A stretch of DNA of 40,286 nucleotides from a bacterium (GTDB taxonomy: Bacteria; Patescibacteriota; Minisyncoccia; Sungbacterales; HO2-52-23). The stretch is from NCBI GenBank assembly GCA_030697705.1, contig JAUYPE010000024.1, positions 1-40,286 on the forward strand, given 5' to 3'. Numbering within the stretch: position 1 is the first letter of the stretch; every line of letters starts with the position of its first letter. The notes beneath the pieces are model-generated. The model made no database searches, was not told the origin of the DNA, and saw nothing but the letters and a program-made list of their open reading frames with translations. The position numbers and the translations under genes are program-made. This document shows, piece after piece, positions 1-40,286 of the stretch.

Positions 1-519
1 ATGCTTGCGAGCGAGCTCGGTGCCGACGTGGCGATTGCCAAGAAAGGCGCGCTTCTGCACGATATCGGCAAGGCGGTTGACCACGAGGTGCAAGGCACGC
101 ATGTGGAGATCGGTCGGAGAATATTACAGAAATTCGGCGTAGATAATCGTGTTGTGCAGGCAATGCAATCTCACCATGAGGAGTACCCATACGAAACGTT
201 GGAGTCAATTATTGTCCAGACCGTGGATGCTATTTCTGCTTCACGCCCGGGCGCGCGTCGCGATAGCATTGAGAATTATCTCAAGCGCCTACAGGATCTT
301 GAGGGAATAGCTACCTCGTTTGGCGGCGTGGAGAAGGCGTATGCCATCTCGGCAGGACGCGAGATACGCATTTTTGTCACACCAGACAAGGTCAATGACT
401 TAGAGGCGCGCAATCTCGCCCGCGAAATAGCCGTGCGCGTGGAAAATGAGCTTAAATATCCGGGTGAGATCAAAGTCGTTGTCATCCGAGAGAACCGCGT
501 CATTGAGTTCGCACGCTAG
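1..519 (+). CDS. rny: Ribonuclease Y, C-terminal HD-domain part (5' truncated by window edge)
   Basis: HD motif LLHDIGKAVDHEVQGTHVEIG and typical RNase Y C-terminus (AYAISAGREIRIFV..YPGEIKVVVIRENRVIEFAR). Confidence 0.93.
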   Translation: MLASELGADVAIAKKGALLHDIGKAVDHEVQGTHVEIGRRILQKFGVDNRVVQAMQSHHEEYPYETLESIIVQTVDAISASRPGARRDSIENYLKRLQDLEGIATSFGGVEKAYAISAGREIRIFVTPDKVNDLEARNLAREIAVRVENELKYPGEIKVVVIRENRVIEFAR

Positions 520-691
520 CACCACTCCCCTCTTTCACAATGACAGGACGGGGATACCCTTCCCTGCTTGTCATTGTGAGCCCCGTTGCGTGGCGTGGCA
601 ATCTAAAATCTTTAGCAGGTTGAGTTTTCGCCTCTTGTGCGGTATTCTTTAGGTGTAATAAATCTATAATTTACACCCCCCAAACTCCACT

Positions 692-797
692 CCGTCATTC
701 AGAGCGTTAGCGAAGAATCCCGTAAGAGTCCAGAAGATGTCGGGATTCCTCCATCACGGGACGCTTGCTGGCAGTCGTTGCGCTCGGAATGAATGAT
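692..797. repeat. Dispersed palindromic repeat family R1 (gtcattc..gagcg..gaatcccgt...cgctcggaatga)
   Basis: Resembles copies near 7716, 9401, 13621, 20202 and 22775; inverted gtcatt/aatgac ends. Confidence 0.75.
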
Positions 798-848
798 GAA
801 CAAAAAGGTCGGCTCTCATCAATTATTTCGCTAAGATAAACAATCCAT

Positions 849-1121
849 ATGAATAAAATGGGAATCGTGGACGCCGTAAGCACGAAGGTCGGCGCCACCA
901 AGAAAATGGCGGAGGAGGCGGTGGATACCGTTTTTGAGACGATCATGCATGAGCTGGGAAAAGGAGAAGAGGTCAGCATCGCCGGTTTTGGCTCTTTTTT
1001 GGCAAAAAAACGCCCCGCGCGCATGGGCGTGAACCCGCGCACTGGAGAAAAGATTCAGATCAAGGCAACCACCACGCCAAAGTTCCGCGCTGGTAAAGCC
1101 CTCAAAATGGCCGTAAAGTAG
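849..1121 (+). CDS. HU-family DNA-binding protein
   Basis: HU/IHF signature GEEVSIAGFGSFLAKKRPARMGVNPRTGEKIQIKATTTPKFRAGKALK. Confidence 0.95.
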   Translation: MNKMGIVDAVSTKVGATKKMAEEAVDTVFETIMHELGKGEEVSIAGFGSFLAKKRPARMGVNPRTGEKIQIKATTTPKFRAGKALKMAVK

Positions 1122-1161
1122 CACTTCGTCCGGCAAATCGAGATTAGTAACATCTATTATA

Positions 1162-1190
1162 AATCCGCCCCTCGGCGGATTTTATTATTT
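1162..1190 (+). terminator. Rho-independent terminator after HU gene
   Basis: aatccgcc-cct-cggcggatt stem followed by T-rich tract. Confidence 0.7.
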
Positions 1191-1207
1191 TTCAATGATC
1201 TTCTCAA

Positions 1208-1453
1208 CTACTTGTAGAAACAACGATGACACTTATTTGTTTTTAAATTACAGTATGATGGAACTCTGCCTGGTATAAATCTACTGCCATTAAAACTCCC
1301 ACACCAACATTCCGTATCCATGTGGCAAGAAGTATTTTCATTCGTTTCACCATACAAATAATCTGTCACAGGCTCTTTTTTGGCAAGAAACCAATACACG
1401 ACAATCAAAGAAATGGTTGTGATGAGGATAAGAAAAATTATTTTTGCTTTCAT
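1208..1453 (-). CDS. Small exported or membrane-anchored Cys-rich hypothetical protein
   Basis: N-terminal hydrophobic segment, then six Cys (CHMDTECWCG...YCNLKTNKCHRC). Confidence 0.5.
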   Translation of the reverse strand: MKAKIIFLILITTISLIVVYWFLAKKEPVTDYLYGETNENTSCHMDTECWCGSFNGSRFIPGRVPSYCNLKTNKCHRCFYK

Positions 1454-1474
1454 CTTTTTACTTGCTTATTCTAA

Positions 1475-1544
1475 GCGGGTAGGGGGAATCGAACCCCCCG
1501 CTCGACATTGGAAGTGTCGTGTATTACCACTATACTATACCCGC
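1475..1544 (-). tRNA. tRNA-Gly(TCC)
   Basis: Cloverleaf on minus strand; anticodon loop CTTCCAA in stem CGACA/TGTCG; acceptor GCGGGTA/TACCCGC. Confidence 0.92.
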
Positions 1545-1554
1545 ATGACAGTCA

Positions 1555-2220
1555 CTAAATTTGCTGCATTACCGCATTAATCCATCCGGCAATTCTTCTA
1601 TGAGAACTTTTGAGACAAAAATCAGCATCTCTTTTCCTCACAGACAGACCAACTGTTCCATAAGGCAGTTTTCCATGTTTTAACGGAGATTTATCGGTTC
1701 TCCTGTCTATGACCACTTTCCCAAACTGACTAAGCGGAAATTGTAGCTCTTCTGACCAAAAACCAATAGCTTCTCCGGGGTCCGTATCGGGATAGCCATG
1801 CACGGTTATCTGAAAATTTTTTATTGAAAATCCCATAGATTCGCGCAACCATTTTATACATAGCTTCAAGATTTTTGGGTCAGCATTTACGACTCTTATT
1901 TCTTCCGTTGCCTTTGATCCTTCTCCAAGGTAAAGCCCGATACCCAACATGAACAAATCCCTAGGGGTAAGCGTACCGACTTCAGTCATACCTTGATTTT
2001 TCATCTTTTCAATATCAGCAAATTTTACATTTTGCTTATGTAGGGCTGATTTTAGTCTTGCTGTGCCTATTCTTTCTATCACCTCTTGATTTGGTACAAA
2101 TTTAATGTCGGTCAGCCAATTGCTCAAGGTACTTTTTGAGACACCAATTTTCTCCTTTATCATTCCATAGGAATAACCAGCTATTCTTAGATCTATTGCC
2201 TCTCTTCTATATGGATTCAT
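1555..2220 (-). CDS. HTH plus LAGLIDADG-like protein (solo homing-endonuclease-like or regulator)
   Basis: N-terminal HTH (SYGMIKEKIGVSKSTLSNWL) and LAGLIDADG-like motif (LFMLGIGLYLGEGSK). Confidence 0.6.
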   Translation of the reverse strand: MNPYRREAIDLRIAGYSYGMIKEKIGVSKSTLSNWLTDIKFVPNQEVIERIGTARLKSALHKQNVKFADIEKMKNQGMTEVGTLTPRDLFMLGIGLYLGEGSKATEEIRVVNADPKILKLCIKWLRESMGFSIKNFQITVHGYPDTDPGEAIGFWSEELQFPLSQFGKVVIDRRTDKSPLKHGKLPYGTVGLSVRKRDADFCLKSSHRRIAGWINAVMQQI

Positions 2221-2287
2221 CTACCATATTATAATAATATACACGTGAAGGTTCAATTTAGTTATCCACAATTTAATATTGAATGAT

Positions 2288-2354
2288 CGGAGCGCCGGGA
2301 ATCGCCAGCCCAAGGCTGGTCCGCCTCGGGCGGAAACCCGGTCCTCGTGTACCC
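2288..2354 (-). pseudogene. Decayed tRNA-Pro 3'-part copy interrupted by a 30-bp double hairpin
   Basis: cggagcgccgggaatcg / aacccggtcctcgtgtaccc match the adjacent tRNA-Pro, split at 2305-2334. Confidence 0.85.
2305..2334. repeat. 30-bp double-hairpin palindrome (ccagcc-caa-ggctgg-tccgcc-tcg-ggcgga)
   Basis: Two consecutive 6-3-6 perfect hairpins; same architecture as 32696-32725. Confidence 0.9.
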
Positions 2355-2375
2355 TCGCCCCACGAGAAACGCCTC

Positions 2376-2446
2376 TCGGAGCGCCGGGAATCGAACCCGG
2401 TCCTCGTGTACCCAAAACACGCATACTGCCGGTATACTACGCTCCG
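2376..2446 (-). tRNA. tRNA-Pro(TGG)
   Basis: Acceptor CGGAGCG/CGCTCCG, anticodon stem-loop CGTGT-TTTGGGT-ACACG, T-arm CCGGGTTCGATTCCCGG. Confidence 0.92.
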
Positions 2447-2450
2447 TCCT

Positions 2451-2466
2451 TGTTTCACATGAAACA
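2451..2466. promoter_or_regulatory. parS: parS-like site 1: TGTTTCACATGAAACA
   Basis: 1 mismatch from TGTTTCACGTGAAACA. Confidence 0.75.
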
Positions 2467-2471
2467 CTCCC

Positions 2472-2861
2472 CTATCTATATTCAACTCCCATAACTGCAT
2501 TTGGGATATGCCTTATTCTAGCTTTTTTTGTGATTTTATCAAGCGTAATCGCAAGAATGTCTATTTGCCACGGCTGGTCTATTCTATACTGATGTTCCAA
2601 AAGATAAATCTGACTCGTCTTTCTTAATCTATGTCCCTTTTTTCTATTCACGCTCTGTTCGGGCAAAAACGCACTCCCCTCTTGTTCTATCCTTGTCTTC
2701 ACCTCAAAAAATATAATACTCCCCTTCTTTGAGGCGACAATATCAAGCTCTCCATAAGGCCGTAGAAAATTCCGTTCAACAATTTTATAGCCCTTACCAG
2801 TCAGATACGACACAGCGATCTCCTCCCCCACATCACCAAATATCCTTTTTTGAGACGGCAT
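2472..2861 (-). CDS. YraN-family (UPF0102) endonuclease-like protein
   Basis: GDVGEEIAVSYLTGKGYKIVERNFLRPYGELDIVA..FFEVKTR. Confidence 0.92.
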   Translation of the reverse strand: MPSQKRIFGDVGEEIAVSYLTGKGYKIVERNFLRPYGELDIVASKKGSIIFFEVKTRIEQEGSAFLPEQSVNRKKGHRLRKTSQIYLLEHQYRIDQPWQIDILAITLDKITKKARIRHIPNAVMGVEYR

Positions 2862-2870
2862 AGTATATAT

Positions 2871-2946
2871 AGGACATATTTATTGATAAAGGACACATTA
2901 ATAATGTCCTTAATAGGTAAACATGTCCTATATAAATAAATGTCCT
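2871..2946. promoter_or_regulatory. Array of five AGGACA/TGTCCT half-sites, operator-like
   Basis: AGGACA at 2871 and 2890; TGTCCT at 2905, 2924, 2941 in an AT-rich region upstream of the yraN-like gene. Confidence 0.4.
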
Positions 2947-3063
2947 TTATTATTTAAGACATGCTAAAGCGGTAAAAAACCCTTCACGGACACCGAGGCG
3001 AGAGTCGCGATAATGAGAGAAGAATCGCTCTGAATTAGCCGTATCTATGGGACTTACCTCAAT

Positions 3064-3079
3064 AGTTTCACGTGAAACA
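3064..3079. promoter_or_regulatory. parS: parS-like site 2: AGTTTCACGTGAAACA
   Basis: 1 mismatch from the 16-bp palindrome. Confidence 0.75.
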
Positions 3080-3253
3080 CCTTTGTTTATAAGCATTTCA
3101 CGATTAATACCAGGAATATCAATATGGCACTTATTTGACTTATCGCGATCAACAAAGCTCACCCACTCCTCTTGCTCAAACTCTTTTAGTAAATAATCAA
3201 GGGTATAGGATTGACGCTTAATCCCGGGGTCGATACCAATGATCAAATCCTCT

Positions 3254-3269
3254 TGTTTCACGTGAAACA
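3254..3269. promoter_or_regulatory. parS: parS-like site 3: TGTTTCACGTGAAACA (perfect palindrome)
   Basis: Exact 16-bp parS-type palindrome. Confidence 0.88.
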
Positions 3270-3283
3270 TCCAATCTATCTAT

Positions 3284-3333
3284 GGGCATTGCAGGGATCG
3301 AACTTCTGACCTTTCCGATGTGAACGGAGCGCT
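3284..3333 (-). pseudogene. tRNA-Val 3'-half fragment
   Basis: ggatcgaacttctgacctttccgatgtgaacgga identical to the adjacent intact tRNA-Val; 5' half lost. Confidence 0.85.
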
Positions 3334-3366
3334 ATTCCGAGAGATTGTTTTATTGCGAATAGAAAG

Positions 3367-3438
3367 TGGGCGGTAGAAGGATCGAACTTCTGACCTTTCC
3401 GATGTGAACGGAACGCTCTACCACTGAGCTAACCGCCC
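3367..3438 (-). tRNA. tRNA-Val(CAC)
   Basis: GGGCGGT/ACCGCCC acceptor, anticodon arm TTCCG-TTCACAT-CGGAA. Confidence 0.93.
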
Positions 3439-3621
3439 ACTTTCTATTCGTTTTTTAAGAAAGAATCTCACAAAAAGCAAAAACATTTGCTTTTTGTCCA
3501 CTTCGCTGAACTACGCGGGGGCAAGCCCCTACGGTTTCTGCTCCTAAGCTAAATATTCCCAGAAACAATCTATTATCAGTTCTCATCCTATACAAAAAAA
3601 CAACTCGTGGCAATTATAATC

Positions 3622-3656
3622 ATAAAACCGCCTCCTTTATACCGAGACGGTTTTAT
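3622..3656 (-). terminator. Rho-independent terminator for 3662-4276 gene
   Basis: aaaaccg(cctcctttataccgaga)cggtttt inverted repeat just after the minus-strand stop. Confidence 0.6.
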
Positions 3657-3661
3657 AAGGG

Positions 3662-4276
3662 TCAACTTAATTTGTTAATCAACTTCTCGTGCGGATACTC
3701 AAGAATATCACGCAGGAAGCGGTCAAACATCGTCCTGCGATACTTATACTCATCGGTGTCCATCATCGTATAGCTGATTGTCTTGCCCATATCCGACTCA
3801 ACAAGCGCCAAAAAACGCTCTATTTTTCGCTTTGGTATATCGTCTCCCACAATAAGAAGATCCGTCCGGGAACGCTCCGTATTGAGGAATACTCCAGCGA
3901 CAACAGCAAGCTTCACCTTTCCCAGCGACTTGATCTGGCTTAACAGGCGCTTATGAGACGAGGTGGAAGCTCTAATAAAGAGATCATGAAGCTCGTCTTT
4001 AATGGCAAGTGCCTCATTGAGGCCGTAAGAGGCAACTTTTTTCTTATTTTTTACGGGACGAACTCCATTCTCCAAATCCTTGAGTGGAACGAGACGTTTA
4101 ATGACAACATGAAGATTGACAAGCTTGATAAGCTCCGTTCTGGCCCTGCTCGGCTGAACCTGGGTACGATTAACAATTTGTTCAACCGTAAAACGATCCT
4201 GCGGATTCTGGAGAAAGAGCCGCAACAGGCGAACCTTTGGGACCGATTCAAACAGTTTTTCAAGGAGTTGTTCCAT
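3662..4276 (-). CDS. Winged-helix protein with a possible nucleotidyltransferase-like domain
   Basis: HTH-like N-terminus (DRFTVEQIVNRTQVQPSRARTELIKLVNLHVV) and C-terminal KLAVVAGVFLNTERSRTDLLIVGDDIPKRKIERFLA. Confidence 0.6.
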   Translation of the reverse strand: MEQLLEKLFESVPKVRLLRLFLQNPQDRFTVEQIVNRTQVQPSRARTELIKLVNLHVVIKRLVPLKDLENGVRPVKNKKKVASYGLNEALAIKDELHDLFIRASTSSHKRLLSQIKSLGKVKLAVVAGVFLNTERSRTDLLIVGDDIPKRKIERFLALVESDMGKTISYTMMDTDEYKYRRTMFDRFLRDILEYPHEKLINKLS

Positions 4277-4291
4277 GTTTCACGTGAAACG
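4276..4291. promoter_or_regulatory. parS: parS-like site 4: TGTTTCACGTGAAACG
   Basis: 1 mismatch; overlaps the start codon of the 3662-4276 gene. Confidence 0.75.
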
Positions 4292-4316
4292 GACTAACAA
4301 AAAACGATATAATTTG

Positions 4317-4697
4317 CTATTTAATCGTCACTTTCGCTCCCGCCTCTTCCAGCTTCTTTTTCATGTCCTCCGCCTCTTCCTTTGTGATATTCTCCTTTAC
4401 CACTTTCGGTGCAGCATCAACAATATCCTTTGCTTCTTTCAAGCCAAGCGTAGTAATCTCGCGAAGGGCTTTAATGACCTGTATCTTCTGCGCACCACCC
4501 TCCGTCAGCTCAACGGCAAATGAAGTTTTCTCCACTTTCTTCTCACCCTCATCACCACCTGCACCACCCGGCATGGCACCCATCATCATCGGCATAGCCA
4601 CCGATACGCCAAATCGCTCCTCAACCGCCTTTACAAGCTCCGAAAGCTCAAGAACTGTCATCTTCTCAATCACCTCCAACATTTGATCTTTTGACAT
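4317..4697 (-). CDS. rplL: 50S ribosomal protein L7/L12
   Basis: [72 protein letters not shown]. Confidence 0.98.
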
Positions 4698-4736
4698 ATT
4701 TACTTAAATATTCGCCTCCGAAGAATTGGGACACGA

Positions 4737-4752
4737 TGTTTCACGTGGAACA
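4737..4752. promoter_or_regulatory. parS: parS-like site 5: TGTTTCACGTGGAACA
   Basis: 1 mismatch; lies between rplJ and rplL. Confidence 0.75.
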
Positions 4753-4787
4753 CTCCTTCACCGGCATTTTATCTTTATAATTCAGCG

Positions 4788-5306
4788 TTATGCCTTTTGG
4801 TCTCTCACTTTAGCCAGAACAATAGCTATATTCCGAATGTTCGCCTGCAATGCCCCTGCAAGCCCTCTCATAGGCCCTGCAAGCGCGCTCGCGACCTGTC
4901 CAAGAAGAATCTCACGTCCCGGTAGCTTGGCGAGAGCAACAACATCCCTCTTGGTCATAAGACGCGTACCGAGCAAACCGCTCACCACCTGGAACGTCTC
5001 GTTTTCTTTACTGAACTTCAAGAGCGTCTTGGCAGGTAACGCCTCGTCGCCGTAGCCGAATACCACTCCGATCTCACCCTCAAACTCCTTCGTCTTCACC
5101 TTTGAACCAATAGCGTCCAAAGCGCGGTCTATGAGCGTCTTACGGGCTATCTTGAACTCCGCATGGTCTTTTTTAAGCGTCCGGCGCAAGGCCTGCATCT
5201 TCGCCACCGAAATACCAGGAAAACGACCGAAAAACACCACGCGCATACGCGCAAAGGACTTCGTCATCTCCGCCACAATCTCGGCTTTTTTCTCTTTGTT
5301 TATCAT
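4788..5306 (-). CDS. rplJ: 50S ribosomal protein L10
   Basis: L10 N-terminus (INKEKKAEIVAEMTKSFARMRVVFFGRFPGISVAKMQALRRTLKK) and position upstream of rplL. Confidence 0.95.
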   Translation of the reverse strand: MINKEKKAEIVAEMTKSFARMRVVFFGRFPGISVAKMQALRRTLKKDHAEFKIARKTLIDRALDAIGSKVKTKEFEGEIGVVFGYGDEALPAKTLLKFSKENETFQVVSGLLGTRLMTKRDVVALAKLPGREILLGQVASALAGPMRGLAGALQANIRNIAIVLAKVRDQKA

Positions 5307-5317
5307 AGATTTGGCAC

Positions 5318-5456
5318 AAAAAAATCGCCCTCCTAAGCGACATGGTTGCCCCCTGATGCTACATAATGGGGCAGGGGGAGAGATTCCTCGGCCGGACTCA
5401 TTTGTTTGCCGGCGGTCTTAGGAGATGTTTCAAGAGTACCTGAACGGGCGATTCGT
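5318..5456 (-). ncRNA. Ribosomal L10 leader (autoregulatory) with terminal U-tract
   Basis: Upstream of rplJ; conserved-looking cctaagaccgccggc...gccggccgag core; closing stem AATCGCCC/GGGCGATT followed by T7. Confidence 0.75.
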
Positions 5457-5610
5457 GTCAAATTTTTGTATGAGCATACTCATCTTTATCTCAACAAATC
5501 AGGCGCAACGGCGTCGTAGTTGATAGATTCCTGCTGGAGTTTATCCTCAAGAGGATATCAGAGCTTATCCCCGCGAAAGAGGGAACGGGAATGACAGCAT
5601 GGGGAATAAG

Positions 5611-5886
5611 CTATTTCGCAATGCCGGTTTTGCGCTCAAGGCGGGAGAGGCGCAAATGAAAATTCTGTAATTCGTGCTCCATTTGCACAACCGTACGAAC
5701 TAATGGACCAAGGGTTATTTTCATGTCATGCACATCTTCTTTGACCAGACGAATATCGTCTGCCAAAAGTCTAAAGTTCTCATCTCCGTGTTTACGCAGT
5801 TCTTCCAATTCCGATTTTGTTGCTGTTTCATGAAAGCCGCGCCGGATCATCTCCGCAAGTGTTTCTATAGTGATCTTCTTAGGCAT
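5611..5886 (-). CDS. Hypothetical coiled-coil protein
   Basis: MPKKITIETLAEMIRRGFHETATKSELEELRKH...; ORF start trimmed to internal ATG. Confidence 0.6.
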   Translation of the reverse strand: MPKKITIETLAEMIRRGFHETATKSELEELRKHGDENFRLLADDIRLVKEDVHDMKITLGPLVRTVVQMEHELQNFHLRLSRLERKTGIAK

Positions 5887-5925
5887 GAGTTGATTGTACT
5901 TCCACGAGTGTACAGATGTCAAAAA

Positions 5926-7056
5926 CTACCGTAGATACTTGATTTTTGCGGTATTATGCTCATCAAGCGTGCGGGAAAAAATCGTGCGGCCGTCTAGAGT
6001 TGAAAGGTAATAGAGATACGAAGACGCAGTGGGGGAGAGGGCGGCACGGATCGCCGAAAGGCCTGGGTTAGCAATGGGACCGCGAGGGAGGCCCTTGTGG
6101 CGATAGGTATTATAGGGCGAATTGATAAAGAGATCGTCACGCGTGAGGGTATTTGTATCTTCCGCAAGGAGTCCCGCCTGCCGTTTTGCATACAGTACCG
6201 TTGCATCAACCTGCAGGGGAATACCAAGCTCCAGACGCTTCAGAAGAATACCTGCTACTAATGCGCGATCATCTGGAACGGCAACTTCTTCCTCTATGAG
6301 CGAGGTGAGAGTAATAATCTCAAAAAGCGAGCGTTTTTCGCCATTCGTCTCGTTTTTGCTACGAAAGTCCGCCCCAATCTTACGGTCAAAATTCTCAAGC
6401 ATTTTTTGCACAATATCGCGCGGATTTGCCGGCGTATGGATGCGGTAGGTATCAGGAAAAAGATATCCTTCAAGACCAGCACCGGACGGAATCTCGGCAA
6501 GAAAGGAAAAGTCCGGCGTAAACGAATGCGCACCGTTCACGACCACCCCTTTGAACGCCTTAATACTCACGATATGACGCTCCTCAAGATACCGCGCGAT
6601 GTCATCCAACGACCATCCTTCGGGAATAGTAATCGTCTCCTCATTTGCGGAACCTTTAATCAGTGCGCGAGTGATGGCGGGAATTGTCGCATTATCAAAC
6701 GAATAAGAGCCCGGCTTGAGAGAAGACGCCTCGCCACGGAGCGAGACATAGGTCACAAAAGCCCATTTTGACTGGATAAACCCAGCGTCCCGCAATGCGG
6801 CGCCTATTTTTCGCGAGCCGAGACCGGGAGCTATTTCTATTATCCACGGTCCAGTACGAGCAGGGTGGGGGAGATAGATCTCGTACCTAAACCACAAAAA
6901 ACCGACGAGCGAACAAATAGCAAGCACACCGATGCTATTCCGCCACGGGTATCTTTTGGCATGCGCCCAAAGATTATTTAAATCAACGAATGCCACACGA
7001 TCGTGTGCTATTTGTTGATTTATTTTTTTGTCTTCATTATTTTCTGTCATGACCAA
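5926..7056 (-). CDS. mltG: Endolytic murein transglycosylase MltG (YceG)
   Basis: GLEGYLFPDTYRI, ITLTSLIEEEVAVPDDRALVAGILLKRLELGIPLQVDATVLYA, SPYNTYRHKGLPRGPIANPGLSAIRAAL. Confidence 0.95.
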   Translation of the reverse strand: MVMTENNEDKKINQQIAHDRVAFVDLNNLWAHAKRYPWRNSIGVLAICSLVGFLWFRYEIYLPHPARTGPWIIEIAPGLGSRKIGAALRDAGFIQSKWAFVTYVSLRGEASSLKPGSYSFDNATIPAITRALIKGSANEETITIPEGWSLDDIARYLEERHIVSIKAFKGVVVNGAHSFTPDFSFLAEIPSGAGLEGYLFPDTYRIHTPANPRDIVQKMLENFDRKIGADFRSKNETNGEKRSLFEIITLTSLIEEEVAVPDDRALVAGILLKRLELGIPLQVDATVLYAKRQAGLLAEDTNTLTRDDLFINSPYNTYRHKGLPRGPIANPGLSAIRAALSPTASSYLYYLSTLDGRTIFSRTLDEHNTAKIKYLR

Positions 7057-7059
7057 AAA

Positions 7060-7630
7060 TTATACTGATTTCTGATAAAGAAATACGCCGTCCCGTTCGG
7101 CGGTCGGCTTCCATTCGGGAATTGCAAAGGCGTTGGAGATCACGCGCGCACCGGGCTTGAGTTCGCGCATAAGCTTTTCACGCAGGGCCGTTATAGTACT
7201 CGGCCATAAATAAAGAAAGACCACATCGGCATCGGAGAGGGGATAGGTGTGGAGGTTTTGTCGGACGAAGCTTACTTTATCGCCAAGCCCCATCCACTGC
7301 GCACGAAGACGCGAGAACCACACTAAAAAAGGATTAAACTCAACGCCAATCCCCACCGCGCCTCGCCGTGCCGCGGCGAATAATACCGCACCGTTTCCCG
7401 AACCGAGATCGCACACCCGATCGCCCTTTTTTATGTCCGCAAGCTCAATCATTGCGGCTATTCGTTTTGGTTTAGAGGGTACAAACGGCGCGCCTTTGAG
7501 CTGACCCACGATCATACTGAAAAAAATAAACCCCGCCACAGCGCACGCGACGAGTACAAGAAGACCGGAGAAGAGAAGGGCAAGGACGAGTAGCATAAAA
7601 CTCTTCAGCAATAGAACAATGACTACGATG
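7060..7630 (-). CDS. Membrane-anchored SAM-dependent methyltransferase (start approximate)
   Basis: N-terminal TM helix, motif I VCDLGSGNGAVLFAAARRGAVGIGVE; the longer ORF start runs through a tRNA gene. Confidence 0.75.
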
Positions 7631-7637
7631 GATGACA

Positions 7638-7709
7638 CGGGGGCACTAGGATTCGAACCTAGAAATCTTCTTTTGGAGAGAAGCGGTTTGCCGTTGAGCC
7701 TATGCCCCC
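7638..7709 (-). tRNA. tRNA-Trp(CCA)
   Basis: GGGGGCA/TGCCCCC acceptor, anticodon arm CTTCT-CTCCAAA-AGAAG, discriminator G. Confidence 0.94.
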
Positions 7710-7715
7710 CATTTC

Positions 7716-7807
7716 CCATCATTATGAGCGTAGCGAAAGATCCCGTATGACTTCAGTGTCCTCAATGCTAACCGGATTCCTCGCGGACGCTCGGAATGAC
7801 GGAATAA
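7716..7807. repeat. R1 dispersed palindromic repeat copy
   Basis: cattatgagcgtagcgaaagatcccgt...cggattcctcgcggacgctcggaatgacgg. Confidence 0.7.
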
Positions 7808-7851
7808 ACAAAATGACAGGATAAGAAATGACCCGAATAGAGCCGGAAATA

Positions 7852-8013
7852 CTAGGTCTTTTTAGCTTCTTTGTGCGGGGTGTGGGCGAGGCACCAGCGG
7901 CAATGCTTAGAGAGCGCGATTTTTCGCTCCACGCGGCGGACATTTTTGCGCGTCCAGTAATTGAAGCGCTTGCACTTCGTACATTGGAGGCGGATAAGGT
8001 TTGGTTGGGGCAT
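7852..8013 (-). CDS. rpmG: 50S ribosomal protein L33 (53 aa, absent from the ORF track)
   Basis: Manual translation MPQPNLIRLQCTKCKRFNYWTRKNVRRVERKIALSKHCRWCLAHTPHKEAKKT; CxxC...CxxC zinc ribbon. Confidence 0.9.
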   Translation of the reverse strand: MPQPNLIRLQCTKCKRFNYWTRKNVRRVERKIALSKHCRWCLAHTPHKEAKKT

Positions 8014-8043
8014 GATAGATTTTTATTATATTATTTTATCCGG

Positions 8044-8115
8044 AGCCGGAGGTGAGAATCGGACTCACGACCTCTTTCTTACCAAGAAAGCGTTCTACCA
8101 CTGAACTACTCCGGC
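8044..8115 (-). tRNA. tRNA-Thr(GGT)
   Basis: GCCGGAG/CTCCGGC acceptor, anticodon arm CTTTC-TTGGTAA-GAAAG. Confidence 0.93.
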
Positions 8116-8199
8116 AGATAATGCGCGTTCTTTATCTTTCCTGAGCTCGCTTTTAAGAAATATCTTTAGGACTTACGCGTCTGATCGTCTATCCCTCGT

Positions 8200-8258
8200 G
8201 TCATCCCCGCGAAAGCGGGGATCTAGAGTTCGTGGATTCCCGCCTGCGCGGGAATGAC
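8200..8258. repeat. R2 dispersed palindromic repeat copy (gtcatccccgcgaaagcgggg..gattcccgcctgcgcgggaatgac)
   Basis: Two nested hairpins; R2-type sequence also at 10056 and 11355. Confidence 0.75.
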
Positions 8259-8366
8259 AGCCAAACGCGTAAGTCCTCATCTTTAAGGAAGCGAGTCCGC
8301 GAAACGCAAAGACATTTTCGTTTCGCTCATTGAACTACTCGGGCGGATTGCCGATGGGAGAAGGCG

Positions 8367-8450
8367 TGCTCCCGAGAGGATTTGAACCTCTATGTCCGTA
8401 AGGACATGGCGCCCTAAACGCCACGCGTATGCCAATTCCGCCACGGGAGC
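8367..8450 (-). tRNA. tRNA-Leu(TAG)
   Basis: Class II tRNA with long variable arm (ATGTCC-TTAC-GGACAT), anticodon arm TGGCG-TTTAGGG-CGCCA. Confidence 0.94.
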
Positions 8451-8580
8451 GTCCAGCGCAAACGCCTTGTTCTACTTTACCCCAAGTCTGTCAGAAAAAG
8501 CAACCACCCGCCGAGAGAAGCGGGTGGCCGTTAAGTAAGCACGATGAGGCGCGCGGCGTAACTTTTTTGAACTCGAACGA

Positions 8581-8961
8581 CTATACCAATTCTCTCGCGA
8601 TGAGTTTATAGGTAATCGGACCGCCGCCGCCCAACGGATCCATGGTGCATGCGTCCGGACCGAAGAAGCCGCAGATAATCCGCACAATCCCCCACGCCCC
8701 CAGCATAAGCGCCATGCCAATAATTCCCCAGAGAATAACCGTCTTCGCCTTCCCCGCTCTATCCGCATTTCCTCCATTAATCACATAAGCAATAATACCC
8801 CACATGAAGACGACGGTGGCGAGAATGAACAATAGTGTGATGATCGGCTTCAGGATCTCGTTCTGTATCTTGGCGATAAGCTCGCTGAACGAGAGAGCCG
8901 CCGTGAGGGGAACGGCGAACGAGGCGCCTCTGTGAAGGGAGAGTAGCGAATTCTTAGTCAT
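8581..8961 (-). CDS. VirB2/TrbC-like pilin family membrane protein
   Basis: Two hydrophobic segments with LLFILATVVFMWGIIAYVINGGNADRAGKAKTVILWGIIGMALMLGAWGIVRII. Confidence 0.7.
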   Translation of the reverse strand: MTKNSLLSLHRGASFAVPLTAALSFSELIAKIQNEILKPIITLLFILATVVFMWGIIAYVINGGNADRAGKAKTVILWGIIGMALMLGAWGIVRIICGFFGPDACTMDPLGGGGPITYKLIARELV

Positions 8962-8987
8962 AGATATATCGCACCTACCGGAGAGGT

Positions 8988-9353
8988 CTAGAACGCGGTG
9001 GGAATAGTAGTCGTGTCTCCTCCAATGAAATAGGTAATGACGACTCGTGCAAGCGCCCAGGCGCCGATTGTTACCGCCATGCCGATAATGCCGTAGAGGA
9101 TATAGTTCTTCGCCTTGTCTTTGCCCTCGGGTGAGACGATATACATTATGACGCCCCAAATGAACACGACACTCTCAATAATGAAGAGAATTGTGACGAT
9201 GGTATTGAGCGTAGTAATAATTCTTGCGAGAATGCTCGTAACATTGTTGCTGGTCTGGCTCTGTGCCGCCGCGCCAAGGGGCAGGGCAAGAGCCACCAAC
9301 ATAACCGGGTAGTAACGGGCGAGACGGCTTATTTTTTGTTTAAGATAGTTCAT
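8988..9353 (-). CDS. VirB2/TrbC-like pilin family membrane protein
   Basis: Signal-like N-terminus plus VFIWGVIMYIVSPEGKDKAKNYILYGIIGMAVTIGAWALARVV, similar to the previous gene. Confidence 0.7.
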   Translation of the reverse strand: MNYLKQKISRLARYYPVMLVALALPLGAAAQSQTSNNVTSILARIITTLNTIVTILFIIESVVFIWGVIMYIVSPEGKDKAKNYILYGIIGMAVTIGAWALARVVITYFIGGDTTTIPTAF

Positions 9354-9400
9354 AAAAACTAAAGATTGATTAATATGACTCACGCATTTACTCCTATGTC

Positions 9401-9493
9401 GTCATTCCGAGCGTCAGCGAGGAATCCCGTTAATTTATGGGATCCTTCCCTCACGGGACGCCTACTGGCAGTCACTTCGTTCAGGATGACGGA
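9401..9493. repeat. R1 dispersed palindromic repeat copy
   Basis: gtcattccgagcgtcagcgaggaatcccgt...caggatgac. Confidence 0.75.
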
Positions 9494-9630
9494 TGAAACA
9501 CGCGGGTCGTAATGGATAAAAACAGAACATGTTCTTGACTTTCACTTCGGGTTCGATTCTAACTTCTTCGACCTTTATCGCGGCGCTCTTTTATTTTAAA
9601 TGCGCCGCCCTCCTGAATGACTTTCTTAAA

Positions 9631-10005
9631 TTATAATCCCGAAAGAAATTGTTGGAGTGCGCCGGCAATCGTCGCGGATGCGGCAATGATCACAATACCC
9701 AAGACGACATACCCGAGCATTTTGCGCGCCGCCTGTATCCCAGCAGAGTTACCCTGCGCCGCCGCTAAAATCATTTTAAACCCCGCCCAAATAATGGCGA
9801 TAACGCCGACTGTCAGGGCAAGGGGAATGATTTTCGCCAATACATACGCGAGTAGATCCGGGAAATCTTTGGCTTTTAGTGGATTGTCAAAAGTAACTGG
9901 ACTTGGGGTTTGGGCCCAAGCACTCCGACACCACAAAAGCAGTATACCAGAAAAGAGAATGAAGGGCAAGAGAGCTGTTTTTTTGTACAATAGACCGTAT
10001 TTCAT
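9631..10005 (-). CDS. VirB2/TrbC-like pilin family membrane protein
   Basis: Signal-like N-terminus ending AWAQ, then two TM segments VGVIAIIWAGFKMILAAAQGNSAGIQAARKMLGYVVLGIVIIAAS. Confidence 0.7.
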   Translation of the reverse strand: MKYGLLYKKTALLPFILFSGILLLWCRSAWAQTPSPVTFDNPLKAKDFPDLLAYVLAKIIPLALTVGVIAIIWAGFKMILAAAQGNSAGIQAARKMLGYVVLGIVIIAASATIAGALQQFLSGL

Positions 10006-10055
10006 GGAGAAAATCTATGCCGCACTAACTTAATTTTGAACCTCTCCTCCTTGCT

Positions 10056-10154
10056 GTCATTCCCGTCCCCCACTTTCGTGGAGGATAAACTCCAGCGGGA
10101 ATCTAGGAGGATATTGATCGAAAGAAGGTGGATTCCCACTTTCGCGGGAATGAC
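10056..10154. repeat. R2 dispersed palindromic repeat copy
   Basis: gtcattcccgtcccccactttcgtggaggataaactccagcgggaatctagg shared with 11355 copy. Confidence 0.85.
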
Positions 10155-10166
10155 AGAAGTTGAGTA

Positions 10167-11345
10167 CTACGGCGTGCAACTTCCCGAAAGGATTGCCCGC
10201 TCGCTTTCGGCGACATCGGGGACATACCTGCGCGTTGCGTTATAGCCCGTATTCGGCCGCGTATGCTCATTATTATCAAATTCACACTGCCAGCGCAACG
10301 ATCCCGGACAGTTCTCGCTTGGCTGATTTGCAACCGGTCCACCATTATACGCCGCGGTGGCGAGGTCATAATTGCCGTACTTTCGGAAGAGTGCTCCGTA
10401 GTGCTCGGAACCAACGCTTATATTGTTTTGCGGATTTTTCAACCACCCTTGAACCATGCCTTGATTTGCCACCACACCCATGCCCTTAGCATTAGTTGCG
10501 CAACCGGGAATAGAACTTTTGCGAATACCACATGCAACACTTGGCAATAACTGTATGAGTCCCGTATCCCCGTCGCCACCAACAAAATTAGGATTGCCGC
10601 CCGACTCCCGTGTGATAATCGCCTGCAATCGAGCTAGAGAAAAACCGTTCTTTTGTGCCGCCGCCTGCAAATCGTTTTTGTAAACTCCTAGCGCCCCTTT
10701 TGTGCAAGCATCACTGCCACTATAACTCCGAAAGCTTGAACCCTCAACTTTTGACTGATAGACCGCGCGAATCTGCGCCTGAACAGCAGGGTCACAAACA
10801 TCCACGCCATCAACAAATTTGGAACTCTCTCCCGCACTGCACTGCAGGTCCGGCGGGGGATCAATGTGAATCTCCGGGGGAATGACAATTATCCTTTCCC
10901 CGCCGGGCGGAGGAGTAATATGACACTCCACCGTATTCCACGGTCTGAAGAACTGGGGATCAGGGGAATCTGTGGCAATGCGCGCACCCGCTACCTTCAG
11001 TATAGTATCAATGATGAGCCATGCCAATAAGAGGATGACGATTCCTTTGAGGGTGGTGGTGATGGCGGCTTTTCCTTTTTCATACTGGCTGGGGTTGGCG
11101 GTAAGCCCTGCTGAAAGCATGAGGATGCCTCCCCAGGCGAGGTAGAGAGCGGCGAAGAAGGGGATGAGATAGGTATAGGTGAACCTGAGGAGGTTCTGGA
11201 TGAGCAGGATAAAGTCACAGGTGTTGCAAGGGGAGGTGAGGACGCCGTTCATATTGATACTGCACTCGGGAAGAATCCCCGCGGCAAAGAGGGGAACCGG
11301 GAGGAGCATGGTGAGAAAAATGGCAACTACAAAAATACTCTTAAC
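10167..11345 (-). CDS. VirB2-like membrane domain fused to lytic transglycosylase (SLT) domain; start uncertain
   Basis: FTYTYLIPFFAALYLAWGGILMLSAG...GKAAITTTLKGIVILLLAWLIIDTI then SLT-like RLQAIITRESGGNPNFVGGDGDTGLIQLLP...YDLATAAYNGG. Confidence 0.8.
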   Translation of the reverse strand, partial: VKSIFVVAIFLTMLLPVPLFAAGILPECSINMNGVLTSPCNTCDFILLIQNLLRFTYTYLIPFFAALYLAWGGILMLSAGLTANPSQYEKGKAAITTTLKGIVILLLAWLIIDTILKVAGARIATDSPDPQFFRPWNTVECHITPPPGGERIIVIPPEIHIDPPPDLQCSAGESSKFVDGVDVCDPAVQAQIRAVYQSKVEGSSFRSYSGSDACTKGALGVYKNDLQAAAQKNGFSLARLQAIITRESGGNPNFVGGDGDTGLIQLLPSVACGIRKSSIPGCATNAKGMGVVANQGMVQGWLKNPQNNISVGSEHYGALFRKYGNYDLATAAYNGGPVANQPSENCPGSLRWQCEFDNNEHTRPNTGYNATRRYVPDVAESERAILSGSCTP

Positions 11346-11354
11346 CCCCCGTTT

Positions 11355-11451
11355 GTCATTCCCGTCCCCCACTTTCGTGGAGGATAAACTCCAGCGGGAA
11401 TCTAGGGTTGAAATGGAAAAGACAATAGATTCCCGCCTGCGCGGGAATGAC
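11355..11451. repeat. R2 dispersed palindromic repeat copy
   Basis: First ~50 bp identical to the 10056 copy, same orientation. Confidence 0.85.
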
Positions 11452-11549
11452 AGATACCAGAGCGTATCCCGACTTGTATCAGAACGGAATGACAGAAAAA
11501 AATTCCGTAATAATCTCATAATGAACAAGAGCAACTAGAGACACTCCTC

Positions 11550-12851
11550 TTACTGCGGGGCGGAAAAAAGATTCATTATTTGCTGGCGCGCGCGGCCGAG
11601 CGCCTCGTTGGGAGAGATGGTCTTGGCAAGTATCCCATCAATCATGGTTTCAAAAATACGAGCGACGGCAGTGTCGTTGGGAATAGGCCAATTCTTTGCC
11701 GTCAGAGCGGCGCGATAAAATACATCTCGCACTGCATCGTCCGAAGCGGAACCGCTGTGAGGTCCCGCGGCGATCACATCGCGCCGGAGTGGTGCACGAC
11801 CGGAGTCCTTTGCATACAAAGCGGCACCATCGCGCGAAGTGAGATAGGCAAGGAACTCCCATGTGGCACCAACGGCATGAGACGCTTTTGAAACGACAGG
11901 AAAGGAGAATGAGCCGTAGGTCAACGGTGTTGCCGCATCGGAAAATTGAGGAAATTGAGCCACACCCAGATTGAGGTGCGGATTTTTCCCGTAGAGACGG
12001 GAAATGTCGCTTGCATAGCCGATTGCCATCGCGGCGCGCTCCTCGGCAAACGCATCAAGCGAATTGCCCTTGAGGGCGTTCCATGAATAATTTTGCGCGG
12101 AGCGATCGGCAAAAGAGGTGTAAAACGACAACGCCTCACCCGCGCTATTGCCGAGTCCGACGGCATTCGTACCGCGCCGCACAATCGGATCGCCTTTTTG
12201 CAAAATAAGCGCGCTCAAGATGTCCGCGGCGCGGTCAGTATTTACTCCCGTACCCATCGCCAAGCCCGTAGCAAGAATATCTCCGACGGGCGTTACCCGC
12301 GCTAACCGACGATTAAGAATGGTAACGGCATCCCATGTTTTTGGCGGCTCGGCGACGCCAGCGGCATTAAATTTATCGCGGTTATAAAAAAGAGCGAGCG
12401 TGTCTACCGATAAAGGCGCGCCGATAATCTCACCCTTGGGCGTAACAAGATTATCGCTTGCAATCTCAGCAAAAGATGCAACGATATCTTTTGCCGCAAG
12501 AAGCGGAGAATCTGCCGGAAGAAGGGCTATTTTATCCAGCTGGCGGGCGATCCACGCATCGCGGATAACGAAAATATCCGGTCCCCGCCCTGTGGCGAGC
12601 GCATTGACGAGTATATTTTCGTAGCCCTCCTCCTGTATCGCGCGGTAGATGATGGTAACATTCTGATGCAGTTGGCGATACGCCTCAAAAACACTCTGCC
12701 ACTCCTGCCCATGGTCGCCGATATCCCACAGGGTAAGGGTGACGGGCGGCGGAGTGGGTACAGCGCGTCCGGGACCGAGAATAATCAAAGTGACCGAGAG
12801 AACTAATAGAGCCGCGAGACCGGCAATGATGTAAATCTTCGTCTTATTCAT
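11550..12851 (-). CDS. Family 1 extracellular solute-binding protein (sugar ABC type), orphan in this window
   Basis: VTLTLWDIGDHGQEWQSVFEAYRQLHQNVTIIYRAI...GRGPDIFVIRD...LALFYNRDKFNAAGVAEPPKTWD. Confidence 0.88.
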   Translation of the reverse strand: MNKTKIYIIAGLAALLVLSVTLIILGPGRAVPTPPPVTLTLWDIGDHGQEWQSVFEAYRQLHQNVTIIYRAIQEEGYENILVNALATGRGPDIFVIRDAWIARQLDKIALLPADSPLLAAKDIVASFAEIASDNLVTPKGEIIGAPLSVDTLALFYNRDKFNAAGVAEPPKTWDAVTILNRRLARVTPVGDILATGLAMGTGVNTDRAADILSALILQKGDPIVRRGTNAVGLGNSAGEALSFYTSFADRSAQNYSWNALKGNSLDAFAEERAAMAIGYASDISRLYGKNPHLNLGVAQFPQFSDAATPLTYGSFSFPVVSKASHAVGATWEFLAYLTSRDGAALYAKDSGRAPLRRDVIAAGPHSGSASDDAVRDVFYRAALTAKNWPIPNDTAVARIFETMIDGILAKTISPNEALGRARQQIMNLFSAPQ

Positions 12852-12877
12852 GGATAGTGGGGGAAGATGTAAGCAGG

Positions 12878-13579
12878 TTATTTTGTGAATTTGAAGGTAG
12901 AAAGAATTTGATCAAAATTTTCTATATCTTTCAAATTATCCACATTATCTGAAAAAACAAAGTAATTATCTTCACCTACGCTTGTTTCTCTTAAAATAAG
13001 GGCTTGAATATAATATGCCCCGTTTTCTTTATAGATAGTTTTATTAATAGCACCACTTTCTATATTAGACTCCTCATTCTTGATGACCTCATAATTCTCG
13101 TTCCCCTCCAAACCAATCGGCTTGGGTTTTATGAAAATATTCAATCCAACAGTGCCTCGAAACAATCTAACATCAGGAATATCTAGTAATCTATGTTTGG
13201 GATTTAGTTTAATAACCCAGTCCCTCGGATACCCCACCTCAAACCCATATTGCTCATTCCGGTAGGTCTTCCAGTCAGCGGGAATGGCTGATTGCGGCGT
13301 GGGTTTTCCATTTGAAGCCGGGGATGGACATGCCGCAAATTCGCACGTCGGTCCCTCGCGGGAGACAGAGCTTCCATCGGGACACTCTTTTGCTTCCTGC
13401 GCACAGACGACTCCTCCGGGGGGAGGGGAGAGCGTTTCTTTCTTTCCGGAGGAGTAGGGAGCGGGAGCGGTACCATCGTATTTCAACTCCTTAATTTGCC
13501 AATAGGCATAACTGCCAAAAATAACAACTACGAGAATAATGAAGGCGATGAGAGGGGTGGCGAAGCCTTTGTGATTCAT
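12878..13579 (-). CDS. Exported hypothetical protein, possibly PsbP-like
   Basis: N-terminal TM; C-terminal YGFEVGYPRDWVIK... segment. Confidence 0.5.
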   Translation of the reverse strand: MNHKGFATPLIAFIILVVVIFGSYAYWQIKELKYDGTAPAPYSSGKKETLSPPPGGVVCAQEAKECPDGSSVSREGPTCEFAACPSPASNGKPTPQSAIPADWKTYRNEQYGFEVGYPRDWVIKLNPKHRLLDIPDVRLFRGTVGLNIFIKPKPIGLEGNENYEVIKNEESNIESGAINKTIYKENGAYYIQALILRETSVGEDNYFVFSDNVDNLKDIENFDQILSTFKFTK

Positions 13580-13620
13580 AGGTTTGATCAGTTTAGGAGT
13601 TACGCGATTGCCCCTATGTC

Positions 13621-13730
13621 GTCATTCCGAGTGTAACGACTGTCAGTAGACGTCCCGTGAGGGGGGAATCCCGTGAGGTTTCAGTATACCGAAACCGTTC
13701 GGGATCCTTCGCTACGCTCTGGATGACGGA
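13621..13730. repeat. R1 dispersed palindromic repeat copy
   Basis: gtcattccgagtg...gggatccttcgctacgctctggatgacgg. Confidence 0.75.
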
Positions 13731-13757
13731 ATTATTTTTTGAGATTAGCATTCATCA

Positions 13758-14726
13758 CTATTTGCCGGGAACGGTGATGTCCCAATGATTCTCCTCACGG
13801 GCGAAAATCGCACCATCGGGCGCGCGCCACTGCGCCGCACCGTCACTCCGGACACCGATATTCGTATAATTTCTTTTAATATAATCGTCAAGCTTTCCCG
13901 AAGGGCGGACATCCACCTTATATCCCGTGCTATGACTTACCTCGCCCGCCGCGTGCCCACCCTCGGTTCCACCCGTCACCAGAATGTCGCATCCACAGTC
14001 ATTTTTTAACTGAATAACGCGATTAAGTGTCGCTGATCGCATTCCGGCGATATTCGTGCATCCGCGAGCAGTGATACCTGCCGGACAGACGGCGTTGTTA
14101 ACATTTATACCCGCCCGTTGGAGCTGTGCCCGCCCCTCGGTCTCAGAGAGGGAAGATAATCCACCCGGCGTCCCATCGCCCGGCACCCCCCCTGTTCCCG
14201 GCGCGGGAGTGGGAGGCGGAATAATATTCGCCGTATTGGGAATAACGACGTTGGGAGCGCGTGGCGCATGACACTCCACCGTATTCCACGGTCTGAAGAA
14301 CTGGGGATCGGGGGAGTCGGTAGCAATACGCGCACCTGCTACTTTCAGTATAGTATCAATGATGAGCCATGCCAATAAGAGAATAAGTATTCCTTTGAGG
14401 GTAGTGGCGATGGCGGCTTTTCCTCTTTGATACTGACTTGGGTTGGCGGTGAGCCCCGCTGAAAGCATGAGGATACCTCCCCATGCGAGATAGAGAGCGG
14501 CGAAGAAGGGGATAAGATAGGTATAGGTGAACTTGAGGAGGTTCTGAATGAGCAGGATAAAGTCGCAGGCGTTGCAGGGGGAGGTGAGGACGCTTACACC
14601 ACCCTCTTGCGTGATAAAACTGCATCTGGGCAAAATCTGAAAACCCTCCGTACTTTGAGCAAGCGCGGAAGCAGGGAGTACGGCAAAGACAAGGAAAGAA
14701 AAAACAAGGGAAAATGCGAGTTTCAT
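13758..14726 (-). CDS. VirB2-like membrane domain fused to a peptidase M15-like (D,D-carboxypeptidase-type) domain
   Basis: Signal peptide, membrane cassette near-identical to the 10167 gene, then TGGTEGGHAAGEVSHSTGYKVDVRPSG...EENHWDITVPGK. Confidence 0.72.
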   Translation of the reverse strand: MKLAFSLVFSFLVFAVLPASALAQSTEGFQILPRCSFITQEGGVSVLTSPCNACDFILLIQNLLKFTYTYLIPFFAALYLAWGGILMLSAGLTANPSQYQRGKAAIATTLKGILILLLAWLIIDTILKVAGARIATDSPDPQFFRPWNTVECHAPRAPNVVIPNTANIIPPPTPAPGTGGVPGDGTPGGLSSLSETEGRAQLQRAGINVNNAVCPAGITARGCTNIAGMRSATLNRVIQLKNDCGCDILVTGGTEGGHAAGEVSHSTGYKVDVRPSGKLDDYIKRNYTNIGVRSDGAAQWRAPDGAIFAREENHWDITVPGK

Positions 14727-15382
14727 GGCCGCCGCAGAATTATTCCGTAGTGGTGTGATCCCACCTCGCAGGCGCGCTCAAACGAGAAACCCGCCTCCTT
14801 GGCAAGGCGCGTCACCTCATCTTGGGGCATACGCAGGTGCATGGGAGGTCCCAAATCAACGCTGTGCAGGCGCCGCGGGGCATCGGGATGGCGATGACTG
14901 CCCTGACTGCCGTGATGCGACGGCATCGGCGGTAGTTGATAAGTGCCCTCCGATTCCCATTCTATGATTACCAAGTGCCCGCCGTTGGCAAGAACCCTGA
15001 ACGCCTCCCGCAGAAGCGTGAGTTTTTCCTCCGCCTGGAAGAGGATCGCGGACATGAAAACCCAGTCCAACAACTTGTCTTTTAGGGTAGAACCGCCCTC
15101 GCGGTCAAGGTCAGACCAAATAACATTAACATTCAGCAGGTGTTCCGTCTTTGCCTTAGCGCGGATAATCTCAAGCGCCGACTTCTGGATATCAATGGCG
15201 TAGACCACACCCTCGCTCCCCACGGCGCGGGCGAGAGGAATCGTAAAATAGCCGTGGCCAGCACCGAAGTCCGCTATCCGACTTCCCGGCACAATGCGCA
15301 AATTCTCAATCGCGCGACGCGGATTGATAAATGCGTCTGATTCAGAGATAAACGGCTTCTTGTTGGCGGTGGATGATTCCAT
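14723..15382 (-). CDS. Class I SAM-dependent methyltransferase
   Basis: Motif I IADFGAGHGYFTIPLARAVGSEGVVYAIDI. Confidence 0.88.
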   Translation of the reverse strand: MESSTANKKPFISESDAFINPRRAIENLRIVPGSRIADFGAGHGYFTIPLARAVGSEGVVYAIDIQKSALEIIRAKAKTEHLLNVNVIWSDLDREGGSTLKDKLLDWVFMSAILFQAEEKLTLLREAFRVLANGGHLVIIEWESEGTYQLPPMPSHHGSQGSHRHPDAPRRLHSVDLGPPMHLRMPQDEVTRLAKEAGFSFERACEVGSHHYGIILRRP

Positions 15383-15444
15383 ACGGCAAAAATATCTTTA
15401 TAACAGCAGTATACACTATTCAAAAACGAATCTCCACCGACAAA

Positions 15445-15612
15445 CTACTCCGAAATAAGATGGCTGGAGATATCGCCGTGATGAGGATTGGGGATGTGGA
15501 TTTTCAACTCGTCCTTTGACATAAACAAATGACGACCGCCTGAATAGGGGCCGTCAAATCCCAGTCGGCGGAATTTTTGAACGAGTTTTCTCCATGAGAG
15601 ATTCTTAGGCAT
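15445..15612 (-). CDS. hicA: HicA-like toxin (55 aa, absent from the ORF track)
   Basis: Manual translation MPKNLSWRKLVQKFRRLGFDGPYSGGRHLFMSKDELKIHIPNPHHGDISSHLISE; GGRHLFM motif; overlaps hicB end by 8 nt. Confidence 0.8.
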   Translation of the reverse strand: MPKNLSWRKLVQKFRRLGFDGPYSGGRHLFMSKDELKIHIPNPHHGDISSHLISE

Positions 15613-15850
15613 TGGTAAGGAGCTTGCGGCGATCCACTCGAATCCGTAAGCCAGGAATTCTTTCCCGATCGCGTACTTTCAACACGAGCCACTCTTCAAG
15701 AACCTCCTGCAACTCCCTGCGGCACGCCTCAAGATTTTTCCCACTTGCCCACACGCCTGGTACCCCCAAAATCTCGCCAAAATAACTGCCATCTTTGAGG
15801 AGTTTATAGTGGGCGTCTTTTAATTTTTTTGCCAGATATTCGGTTAACAT
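15605..15850 (-). CDS. hicB: HicB-family antitoxin
   Basis: GSYFGEILGVPGVWASGKNLEACRRELQEVLEEWLVLKVRD. Confidence 0.82.
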   Translation of the reverse strand: MLTEYLAKKLKDAHYKLLKDGSYFGEILGVPGVWASGKNLEACRRELQEVLEEWLVLKVRDRERIPGLRIRVDRRKLLTNA

Positions 15851-15891
15851 ACCAAGAGCGTATCAGCAAAACAGCAAATGACGGCTTCCCT

Positions 15892-18800
15892 TTACAGCGT
15901 TGTGATGGAGGCGATGGTGTCGCCCGGCTCAAGTTTCATAATGCGCACGCCCTGCGTCGTACGGCCAAGCGAGGGGACCGCACCAAGCTCGGTATGAATG
16001 ACGACACCATGACGCGAGAAGGCGATGAGTTCACTCGCCTCACCATCAATAATATGCCCGCTGACCACCTTGCCGGTTTTTGGCGTAATCTTTGCCGTTT
16101 TTATGCCCGAACCTCCACGGCGCTGTTTTTTGTATTGTTTAAGCATCGTTTTTTTGCCAAAACCATGCTCCATGATGACGAGGAGTTTTTCATCGCCCGA
16201 AGTCCCTGGATTATCTCCTGATTTTGCGCGAATAACATCCATCCCCACCACTTCGTCGTCTTTTTTTAATTTCAGCGCATGCACGCCAGCCGCCGTCCGC
16301 CCCATCGGACGGACATCGCGCTCGGGGAAGCGCACCGCCTGCCCCGCCGCAGTCAGCACGATAAGCTCACTTTTGCCGTCAGTGAGTTTAGCAAAACGAA
16401 GCTCATCCGCACCTTTGAGTGTGACGGCGATAAGCCCGCTCCTTCGTACCGCCTCAAACTCGCTCGCCTCAACTTTCTTGATCGTACCGTCTTTGGTGAG
16501 CATAACGACATATCCCTTCTCTCCTTGCTCTTTTTTTCCTTTGGCCGCAACACGGTATTCTTTGCCCACCGCGAGGATAGAGGTTATCTTCTCTCCGGCG
16601 CCGAGCGAGAGGAAATTCACCACCGCCTTGCCTTTTGCGGTACGGCTTCCCTCCGGAATCTCATACGCGGGAATCTGAAAAACTTTACCTAAATTCGTGA
16701 AAAATAAGAGTGAAGCGTGCGTTGAGCAGGTAAGGAGCCGCTCAACGACATCCTCTTCTTTCGTCTCCATGCCAATTAATCCCTTGCCGCCGCGCTTCTG
16801 GACGCGATAACTGTCCGGCTTAATGCGTTTAATGTACCCCCCGCGCGTCGCAACCACCACCACCTCCTCCTCCGCGACTAAGTCCTCATCGGAAAACTCC
16901 CTCGGACTTGAGCGCACTACTCGCGTTCGCCGCTCGTCGCCGTATTTTTGTTTGAGTTCTACGAGTTCTGTTTTGACCGTGTCGCGAATTTTTTTTGCGT
17001 CACCCAACAGCGCTTTCAAATCTTTTGCGAGCTTGAGCTTCTCCGCCAGTTCATCCTCAATGCGCGCCCGTTCAAGCCCCGCAAGCGTCTGCAGGCGCAT
17101 CTCCAGAATAGCGGTCGCTTGTAAATCTGAAAGGGTGAATTTTTTAATAAGCGCGGTGTGCGCCTCTTCTTTGTCCTTTGACCGACGGATCGTCGTGATA
17201 ACCGCGTCAATATGGTCAAGCGCCTCTTTCAAACCCTCCAGGATATGAATGCGCTCTTCAGTTCTAGCAAGATCAAAGCGCGTGCGGCGCGTAATAACCT
17301 CGTGGCGGTGCTTTAAAAACTCCTCCAGCACGTTTTTGAGCGAGAGCACGACGGGCTGGATGCCGTCCACGAGGGCAAGCATGTTGAGGTGAAAACTCTT
17401 CTCTAAATCAGTGTGCTTGTAGAGGTTATTAAGCACTTTTTGCGGCTGTGCGTCGGCTTTCAGTTCAATGACGATGCGCAGACCGTCCTTGTCCGACTCG
17501 TCGCGCATGTCGCGGATGCCCTCTATTTTTTTCTCCGTTACGAGCGCCGCCATCTTCTCAATCATCTCGGATTTATTCACCTGATACGGAATCTCGGTAA
17601 TGATAATAACTTCGCCGCGCACCCCTTCCTCAATTTCCGCCTTCCCGCGGGCGAGAATAGCCCCTTTTCCCGAGGCATAGCACTCCCGAATCGCTTTTTC
17701 ATCATAAATAATCCCGCCGGTGGGAAAGTCGGGTCCTTTTACAAATTGCATGAGATCTTCGTTTGCCGAGTGCGGATGATCCGCCAAGTGGATGAGCGCA
17801 TCGGCAACCTCACCAAGATTATGCGGAGGAATGCTCGTCGCCATACCAACGGCGATGCCAAGCGTGCCGTTGAGCAATAAGTTCGGTAGGCGCGCGGGCA
17901 AGACCACCGGCTCCTGCACCGTCCCGTCAAAATTATCCCGAAAGTCAACCGTTTCTTTATCAATATCGGCAAGCAGCTCTGCGGCAATGGGTGCCAACCG
18001 CGCTTCGGTATAGCGGTAGGCGGCAGCAGAATCCCCATCGATAGAGTTATGGACGAAGATTCCCGCGGCAAGCGCGAAATTATGCGTCCCCTCAATAGTG
18101 AGATCATAGACATCCTCACATTCGGTGAGTCGTTCTACTTGTGTTACCTTGTGATTGTGTTTGAGTTCCTGCAGAACTGATTCGGTGCGATTTTGAAAAT
18201 ATTTTTGCAAACCCGTTTCCCACCGCGTTGCCGCACCGTAAGGATACACCACAGGTCGCGCCACTTCATATGATGCCTCATTCAGGTCTCTGGCGTGCAG
18301 GAGTACCTCCTTGCAAATTGCGAGAAACTTTTTCTTACCCGTTATGTTATGGGTATGGTTTTTGTTGCCTTTGATAATTTTCTCGTGCATAAAAGCGCGG
18401 TATGTCTCATCTTTCCACATTCTCTTCAGTGTTTTTGTCGCACGAAGACTGAGTTCTTGCCGCTTTTCAGGGTGCTCTTTGATATACTGCTTGTTGACCT
18501 TGCTTAAAAAGATGCTCATGGCCGCACGATAGGTTGGGTCTTTCCAATTTTCTCTATTTCTCTTTGCGATGCGCTCGGCATACGCTCTGCGTACCGAGGA
18601 TTGCGACCAATAGGCCGTTCGCCCTGCGGCAAGTCTTTTGCGATACTCGGGATCTCTGTGCTGTTCCGCCACACGCTCATAATGAACCTTCCAATGTTCG
18701 TCCCAATGGAGCCGAATGATGTTTGTTGGATTATTATTTTGTTTGCGGAAATCCTTGTGGTGGCGAACTCTGCCGGCGCTTTTTTGATAGACCGTATGCG

Positions 18801-19545
18801 TAAGGTTGTAGTTGTCCGCAAGATGATGGGCGGGCACCCATTCGTTTGTTTTCGGTTGATGGATAAGCATATATCCTTCCCGATCTAACCGATCATTTTT
18901 CTCTGATAATCGCTGGTAGAGCGGCATAAGTGAATCACCGGAGACGAGCTGGCGCGCTTCTTTATATAAGCCCTCTCGCGTCATAAAGAGATGGTTCGGA
19001 GTACAACGAATCTGCTTTCCGTTATCCAAAGTTACCCGAACCAGTTCGGCGCTTTTTCGCGTGAGTCGGGGATGTTTTACCTCCGCGATTGAAACAAGCC
19101 CCTTACTGTTTATCGTATAAGTGAAGTTCTGCACTCCCCCCTCATGTTCTTTTACCAGATCCTCAAAGCTCAATCCTCTGCCGTCGGTTAGTTGTACTCG
19201 CGTATCTTTCGTAAAACAGCCAAAATTACCTTGACCGTCCACGAGCGGGTAGCGCAACGAGAAGGATTGCGCCATACGCACCATGGACTCGTATGCCGCC
19301 GAGTCGCCGTGGGGATGGTACTGACCGAGCACATAACCGACTACTTTTGCCGATTTTTGATATTTCGCGTTGGGACGCAATCCCATCTCGTGCATGGAAT
19401 AGAGAATACGGCGATGCACTGGTTTTAATCCATCGCGCACATCGGGTAATGCGCGCGCGACAATAACGGACATCGCGTAGTCCAAGTACGAGTCCCGCAT
19501 CTCGTGCGTAATCTCCCGTGCCTCTATTTTACCGATATCCGCCAT
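15892..19545 (-). CDS. gyrA: DNA gyrase subunit A precursor with in-frame intein
   Basis: GyrA N-terminus ([31 protein letters not shown]), [10 protein letters not shown] active-site region, GyrA box QRRGGSG; 391-aa intein after GNFG. Confidence 0.96.
18046..19218 (-). mobile_element. GyrA intein (391 aa) with HNH-type endonuclease region
   Basis: Cys1 ([15 protein letters not shown]), block-B-like CTPNHLF, C-terminal FVHN|S; internal [29 protein letters not shown]. Confidence 0.93.
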
Positions 19546-19559
19546 AAATTTTCAGGTAA

Positions 19560-20141
19560 TTACTCGCCCTCCGTCGTGCGGATAAGATGCTCGTAGGCAT
19601 AGTTCCGTATGGAGAGAACGGCGTACAACACTACATCATGACCCCACAAAAGAATCTCTCTCCCGATTGTCTTAAGCCGATCCACAATGCCGCCTTGTAC
19701 CAACATGCCCGCAACCTGCCCGGCGATTCCCTGCGCATAACCGAACGCTCCGGATATCTTCCCGCGTACTCCGTCAAAAGACAAGAGCGAGCCGGACGCC
19801 GAAGACTCTTCGGTATCGGTCGCATGCGGAAGGAGGTTGACAATGCCCTTGAACGATTCGCTCAAACTCGCCACCGGCGCGGGAAGATTCTCGGCGGGTA
19901 TAGGCGACGGGACGGCCTGCTCCGGTTGTGGTACTCCCACACTATTTTCAACAATCGCACTTTCGGAAACAATAACAGGGGAGAAGTTCGCGCGTCCAAG
20001 CGTCGCGGAGACACTCACACTCCAGAAAACAAAAACGGCGATTGCCGAGCATATGATTGCGCCCGCGGCAAGCGCCACACGCGTCCGGTCGTGAAGCGCG
20101 CGTATACGGTCAATGGCTGATAAGGGAGCAGTAGGGGACAT
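19560..20141 (-). CDS. Hypothetical membrane protein
   Basis: Single N-terminal TM segment ALAAGAIICSAIAVFVFWSVSV. Confidence 0.6.
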   Translation of the reverse strand: MSPTAPLSAIDRIRALHDRTRVALAAGAIICSAIAVFVFWSVSVSATLGRANFSPVIVSESAIVENSVGVPQPEQAVPSPIPAENLPAPVASLSESFKGIVNLLPHATDTEESSASGSLLSFDGVRGKISGAFGYAQGIAGQVAGMLVQGGIVDRLKTIGREILLWGHDVVLYAVLSIRNYAYEHLIRTTEGE

Positions 20142-20201
20142 GGATGTAAACTTTCTTACTTAAGGATTCACACGCCTCTTTTCTTCTGACACCTACACCC
20201 C

Positions 20202-20341
20202 GTCATTCCGAGTGGAATGACTGCCAATAGGCGTCCCGTGAGGGAGGAGTCCCGTCAACATGCGGTATGCTGAAATCGTGCGGGATTCTTCGTCCGCCCT
20301 GGGCGCCACGCCCGCCGGCGGGCGGGGACTCTGAATGACGG
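20202..20341. repeat. R1 dispersed palindromic repeat copy carrying a GC-rich palindrome (20293-20328)
   Basis: gtcattccgagtgg...gggattcttcg[insert]ctctgaatgacgg. Confidence 0.75.
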
Positions 20342-20378
20342 AATAAGGATTCGGATGGGTAAGTTCTACTTGTATAAT

Positions 20379-21026
20379 TTAAGCGCTAGCGAGCACGATC
20401 ACATGCGTCTTACTTTCATCATCCTTTAGATCTTTTTTCTTGATAACGAGCTTCTCCTGCGGTTCTGCTTTACTCGCGCCCATCTCTTTTAAAAATCGTT
20501 CCACGCTCTCCAAAGGCGGCGTCAACCCCGGAAGTTTATAGTGCATGGGAATAACGATGCGCGGCTCCACCTGTTTAACAACGCGCGCTGCCTGCTCGGC
20601 GTCAATCGTGTATACGCCGCCAACGGGAATCATCAAAATATCAGCCTCGCCTATCGCCTCCAGCGTCTCATCCCGTAGTACCCCTTCGCCAAAGTCGCCC
20701 AGATGAACAATGTGAATATCCTCAACAACAAGCATATAAATGGTATTGAGTCCACGCTCGGCACCGCGTACCGCGTCGTGATATGTTTCGATTCCTACAA
20801 CATTCACCCCCGCCCGTTCGTATTCGCCGGGACCGTTGATTAAAAACGGCTCGCCGGCTAATGTCTCCACATTGGCATGGTCGGGATGCCCGTGCGTCAC
20901 AAGCGCCACATCACTCCGAAAACGCGGCGGGGTCAGCCCGATTTCTTTAGCGAACGGATCAATCGCGATGATCGTCTCGCCGGATTGTATTTTGAAACAC
21001 GCCTGCCCGTACCAGGTGATAATCAT
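20379..21026 (-). CDS. MBL-fold metal-dependent hydrolase (UPF0173/YtkL-like)
   Basis: MIITWYGQACFKIQSGETIIAIDPF...THGHPDHANVE...HLGDFGE...MPVGGVYTID...IPMHY. Confidence 0.88.
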   Translation of the reverse strand: MIITWYGQACFKIQSGETIIAIDPFAKEIGLTPPRFRSDVALVTHGHPDHANVETLAGEPFLINGPGEYERAGVNVVGIETYHDAVRGAERGLNTIYMLVVEDIHIVHLGDFGEGVLRDETLEAIGEADILMIPVGGVYTIDAEQAARVVKQVEPRIVIPMHYKLPGLTPPLESVERFLKEMGASKAEPQEKLVIKKKDLKDDESKTHVIVLASA

Positions 21027-21149
21027 AAGATATGATAAAAAATCTCCCCCACGATCATAGCAAAAAACAGCCGACTTGCCAACCGTGCGCACTTTCATGT
21101 ATACTCACAGCCATATACCATGAGATGAAGATAAGGTATTTTTCCCCCT

Positions 21150-22331
21150 ATGAACACCGAATCACAAAATCCTATGAGCGACATGACCACGGCAGAAACG
21201 GTGAGCGGCGAGTTGTTCGCCGGAACAAAACCGCGCCACCCTATGGAGACCCTGCTCAAAACAACCACCGCCGCAATCAACCTCAAACCCGGGGACGTCG
21301 TGGAAGGGGTCGTCATCGAGAAGCGCGGTGCGCGGCTGTTCGTCAATATCGGACATGCACTCACTGGCATTGTCTACGGTCAGGAATACTATGCCGCCCA
21401 GGATATCATCAAGACCCTTGCCAAAGGCGACCCGATCAGCGCAAAAATCGTTGAATTGGACAACGATGATGGTTATATGGAGCTCTCACTCCGCGAGGCG
21501 GGACGCGCGCGTCGCTGGGTTGATATCCGACGCATGATGCAGGAGGGGAGCGTACTGGAACTGCCCGTACAAAAGGCGAATACCGGTGGTCTTATTTTTG
21601 AGATCTCGGGTGTTGAGGGCTTTTTGCCGACGTCTCAATTGTCGTTCAAAAACTACCCACGCGTGGACGGCGGCGACAAGGAAAAAATATTCCAGGAGCT
21701 TCAGAAATTCGTCGGGACGGTTTTCCGCGTCAAGATTCTGGACATCAATCCGGACGACAATAAGCTCATCTTCACAGAAAAAGGCATTGACACGACACGC
21801 GTGCGCGAAGCGCTCGGCAAGTACGCCATCGGCGACATCGTGGAAGGAGAGATCACCAGTGTCGTTGACTTTGGCGCGTTCATGAAGTTTGACGAACAAG
21901 GGCTGGAAGGACTCATACACCTTTCCGAAATTGACTGGACGCTCATAGAAAATCCGCGCGAGGTGCTCACTCCCCACGACCACGTCCGTGCCAAGATCAT
22001 TGACATACAGGGAGAAAAAATCTCTCTTTCCTTAAAACAGCTCAAAGAAGACCCATGGCAAAAAGCCGCCGCCGCCTATCAAAAAGGCGATATCATCACG
22101 GGCAAGGTGACCAAGTTTAATCCCTTCGGCGCATTCATCGCCGTCGGATCCGACATCCAGGGGCTCGTGCATATTTCTGAATTCGGCACCGAGCAGAAGA
22201 TGAAAGACGCGCTCACGCTCGGCCGCGACTATCCGTTCACCATTCTTTTCATAGACACCAAAGAACATCGCATGTCGCTTGGCCTTAAGAAAGAGGGGGA
22301 GGAGAAGACCGAAAGCGAGCAGACGCCGTAA
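21150..22331 (+). CDS. rpsA: 30S ribosomal protein S1
   Basis: Multiple S1 domains (GDIVEGEITSVVDFGAFMKFDEQGLEGLIHLSEI; GDIITGKVTKFNPFGAFIAVGSDIQGLVHISE). Confidence 0.93.
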   Translation: MNTESQNPMSDMTTAETVSGELFAGTKPRHPMETLLKTTTAAINLKPGDVVEGVVIEKRGARLFVNIGHALTGIVYGQEYYAAQDIIKTLAKGDPISAKIVELDNDDGYMELSLREAGRARRWVDIRRMMQEGSVLELPVQKANTGGLIFEISGVEGFLPTSQLSFKNYPRVDGGDKEKIFQELQKFVGTVFRVKILDINPDDNKLIFTEKGIDTTRVREALGKYAIGDIVEGEITSVVDFGAFMKFDEQGLEGLIHLSEIDWTLIENPREVLTPHDHVRAKIIDIQGEKISLSLKQLKEDPWQKAAAAYQKGDIITGKVTKFNPFGAFIAVGSDIQGLVHISEFGTEQKMKDALTLGRDYPFTILFIDTKEHRMSLGLKKEGEEKTESEQTP

Positions 22332-22354
22332 TTCATTTTGAGAGCTCTAGCCGA

Positions 22355-22389
22355 CTAAAAAATCCCAAAATACTTTGGGATTTTTTAGT
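22355..22389 (+). terminator. Rho-independent terminator after rpsA
   Basis: actaaaaaatcccaaaatactttgggattttttagt. Confidence 0.85.
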
Positions 22390-22412
22390 TGACGCAATTC
22401 TTCTCTTTTGGG

Positions 22413-22745
22413 TTATACATGCACAACTGATGCCCGCATACGCTCCATAAGCTCATGCTTGTAGCCGGCAATCTCCTCCTTCATCGCGTGACCGAAGTGC
22501 GGAAGCTCTTTTTGGAGAAAGCTGTTCAGCGCTTCGGCATCGTCCTTATGCGTATCCAAAAGCCGGTCAAACTGCTCCTTTTGTTCGTCGGAGAGCTCTT
22601 TCATGAGCCGAATCGTCAGCCGTTGCTGGATGACTCCGCCAAACGCCTCTAAAAATTCTACACGCTGTTCCTGCGATAGCCGCGCCATCCCCAACTCCTC
22701 AAACAAGTCCGCATTAAGATACTGCTGAAGATTTATCATAGGCAT
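22413..22745 (-). CDS. Hypothetical protein, 110 aa helical
   Basis: Clean ORF; LFEELGMARLSQEQRVEFLEAFGGVIQQRLTIRLMKELSDEQKEQF. Confidence 0.65.
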   Translation of the reverse strand: MPMINLQQYLNADLFEELGMARLSQEQRVEFLEAFGGVIQQRLTIRLMKELSDEQKEQFDRLLDTHKDDAEALNSFLQKELPHFGHAMKEEIAGYKHELMERMRASVVHV

Positions 22746-22774
22746 AATTTTGCTGGAACTTACCCATTTGAGCC

Positions 22775-22858
22775 GTCATCCCGAACGAAGTGAGGGATCC
22801 CGTACAATTTCAATATGCTGAACACTAACGGGATTCCTCGCTCCGCTCGGAATGACGG
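22775..22858. repeat. R1 dispersed palindromic repeat copy
   Basis: gtcatcccgaacgaagtgagggatcccgt...gggattcctcgctccgctcggaatgacgg. Confidence 0.75.
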
Positions 22859-22894
22859 AATAGGAACAAACGAATAAATTCTAGATATAGATAA

Positions 22895-25693
22895 TTAGGG
22901 AGTAATGGGATTCAATTTTCGCGTCACCGGATCAATATTTTCTAAAAATTTCTGGATAGGCATGTCACGGATAGCGAGAGGCGGATTGCCGAACTGGTCA
23001 AGCCTGATGGCGCTTTTTTTCATCGCCTCGCGCATCAGACGTGCCAGCTCAATCTGCCGCGGCACCGCACCGAATTGTCTCACCCCCTGATACGGAAGGT
23101 CTACACTCGCACCACCGTCTTTGGCAATATCATAATCCGCGGGAATTTCTTTCAGCACTTTACCGACTGTCACATCGTGCCGGTTCGCAAGCCATGCCGT
23201 GCGCTCTCGCGGACTGAAGCCAAGTTTTTCCAGATAATTTTCAGCCGCCCTGCGCGCCGTCTGATGCACTTCTAAAGCTATAGTTGCCGCACGCTCCACA
23301 TCTGCCACTCCTCCGGCGATTTCAGCATCAACCGTCGCCTGCCGCAGAACTTCTTGTGAATGTTCGCTCTGGCGCATCAAATCTGTCATCTTCCGCGCAT
23401 CCCGTCCGGCAGGCGTATTGTCCGCACCGGCGCCTGTGTGCGGACGGCGAGCGTGAGCCGTGTCAACACTGGCACCGCGATGCGCTTTGGCATGCGCGGA
23501 CGGCTCGTGCACCTCGCCGCCTCGGTGATACAACTCCTTCTTGTCTATCTGTTGAAGTTTGTCATTCTCATCAAGAAGAACATGCAGACCGGGTTTTCGT
23601 ACGCCCATTTCCGTCTTACCCGCATCCATAAGAATCTTTTGTGTGCGACGGTTCAGAAACGCATCCACCTTTTTTGCGTCCTGCAGGTCTTCGGGCTTAA
23701 AATGATATTTTTGAGGATTGGCACGCACATGCTCGGCAAGTTGGCGTTTCACCGGATGCCATAGTCCCTCTCCCTTGCGGACCGTTACTGAATCAGAACC
23801 TCCAGTTTCTTTCAAAGTAACCGCTTGCGGTTTTCCTGTCGGTGTCTCAAGGGGTGAGGATGGGTCAACACCAACCCTTGTCCATGGCGGAAAAGCACCC
23901 CGACGCCCACTCAAAGTCATATGTTCGTTAATACCAGCCCCCACCCGCGGCGGGAAAGAGTTTGGTTTGACGGCAGGAGTTTGAGGAGATCCTACTTTAT
24001 CTTGAAAAGCTATACTCCCGCCTTCAGGACTCATAGTGCCCCCTGGTTGTACAGATCCGACCGCCGCGGACGCGCTCGGACGAAAAGCGATTCCCGCCGC
24101 AAGCCCGGCGCCGATACCAATTGCAAGACCGCTTATAACCCGTTTCTTCTTCTCCTCCCTCCCCATTTCTTCCAATTCTTTCTGATATTCTTTTGCATTA
24201 AGACGCACGATATCCAAGAGTGTCTCAAAATTTCCCTCATCTTCCAGTGGTAATCCTTCAACACCTTGGCTCGTCAGAATTTGATGTTTTATTGAAGTTT
24301 TGCCTTGCTTTTGTTCGCGCCTCATGTGAAAGAAGCGACTAAGCCCTTCTTGCACCACTCCTGCGGACGCTCCAGCTGTAAGAGACCGGGCAAAGCGGAC
24401 GCCGCCATATCCAAGCACTATGGCAAGACCGGCACCCGACGCCACTCCTACGCCAACACCCACCGCACCGGAGAGCAGTGCGGAAATACCGAGACGATAT
24501 TTACGCGGAATACTCGTATAGGAATCTAGTAATTTGCCGAGGGCGCCACGCTCTTTTTGCCCGAACATCCGCTCTATTCGCTCGCGCTCAAATGCAAGAT
24601 CGTTACTCACTATACCTTGAACCAATGAGCGCGAGGCATAGATGAGAATCTCCTCATTCACCTTTTTAGCTTTATCTTCAGGATCATCATTCATTATCTC
24701 CCTTTCTAATCTCGCTTTCCGATCGCGGACGATTGCCGCTTGAAGATTTTTATAGGCGCTAGTGTAGTTAAACCTGCCCATCATCAGCCCATTATCATCG
24801 TTAAAATCATAATTGTCGGGCACGCGAATACCGATGGCATCGCGAAGACGATACTTCATCTTTTGCCATCCGCTCAATCCTTCCGCGTCAACGGCATGCG
24901 CATGAAGCAGTTCATCCCGCCTTTGTAAAAACATCTCTGCGGGCTCGCGCAGTTCTTTGGGAGTGACGAAATCGTCCGGCATTTCTTTACCGGGATTCAA
25001 GAATCCATGCAACCATCGCCTGCCTTGTTCTGTATCAAGTTGCGCATCACCGCCCGCCTCATGGCCAGTAGTTTCCTCCTCCTTTGACCGGTGCGGCGGA
25101 GGAGCAGGTGCAATACGACGGATACGGGGAAAGAGGGGAATCGGCGGTATATCCTCACCCTCTTCGGGCAAAATCTCTCCGGCAGGCAACCGTTCTTCGC
25201 CGGAGTCCGCATTCGCCGGATGAGCAAACTCATGCTCTGCATCAAGAGGGACATTGTCCGGCGCGCCAATAATGGGAGGCGGCATTATCGGCTTCCTTAA
25301 GGACTCATCGCCCATCCATTTCTCTTCTTCCATCACATGCCCGGAACCCTCCCGCTGAATCCCCTCAAGATATGCGATCACCTGCCGCCAATGAGCAGGA
25401 TTTTCGGCTATGGAAGAGGAACGGGGAGTGCCCTTCTCCGTTTCGGTTCTCTGTAGCTCTTCGCGTGCACGATCCATGTTGCCCTCCACAGCTCTCGCGG
25501 AATAAAGCATCGATAACTCCTCGGCGGAGTCGCTTATCTTGTCCCACTTGTCTTCACCGCGATAGTCGCGAAGCCCGCTTCGCAGAGCCATATTCTTATT
25601 CACATCATACTCAATCCTCGCCATGACACCATGCTCCTCCGGTACTTGATTTTCATTAACGCTTTCCCCGCTGTGCGGTGAACCTTCCAGCAT
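22895..25693 (-). CDS. Large hypothetical membrane protein (~932 aa), LysM-like segment near C-terminus (start trimmed to MLEGSPHSGE)
   Basis: Two Gly-rich hydrophobic segments; DSVTVRKGEGLWHPVKRQLAEHV. Confidence 0.7.
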   Translation of the reverse strand: MLEGSPHSGESVNENQVPEEHGVMARIEYDVNKNMALRSGLRDYRGEDKWDKISDSAEELSMLYSARAVEGNMDRAREELQRTETEKGTPRSSSIAENPAHWRQVIAYLEGIQREGSGHVMEEEKWMGDESLRKPIMPPPIIGAPDNVPLDAEHEFAHPANADSGEERLPAGEILPEEGEDIPPIPLFPRIRRIAPAPPPHRSKEEETTGHEAGGDAQLDTEQGRRWLHGFLNPGKEMPDDFVTPKELREPAEMFLQRRDELLHAHAVDAEGLSGWQKMKYRLRDAIGIRVPDNYDFNDDNGLMMGRFNYTSAYKNLQAAIVRDRKARLEREIMNDDPEDKAKKVNEEILIYASRSLVQGIVSNDLAFERERIERMFGQKERGALGKLLDSYTSIPRKYRLGISALLSGAVGVGVGVASGAGLAIVLGYGGVRFARSLTAGASAGVVQEGLSRFFHMRREQKQGKTSIKHQILTSQGVEGLPLEDEGNFETLLDIVRLNAKEYQKELEEMGREEKKKRVISGLAIGIGAGLAAGIAFRPSASAAVGSVQPGGTMSPEGGSIAFQDKVGSPQTPAVKPNSFPPRVGAGINEHMTLSGRRGAFPPWTRVGVDPSSPLETPTGKPQAVTLKETGGSDSVTVRKGEGLWHPVKRQLAEHVRANPQKYHFKPEDLQDAKKVDAFLNRRTQKILMDAGKTEMGVRKPGLHVLLDENDKLQQIDKKELYHRGGEVHEPSAHAKAHRGASVDTAHARRPHTGAGADNTPAGRDARKMTDLMRQSEHSQEVLRQATVDAEIAGGVADVERAATIALEVHQTARRAAENYLEKLGFSPRERTAWLANRHDVTVGKVLKEIPADYDIAKDGGASVDLPYQGVRQFGAVPRQIELARLMREAMKKSAIRLDQFGNPPLAIRDMPIQKFLENIDPVTRKLNPITP

Positions 25694-25920
25694 AAAACAA
25701 AGGGGGAGTGATTTAAGAATTAAGCGTACCCTCCTACGAGTAATCTTATAACAAATCAAAAGAAAATGAAACACAATCTCCCGCACAGAGAAGACGGATT
25801 TTCCCAAGATATTCATTGAAAACATACTTGCCCTTAGTCAAGGATTGGTCTATTATTGCTAGAGTTATCTTTGATATATTAAAGTAACCGCAAAAGCCAC
25901 GCGAAAAAAGGGTGCGAAAG

Positions 25921-27438
25921 ATGAGGATATGGCGCTACATTCTCGGCGGGCTTGTAGGATCGGCGGCTTATAACCGCATCGGCCCAAGCTCTTATCTGAC
26001 CCGTATTACGGTGCACGGAACGACCTCATGGCATGTGATTGACTGCGGCTTAGAACCCGTGCCTTATACTTTTGATGCGCGAGAGTGGTATGCCGTCAAT
26101 CTGGAGGAGCTTGCCGCAATCTTACACGGTGAACGCATAAGCACGGTTCTCGTTACGCATGCGCATCTGGACCATTGCGGGTATTTACCCGCCTTAGAGC
26201 CATTCTTGAGGGATGACGCCAAGATCATTTGTACCTCCGTAACCAAAGAGCTCATTGAGTACATCCTGCATGATGTACTCATGCAATCGCTCGCGCGGGG
26301 AGGCATCTTGGGCGAACTTCCTTTCCAGACACTCCCACTTGTGAGAATCCTCCAACGCTTAGTGGCGGTGGATACCCCTGGCGTTATTTCTCTGGAGAAA
26401 GGTATCAGGGTCTTGTTATGGCCAGCTGGCCACATTAACGGCGCCTGTTCTTTTTTCTTTGAGATAAGTGAGGGAAGCGTGAGAAGAATCGTTGCCTACC
26501 TCGGTGATTCTTCTGTGCACCGGCAAACATCCGTTGAAGGAGCATCTCTGCCACCCGACCAGTGGCTCTTAAAGGGACGACACGATGTCATCGCCTCACT
26601 GGACTGCACGAATGGCGGAGAAGAAATCGCATTATGGGAAGATGAGCGGCAAAGATTACTGCACGACGCTATGCGGGTCGTGAAAGAGGGGAGGAGGTGG
26701 ATTGGTATTACCTTCTCAATTGTCCGCGCGCAGTCCCTTGCCCACGAGCTTTCCCTCCGCAAACGGCAAGATAGTACTCTGCGAAACATCCCCGTGTATG
26801 CGGATGGCGTATCAGTCCGTCGCATTAGCGAGGTGCTCAAAAATTTTTCATGGGCAGGAGGTCGGACGCTTGACCTGTCCGACGTAGAGTGGATTATTGG
26901 CTACCGAGGACGGCGTTCATTCATGAGAAATTTTGAGTCGGGCTGGGTTCTCACGCCATCCGGCATGGGGCACGGGCCGGCTGTTGACTACTTTACACGC
27001 TATCTTGAGGACCCGGCGACGTTCATCGCCTTTACCGGCTTTGTAGCACAAGGCACAAACGGACATAGAATCCTTAATGCCCAAAACGGGGAGATAGTGC
27101 GCTTGGGAGGAAACCGGGGAGATGAGGGCGGATTGGCACTTTCCGTCCGCGCCGAGCGAGCCATGTATCGCTTCGGGGCTCACCAGTCCCGTTCGGAAGC
27201 GATTATCCGCACGCTTGAACTCTTTGGGATTGACTCCCGAAGTTTGGTGCCGGGATTGCGGAGCGACTTCTCGGGAAACTTTCAAGACCTCCTTCCGCCC
27301 GGTACAGACCTTAGTGAACGGCAGGTTGGTCTCACGCATGGGAGCACGCGCGCATTGCAATGGTTTGAGAAATCTCTTGCAGGAATTGTGAAAACCGCAC
27401 GGGCGGATCAGGAAGACGATCGGTATAGGGAACTTTAA
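25921..27438 (+). CDS. MBL-fold (beta-CASP-like) metallo-hydrolase / ribonuclease-like protein
   Basis: THAHLDHCGYLPALEPF, PAGHINGACSFFFE, AYLGDSS motifs. Confidence 0.8.
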   Translation: MRIWRYILGGLVGSAAYNRIGPSSYLTRITVHGTTSWHVIDCGLEPVPYTFDAREWYAVNLEELAAILHGERISTVLVTHAHLDHCGYLPALEPFLRDDAKIICTSVTKELIEYILHDVLMQSLARGGILGELPFQTLPLVRILQRLVAVDTPGVISLEKGIRVLLWPAGHINGACSFFFEISEGSVRRIVAYLGDSSVHRQTSVEGASLPPDQWLLKGRHDVIASLDCTNGGEEIALWEDERQRLLHDAMRVVKEGRRWIGITFSIVRAQSLAHELSLRKRQDSTLRNIPVYADGVSVRRISEVLKNFSWAGGRTLDLSDVEWIIGYRGRRSFMRNFESGWVLTPSGMGHGPAVDYFTRYLEDPATFIAFTGFVAQGTNGHRILNAQNGEIVRLGGNRGDEGGLALSVRAERAMYRFGAHQSRSEAIIRTLELFGIDSRSLVPGLRSDFSGNFQDLLPPGTDLSERQVGLTHGSTRALQWFEKSLAGIVKTARADQEDDRYREL

Positions 27439-27517
27439 CCTCCACACTCCCCGCACTGTTCTCAATGAGCATGGGCGGGGATTTTCATAGAAGCACAATT
27501 TCTGGTAATCTTTTTTT

Positions 27518-28972
27518 ATGAACGAAGAATACAGCTCTCTCAAAAGCGACCGGGAACAGCACTTTCTCAAATCCGAACGAGCCCGCCGTCCGGAACTTTT
27601 TATTTATCCGCTCGCCATAGATGACGAGAAAACACTGGAACATATCGGCATAGAACATATCTTCGGTGAGCGACCATCGGGACATCTTAAAATTTTTCCG
27701 GAGGACTTCATCGTTGAAGAAATCGCGAAAGACGGTACGATCAGCACCATTAACCCCGCCGCTGAAGATACCGTTGATACGCCCCGAGACCTCGGAACGC
27801 CCGGCAAAACCGTATGGGCAACACTCGTCAAGATAGGGGAGGACACGGTTGAGGTAGTGAACGAGCTTGGCGCACGCCTTAACATTGATAAAAAACAAAT
27901 CGGCTACGCAGGCATTAAAGACAAGTACGCAATTACCGCCCAACAGATCAGTATTCGCAACGTCGCTGAAGAACAGCTTCGCGCAGTGCGCGTTCCACAT
28001 TTTTTTCTTAAAGACATATTCTCCGGCAAGGGTGCGCTCCAGGTAGGGAATTTGGAAGGAAACCGTTTTTCAATTTTTATCCGTACCGTCGAGCATAGTG
28101 AGCGCGCATCTATCGCTACCACTCTGGCAATCCTCGCCAAGCAGGGTTTTTGGAATTTCTTCTATACCCAACGCTTCGGCACTCCCCGCCTTATTTCCCA
28201 TATCCAGGGCCGTCTCGTTCTGCAAGGCAGGTACGAGGAGGCGATCAAAACATCACTGACCATGCCGAGCGTACGGGAGATTCCTTATTTCCGTGCGTTG
28301 CGCGAGGAGTTAGCGGGAGCGTGGGGAGAGTGGGACACTCTACTGAAAAAACTGGAACAATTCCCTTATTCTTTTCGCAATGAGCAAAAAATAATCACTC
28401 ATCTTGCCGATCGTCCGGGCGACTTTATCGGTGCGCTTCACCGCATCCCCGATCAGGTTAAACTCTGGGTCTACGCGTATACAAGTTTTCTTTTCAATAA
28501 AAAACTCTCCTCCCTTATCACTACCGAAGCGGAAGTACCTCGCGAACTTCCCTTGGCAACGGAGAGCACTCCTGATGCGTGGCGATGGTACGAAGATATA
28601 CTGCGCGCGGATGGGATCCGACCGCCATTCATCCCCCTCCGCAATTTCCCCTTTATTCAGCGTCCGGCAAGAGGAATAGAGACGGCAAAAGGGGTAAAAC
28701 TCAATGGTTGGGAGATAACCGACCAGGGTGTCGCCCTTGATTTTTCACTGGATAAGGGATGCTACGCTACCACCTTCCTCGCTCATCTTTTTATGTTGAG
28801 TTCCGGCCAGCCGGTTCCCGAAGGAGTGTCGCTTGATGAGATTGATACCAAAAAAATACTGGGAACCGGAACGATTGCGGAGTTACGGCATAGTAACTTC
28901 AAAAAAGTATTTGAGGAACGGAACCAAACGGAAATCATGATTGCACCGCTTCCACACAACGATAATGCTTAA
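27518..28972 (+). CDS. truD: tRNA pseudouridine(13) synthase TruD
   Basis: GHLKIFPEDFIVEEI, KKQIGYAGIKDKYAITAQQISI, GNRFSIFIRTV, FWNFFYTQRFGTPR. Confidence 0.93.
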   Translation: MNEEYSSLKSDREQHFLKSERARRPELFIYPLAIDDEKTLEHIGIEHIFGERPSGHLKIFPEDFIVEEIAKDGTISTINPAAEDTVDTPRDLGTPGKTVWATLVKIGEDTVEVVNELGARLNIDKKQIGYAGIKDKYAITAQQISIRNVAEEQLRAVRVPHFFLKDIFSGKGALQVGNLEGNRFSIFIRTVEHSERASIATTLAILAKQGFWNFFYTQRFGTPRLISHIQGRLVLQGRYEEAIKTSLTMPSVREIPYFRALREELAGAWGEWDTLLKKLEQFPYSFRNEQKIITHLADRPGDFIGALHRIPDQVKLWVYAYTSFLFNKKLSSLITTEAEVPRELPLATESTPDAWRWYEDILRADGIRPPFIPLRNFPFIQRPARGIETAKGVKLNGWEITDQGVALDFSLDKGCYATTFLAHLFMLSSGQPVPEGVSLDEIDTKKILGTGTIAELRHSNFKKVFEERNQTEIMIAPLPHNDNA

Positions 28973-28981
28973 AAAAATAAG

Positions 28982-29014
28982 AGGCCGACGGTACACAGGT
29001 GTACGGTCGGCCTT
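28982..29014. terminator. Strong hairpin terminator between convergent genes
   Basis: aggccgac-ggtacacaggtgtac-ggtcggcct. Confidence 0.7.
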
Positions 29015-29039
29015 GTTGAAACGCTGACAGCTTTTTTGT

Positions 29040-29906
29040 TTAGGAGGCGACATACCCCCAACCGTCATTATGATTGTAGGTCAGGACATTGCGTCCTGCC
29101 GTTGATTGTAAAAATCCCTGTGAACCAACGAAGTTGACCGTATGGACAACTTCCCTCCGAAAGAATGCCAACTCGCTCCGAGGAATCCAGTGGGTATCCT
29201 CCAAGAGAGGACGCACGGACTGGAGGTAGACACCCCTTTCCGTCTTCTTAAGGAGGAGGCACTTGAACACCGTCTCCTCACCCTTGAGTTGCCCCGTGTA
29301 CTGGGGAATATTTTCCCACACATGGACAACTTGCGATGCCTGACCAAACGCGCGGGACAGAAAGCGCTCTTGGTCTTGTGTGAAAAGAATCTCCTTGGCT
29401 CCCCTCCGGTAGCCGACAACGAGGAATCCTTCGTCCTTGTCAGGCCTCTTCCAGCAGTGGGTATTATCCACTGCATAGCCAGACGCCAACAGCTCCTGGC
29501 TCAATGTTGGCGCGGCGGGCTTGCGAAGACCCTGCTGGCCAAAGATGGGCGTGCCAGAGTCGCCGGGACACCGTGTTTTACCACGGCCACGGACACCCCG
29601 AAACTTCCGGCCCGCGAACAAACTAATGAGAGCATGCTCGTTCTCAATCCTCTCCTCGTCGCGAACAACGGTGGGGAGGATCTCGAGGGCGCGGTTCAGC
29701 GCCTCCCCGTAAAGCTTGAACTTTACAAGGACGGCATCCGGAGAGTCGGCGCGTGGTGCCCTTCTATCCCGATGGGATGCGATGCTCACGCACCGACCGT
29801 TTGCGCCTGCACGATTGCGGCATCGCCCACCCAACGCACTCTCCGCGGCACGGTCACACGCCATCGGGATTACTTGGGACTGAACAGTCGTCTGTGCTGT
29901 CTGCAT
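29040..29906 (-). CDS. Hypothetical protein, 288 aa
   Basis: SD-like AAGGAGA upstream of ATG at 29906; soluble composition; ends at the shared terminator. Confidence 0.65.
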   Translation of the reverse strand: MQTAQTTVQSQVIPMACDRAAESALGGRCRNRAGANGRCVSIASHRDRRAPRADSPDAVLVKFKLYGEALNRALEILPTVVRDEERIENEHALISLFAGRKFRGVRGRGKTRCPGDSGTPIFGQQGLRKPAAPTLSQELLASGYAVDNTHCWKRPDKDEGFLVVGYRRGAKEILFTQDQERFLSRAFGQASQVVHVWENIPQYTGQLKGEETVFKCLLLKKTERGVYLQSVRPLLEDTHWIPRSELAFFRREVVHTVNFVGSQGFLQSTAGRNVLTYNHNDGWGYVAS

Positions 29907-30082
29907 CTTCCGTCTCCTTGTGCGTAGCCAAAGGCCAATTGAAAAACATCACACTGCATGAAAGGTACTTGCCAAGAGTGTACACTATATTGTATTTTCT
30001 GTCAAGTATCCACAAGATAGCCCATTTTGAGGCATGCCACCTCCTTGCCCATCGGCAAAAACCGTGCTATTCTTGCCAAGTT

Positions 30083-31906
30083 ATGAAAAAATTCTCCAAA
30101 CAATTCATCGGAGCGCTCGGCATCCTGCTCATCGTTGCGGGAAGCTCCGCGCTTATCGCAGAACAATTCAAAGAAAAACAGTCCATCCCGCTTTCCCAGG
30201 TGGTCGCCAAGATAAACGCCGACGAGATTGACGCCATAAAGATCTCCGACTCAACGCTCACTATTACCGCCAAAGATAAGACGCAATTCACGGCGGAAAA
30301 AGAAACCGAGACCGGCTTGACGGAGACCCTGCGCAATTACGGCGTAGATCCGGAAAAGCTCAAAAAAGTGAATCTTGAGGTCGCGGGAACGAGCTCGTCG
30401 GGCGTTATTTTCGGCATTCTCCTTCAGATCATCGGTCCCCTTCTTCTCATCGGACTCTTTATCTGGTTCACGGCGCGGCAAGTTCAGCGCGGCTCCATGC
30501 AGGCATTTAGTTTTGGACAGTCCCGCGCGCGGCTCATCACTCCCGACAATACCAAGGATCGCATTACGTTTAAGGATGTCGCGGGCGTGAAAGAGGCAAA
30601 ACAAGAGCTGGAAGAGGTGGTTGACTTTCTCAAAAATCCCAAGAAATTCCTGGATATCGGGGCAAAGATTCCCAAAGGCGTTTTATTGATGGGCGCGCCG
30701 GGTACGGGAAAAACTCTCCTGGCACGCGCCGTCGCAGGTGAAGCTGGCGTACCGTTTTTTCACATGTCCGGCTCGGAATTTATTGAGATGTTCGTCGGCG
30801 TGGGCGCGAGCCGCGTGCGCGATACTTTTCGATTAGCAAAAAAATCCGCGCCAAGCATTATTTTTCTTGATGAAATTGACGCGGTTGGTCGCATGCGGGG
30901 AACGGGACTCGGCGGGGGGCATGATGAGCGCGAGCAGACCTTGAACCAACTCTTGGTGGAGATGGATGGCATGGAGACGGACGATCGCGTTATTATGCTT
31001 GCCGGCACCAACCGCCCCGATGTGCTGGATCCCGCACTTTTGCGCCCGGGCAGGTTTGACCGTCGCGTCATCTTAGACCTCCCCGATATCAACGACCGCG
31101 AACAGATTCTCAAAATCCATGCGCGCAACAAGCCGCTTGCCGAGGGCGTGGAGCTCCGCGTCATCGCCGAGCGCACGCCCGGATTTTCAGGAGCTGATTT
31201 GGCGAATCTCGTGAATGAGGCGGCGATTGTCGCGGCACGCGCCGACCGCACCACCGTCACGCAAGACGATCTTCTGAACTCCATAGAAAAAGTTATTTTG
31301 GGACCCGAGCGTAAGAGCCGGCTTCTGACGCAGGATGAGAAAAAAATATCCGCCTACCACGAAGCGGGACACGCATTAGTGGCCGCCTCGCTCAAGCATG
31401 CCGATCCGGTGCATAAAATTTCTATTGTGTCCCGGGGACGCGCCGCCGGCTACACCCTTAAACTTCCCCTTGAAGAGCGGCATTTGTACTCACGTTCGCA
31501 CTTTTGGGACGAGCTCGCCGTCTCCCTCGGCGGCTATGTTGCGGAAAAGCTGGTGTTTAATGAACTCACGACGGGCGCCAGTGATGATTTACAAAGAGCG
31601 ACAAACCTCGCGCGCAATCTCGTTACGCGCTTCGGTATGTCCGACAAGATAGGTCCCGTGGTACTTATAGAAAAAGATGAGATGGTCTTCCTTGGGCGCG
31701 AACTTGGCAGTGAGCGCCCCTACTCGGAAGAGACCGCGCGCGTCATTGATGAGGAGGTTAAAAAACTTATGGACACCGCGCGCGACCGTGCGCATGAAGT
31801 CCTCACGCGCCGCCGCGTGAAGCTGGATGAAATAGCCAGAGTTCTCGTAGAAAAAGAGACGATTGAACACGCAGAGTTTAACGCCATCGTGAAGGAGAAG
31901 GAGTAA
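30083..31906 (+). CDS. ftsH: ATP-dependent zinc metalloprotease FtsH
   Basis: Walker A GAPGTGKT, Walker [21 protein letters not shown] zinc motif; start trimmed to MKKFSKQF. Confidence 0.97.
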
Positions 31907-31968
31907 GGGGTTCCGGTAAAAAGATGTGGCGTTGACACACCCTAGCACCCCGTCTATCATACAAATAT

Positions 31969-32274
31969 ATGAAAATACGACTTAAACAACATGTAAGGGT
32001 TTCTTTACCGACTGTTAAGATTGGTGTAAGCCGTCAGATGGTGATTCCCAAAAAATTCTACGATACGCTTGGATTAGTACCGGGAGATTACTTAGAAGTT
32101 GACCTCTATCAGGGTAATCGCCTCTTGGTGACCCCTAAAGCACTCGTGAATAGACATCCGGAAATTGATCACCTCCTCAACGAGGCAGAGAACGACATCA
32201 AGACTGGCCGCGTGAGTAACTCATTTGCCACAGTTACTCAACTCAAGCGACACCTTGATGCGGCAACGCGGTAA
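31969..32274 (+). CDS. AbrB/SpoVT-type antitoxin
   Basis: VKIGVSRQMVIPKKFYDTLGLVPGDYLEVDLYQGNRLLVTPK swapped-hairpin motif; TAATG overlap with next gene. Confidence 0.85.
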   Translation: MKIRLKQHVRVSLPTVKIGVSRQMVIPKKFYDTLGLVPGDYLEVDLYQGNRLLVTPKALVNRHPEIDHLLNEAENDIKTGRVSNSFATVTQLKRHLDAATR

Positions 32275-32513
32275 TGCAGGTTCGCACCACCAAGCATTTT
32301 GATCGCTCCTATGCCAAAGCGTCACCTCTCATCAGACAGGCGTTTCTCAAGCAAGTAGCTTTTCTTCTTAAGGATATTGGTCATCCTTCACTGCGTGCGA
32401 AAAGGTATGATGAGATACGGTGGCAAGCCCGCATAACCCAGGATTGGCGCTTTTATTTTCGCGTGGAGAGGGATACCTATCTCTTACTTGATATGGTTCG
32501 TCATCCCAAGTAA
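32274..32513 (+). CDS. RelE/ParE-superfamily toxin
   Basis: KHFDRSYAKASPLIRQAFLKQVAFLLKD...RITQDWRFYFRVERDTYLLLDMVRHPK. Confidence 0.82.
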   Translation: MQVRTTKHFDRSYAKASPLIRQAFLKQVAFLLKDIGHPSLRAKRYDEIRWQARITQDWRFYFRVERDTYLLLDMVRHPK

Positions 32514-32564
32514 TCAACGGCACGACTTCAAATTTATATTTGACGGCGAGGAAGAAATAAGAAT

Positions 32565-32636
32565 GGGCACATAGCTCAATGGTAGAGCAGTCGTCTTATA
32601 CACGACCGGTTCTAGGTTCGAATCCTAGTGTGCCCA
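32565..32636 (+). tRNA. tRNA-Ile(TAT)
   Basis: GGGCACA/TGTGCCC acceptor, anticodon arm GTCGT-CTTATAC-ACGAC, T-arm CTAGGTTCGAATCCTAG. Confidence 0.88.
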
Positions 32637-32649
32637 TTCTTATTTCGAC

Positions 32650-32743
32650 CGAGTGAGCCGATTATATCATTGGTATACCTCGGCGGTTCTAGGTTTCCGC
32701 CCAAGGCGGATCCGCCTCCGGCGGACGAATCCTAGCGCACCCA
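32650..32743 (+). pseudogene. Decayed tRNA copy lacking the anticodon arm, T-loop interrupted by a 30-bp double hairpin
   Basis: D-arm-like TATATCATTGGTATA, then ggttctaggtt / cgaatcctagcgcaccca split at 32696-32725. Confidence 0.8.
32696..32725. repeat. 30-bp double-hairpin palindrome (tccgcc-caa-ggcgga-tccgcc-tcc-ggcgga)
   Basis: Two consecutive 6-3-6 perfect hairpins; same architecture as 2305-2334. Confidence 0.9.
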
Positions 32744-32982
32744 CTTTTATTTCGTCCGAACTTCCCGAGGGATACGCTCGTAAACCAGATATATCATAGA
32801 CGCAATCTATTCAAAACTTGATCCTCGACTGCACCAAAAATGAGCAAGAATCACAGATAAAGACCCTGAACTGCAATGATGCGCGTTTGACTTATCTCTC
32901 AAAAGCGCGTAAGACAGAGAGCGAAGGAGGTTATTTTTTCGTTTTTTGAAAATTAAATACCCAACACAAAGAGGGGAGTGCT

Positions 32983-34479
32983 GTGCATCAAACCATTTTT
33001 GGCAATGAGCAGGAGTACGGAATAGCAATCTCCGCTCCCACAGAAGAAAAACGCAAAGAAGAGATGGATCGGCTGTATGCCGGTCAGACGCTGGGATACG
33101 GACTCTCGCTCTATGGACCGCGCGGATTGGGAGGATTTCTTGAGAATGGAGGACGACTGTACCGAGACAACTCGTGGCATCCCGAGTATGCCACGCCCGA
33201 AGCCGGCTGCGCGTCTGATATCGTCTCATATATCCGGAGCGGCGACCGCATTCTTGCCATGATCGCCGACGGAATGAATGAGGGATTTTTCAAGGGAGGA
33301 GTGCGCGTAGCGTTCTTTGTCCATAACCGCGACGCCTCCGGCAATGTGTTCGGCACGCATGAAAACTACCTCATGACGCGCATGCAAAGCCGCATATCGC
33401 TCGGCGGCATCGCGGAGCTCATGGCGCCTTTTTTTGCAAGCCGGATTATTTTCACCGGAAACGGATCGGCAACACCCGGTGGCTATCACCTCTCCCAACG
33501 CGCATCGGCTACCGGTCATCTCGTCTCCGAACAGGCCAATCTGACCGGTGTACGAGGATTCATAAGTTCCCGCGATGAGCCACATGCCGACCGAGAACGC
33601 TGGCGCCGCCTTCACGTCATCGGTGCCGACGCGACGATGGCCGAGACGGCGACATTCTTCAGATATGGTGCCACCATGGCTGTCATAGAGCTCATAGAGG
33701 AAGAGTACTTAACCAAGTTACCGTGGTGGGACAGCCAATACCACTCCAACGATATCATCCCGGCGCTCCGCCATTATACGAACGACCTCACCCTCCGCAA
33801 AGCGGCGCGGCTCGGGCACGGCTATTATTCCGCGGCGGATATGCAGGAGTTCTATTATGAGAAAGTGGCGCGGTTTTCCGAATATACCGGACGCACGGAC
33901 GAGGAGCGTAAAAAATTGCTCGTTCTGTGGGGCGATTTGATTAAACGAGCGCGCTCCGCGCATCCCGAAGAGGCGCTTTCACCCTTCGTTGACTGGGCGG
34001 CAAAGATGCGACTTATGAAGGAACGGGGGTTGTGGTATATACGATCAAAAAGAGGAGGAACGCTTTTTCCGGACGATGCCACCTGCTACCGCGCACAGGC
34101 GATAGACATTCGGTATCACGATGTCGGTTCGCACGGCCTTGCCAACATCCTCATGAGTCCCACACGCGACAGCCGGCTCTGGCGTCTTGAACGAATGGTG
34201 ACCGACCAGTCCATTGGGGAGGCGTGCCGTGCTCCCGCACGGGACGTAGCGCGCGCAACCCGGGCTTACGCCCGAGCCGAGCAGATCAAATGGATTATAG
34301 ACAACGTTCGTAGCCACTGTCACATAGCAGTTGACTGGACAAGCATCAAAATCCACCGGAATATGTCATCCGGACCGTTCCATACCTTTTCCAATCCCGA
34401 TCCCCGGCGTTCTGATCCGCATATACCCCCGCACACGGAACAGTGGTCGCGGCATACACTCATCCCCAGAAAACCCTAA
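32983..34479 (+). CDS. PafA/Dop-superfamily protein (Pup/UBact ligase or deamidase/depupylase)
   Basis: GTG start with GAGGGGAG SD; FGNEQEYGI, FLENGGRLYRDNSWHPEYATPE, GTHENYLMTR, SSRDEPHADRERWRRLHVIGADATMAETATFFRYG, IDIRYHDV. Confidence 0.9.
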   Translation: MHQTIFGNEQEYGIAISAPTEEKRKEEMDRLYAGQTLGYGLSLYGPRGLGGFLENGGRLYRDNSWHPEYATPEAGCASDIVSYIRSGDRILAMIADGMNEGFFKGGVRVAFFVHNRDASGNVFGTHENYLMTRMQSRISLGGIAELMAPFFASRIIFTGNGSATPGGYHLSQRASATGHLVSEQANLTGVRGFISSRDEPHADRERWRRLHVIGADATMAETATFFRYGATMAVIELIEEEYLTKLPWWDSQYHSNDIIPALRHYTNDLTLRKAARLGHGYYSAADMQEFYYEKVARFSEYTGRTDEERKKLLVLWGDLIKRARSAHPEEALSPFVDWAAKMRLMKERGLWYIRSKRGGTLFPDDATCYRAQAIDIRYHDVGSHGLANILMSPTRDSRLWRLERMVTDQSIGEACRAPARDVARATRAYARAEQIKWIIDNVRSHCHIAVDWTSIKIHRNMSSGPFHTFSNPDPRRSDPHIPPHTEQWSRHTLIPRKP

Positions 34480-34518
34480 CACCGGCGACCAAGAAAGCCG
34501 ACACGGAGGGACAATACG

Positions 34519-34554
34519 AAAAGGCATCGCGCTGTTACGCTGATGCCTTTTTTT
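34519..34554 (+). terminator. Rho-independent terminator after PafA/Dop gene
   Basis: aaaggcatc-gcgctgttacgct-gatgccttttttt. Confidence 0.85.
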
Positions 34555-34580
34555 AATATCTTGACCCGCATTGCTTCCCC

Positions 34581-34891
34581 CTACACCACCCACCGATACT
34601 GCTCCATAAACCGCCGCACCATCGCCTCCATATGCTCATGGGTACTGTCCAGCCGGTAATGCGCCGTAACCAGAACGGTAAAGTTAAACGCGCGCACTTG
34701 ATCAGGTCCCGACACCCGTATCGTCGCTCTGCCATTGTACTCGCCAAGTTCCCGCGCGCCCGAAGCCCGAGCAGGTCATACGCCGCCTGCCACAACGCAA
34801 GACGCCACCACTCCACCTCGCCATCTCCTCCGCAAAGGAGATTCAGAAGACCGTCGATAACATGAGAGAACTCCTTGGTGCCCACCTTCAT
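34581..34891 (-). pseudogene. Hypothetical ~100-aa protein with apparent frameshift (or sequencing error)
   Basis: Frame A ...EVEWWRLALWQAAYDLLGLRARG then frame B ...ELGEYNGRATIRVSGPDQVRAFNFTVLVTAHYRLDSTHEHMEAMVRRFMEQYRWVV*. Confidence 0.5.
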
Positions 34892-35115
34892 CCGCTCCCT
34901 CCTTCCTTAAAATCACAACCGGACAGTATCTTATACGAGGAATCGTACCGCCGCCAAGCACCCCTCGCAAGTATATCTTCTTCGTGATGGCATTTTATGG
35001 AATGCATGCAGGCAAAAGTATTATTCAGTCGTGCAAAAAAAATGAGGGTACCCAATAGTGGATACCCTCTCTGTACAGTACTTCCCTTCAAAACCATAAA
35101 GAGATCGTGTTACTT

Positions 35116-35856
35116 TTAGCGCTTATCGCGTGCTCCCTTTAATTTCTCGGCAAATAACGCGAGAAATTTTTGATCCTCCACCCAATAATTATCCGTATTA
35201 AGCGCTTCCGAAGTAACAAACTCGCCACCTGTCAATGCCGGCAAGTTCTTATTTACTTGATCAGCATGTGTGAGACCCGCATTGTGCCCAAGCTCATGCA
35301 AAAAAGAATGAGCAGTCTGCTGGAGGTCCTTTAGGGACCCAACCACATAGAATGGCTCTCCTTGGCGTTGGTGTTCTGGATTCGCTGACCGCAACACCAT
35401 AAAGGGAGAGAGATTTTGTCCCACTCCGGCCTGCCCCGCACGACCGGCTGACGCGTCGTCGGTATAGGGTTGAGAGATGATCGCGGTGATCGTTCCCATC
35501 ACGGTATAAGTTTGATACCCGACGTAGTGGAAAAATACGGCAACCTGCGAAGTATTATCGAAATCATCGTCCGGAATCCGGATGATGTTCGACAGATCGA
35601 GTTTTACAGCAGCCATCTGGGTAGTGACCGCCAATAATCCCTCGGCGTACTGTCGCGAGAAATACTCGTTCCCCGAACCATCAGTCCTGGTCAGAACAAA
35701 AAAATTCACAGGAATAACTGCTGTCGTGGCGAGTACTGGCGTGCTTATAGCCACTGGGAACTCCCCGCCAGTACCCTCTTGTCCCCCACATCCGTACAAA
35801 AGTCCCGTCAACGCCAAAAAAAATATCACCAATACCGCCACATTACGCACCTGCAT
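35116..35856 (-). CDS. Lipoprotein with metzincin-like zinc metallopeptidase motif
   Basis: Lipobox LLYGC; FLHELGHNAGLTHAD. Confidence 0.78.
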   Translation of the reverse strand: MQVRNVAVLVIFFLALTGLLYGCGGQEGTGGEFPVAISTPVLATTAVIPVNFFVLTRTDGSGNEYFSRQYAEGLLAVTTQMAAVKLDLSNIIRIPDDDFDNTSQVAVFFHYVGYQTYTVMGTITAIISQPYTDDASAGRAGQAGVGQNLSPFMVLRSANPEHQRQGEPFYVVGSLKDLQQTAHSFLHELGHNAGLTHADQVNKNLPALTGGEFVTSEALNTDNYWVEDQKFLALFAEKLKGARDKR

Positions 35857-36050
35857 GTTCCGTCCCTTTCAATTTCAGGATTTCAAAAAACTTCCAGAGT
35901 TCTTGAGGCATCCCGGACCGGATACTCCACTAAAACTCATTCTGGCTCACAATATGTATTGTATTACATATATAAACATTTGTCAATCTTTGTGCCATAA
36001 CATCCCTAACCTCAACTTTTTTGACTCCTTGTGAGGAAAAAAATAACATT

Positions 36051-38228
36051 CTACTCCCAATGGAGACCGTGCTCAAACACGGTGAGAGCGCGGGAGAGAT
36101 CGGGATAGGTGGTAAGGTCGGGACTTTTTTTAATGAGCCCCATCGCATCTGCGCGCACGCTCCGCACCAGTTCGGGATCGCTCATTGCGGCAAGTATTTC
36201 TTCGGAAACACCCGACTGGCGCGTACCAAACAACTCTCCGGCACCGCGGATGGCAAGATCTTTTTCCGCAAGTTCAAAACCGTTGGTACACTCAACCACA
36301 GCGCGCAGACGGCGCGTCTCCGTTCCGTCTTCGGTCGGCGCCAAAAAACAATACGATTGCTCACGCCCGCGCCCCACGCGTCCGCGAAATTGATGAAGTT
36401 GCGCCAGCCCGAACCGCTCGGCGCCCTCAATAAGCATAATCGTCGCGTTCGGAATATCCACGCCAACTTCTATCACCGAAGTCGCCACGAGAATGTCGCT
36501 GGCGCGGTCGCGGAAATGAGCGAGTGTTTTTTCTTTCTCCGCCGGTTTGAGTTTTCCGTGGAGCATCGCTATGCGCAAATCGGGAAAAATTTCTCTGGCA
36601 AGCCGGTCGCGCTCCTTGATGACGGTTTTCACCTCCGCCATTATGAGCTTCTGCTGTCCCGTAACGCCAGTGCGGAAGGTCGCTTCACCTCCTTCTTCGG
36701 GCGGATCAATGCGCGGGCAAACGACGAACGCCTGACCCCCGCGCTTGATTTCTTGGCGGATAAACTCATACATACGCGCGCGGTCACCGGGCGGAACGAT
36801 TTCCGTTTTTACCCCTTTGCGCGCCGCGGGCATCTCATCCAATAAGGACAAATCAAGATCGCCGTAAATCGTGAGCGCCATCGTGCGCGGGATCGGTGTC
36901 GCGGACATGCTCAAAAAATGGGGAATTAAAAATTCAGAATGAAGAATTTTGAAAGAAGTGCTATGGTTACTGCTTTTGTTTTCTCCTTTATCATTCTTAC
37001 TTCTTAATTCTTCCTTCTTAAGGAGCGCGGCGCGCTGGGCGACGCCGAAGCGGTGCTGTTCATCTACCACCACGAGTCCGAGCGAACGGAAACGGACATT
37101 TTTTTGGATGAGCGCATGCGTGCCGACGATAACATGCGCCGCTGGCGGACGTCGCCGCTCACTGCTCGTCATAAGAGCCAGATGTACGTTAAACGGCGTA
37201 AGGATTTTTTCAAGTGTTATAAAATGCTGGCGCGCAAGAATCTCGGTCGGCGCCATGAAGGCGACTTGGTATCCCGCACGCACGGCAACCAGCGCGGCGG
37301 CGGCGGCAACCACCGTCTTCCCCGAACCGACATCGCCCTCAAGCAGGCGATTCATCGGTTTTGATTTTTCCATATCGCGCGTGATTTCCGCTATGCTCCG
37401 CCGTTGTGCATTCGTGAGAGAGAAGGGGAGTGAGGAGGTAAATTTTTTTAAAATTTCAACATCGGCGGGAATGGGCGGTGCGGGGTACTGCTTCAGGCGC
37501 GAGCGTTCTTTGAGCGCCATAAGTTGGAAAAGGAGGAGTTTTTCATAGAGTAACCGGCGGCGGGCGAGCGCGGCGGCGGTGAGGTTTTTAGGAAAATGAA
37601 TCGTCCGCAATACCTCGTCAAGCGCGGAGAAACCATGCCGTGTGCGCAGGTCTTCGGGCAACGGATCGGGCATGCCGTAGGAGCACTCAAGAAATGTTTT
37701 TACCAGATACCGAAGCCAGCGCGAACTCAAACCCTCTGTTTCGGGATAGATGGCAACAAGACCAGAGGTATGGATTTCCGCGGGAGCCAGGGAGTCGGCA
37801 CGGTTTGTGCCAAAGACCGTAAGCCGCTCGTGCGCGGGATTCGTAAACGAGAGACCGCCCGACGGACTTTGCACAATGCGCCCTGCGAGGCGGAGTCGCA
37901 TCCCTTCCTTGAATGAACGTGCAAGAAACGGCTGATGAAACCACACGGCGGAAATCTCTCCCGTTTCATCTTCAAGCGTAATCTCCGTCAAGCCCATGTG
38001 TTTTTTTGCCGTTCTGCCCACCCGCACGCGCCTTATCATTCCTGCAACGGAAACCTGCTCACCCAGCCGAACATCACCGATCATCTTCTCGTTTGAGAAG
38101 TCGTCATAGCGCATGGGAAGATGAAAAAGCAAATCCCGTACGGTCGCAATCCCGAGCCGCTTTAACGCCGGTAATATCTTTCTGCTCACCCGCGGAAGCT
38201 GTTCAAGTGAGGTAGCGAGTGTTGCCAT
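36051..38228 (-). CDS. recG: ATP-dependent DNA helicase RecG
   Basis: LLEGDVGSGKTVVAAAA, VDEQHRFGVAQRAAL, MSATPIPRTMALTIYGDLDLS, GRVGRGREQSYCFL. Confidence 0.96.
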   Translation of the reverse strand: MATLATSLEQLPRVSRKILPALKRLGIATVRDLLFHLPMRYDDFSNEKMIGDVRLGEQVSVAGMIRRVRVGRTAKKHMGLTEITLEDETGEISAVWFHQPFLARSFKEGMRLRLAGRIVQSPSGGLSFTNPAHERLTVFGTNRADSLAPAEIHTSGLVAIYPETEGLSSRWLRYLVKTFLECSYGMPDPLPEDLRTRHGFSALDEVLRTIHFPKNLTAAALARRRLLYEKLLLFQLMALKERSRLKQYPAPPIPADVEILKKFTSSLPFSLTNAQRRSIAEITRDMEKSKPMNRLLEGDVGSGKTVVAAAAALVAVRAGYQVAFMAPTEILARQHFITLEKILTPFNVHLALMTSSERRRPPAAHVIVGTHALIQKNVRFRSLGLVVVDEQHRFGVAQRAALLKKEELRSKNDKGENKSSNHSTSFKILHSEFLIPHFLSMSATPIPRTMALTIYGDLDLSLLDEMPAARKGVKTEIVPPGDRARMYEFIRQEIKRGGQAFVVCPRIDPPEEGGEATFRTGVTGQQKLIMAEVKTVIKERDRLAREIFPDLRIAMLHGKLKPAEKEKTLAHFRDRASDILVATSVIEVGVDIPNATIMLIEGAERFGLAQLHQFRGRVGRGREQSYCFLAPTEDGTETRRLRAVVECTNGFELAEKDLAIRGAGELFGTRQSGVSEEILAAMSDPELVRSVRADAMGLIKKSPDLTTYPDLSRALTVFEHGLHWE
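36920..37012. repeat. In-frame palindromic insertion inside recG (about 20-bp imperfect terminal inverted repeats)
   Basis: gaattaaaaattcagaatga (36923-36942) vs tcattcttacttcttaattc (36991-37010), 17/20 complementary; adds SKNDKGENKSSNHSTSFKILHSEFLI before motif SMSATPIPRT. Confidence 0.7.
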
Positions 38229-38274
38229 ATCCCCACTGTACGGGCGATGGAGAAAAAATCAAAGCCCCTTATCA

Positions 38275-39333
38275 TTACAAGTGTGATGAAACGTTATTAT
38301 TTTCGCGTTCTTTCCTCACCATGAAGTAAATATCAAGAAGAACAAAAAGCATACTCAAGACAAGCGGTCCCAGCAAGAAACCAAGCGGTCCGAAAAAGCC
38401 GATGCCGCCGAGAATGGAGAGAAGGATGAGAAATGGATGAACATGGATATCCCGCTCAACGAGTTTCGGCCCCAAGAAATTATCAACGAGTCCAACCGCC
38501 ATCATCCCCCAAAGAAGAAGCCCGCCCGCGGAAAACGTTTCTCCATTCAAGAAAAGATAGAGAATAGCTGGGAAGAGCACTAGTGCTGTCCCAATACCCG
38601 GGACAAGCGCGGCGACTGCCGTAATACTACCCCAAAGTGCCGCATTCGGGATCCCGAAAATAACGAACCCGATTGCAGCTATTATGCCCTGAATAAGGGC
38701 GACCATAATACTCCCTTTGACGACTGAATTAATCGCCATCATCAATTTATTGAAAATTATTTCATTATGCACATCAGGCAAGGGGCTCAAAGCGACAACG
38801 GCTCTTTTCAACTTATAGCCATCCTTAAACAAGTAGTATAGAGCGACAAGAAAGATAAAAACAGCGAGTAACATTCGTGCAACATTTGAAGAAATAGGAC
38901 CAAGATTCTGGAGCAACCAACGTAATCCCTGTTTTATATACTGGTTAACATCAACTGATATTTCTATAGGTACAGGCGAAAATTGTGCAATGTTTCGTAT
39001 GGCATCACTCACGCCAAGAGAAAAATCAGCCCTACCACCGTTACTGAAAAGAAAAGAGTAAAGCCCTACCGCCTCTTGAAAAATCTGTACGCTGAAAAAT
39101 ATGAGCGGGACAACAACAATAATGAGGACCAAAATAGTAGCGAGTAGCGCTGCCAGAGCCTCCCTCCCCCTCATTACAATGAGCATCTTTTGATGGATGG
39201 GTTTAAAGACGGTCGCAAAAACTACTGCCACAACAAGTGTGTAGAGAAAGGGTCTGAAAATAAAGAAAGTGAGAATGAAAATTCCCGTGAGCAAGACGTA
39301 TAAAAAATAAAGTTCTGATTTTTTATGATGCAT
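38275..39333 (-). CDS. AI-2E family transporter (PerM-like permease)
   Basis: Multi-TM; VALIQGIIAAIGFVIFGIPNAALWGSITAVAALVPGIGTALV; start trimmed to MHHKKSELYF. Confidence 0.9.
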   Translation of the reverse strand: MHHKKSELYFLYVLLTGIFILTFFIFRPFLYTLVVAVVFATVFKPIHQKMLIVMRGREALAALLATILVLIIVVVPLIFFSVQIFQEAVGLYSFLFSNGGRADFSLGVSDAIRNIAQFSPVPIEISVDVNQYIKQGLRWLLQNLGPISSNVARMLLAVFIFLVALYYLFKDGYKLKRAVVALSPLPDVHNEIIFNKLMMAINSVVKGSIMVALIQGIIAAIGFVIFGIPNAALWGSITAVAALVPGIGTALVLFPAILYLFLNGETFSAGGLLLWGMMAVGLVDNFLGPKLVERDIHVHPFLILLSILGGIGFFGPLGFLLGPLVLSMLFVLLDIYFMVRKERENNNVSSHL

Positions 39334-39334
39334 C

Positions 39335-40286
39335 TTATGTGGTAATAATCCTTCTGCGATAAAAAAACTTGCGTATCTCTTCAACCAGAATGATTGACGC
39401 GGCAATTGAAATAATAACAAGCCACTCTGAAAACGCAAGCGGCGTGGTGCGTAAAAATCTCTGCATAAACGGGCTGTAAACTGCGAACAACTGGAGAATA
39501 ATAACAATCAAAGTGGCACCGACGAGAAACACATTGGAAAACGGGTTTATCTGAAAGAGAGATCTGCCCTCTGATCTGCAATTCCACGCATTAAACCATT
39601 GGAACACCGCCAGCGTTGTGAGAGAAATTGTCCACGCCTTGGTAAGATCAGTTCCTGATTCTCCGGCGAATAGGTATCTCTGAAACAGATAGAGCGTCCC
39701 GATGGCCATCGGCAATGCCATCAACACCATTCTTTGCCCCATAATGCTATCCACGATCCATTTATTGGGTCGCTCAAATGCCCCGCGCATCAGCCCCCCC
39801 TCGCTCTGCTCCATGGCAAGTGCGACGTCCAGGAAACCGTCGGTAACAAAATTAAGCCAGATGATTTGAGCCGCAATCAAGGGCAGAGGATATCCCAAGA
39901 CAAGCGCTCCGGCGATGACCAACACCTCGCCCATGCTCGTAGAGAAAAGATAGAGAATAACCCTCCTGATCGTCTTATAAATACCTCTGCCTTCTTCAGC
40001 TGCCGAAACGATACTCGCAAAATTATCATCCAGAAGGACGATATCCGATGCCTCCTTCGCTACCTCTGTTCCGATTCTTCCCATGGCAACGCCCAAGTCA
40101 GCGGCAACAAGCGATGGTGCATCATTGACACCGTCTCCGGTCATCGCCACTACCTCACCTCGCCTACGATACGCCTGAATAATACGAAGTTTATGATCAG
40201 GCGTAACGCGCGCAAAAATGCTCGTCCGATCAAGCGCCTCCGTCAGTTTCCCGTCCGACAGATTATCAATTTCATCCCCGGTAAGC
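39335..40286 (-). CDS. P-type cation-transporting ATPase (Ca2+-type), C-terminal part; runs off window
   Basis: MTGDGVNDAPSLVAADLGVAMGRIGTEVAKEASDIVLLDDNFASIV and C-terminal TM domain. Confidence 0.93.
   Translation of the reverse strand, partial: LTGDEIDNLSDGKLTEALDRTSIFARVTPDHKLRIIQAYRRRGEVVAMTGDGVNDAPSLVAADLGVAMGRIGTEVAKEASDIVLLDDNFASIVSAAEEGRGIYKTIRRVILYLFSTSMGEVLVIAGALVLGYPLPLIAAQIIWLNFVTDGFLDVALAMEQSEGGLMRGAFERPNKWIVDSIMGQRMVLMALPMAIGTLYLFQRYLFAGESGTDLTKAWTISLTTLAVFQWFNAWNCRSEGRSLFQINPFSNVFLVGATLIVIILQLFAVYSPFMQRFLRTTPLAFSEWLVIISIAASIILVEEIRKFFYRRRIITT

Follow-up and report, generated by a model that had tools for sequence, protein, structure and literature searches.

An apparently mobile 30-bp double-hairpin micro-element in tRNA loops and protein genes of a Sungbacterales bacterium

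A 30-bp palindromic insert in the T-loop of a tRNA-Pro fragment is one member of a dispersed, multi-copy family of palindromic micro-elements. The family is apparently mobile, and the insert is best explained, with a probability of about three in four, as a non-autonomous element that is mobilized in trans and that entered the T-loop of the redundant fragment precisely.

Two double hairpins in T-loops of the window

The window, that is, the whole stretch of DNA that was analyzed (40,286 nucleotides), contains an intact tRNA-Pro gene and, 21 bp from it, a partial copy holding 38 bp of the 3' part of the gene. A second interrupted tRNA remnant is present, and an uninterrupted one serves for comparison. 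The features are as follows:

2287 to 2304, minus strand: partial tRNA-Pro copy, positions 54 to 71 of the 71-nt gene (C56 to the discriminator base), 18/18 identity
2305 to 2334, no strand: 30-bp double-hairpin element, hairpins 2305 to 2319 and 2320 to 2334, at the T-loop site GGTT^CGA (sequence, repeat and hairpin scans; family member)
2335 to 2354, minus strand: partial tRNA-Pro copy, positions 34 to 53 of the 71-nt gene (anticodon loop to T54-T55), 20/20 identity
2355 to 2375, minus strand: 21-nt linker from the intact tRNA-Pro to the partial copy (sequence)
2376 to 2446, minus strand: intact tRNA-Pro(TGG), the internal empty-site reference (ARAGORN; Rfam tRNA, E = 7e-10)
3295 to 3333, minus strand: tRNA-Val(CAC) 3' remnant lacking the element, used for comparison (blastn, 97% over 39 nt)
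32564 to 32637, plus strand: intact tRNA-Ile(TAT), upstream of the second copy (ARAGORN)
32684 to 32695, plus strand: tRNA-Ile remnant, 5' side of the T-arm, 12 nt identical up to GGTT (sequence comparison)
32696 to 32725, no strand: second 30-bp double-hairpin element, TCCGCCCAAGGCGGA TCCGCCTCCGGCGGA, at the T-loop site GGTT^CGA (hairpin scan)
32726 to 32743, plus strand: tRNA-Ile remnant, 3' T-stem strand and acceptor strand, 15/18 nt identical to the intact gene

The insert at 2305 to 2334 reads CCAGCC-CAA-GGCTGG-TCCGCC-TCG-GGCGGA and consists of exactly 30 bp forming two perfect 6-3-6 hairpins. Sequence comparison and a direct-repeat search revealed that its flanks repeat the intact gene, 2287 to 2304 matching 2376 to 2393 at 18 of 18 positions and 2335 to 2354 matching 2394 to 2413 at 20 of 20. 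Against the intact gene (38/38 identical) the junction is unambiguous, with neither target duplication nor deletion, and in tRNA orientation it falls in the T-loop between positions 55 and 56. This bears out the sequence-only reading, which had described a partial tRNA-Pro copy beside the intact gene, split by a 30-bp double hairpin between GGTT and CGA of the T-loop, with no obvious target duplication. Its description of the copy as decayed has to be replaced, as the copy is truncated: its first base lies in the anticodon loop, and all of its 38 nt match the intact gene.

When the window was scanned for neighboring hairpins with perfect 6-bp stems, only two double hairpins were retrieved, at 2305 to 2334 and 32696 to 32725. 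The second breaks the T-loop of a tRNA-Ile remnant at GGTT^CGA, as does the first, and this interrupted remnant lies 58 nt past tRNA-Ile. No GIY-YIG gene adjoins either window copy. Elsewhere in this genome, tRNA remnants free of the element were found for tRNA-Val (twice) and tRNA-Phe.

Two further features of the window were recorded. Paralogous HTH proteins are encoded at 1630 to 2220 (minus strand) and at G000:C13:3949-4521, with weak similarity to the LAGLIDADG enzyme I-DmoI (E = 0.34); each gene lies directly after a tRNA and a 3' tRNA remnant, and before tRNA-Gly. A longer dispersed repeat of the type GTCATCC...CCCGCCGGCGGGCGGG...GGATCC occurs in many copies (window position 20311; G000:C10:17596, C16:4296, C17:15106, C17:17084, C21:15945, C23:5605, and C27:8584) and is apparently unrelated to the 30-mer.

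Size, structure and target of the family

The genome to which the window belongs (858,288 bases in 30 contigs) contains 26 TCCGCC-N3-GGCGGA units, compared with 0 for the reversed control pattern, and approximately 13 double hairpins when near-perfect ones are counted. This excess over the control, together with the second window copy at an equal T-loop site, shows that the double hairpin is not a product of chance. The general pattern detected copies in 17 of 39 relatives, with a maximum of 17 in one genome, and the reversed control is always 0; inside the window's own family the copy number runs from 17 down to 0. The further copies implied by the sequence-only reading of a minimal hairpin element are therefore present, both in this genome and in its relatives. 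A stricter pattern that includes the T-loop flanks gave 17 matches in 10 of the 388 genomes of the class, and exact T-loop insertions were retrieved at 46 further loci in GTDB genomes, spanning many CPR lineages, Omnitrophota, Planctomycetota, Lentisphaerales, and Melainabacteria. Viral contigs gave 0 matches to the T-loop pattern and 1 to the unrestricted pattern, and phage was rejected as a vehicle on these counts. Exact-sequence and keyword literature searches, with subscription journals mostly outside their coverage, retrieved no description of the 30-bp element in CPR.

The consensus of the element is YCMGCC-NRA-GGCKGR followed by YCMGCC-TYN-GGCKGR. Among 127 distinct copies, pair 1-15 is Watson-Crick in 97% (63% expected if the two sides were independent) and pair 3-13 in 99% (68% expected). 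The free 30-mer RNA has a strong fold and is best folded as one long hairpin. The two stems differ in most copies, however, and there the local 6-3-6 pairs hold in 97%, whereas the pairs of a long hairpin hold in 33%. The single long hairpin was therefore rejected as a model, and the conserved form is that of two separate hairpins. Watson-Crick pairing between the loops of the two hairpins showed no excess over shuffles. Because the first loop is NRA and the second TYN, the element takes the same form when read from either strand. At four loci of G004 (L113, L118, L120, and L123), the 30-mer is carried by a longer repeat, GGCTTA[element]AAATA(AAGCC)..., and in 3 of these 4 copies it is located within the loop of a GGCTT/AAGCC stem.

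Symmetrized flanks have T at positions −3 and −2 in 75% and 89% of cases, respectively, and AA at +2 and +3, which gives a target of TTN^NAA; the D-loop insertions described below do not fit TTNNAA. Empty sites show that the 30-bp gain is precise and without target duplication in tRNA-Pro, leuS, and trpS, and the comparison of occupied and empty sites in relatives, as proposed from the sequence alone, thus returned clean 30-bp gains in both protein genes. The leuS gene reads TTTT[30]GAAGAACC here and TTTT^GA(A/G)GA(A/G)CC in G004, G007, and G009. The trpS site is empty in relatives, for example GGAATT^AATCC in G004 versus GGCATC[30]AATCC here, and the best-matching solved TrpS aligns with a gap of exactly 10 residues at the insert. 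At the same leuS site, G012 carries a 60-bp double hairpin (L241, 1438 to 1497) with loops of 24 and 15 nt, one of which contains a hairpin, and its congener G009 is empty. This site was therefore hit independently, or the insert was lost. A larger parent element with long loops was considered and set aside, since a non-exhaustive scan retrieved only isolated variants such as that of G012 leuS. Location of the non-tRNA sites in hairpin loops was not significant (25% versus 18%, p = 0.09 to 0.22), so a structural target is not general. The earlier proposal of a structural or sequence target thus stands for its sequence part, as the TTN^NAA preference, and gains an excess in tRNA loops (next section), whereas general structural targeting is not supported. 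The sequence-only reading had missed the second window copy, the in-frame insertions in essential genes, the use of three tRNA loops, and the GIY-YIG cassettes behind such tRNA remnants in related genomes.

In-frame copies are located in this genome in the genes of DnaG, TrpS, a PGI/PMI-like isomerase, and LeuS (names from sequence reading, and for TrpS also from the match to a solved TrpS). Among the copies in long open reading frames, 23 of 28 are in phase 0, compared with a phase distribution of 106:90:71 for the TTNNAA sites of the same frames. In this phase the insert encodes (S/P)AxGGSAxGG, a ten-residue flexible linker, and purifying selection is the simplest explanation of the bias to this phase.

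The paired hairpins, precise insertion, and lack of a target duplication also agree with the single-strand chemistry of Y1 transposases, and the element could be REPIN- or PATE-like, moved by a RAYT or an IS200/IS605-type Y1 enzyme, with the hairpins as left and right ends and no gene between them. REPINs are paired REP hairpins that are tied to RAYTs and form a replicating unit with no gene inside (PMC3116915), and Y1-family genes were found in 25 of 39 relatives and twice in this genome. Several observations make this explanation unlikely. A TCCGCC-type hairpin was present at 0 of the 9 Y1 loci examined, several of which carry other palindromes instead; Y1 genes are present in 13 of the 17 carriers but also in 12 of the 22 non-carriers; and no Y1 match was obtained in G017, G028, or G033, which are near-complete carriers. 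The identical form on both strands, without a fixed cleavage tetranucleotide at the end, points in the same direction. No full-length parent with the same ends was found at the Y1 loci examined or in a non-exhaustive long-loop scan. In the arrangement of its hairpins, two of them in a reverse-complement symmetric form, the 30-bp element may resemble REPINs, but it shows no RAYT linkage at the Y1 loci examined, is much shorter, and inserts inside coding genes and tRNA loops. Like the IS200/IS605-derived MITE PATE, it inserts without target duplication (tRNA-Pro, leuS, and trpS).

Excess in tRNA loops and the probable source of the remnants

In an unbiased sample of 76 copies, a tRNA-like sequence spans the insertion point of 12. 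Among 2448 control TTNNAA sites taken from these sequences, 5 lie in such a context, which gives an odds ratio of 92 (p = 1.3e-15). Inspection revealed several more copies at sites with weaker tRNA similarity. Three tRNA loops are used: the T-loop (T55^C56), the anticodon loop (for example, CTGTT^AAG of tRNA-Asn and TCTTG^AAAA of tRNA-Ser), and the border of the D-loop (tRNA-Ser and tRNA-Tyr). A tRNA-Pro remnant at L177 has elements in both its D loop and its T loop. The hexamer GTTC(A/G)A occurs 572 times in this genome, and the three occupied T-loop sites all lie within tRNA remnants. Of 9 such remnants, 3 are thus occupied, whereas none of the 78 remaining intergenic GTTCRA sites (p = 8e-4) and none of the 530 non-tRNA sites (p = 3e-6) is. 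The hexamer alone thus fails to explain the tRNA excess. Survivorship could be partly behind it, spare tRNA fragments being neutral; a fair control for this effect is provided by the intergenic GTTCRA sites outside tRNA remnants. The preference of further copies for GGTT^CGA T-loop sites, which had been predicted from the first window copy, is upheld by the comparisons with control TTNNAA sites and with intergenic hexamers. Other palindromes, for example CCTGCCTGCCGGCAGGCAGG and TCCGCTC..GAGCGGA pairs, are present in the D or T arms of remnants beside GIY-YIG genes (L207, L229, L210, L216, and L232), and tRNA remnants may be general sinks for palindromes.

Most T-loop copies sit approximately 40 nt past an intact tRNA on the same strand. 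Their 3' homology to the tRNA end is often 18/18, and the 5' homology barely exceeds the T-stem. At L181 (4951 to 5123), three tandem 68-bp units each comprise a tRNA-Met 3' end, a linker, a T-stem, and the element. Small GIY-YIG genes (Pfam PF01541) were found in 121 of 144 genomes. In related genomes, an intact tRNA lies no more than 150 nt away at 13 of 19 GIY-YIG loci, and the cassette breaks a tRNA gene while a copied tRNA part leaves one gene intact. The layout of L146 is tRNA-Glu, T-loop, GIY-YIG open reading frame, and then GGGTT[element]CAAATCCCGGTAGGGCC; that of L115 and L148 is a tRNA-Ser 5' half, the element in the anticodon loop, a GIY-YIG open reading frame, and an intact tRNA-Ser. 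Cassettes of this kind in D, anticodon, or T loops were recorded at L146, L138, L148, L115, L090, L208, L221, L227, and L229 and are seemingly widespread in CPR genomes. Phage T4 SegB is a free-standing GIY-YIG homing endonuclease whose gene is associated with tRNA genes (PMC2988022). The GIY-YIG cassettes beside many tRNA remnants resemble it, a likeness that concerns the source of remnants in related genomes and not the 30-bp element. We infer that the remnants arise via duplication or GIY-YIG cassettes and then take up the hairpin element.

The proximity of intact tRNAs to GIY-YIG loci, and the position of the hairpin pair at the junction of tRNA remnant and GIY-YIG open reading frame in L146, L138, L148, L115, and L090, would also be expected if the double hairpin were the end or scar of homing-type cassettes that enter tRNA loops. 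This has a low probability, however. The locus L227 has the layout of L115 and L148 without any hairpin, so cassettes do not require the hairpin; at L208, L221, and L210 the remnant encloses the hairpins, which are off the cassette border; the majority of copies are located in protein genes or intergenic sites; and G025, with six copies, lacks any gene of the GIY-YIG family.

The regular placement of most T-loop copies some 40 nt after a same-strand intact tRNA, T-stem pairs that are often kept, and strong folding would suit a functional RNA module (terminator, processing signal, or decoy) composed of the T-arm and the double hairpin and selected downstream of tRNA genes. Such a role is very improbable, since most copies of the family are away from tRNAs, the same insert is in frame in leuS, trpS, and dnaG, a conserved linker or U-tract was not seen, and remnants without the element exist. 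De novo formation of the palindrome by template switching as a tRNA copy decays, which the sequence-only reading had offered as an option and which fits an insert in a non-functional tRNA copy, is refuted by the recurrence of the 30-mer family across unrelated sites, genomes, and phyla, including leuS, trpS, dnaG, and intergenic sites.

Proposed mobilization and comparison with known systems

Under the preferred reading, that of a palindromic element mobilized in trans, copies would spread via a strand-transfer reaction that recognizes the two hairpins and joins them between TTN and NAA. Because there is no target duplication, the hairpins would most naturally be recognized as single-stranded or cruciform DNA; the single-strand DNA route as such is a tentative proposal with odds short of even. 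Two points speak against the reading: no transposition was seen among strains of a single species, and the element showed no linkage to a mobilizing gene. Genes for tRNAs would be hot targets because their loop sequences fit the target and are loops, with the T-loop GTTC(A/G)A matching and the anticodon and D loops doing so less exactly. Hits in a functional tRNA gene would be lethal, and therefore only those in spare fragments would survive. Such fragments could stem from duplication or from GIY-YIG-type cassettes that insert in tRNA genes, the intact gene being restored alongside; a GIY-YIG gene would not be required, given the copies in G025. It is also conceivable, but rather unlikely, that a cross-phylum, trans-mobilized 30-nt DNA element has tRNA loops as its proper integration sites, recognizes a loop plus TT^CRA, and is moved by the same machinery, perhaps the tRNA-targeting GIY-YIG cassettes. 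If so, it would be among the smallest site-specific mobile elements known.

Among known systems, the Rickettsia palindromic elements (RPEs) are dispersed palindromes that insert in frame into conserved protein genes, where the protein tolerates them, and that also occur within RNA genes (tmRNA and RNase P RNA) (PMC2229807). RPEs were described from Rickettsia and have 105 to 146 bp with terminal inverted repeats. Like them, the 30-bp element is in frame in conserved genes (dnaG, trpS, pgi/pmi-like, and leuS), with its strong bias to phase 0. In contrast to them, it has 30 bp in two adjacent 6-3-6 hairpins, occurs in CPR, Omnitrophota, and other phyla, and has a TTNNAA target and an excess in tRNA loops. 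The element works like RPEs but fails their definitions of size, sequence, and host.

In the part of their description considered here, fungal mitochondrial double-hairpin elements (DHEs) are short, GC-rich double hairpins that are potentially mobile, with intergenic and rRNA-gene sites and identical copies across species (PMC10085805). The 30-bp element, likened to them by that description and not by sequence, also has two adjacent GC-rich hairpins, many copies, and intergenic and RNA-gene sites. On the same partial description, DHEs differ in being mitochondrial, whereas in-frame coding insertions and tRNA-loop targeting belong to the 30-bp element. It works like DHEs, a resemblance that does not establish kinship. 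The small dispersed repeats (SDRs) of Nostoc are cyanobacterial sequences of 21 to 27 nt that keep their structure by compensatory changes and are thought to be mobile. The structure of the 30-bp element is likewise kept by compensatory change, a likeness of form and not a kinship of sequence.

The means by which RPEs, DHEs, SDRs, and other palindromic elements spread have long been an open question. The 30-bp family has a defined target, known empty sites, a fixed structure, a strong excess in tRNA loops, and copies in many genomes, and it makes the mechanism of mobilization directly testable. The element also explains odd tRNA-like fragments in the annotation of ultra-small bacteria, and it adds flexible linkers to their essential enzymes.

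Follow-up and report, generated by a model that had tools for sequence, protein, structure and literature searches.

A dispersed 15- or 30-bp palindrome of Patescibacteria found in frame in protein genes and in the loops of tRNA copies

The 30-bp double hairpin at positions 32696-32725 of the window (the whole stretch of 40,286 nucleotides analysed here) is probably one copy of a dispersed, non-autonomous mini-palindrome that is tolerated in genes and in redundant tRNA copies. The repeat is scattered across genomes, has a defined unit size and a preferred insertion site, lies in frame in protein genes, is present in one congener and absent from another, and is enriched in tRNA-derived sequence at fixed loop positions. 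Since it is often in frame in essential proteins and also recurs in tRNA loops, the tRNA T-loop is one favoured site and not the only one.

The insert consists of two abutting perfect 6-3-6 palindromes with no spacer, flanked by GGTT and CGAATCC. The layout is ...GCGGTTCTAGGTT, then TCCGCCCAAGGCGGA TCCGCCTCCGGCGGA, then CGAATCCTAGCGCACCCA..., which confirms the 30-bp double hairpin that an earlier, sequence-only reading had placed between GGTT and CGA. It splits the T-loop at 55^56 of a degenerate tRNA-Ile-like copy, 58 nt from the 3' end of the intact tRNA-Ile upstream.

32564..32637 (+): intact tRNA-Ile (TAT), presumed source of the degenerate copy (tRNA searches, 75.2 bits)
32653..32744 (+): degenerate tRNA-Ile-like copy with the T-loop (55^56) insert, 5' part heavily decayed (by identity to tRNA-Ile)
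32696..32710 (+): hairpin 1 of the doublet, TCCGCC-CAA-GGCGGA, an exact TCCGCCNNNGGCGGA match with 6-bp arms and a 3-nt loop
32711..32725 (+): hairpin 2 of the doublet, TCCGCC-TCC-GGCGGA, an exact match (predicted DNA fold)

With the insert excised, 30 nt of the copy are 90% identical to the intact tRNA-Ile (BLAST against tRNAs), and the complementarity of the T-stem, CTAGG/CCTAG, is kept. The copy gave no ARAGORN or Rfam match. Folded as DNA, positions 32684-32736 are predicted to form two neighbouring hairpins on the T-stem (z -3.15); as RNA, the doublet region has a very stable predicted fold of -38.9 kcal/mol (z -3.93). A MazE-like antitoxin gene and a RelE-like ORF (RelE by eye) stand directly before the tRNA-Ile (31969-32513, +), and a Pup-ligase family gene comes after the degenerate copy (32983-34479, +).

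A doublet near the other end of the window occupies the same position in a copy of an unrelated tRNA.

2288..2355 (-): tRNA-Pro 3'-half copy with an insert at GGGTT^CGA; with the insert removed, its 38 nt are 100% identical to tRNA-Pro 34-71
2305..2334 (-): first doublet copy, TCCGCCCGAGGCGGA + CCAGCCTTGGGCTGG read on the minus strand
2376..2446 (-): intact tRNA-Pro (TGG), 41 nt upstream of the insert

On the minus strand this copy reads GGGTT^TCCGCCCGAGGCGGACCAGCCTTGGGCTGG^CGATTCCC, the arms of the second hairpin being CCAGCC/GGCTGG. Both doublets interrupt 55^56, in the tRNA-Pro copy and the tRNA-Ile-like copy, so the earlier claim of a second, independent insertion at the same T-loop position of a different tRNA holds. 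A third tRNA 3'-half copy, of tRNA-Val and downstream of it, lies near 3283-3340 (-) and has no hairpin insert; its 3' end, CTGCAATGCCCA, resembles another tRNA joined at the T-loop. An HTH_3 protein at 1555-2220 (-), with a stretch that looks LAGLIDADG-like by eye (LGIGLYLGEGSK), adjoins the tRNA-Pro copy, and a similar HTH protein stands beside a tRNA copy in L071 (707-1321). In some tRNAs (Ile, Val-CAC, Phe and Ser-GGA) the flanks are perfectly complementary over 10-15 bases, lengthening the acceptor stem (32554-32571 / 32629-32646; 3354-3372 / 3431-3449; loci L029/L043 and L051); most tRNAs of the genome have no such extension. A GyrA-like frame at 15892-19545 (-) contains, by eye, an apparent intein (CFTKDTRV...) and an HNH-like segment.

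The window contains three exact matches to TCCGCCNNNGGCGGA and eight with at most two mismatches, where 2.5 were expected and none of 100 shuffles reached eight. Across the 858-kb genome there are 26 copies and no match to the reversed pattern. Coincidence, which the sequence-only reading had called unlikely, is excluded, and the two inserts belong to a repeat family. TCCGCCNNNGGCGGA is present in 43 of the 55 genomes surveyed, at 0-30 copies each; the reversed control matched in just one of the 55. A search of 287 genomes of the phylum for the strict 30-mer found it in 17 (control zero), indicating a patchy distribution. Among viral contigs the element was seen in one only, giving no sign of bulk carriage by phages.

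To describe the family we used 141 distinct elements (76 doublets and 65 singles), gathered from the surveyed genomes without conditioning on tRNA; the seeds needed one perfect hairpin, so decayed copies were missed. In doublets the first loop is purine-rich (AGA, AAA, CGA, GGA) and the second pyrimidine-rich. The symmetrised doublet flanks carry T at -3, -2 and -1 in 75, 88 and 61% of cases, which gives the form TTT^..^AAA. No direct flanking repeat is present in 124 of the 141 elements. Four doublets (L099, L132, L183 and L187) are flanked by 7-nt direct repeats, against 0.2 expected, which hints that a few insertions duplicated their target. Some singles are part of a separate, longer structured repeat, ATGGGAGG..GCTTGG-hairpin, so the singles as a group are heterogeneous. 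A repeat of about 100 bp with the same 15-mer at its tip, running from CAATGGGAGG through an arm, a GCTTGGT hairpin and a second arm to CCGACCTTTAGCGAG, was found in L004, L122, L124, L200, L205, L208 and L213; its arms are variable and complementary, and it is possibly a structured RNA or a REP.

Conserved protein genes are the commonest identifiable site of the elements: at least 45 of the 141, and at least 32 of the 76 doublets, lie inside recognised ones. Seventy elements are crossed by stop-free frames 150 or more codons long, and 49 of these elements are in frame 0, in which the element encodes SAxGG (single) or SAxGGSAxGG (doublet) and adds 5 or 10 amino acids. A Pfam protein was recognised for 42 of these 49 and for three inserts in the other two frames (binomial p 4e-17), the three being in PheRS (L193), a helicase-C protein (L184) and RNase HII (L199). 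The genes with in-frame elements include those for GyrB, RecG, Mfd, DnaG, SHMT, AtpB and aminoacyl-tRNA synthetases. Compared with solved Mfd, the element corresponds to a clean 10-residue gap, DVVF[SAQGGSAPGG]KNLGLV versus DVRF/RDLGLL; RecG and cysteine desulfurase also have additional residues at the element. Between the congeners G006 and G011 it is present or absent in a GyrB-like and a polymerase-like gene, both named by eye. The net size of the two gaps is 12 and 18 nt rather than a precise 15 nt, suggesting that local indels accompany the elements. No insertion event was seen among members of a single species. An insert in GrpE (Pfam GrpE; L109/L211) is common to both species, and copies can therefore also be stable. 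The inserted peptides probably sit in protein loops and are presumably neutral.

At least nine of the 141 elements lie inside tRNA-derived sequence, as called by BLAST against tRNAs, compared with 0.5 expected for random positions in the same loci. Five interrupt the T-loop, in every case at GTT^C (L002 Leu, L006 Pro, L007 Ile, L195 and L197), and T-loops make up five of the six elements in a GTT^CRA context. The other tRNA inserts checked are mostly in the anticodon loop, after TT or TTG (Asn L152, Lys L163 and L189, Ser L117). The tRNA copies that bear elements are partial or decayed and usually stand beside an intact tRNA. Since the copies are incomplete, ARAGORN gave no tRNA across the sites once the element was excised, and BLAST was used in its place. 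Locus L117:1447-2330 (G004) is an array in which a unit of tRNA-Ser 5' half, doublet and GIY-YIG gene occurs twice, followed by an intact tRNA-Ser and then a 3' half with a doublet; in the 5'-half copies the doublet is in the anticodon loop. The T-loop form, with inserts of 15, 19 or 30 nt, was also found in Dojkabacteria, Doudnabacteria, Niyogibacteria, Nealsonbacteria and Omnitrophota, in a scan that looked only for the T-loop pattern; it thus speaks to breadth, not enrichment, and was left out of the enrichment count. Matches of that scan in Mycobacterium, Devosia and Paenibacillus look like chance.

The unit of the repeat is 15 bp (TCCGCCnnnGGCGGA), which stands alone or is paired in inverted orientation to give 30 bp, and it lies in short T-rich/A-rich sites, approximately YTT^RAA, without general target-site duplication. 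The corresponding sites in tRNA are GTT^CRA in T-loops and TT^AA or TTG^AAA in anticodon loops. We suggest that copies persist where the harm is small: within genes, both lengths are divisible by three and the most frequent reading frame yields a small flexible peptide, SAxGG or SAxGGSAxGG; in tRNA, copies would survive in redundant partial copies beside an intact gene. Selection, not targeting, would lie behind the frame bias. An enzyme acting in trans may copy the element as folded single strands, with a REP/RAYT-like route as the leading candidate; a single-strand route that recognises hairpins, as proposed for REPs and RAYTs, agrees with the dispersal, the site preference and the absence of a general target duplication.

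The sequence-only reading had named such a mechanism as possible and proposed looking for a partner RAYT/TnpA-Y1 or tyrosine recombinase gene in the same genome. The genome has two Y1_Tnp genes, and TCCGCC hairpins flank neither. Copy number correlates weakly with Y1_Tnp genes (rho 0.37, n=55, uncorrected for phylogeny), and these genes are absent from G017 and G009, with 25 and 14 copies, which contradicts a requirement for Y1 in the spread of the element. No transposase gene was found between two such hairpins, and no mobilising gene for the element was identified. The Y1/RAYT mechanism is thus not established. A RAYT-like Y1 gene at L025:1207-1884 (-) is flanked by GGGGACAGGCACC-type repeats and not by the TCCGCC hairpin.

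A related but unlikely account is that an unrecognised system inserts a 15- or 30-nt self-folding oligonucleotide into T-rich sites and into the loops that tRNA genes form on folding. The repeat would then be a selfish element of minimal size, served by a dedicated enzyme, and its length, a multiple of three, and its flexible Gly/Ser/Ala linker frame would make it adapted for tolerance in proteins and structured RNAs. The earlier proposal was narrower, a site-specific family that targets the tRNA T-loop through a Y1/IS200-like enzyme or a tyrosine recombinase. Its core observation stands: all five T-arm inserts of the unconditioned set are at 55^56, and the same arrangement occurs in several phyla. 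Placement is also non-random, contrary to the survey outcome that would have counted against that reading, but tRNA is a minority target. Insertion confined to T-loops failed the test, with about 5 of 141 elements in T-loops versus at least 45 in protein genes, and the proposal is largely refuted as a general rule. As to Y1 as its driver, the weak copy-number correlation speaks for it, and the two copy-rich genomes that lack Y1_Tnp and the Y1 genes without flanking hairpins speak against it. We consider this targeting very unlikely to explain the family.

The true target might instead be the loops of folded nucleic acid, that is, hairpin apices in single-stranded DNA, in tRNA arms and in other palindromes. 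Consistent with this, those T-arm and anticodon-arm inserts that were examined interrupt loops and not stems, and several inserts occur at the apices of other palindromes, among them ATTCCGA^GAGGAAT (L009, L015), ATTCAGAG^CGAAGAAT (L021) and GGCACTGTTT..AAACAGTGCC (L004). However, flank complementarity over the 141 elements averages 11.2, compared with 10.8 for shuffled pairing (sd 0.23), the best stems come largely from one other repeat family, and a T-rich target alone may confine inserts to tRNA loops. The flank test rules out apex targeting as a general rule, though it may hold for a subset; as the explanation of the family it is quite unlikely. In L117 a GIY-YIG gene follows each doublet-bearing tRNA-Ser 5' half, and HTH-protein genes stand beside tRNA copies in the window and in L071, which is suggestive of nuclease-linked scars: homing endonucleases would cut tRNA loops, partial copies and hairpins would mark the repair, and the hairpin would block recutting. 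Yet the association with nuclease genes is clear in L117 alone, the ORF lists (read without a Pfam scan) showed no recognisable gene of this sort beside most other tRNA-embedded copies, and the inserts in protein genes are left unexplained; this account is more doubtful still. Highly improbable is the view that the hairpins are immobile functional RNA structures of recurrent origin, such as terminators or processing signals. The stability of the RNA fold and the frequent location of tRNA-linked copies downstream of tRNAs would suit it, but the same sequence core lies in frame within conserved protein domains and is present or absent between congeners, and the U-runs are 5' (TTT^..^AAA), where a terminator would not have them.

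A dispersed mini-palindrome tolerated where it does little harm, our preferred explanation, has relatives in kind. Palindromes inserted in frame within genes are familiar chiefly from Rickettsia and some REP-rich genomes; the Rickettsia palindromic elements (RPEs) are not known to have a dedicated transposase. RPEs lie in frame in protein genes and also in tmRNA and RNase P RNA, and are about 105-146 bp long, some CGTC ones being shorter (PMC2229807). The present element resembles RPEs, including the RPE-4/RPE-6 CGTC repeats, in being a dispersed palindrome found in frame in conserved genes, between genes and in RNA genes. It differs in its 15 or 30 bp, 6-bp arms and 3-nt loop, in its flexible SAxGG peptide, in its phylum and in its presence in tRNA T- and anticodon loops; this distinction is drawn from descriptions of RPEs. 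GTAG/CGTC REPs have stems that are mostly 6-9 bp for GTAG and occur predominantly as inverted pairs (PMC3733652, PMC8049555); some copies are intragenic, including in genes for replication and repair (PMC3733652). Like REPs and REPINs, the element is a short scattered stem-loop, paired in 76 of 141 cases and sometimes intragenic. Unlike REPINs, its two hairpins abut without a spacer, at least 45 of the 141 copies are intragenic and no RAYT linkage was found. A CGTC tag lies within 2 nt of the stem-loop foot in one of the 141 elements and a GTAG tag in none, which sets the repeat apart from the tagged REPs and from the short RPE families with a CGTC terminus.

MITEs measure about 50-500 bp and bear terminal repeats; young ones are also flanked by target duplications (PMC10969869). 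The element is likewise small, non-autonomous and palindromic, but has 15 or 30 bp and shows neither these terminal repeats nor general target duplication (none in 124 of the 141). IS200/IS605 elements (TnpA-Y1) are similar in having hairpin ends and in integrating next to a short tetra- or pentanucleotide with no duplication of the target; here, unlike in IS200/IS605, no transposase was found between such hairpins. We found no description of this repeat in Patescibacteria/CPR in the literature, in a search that was thin on subscription journals and preprints. The element accounts for apparent hairpin-bearing tRNA pseudogenes, a potential annotation pitfall, and could serve as a marker of strain history and as a test case for how a 15-bp sequence that carries no gene can spread. 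Its in-frame copies amount to many natural linker-scanning experiments in essential proteins. As it fails the tests of tag, length and transposase linkage, it is best regarded as a member of neither the RPEs nor the REPs, although it works like them: a much smaller unit, spread through tiny-genome Patescibacteria, that places SAxGG linkers in GyrB, DnaG, RecG, Mfd, aminoacyl-tRNA synthetases and ATP synthase.
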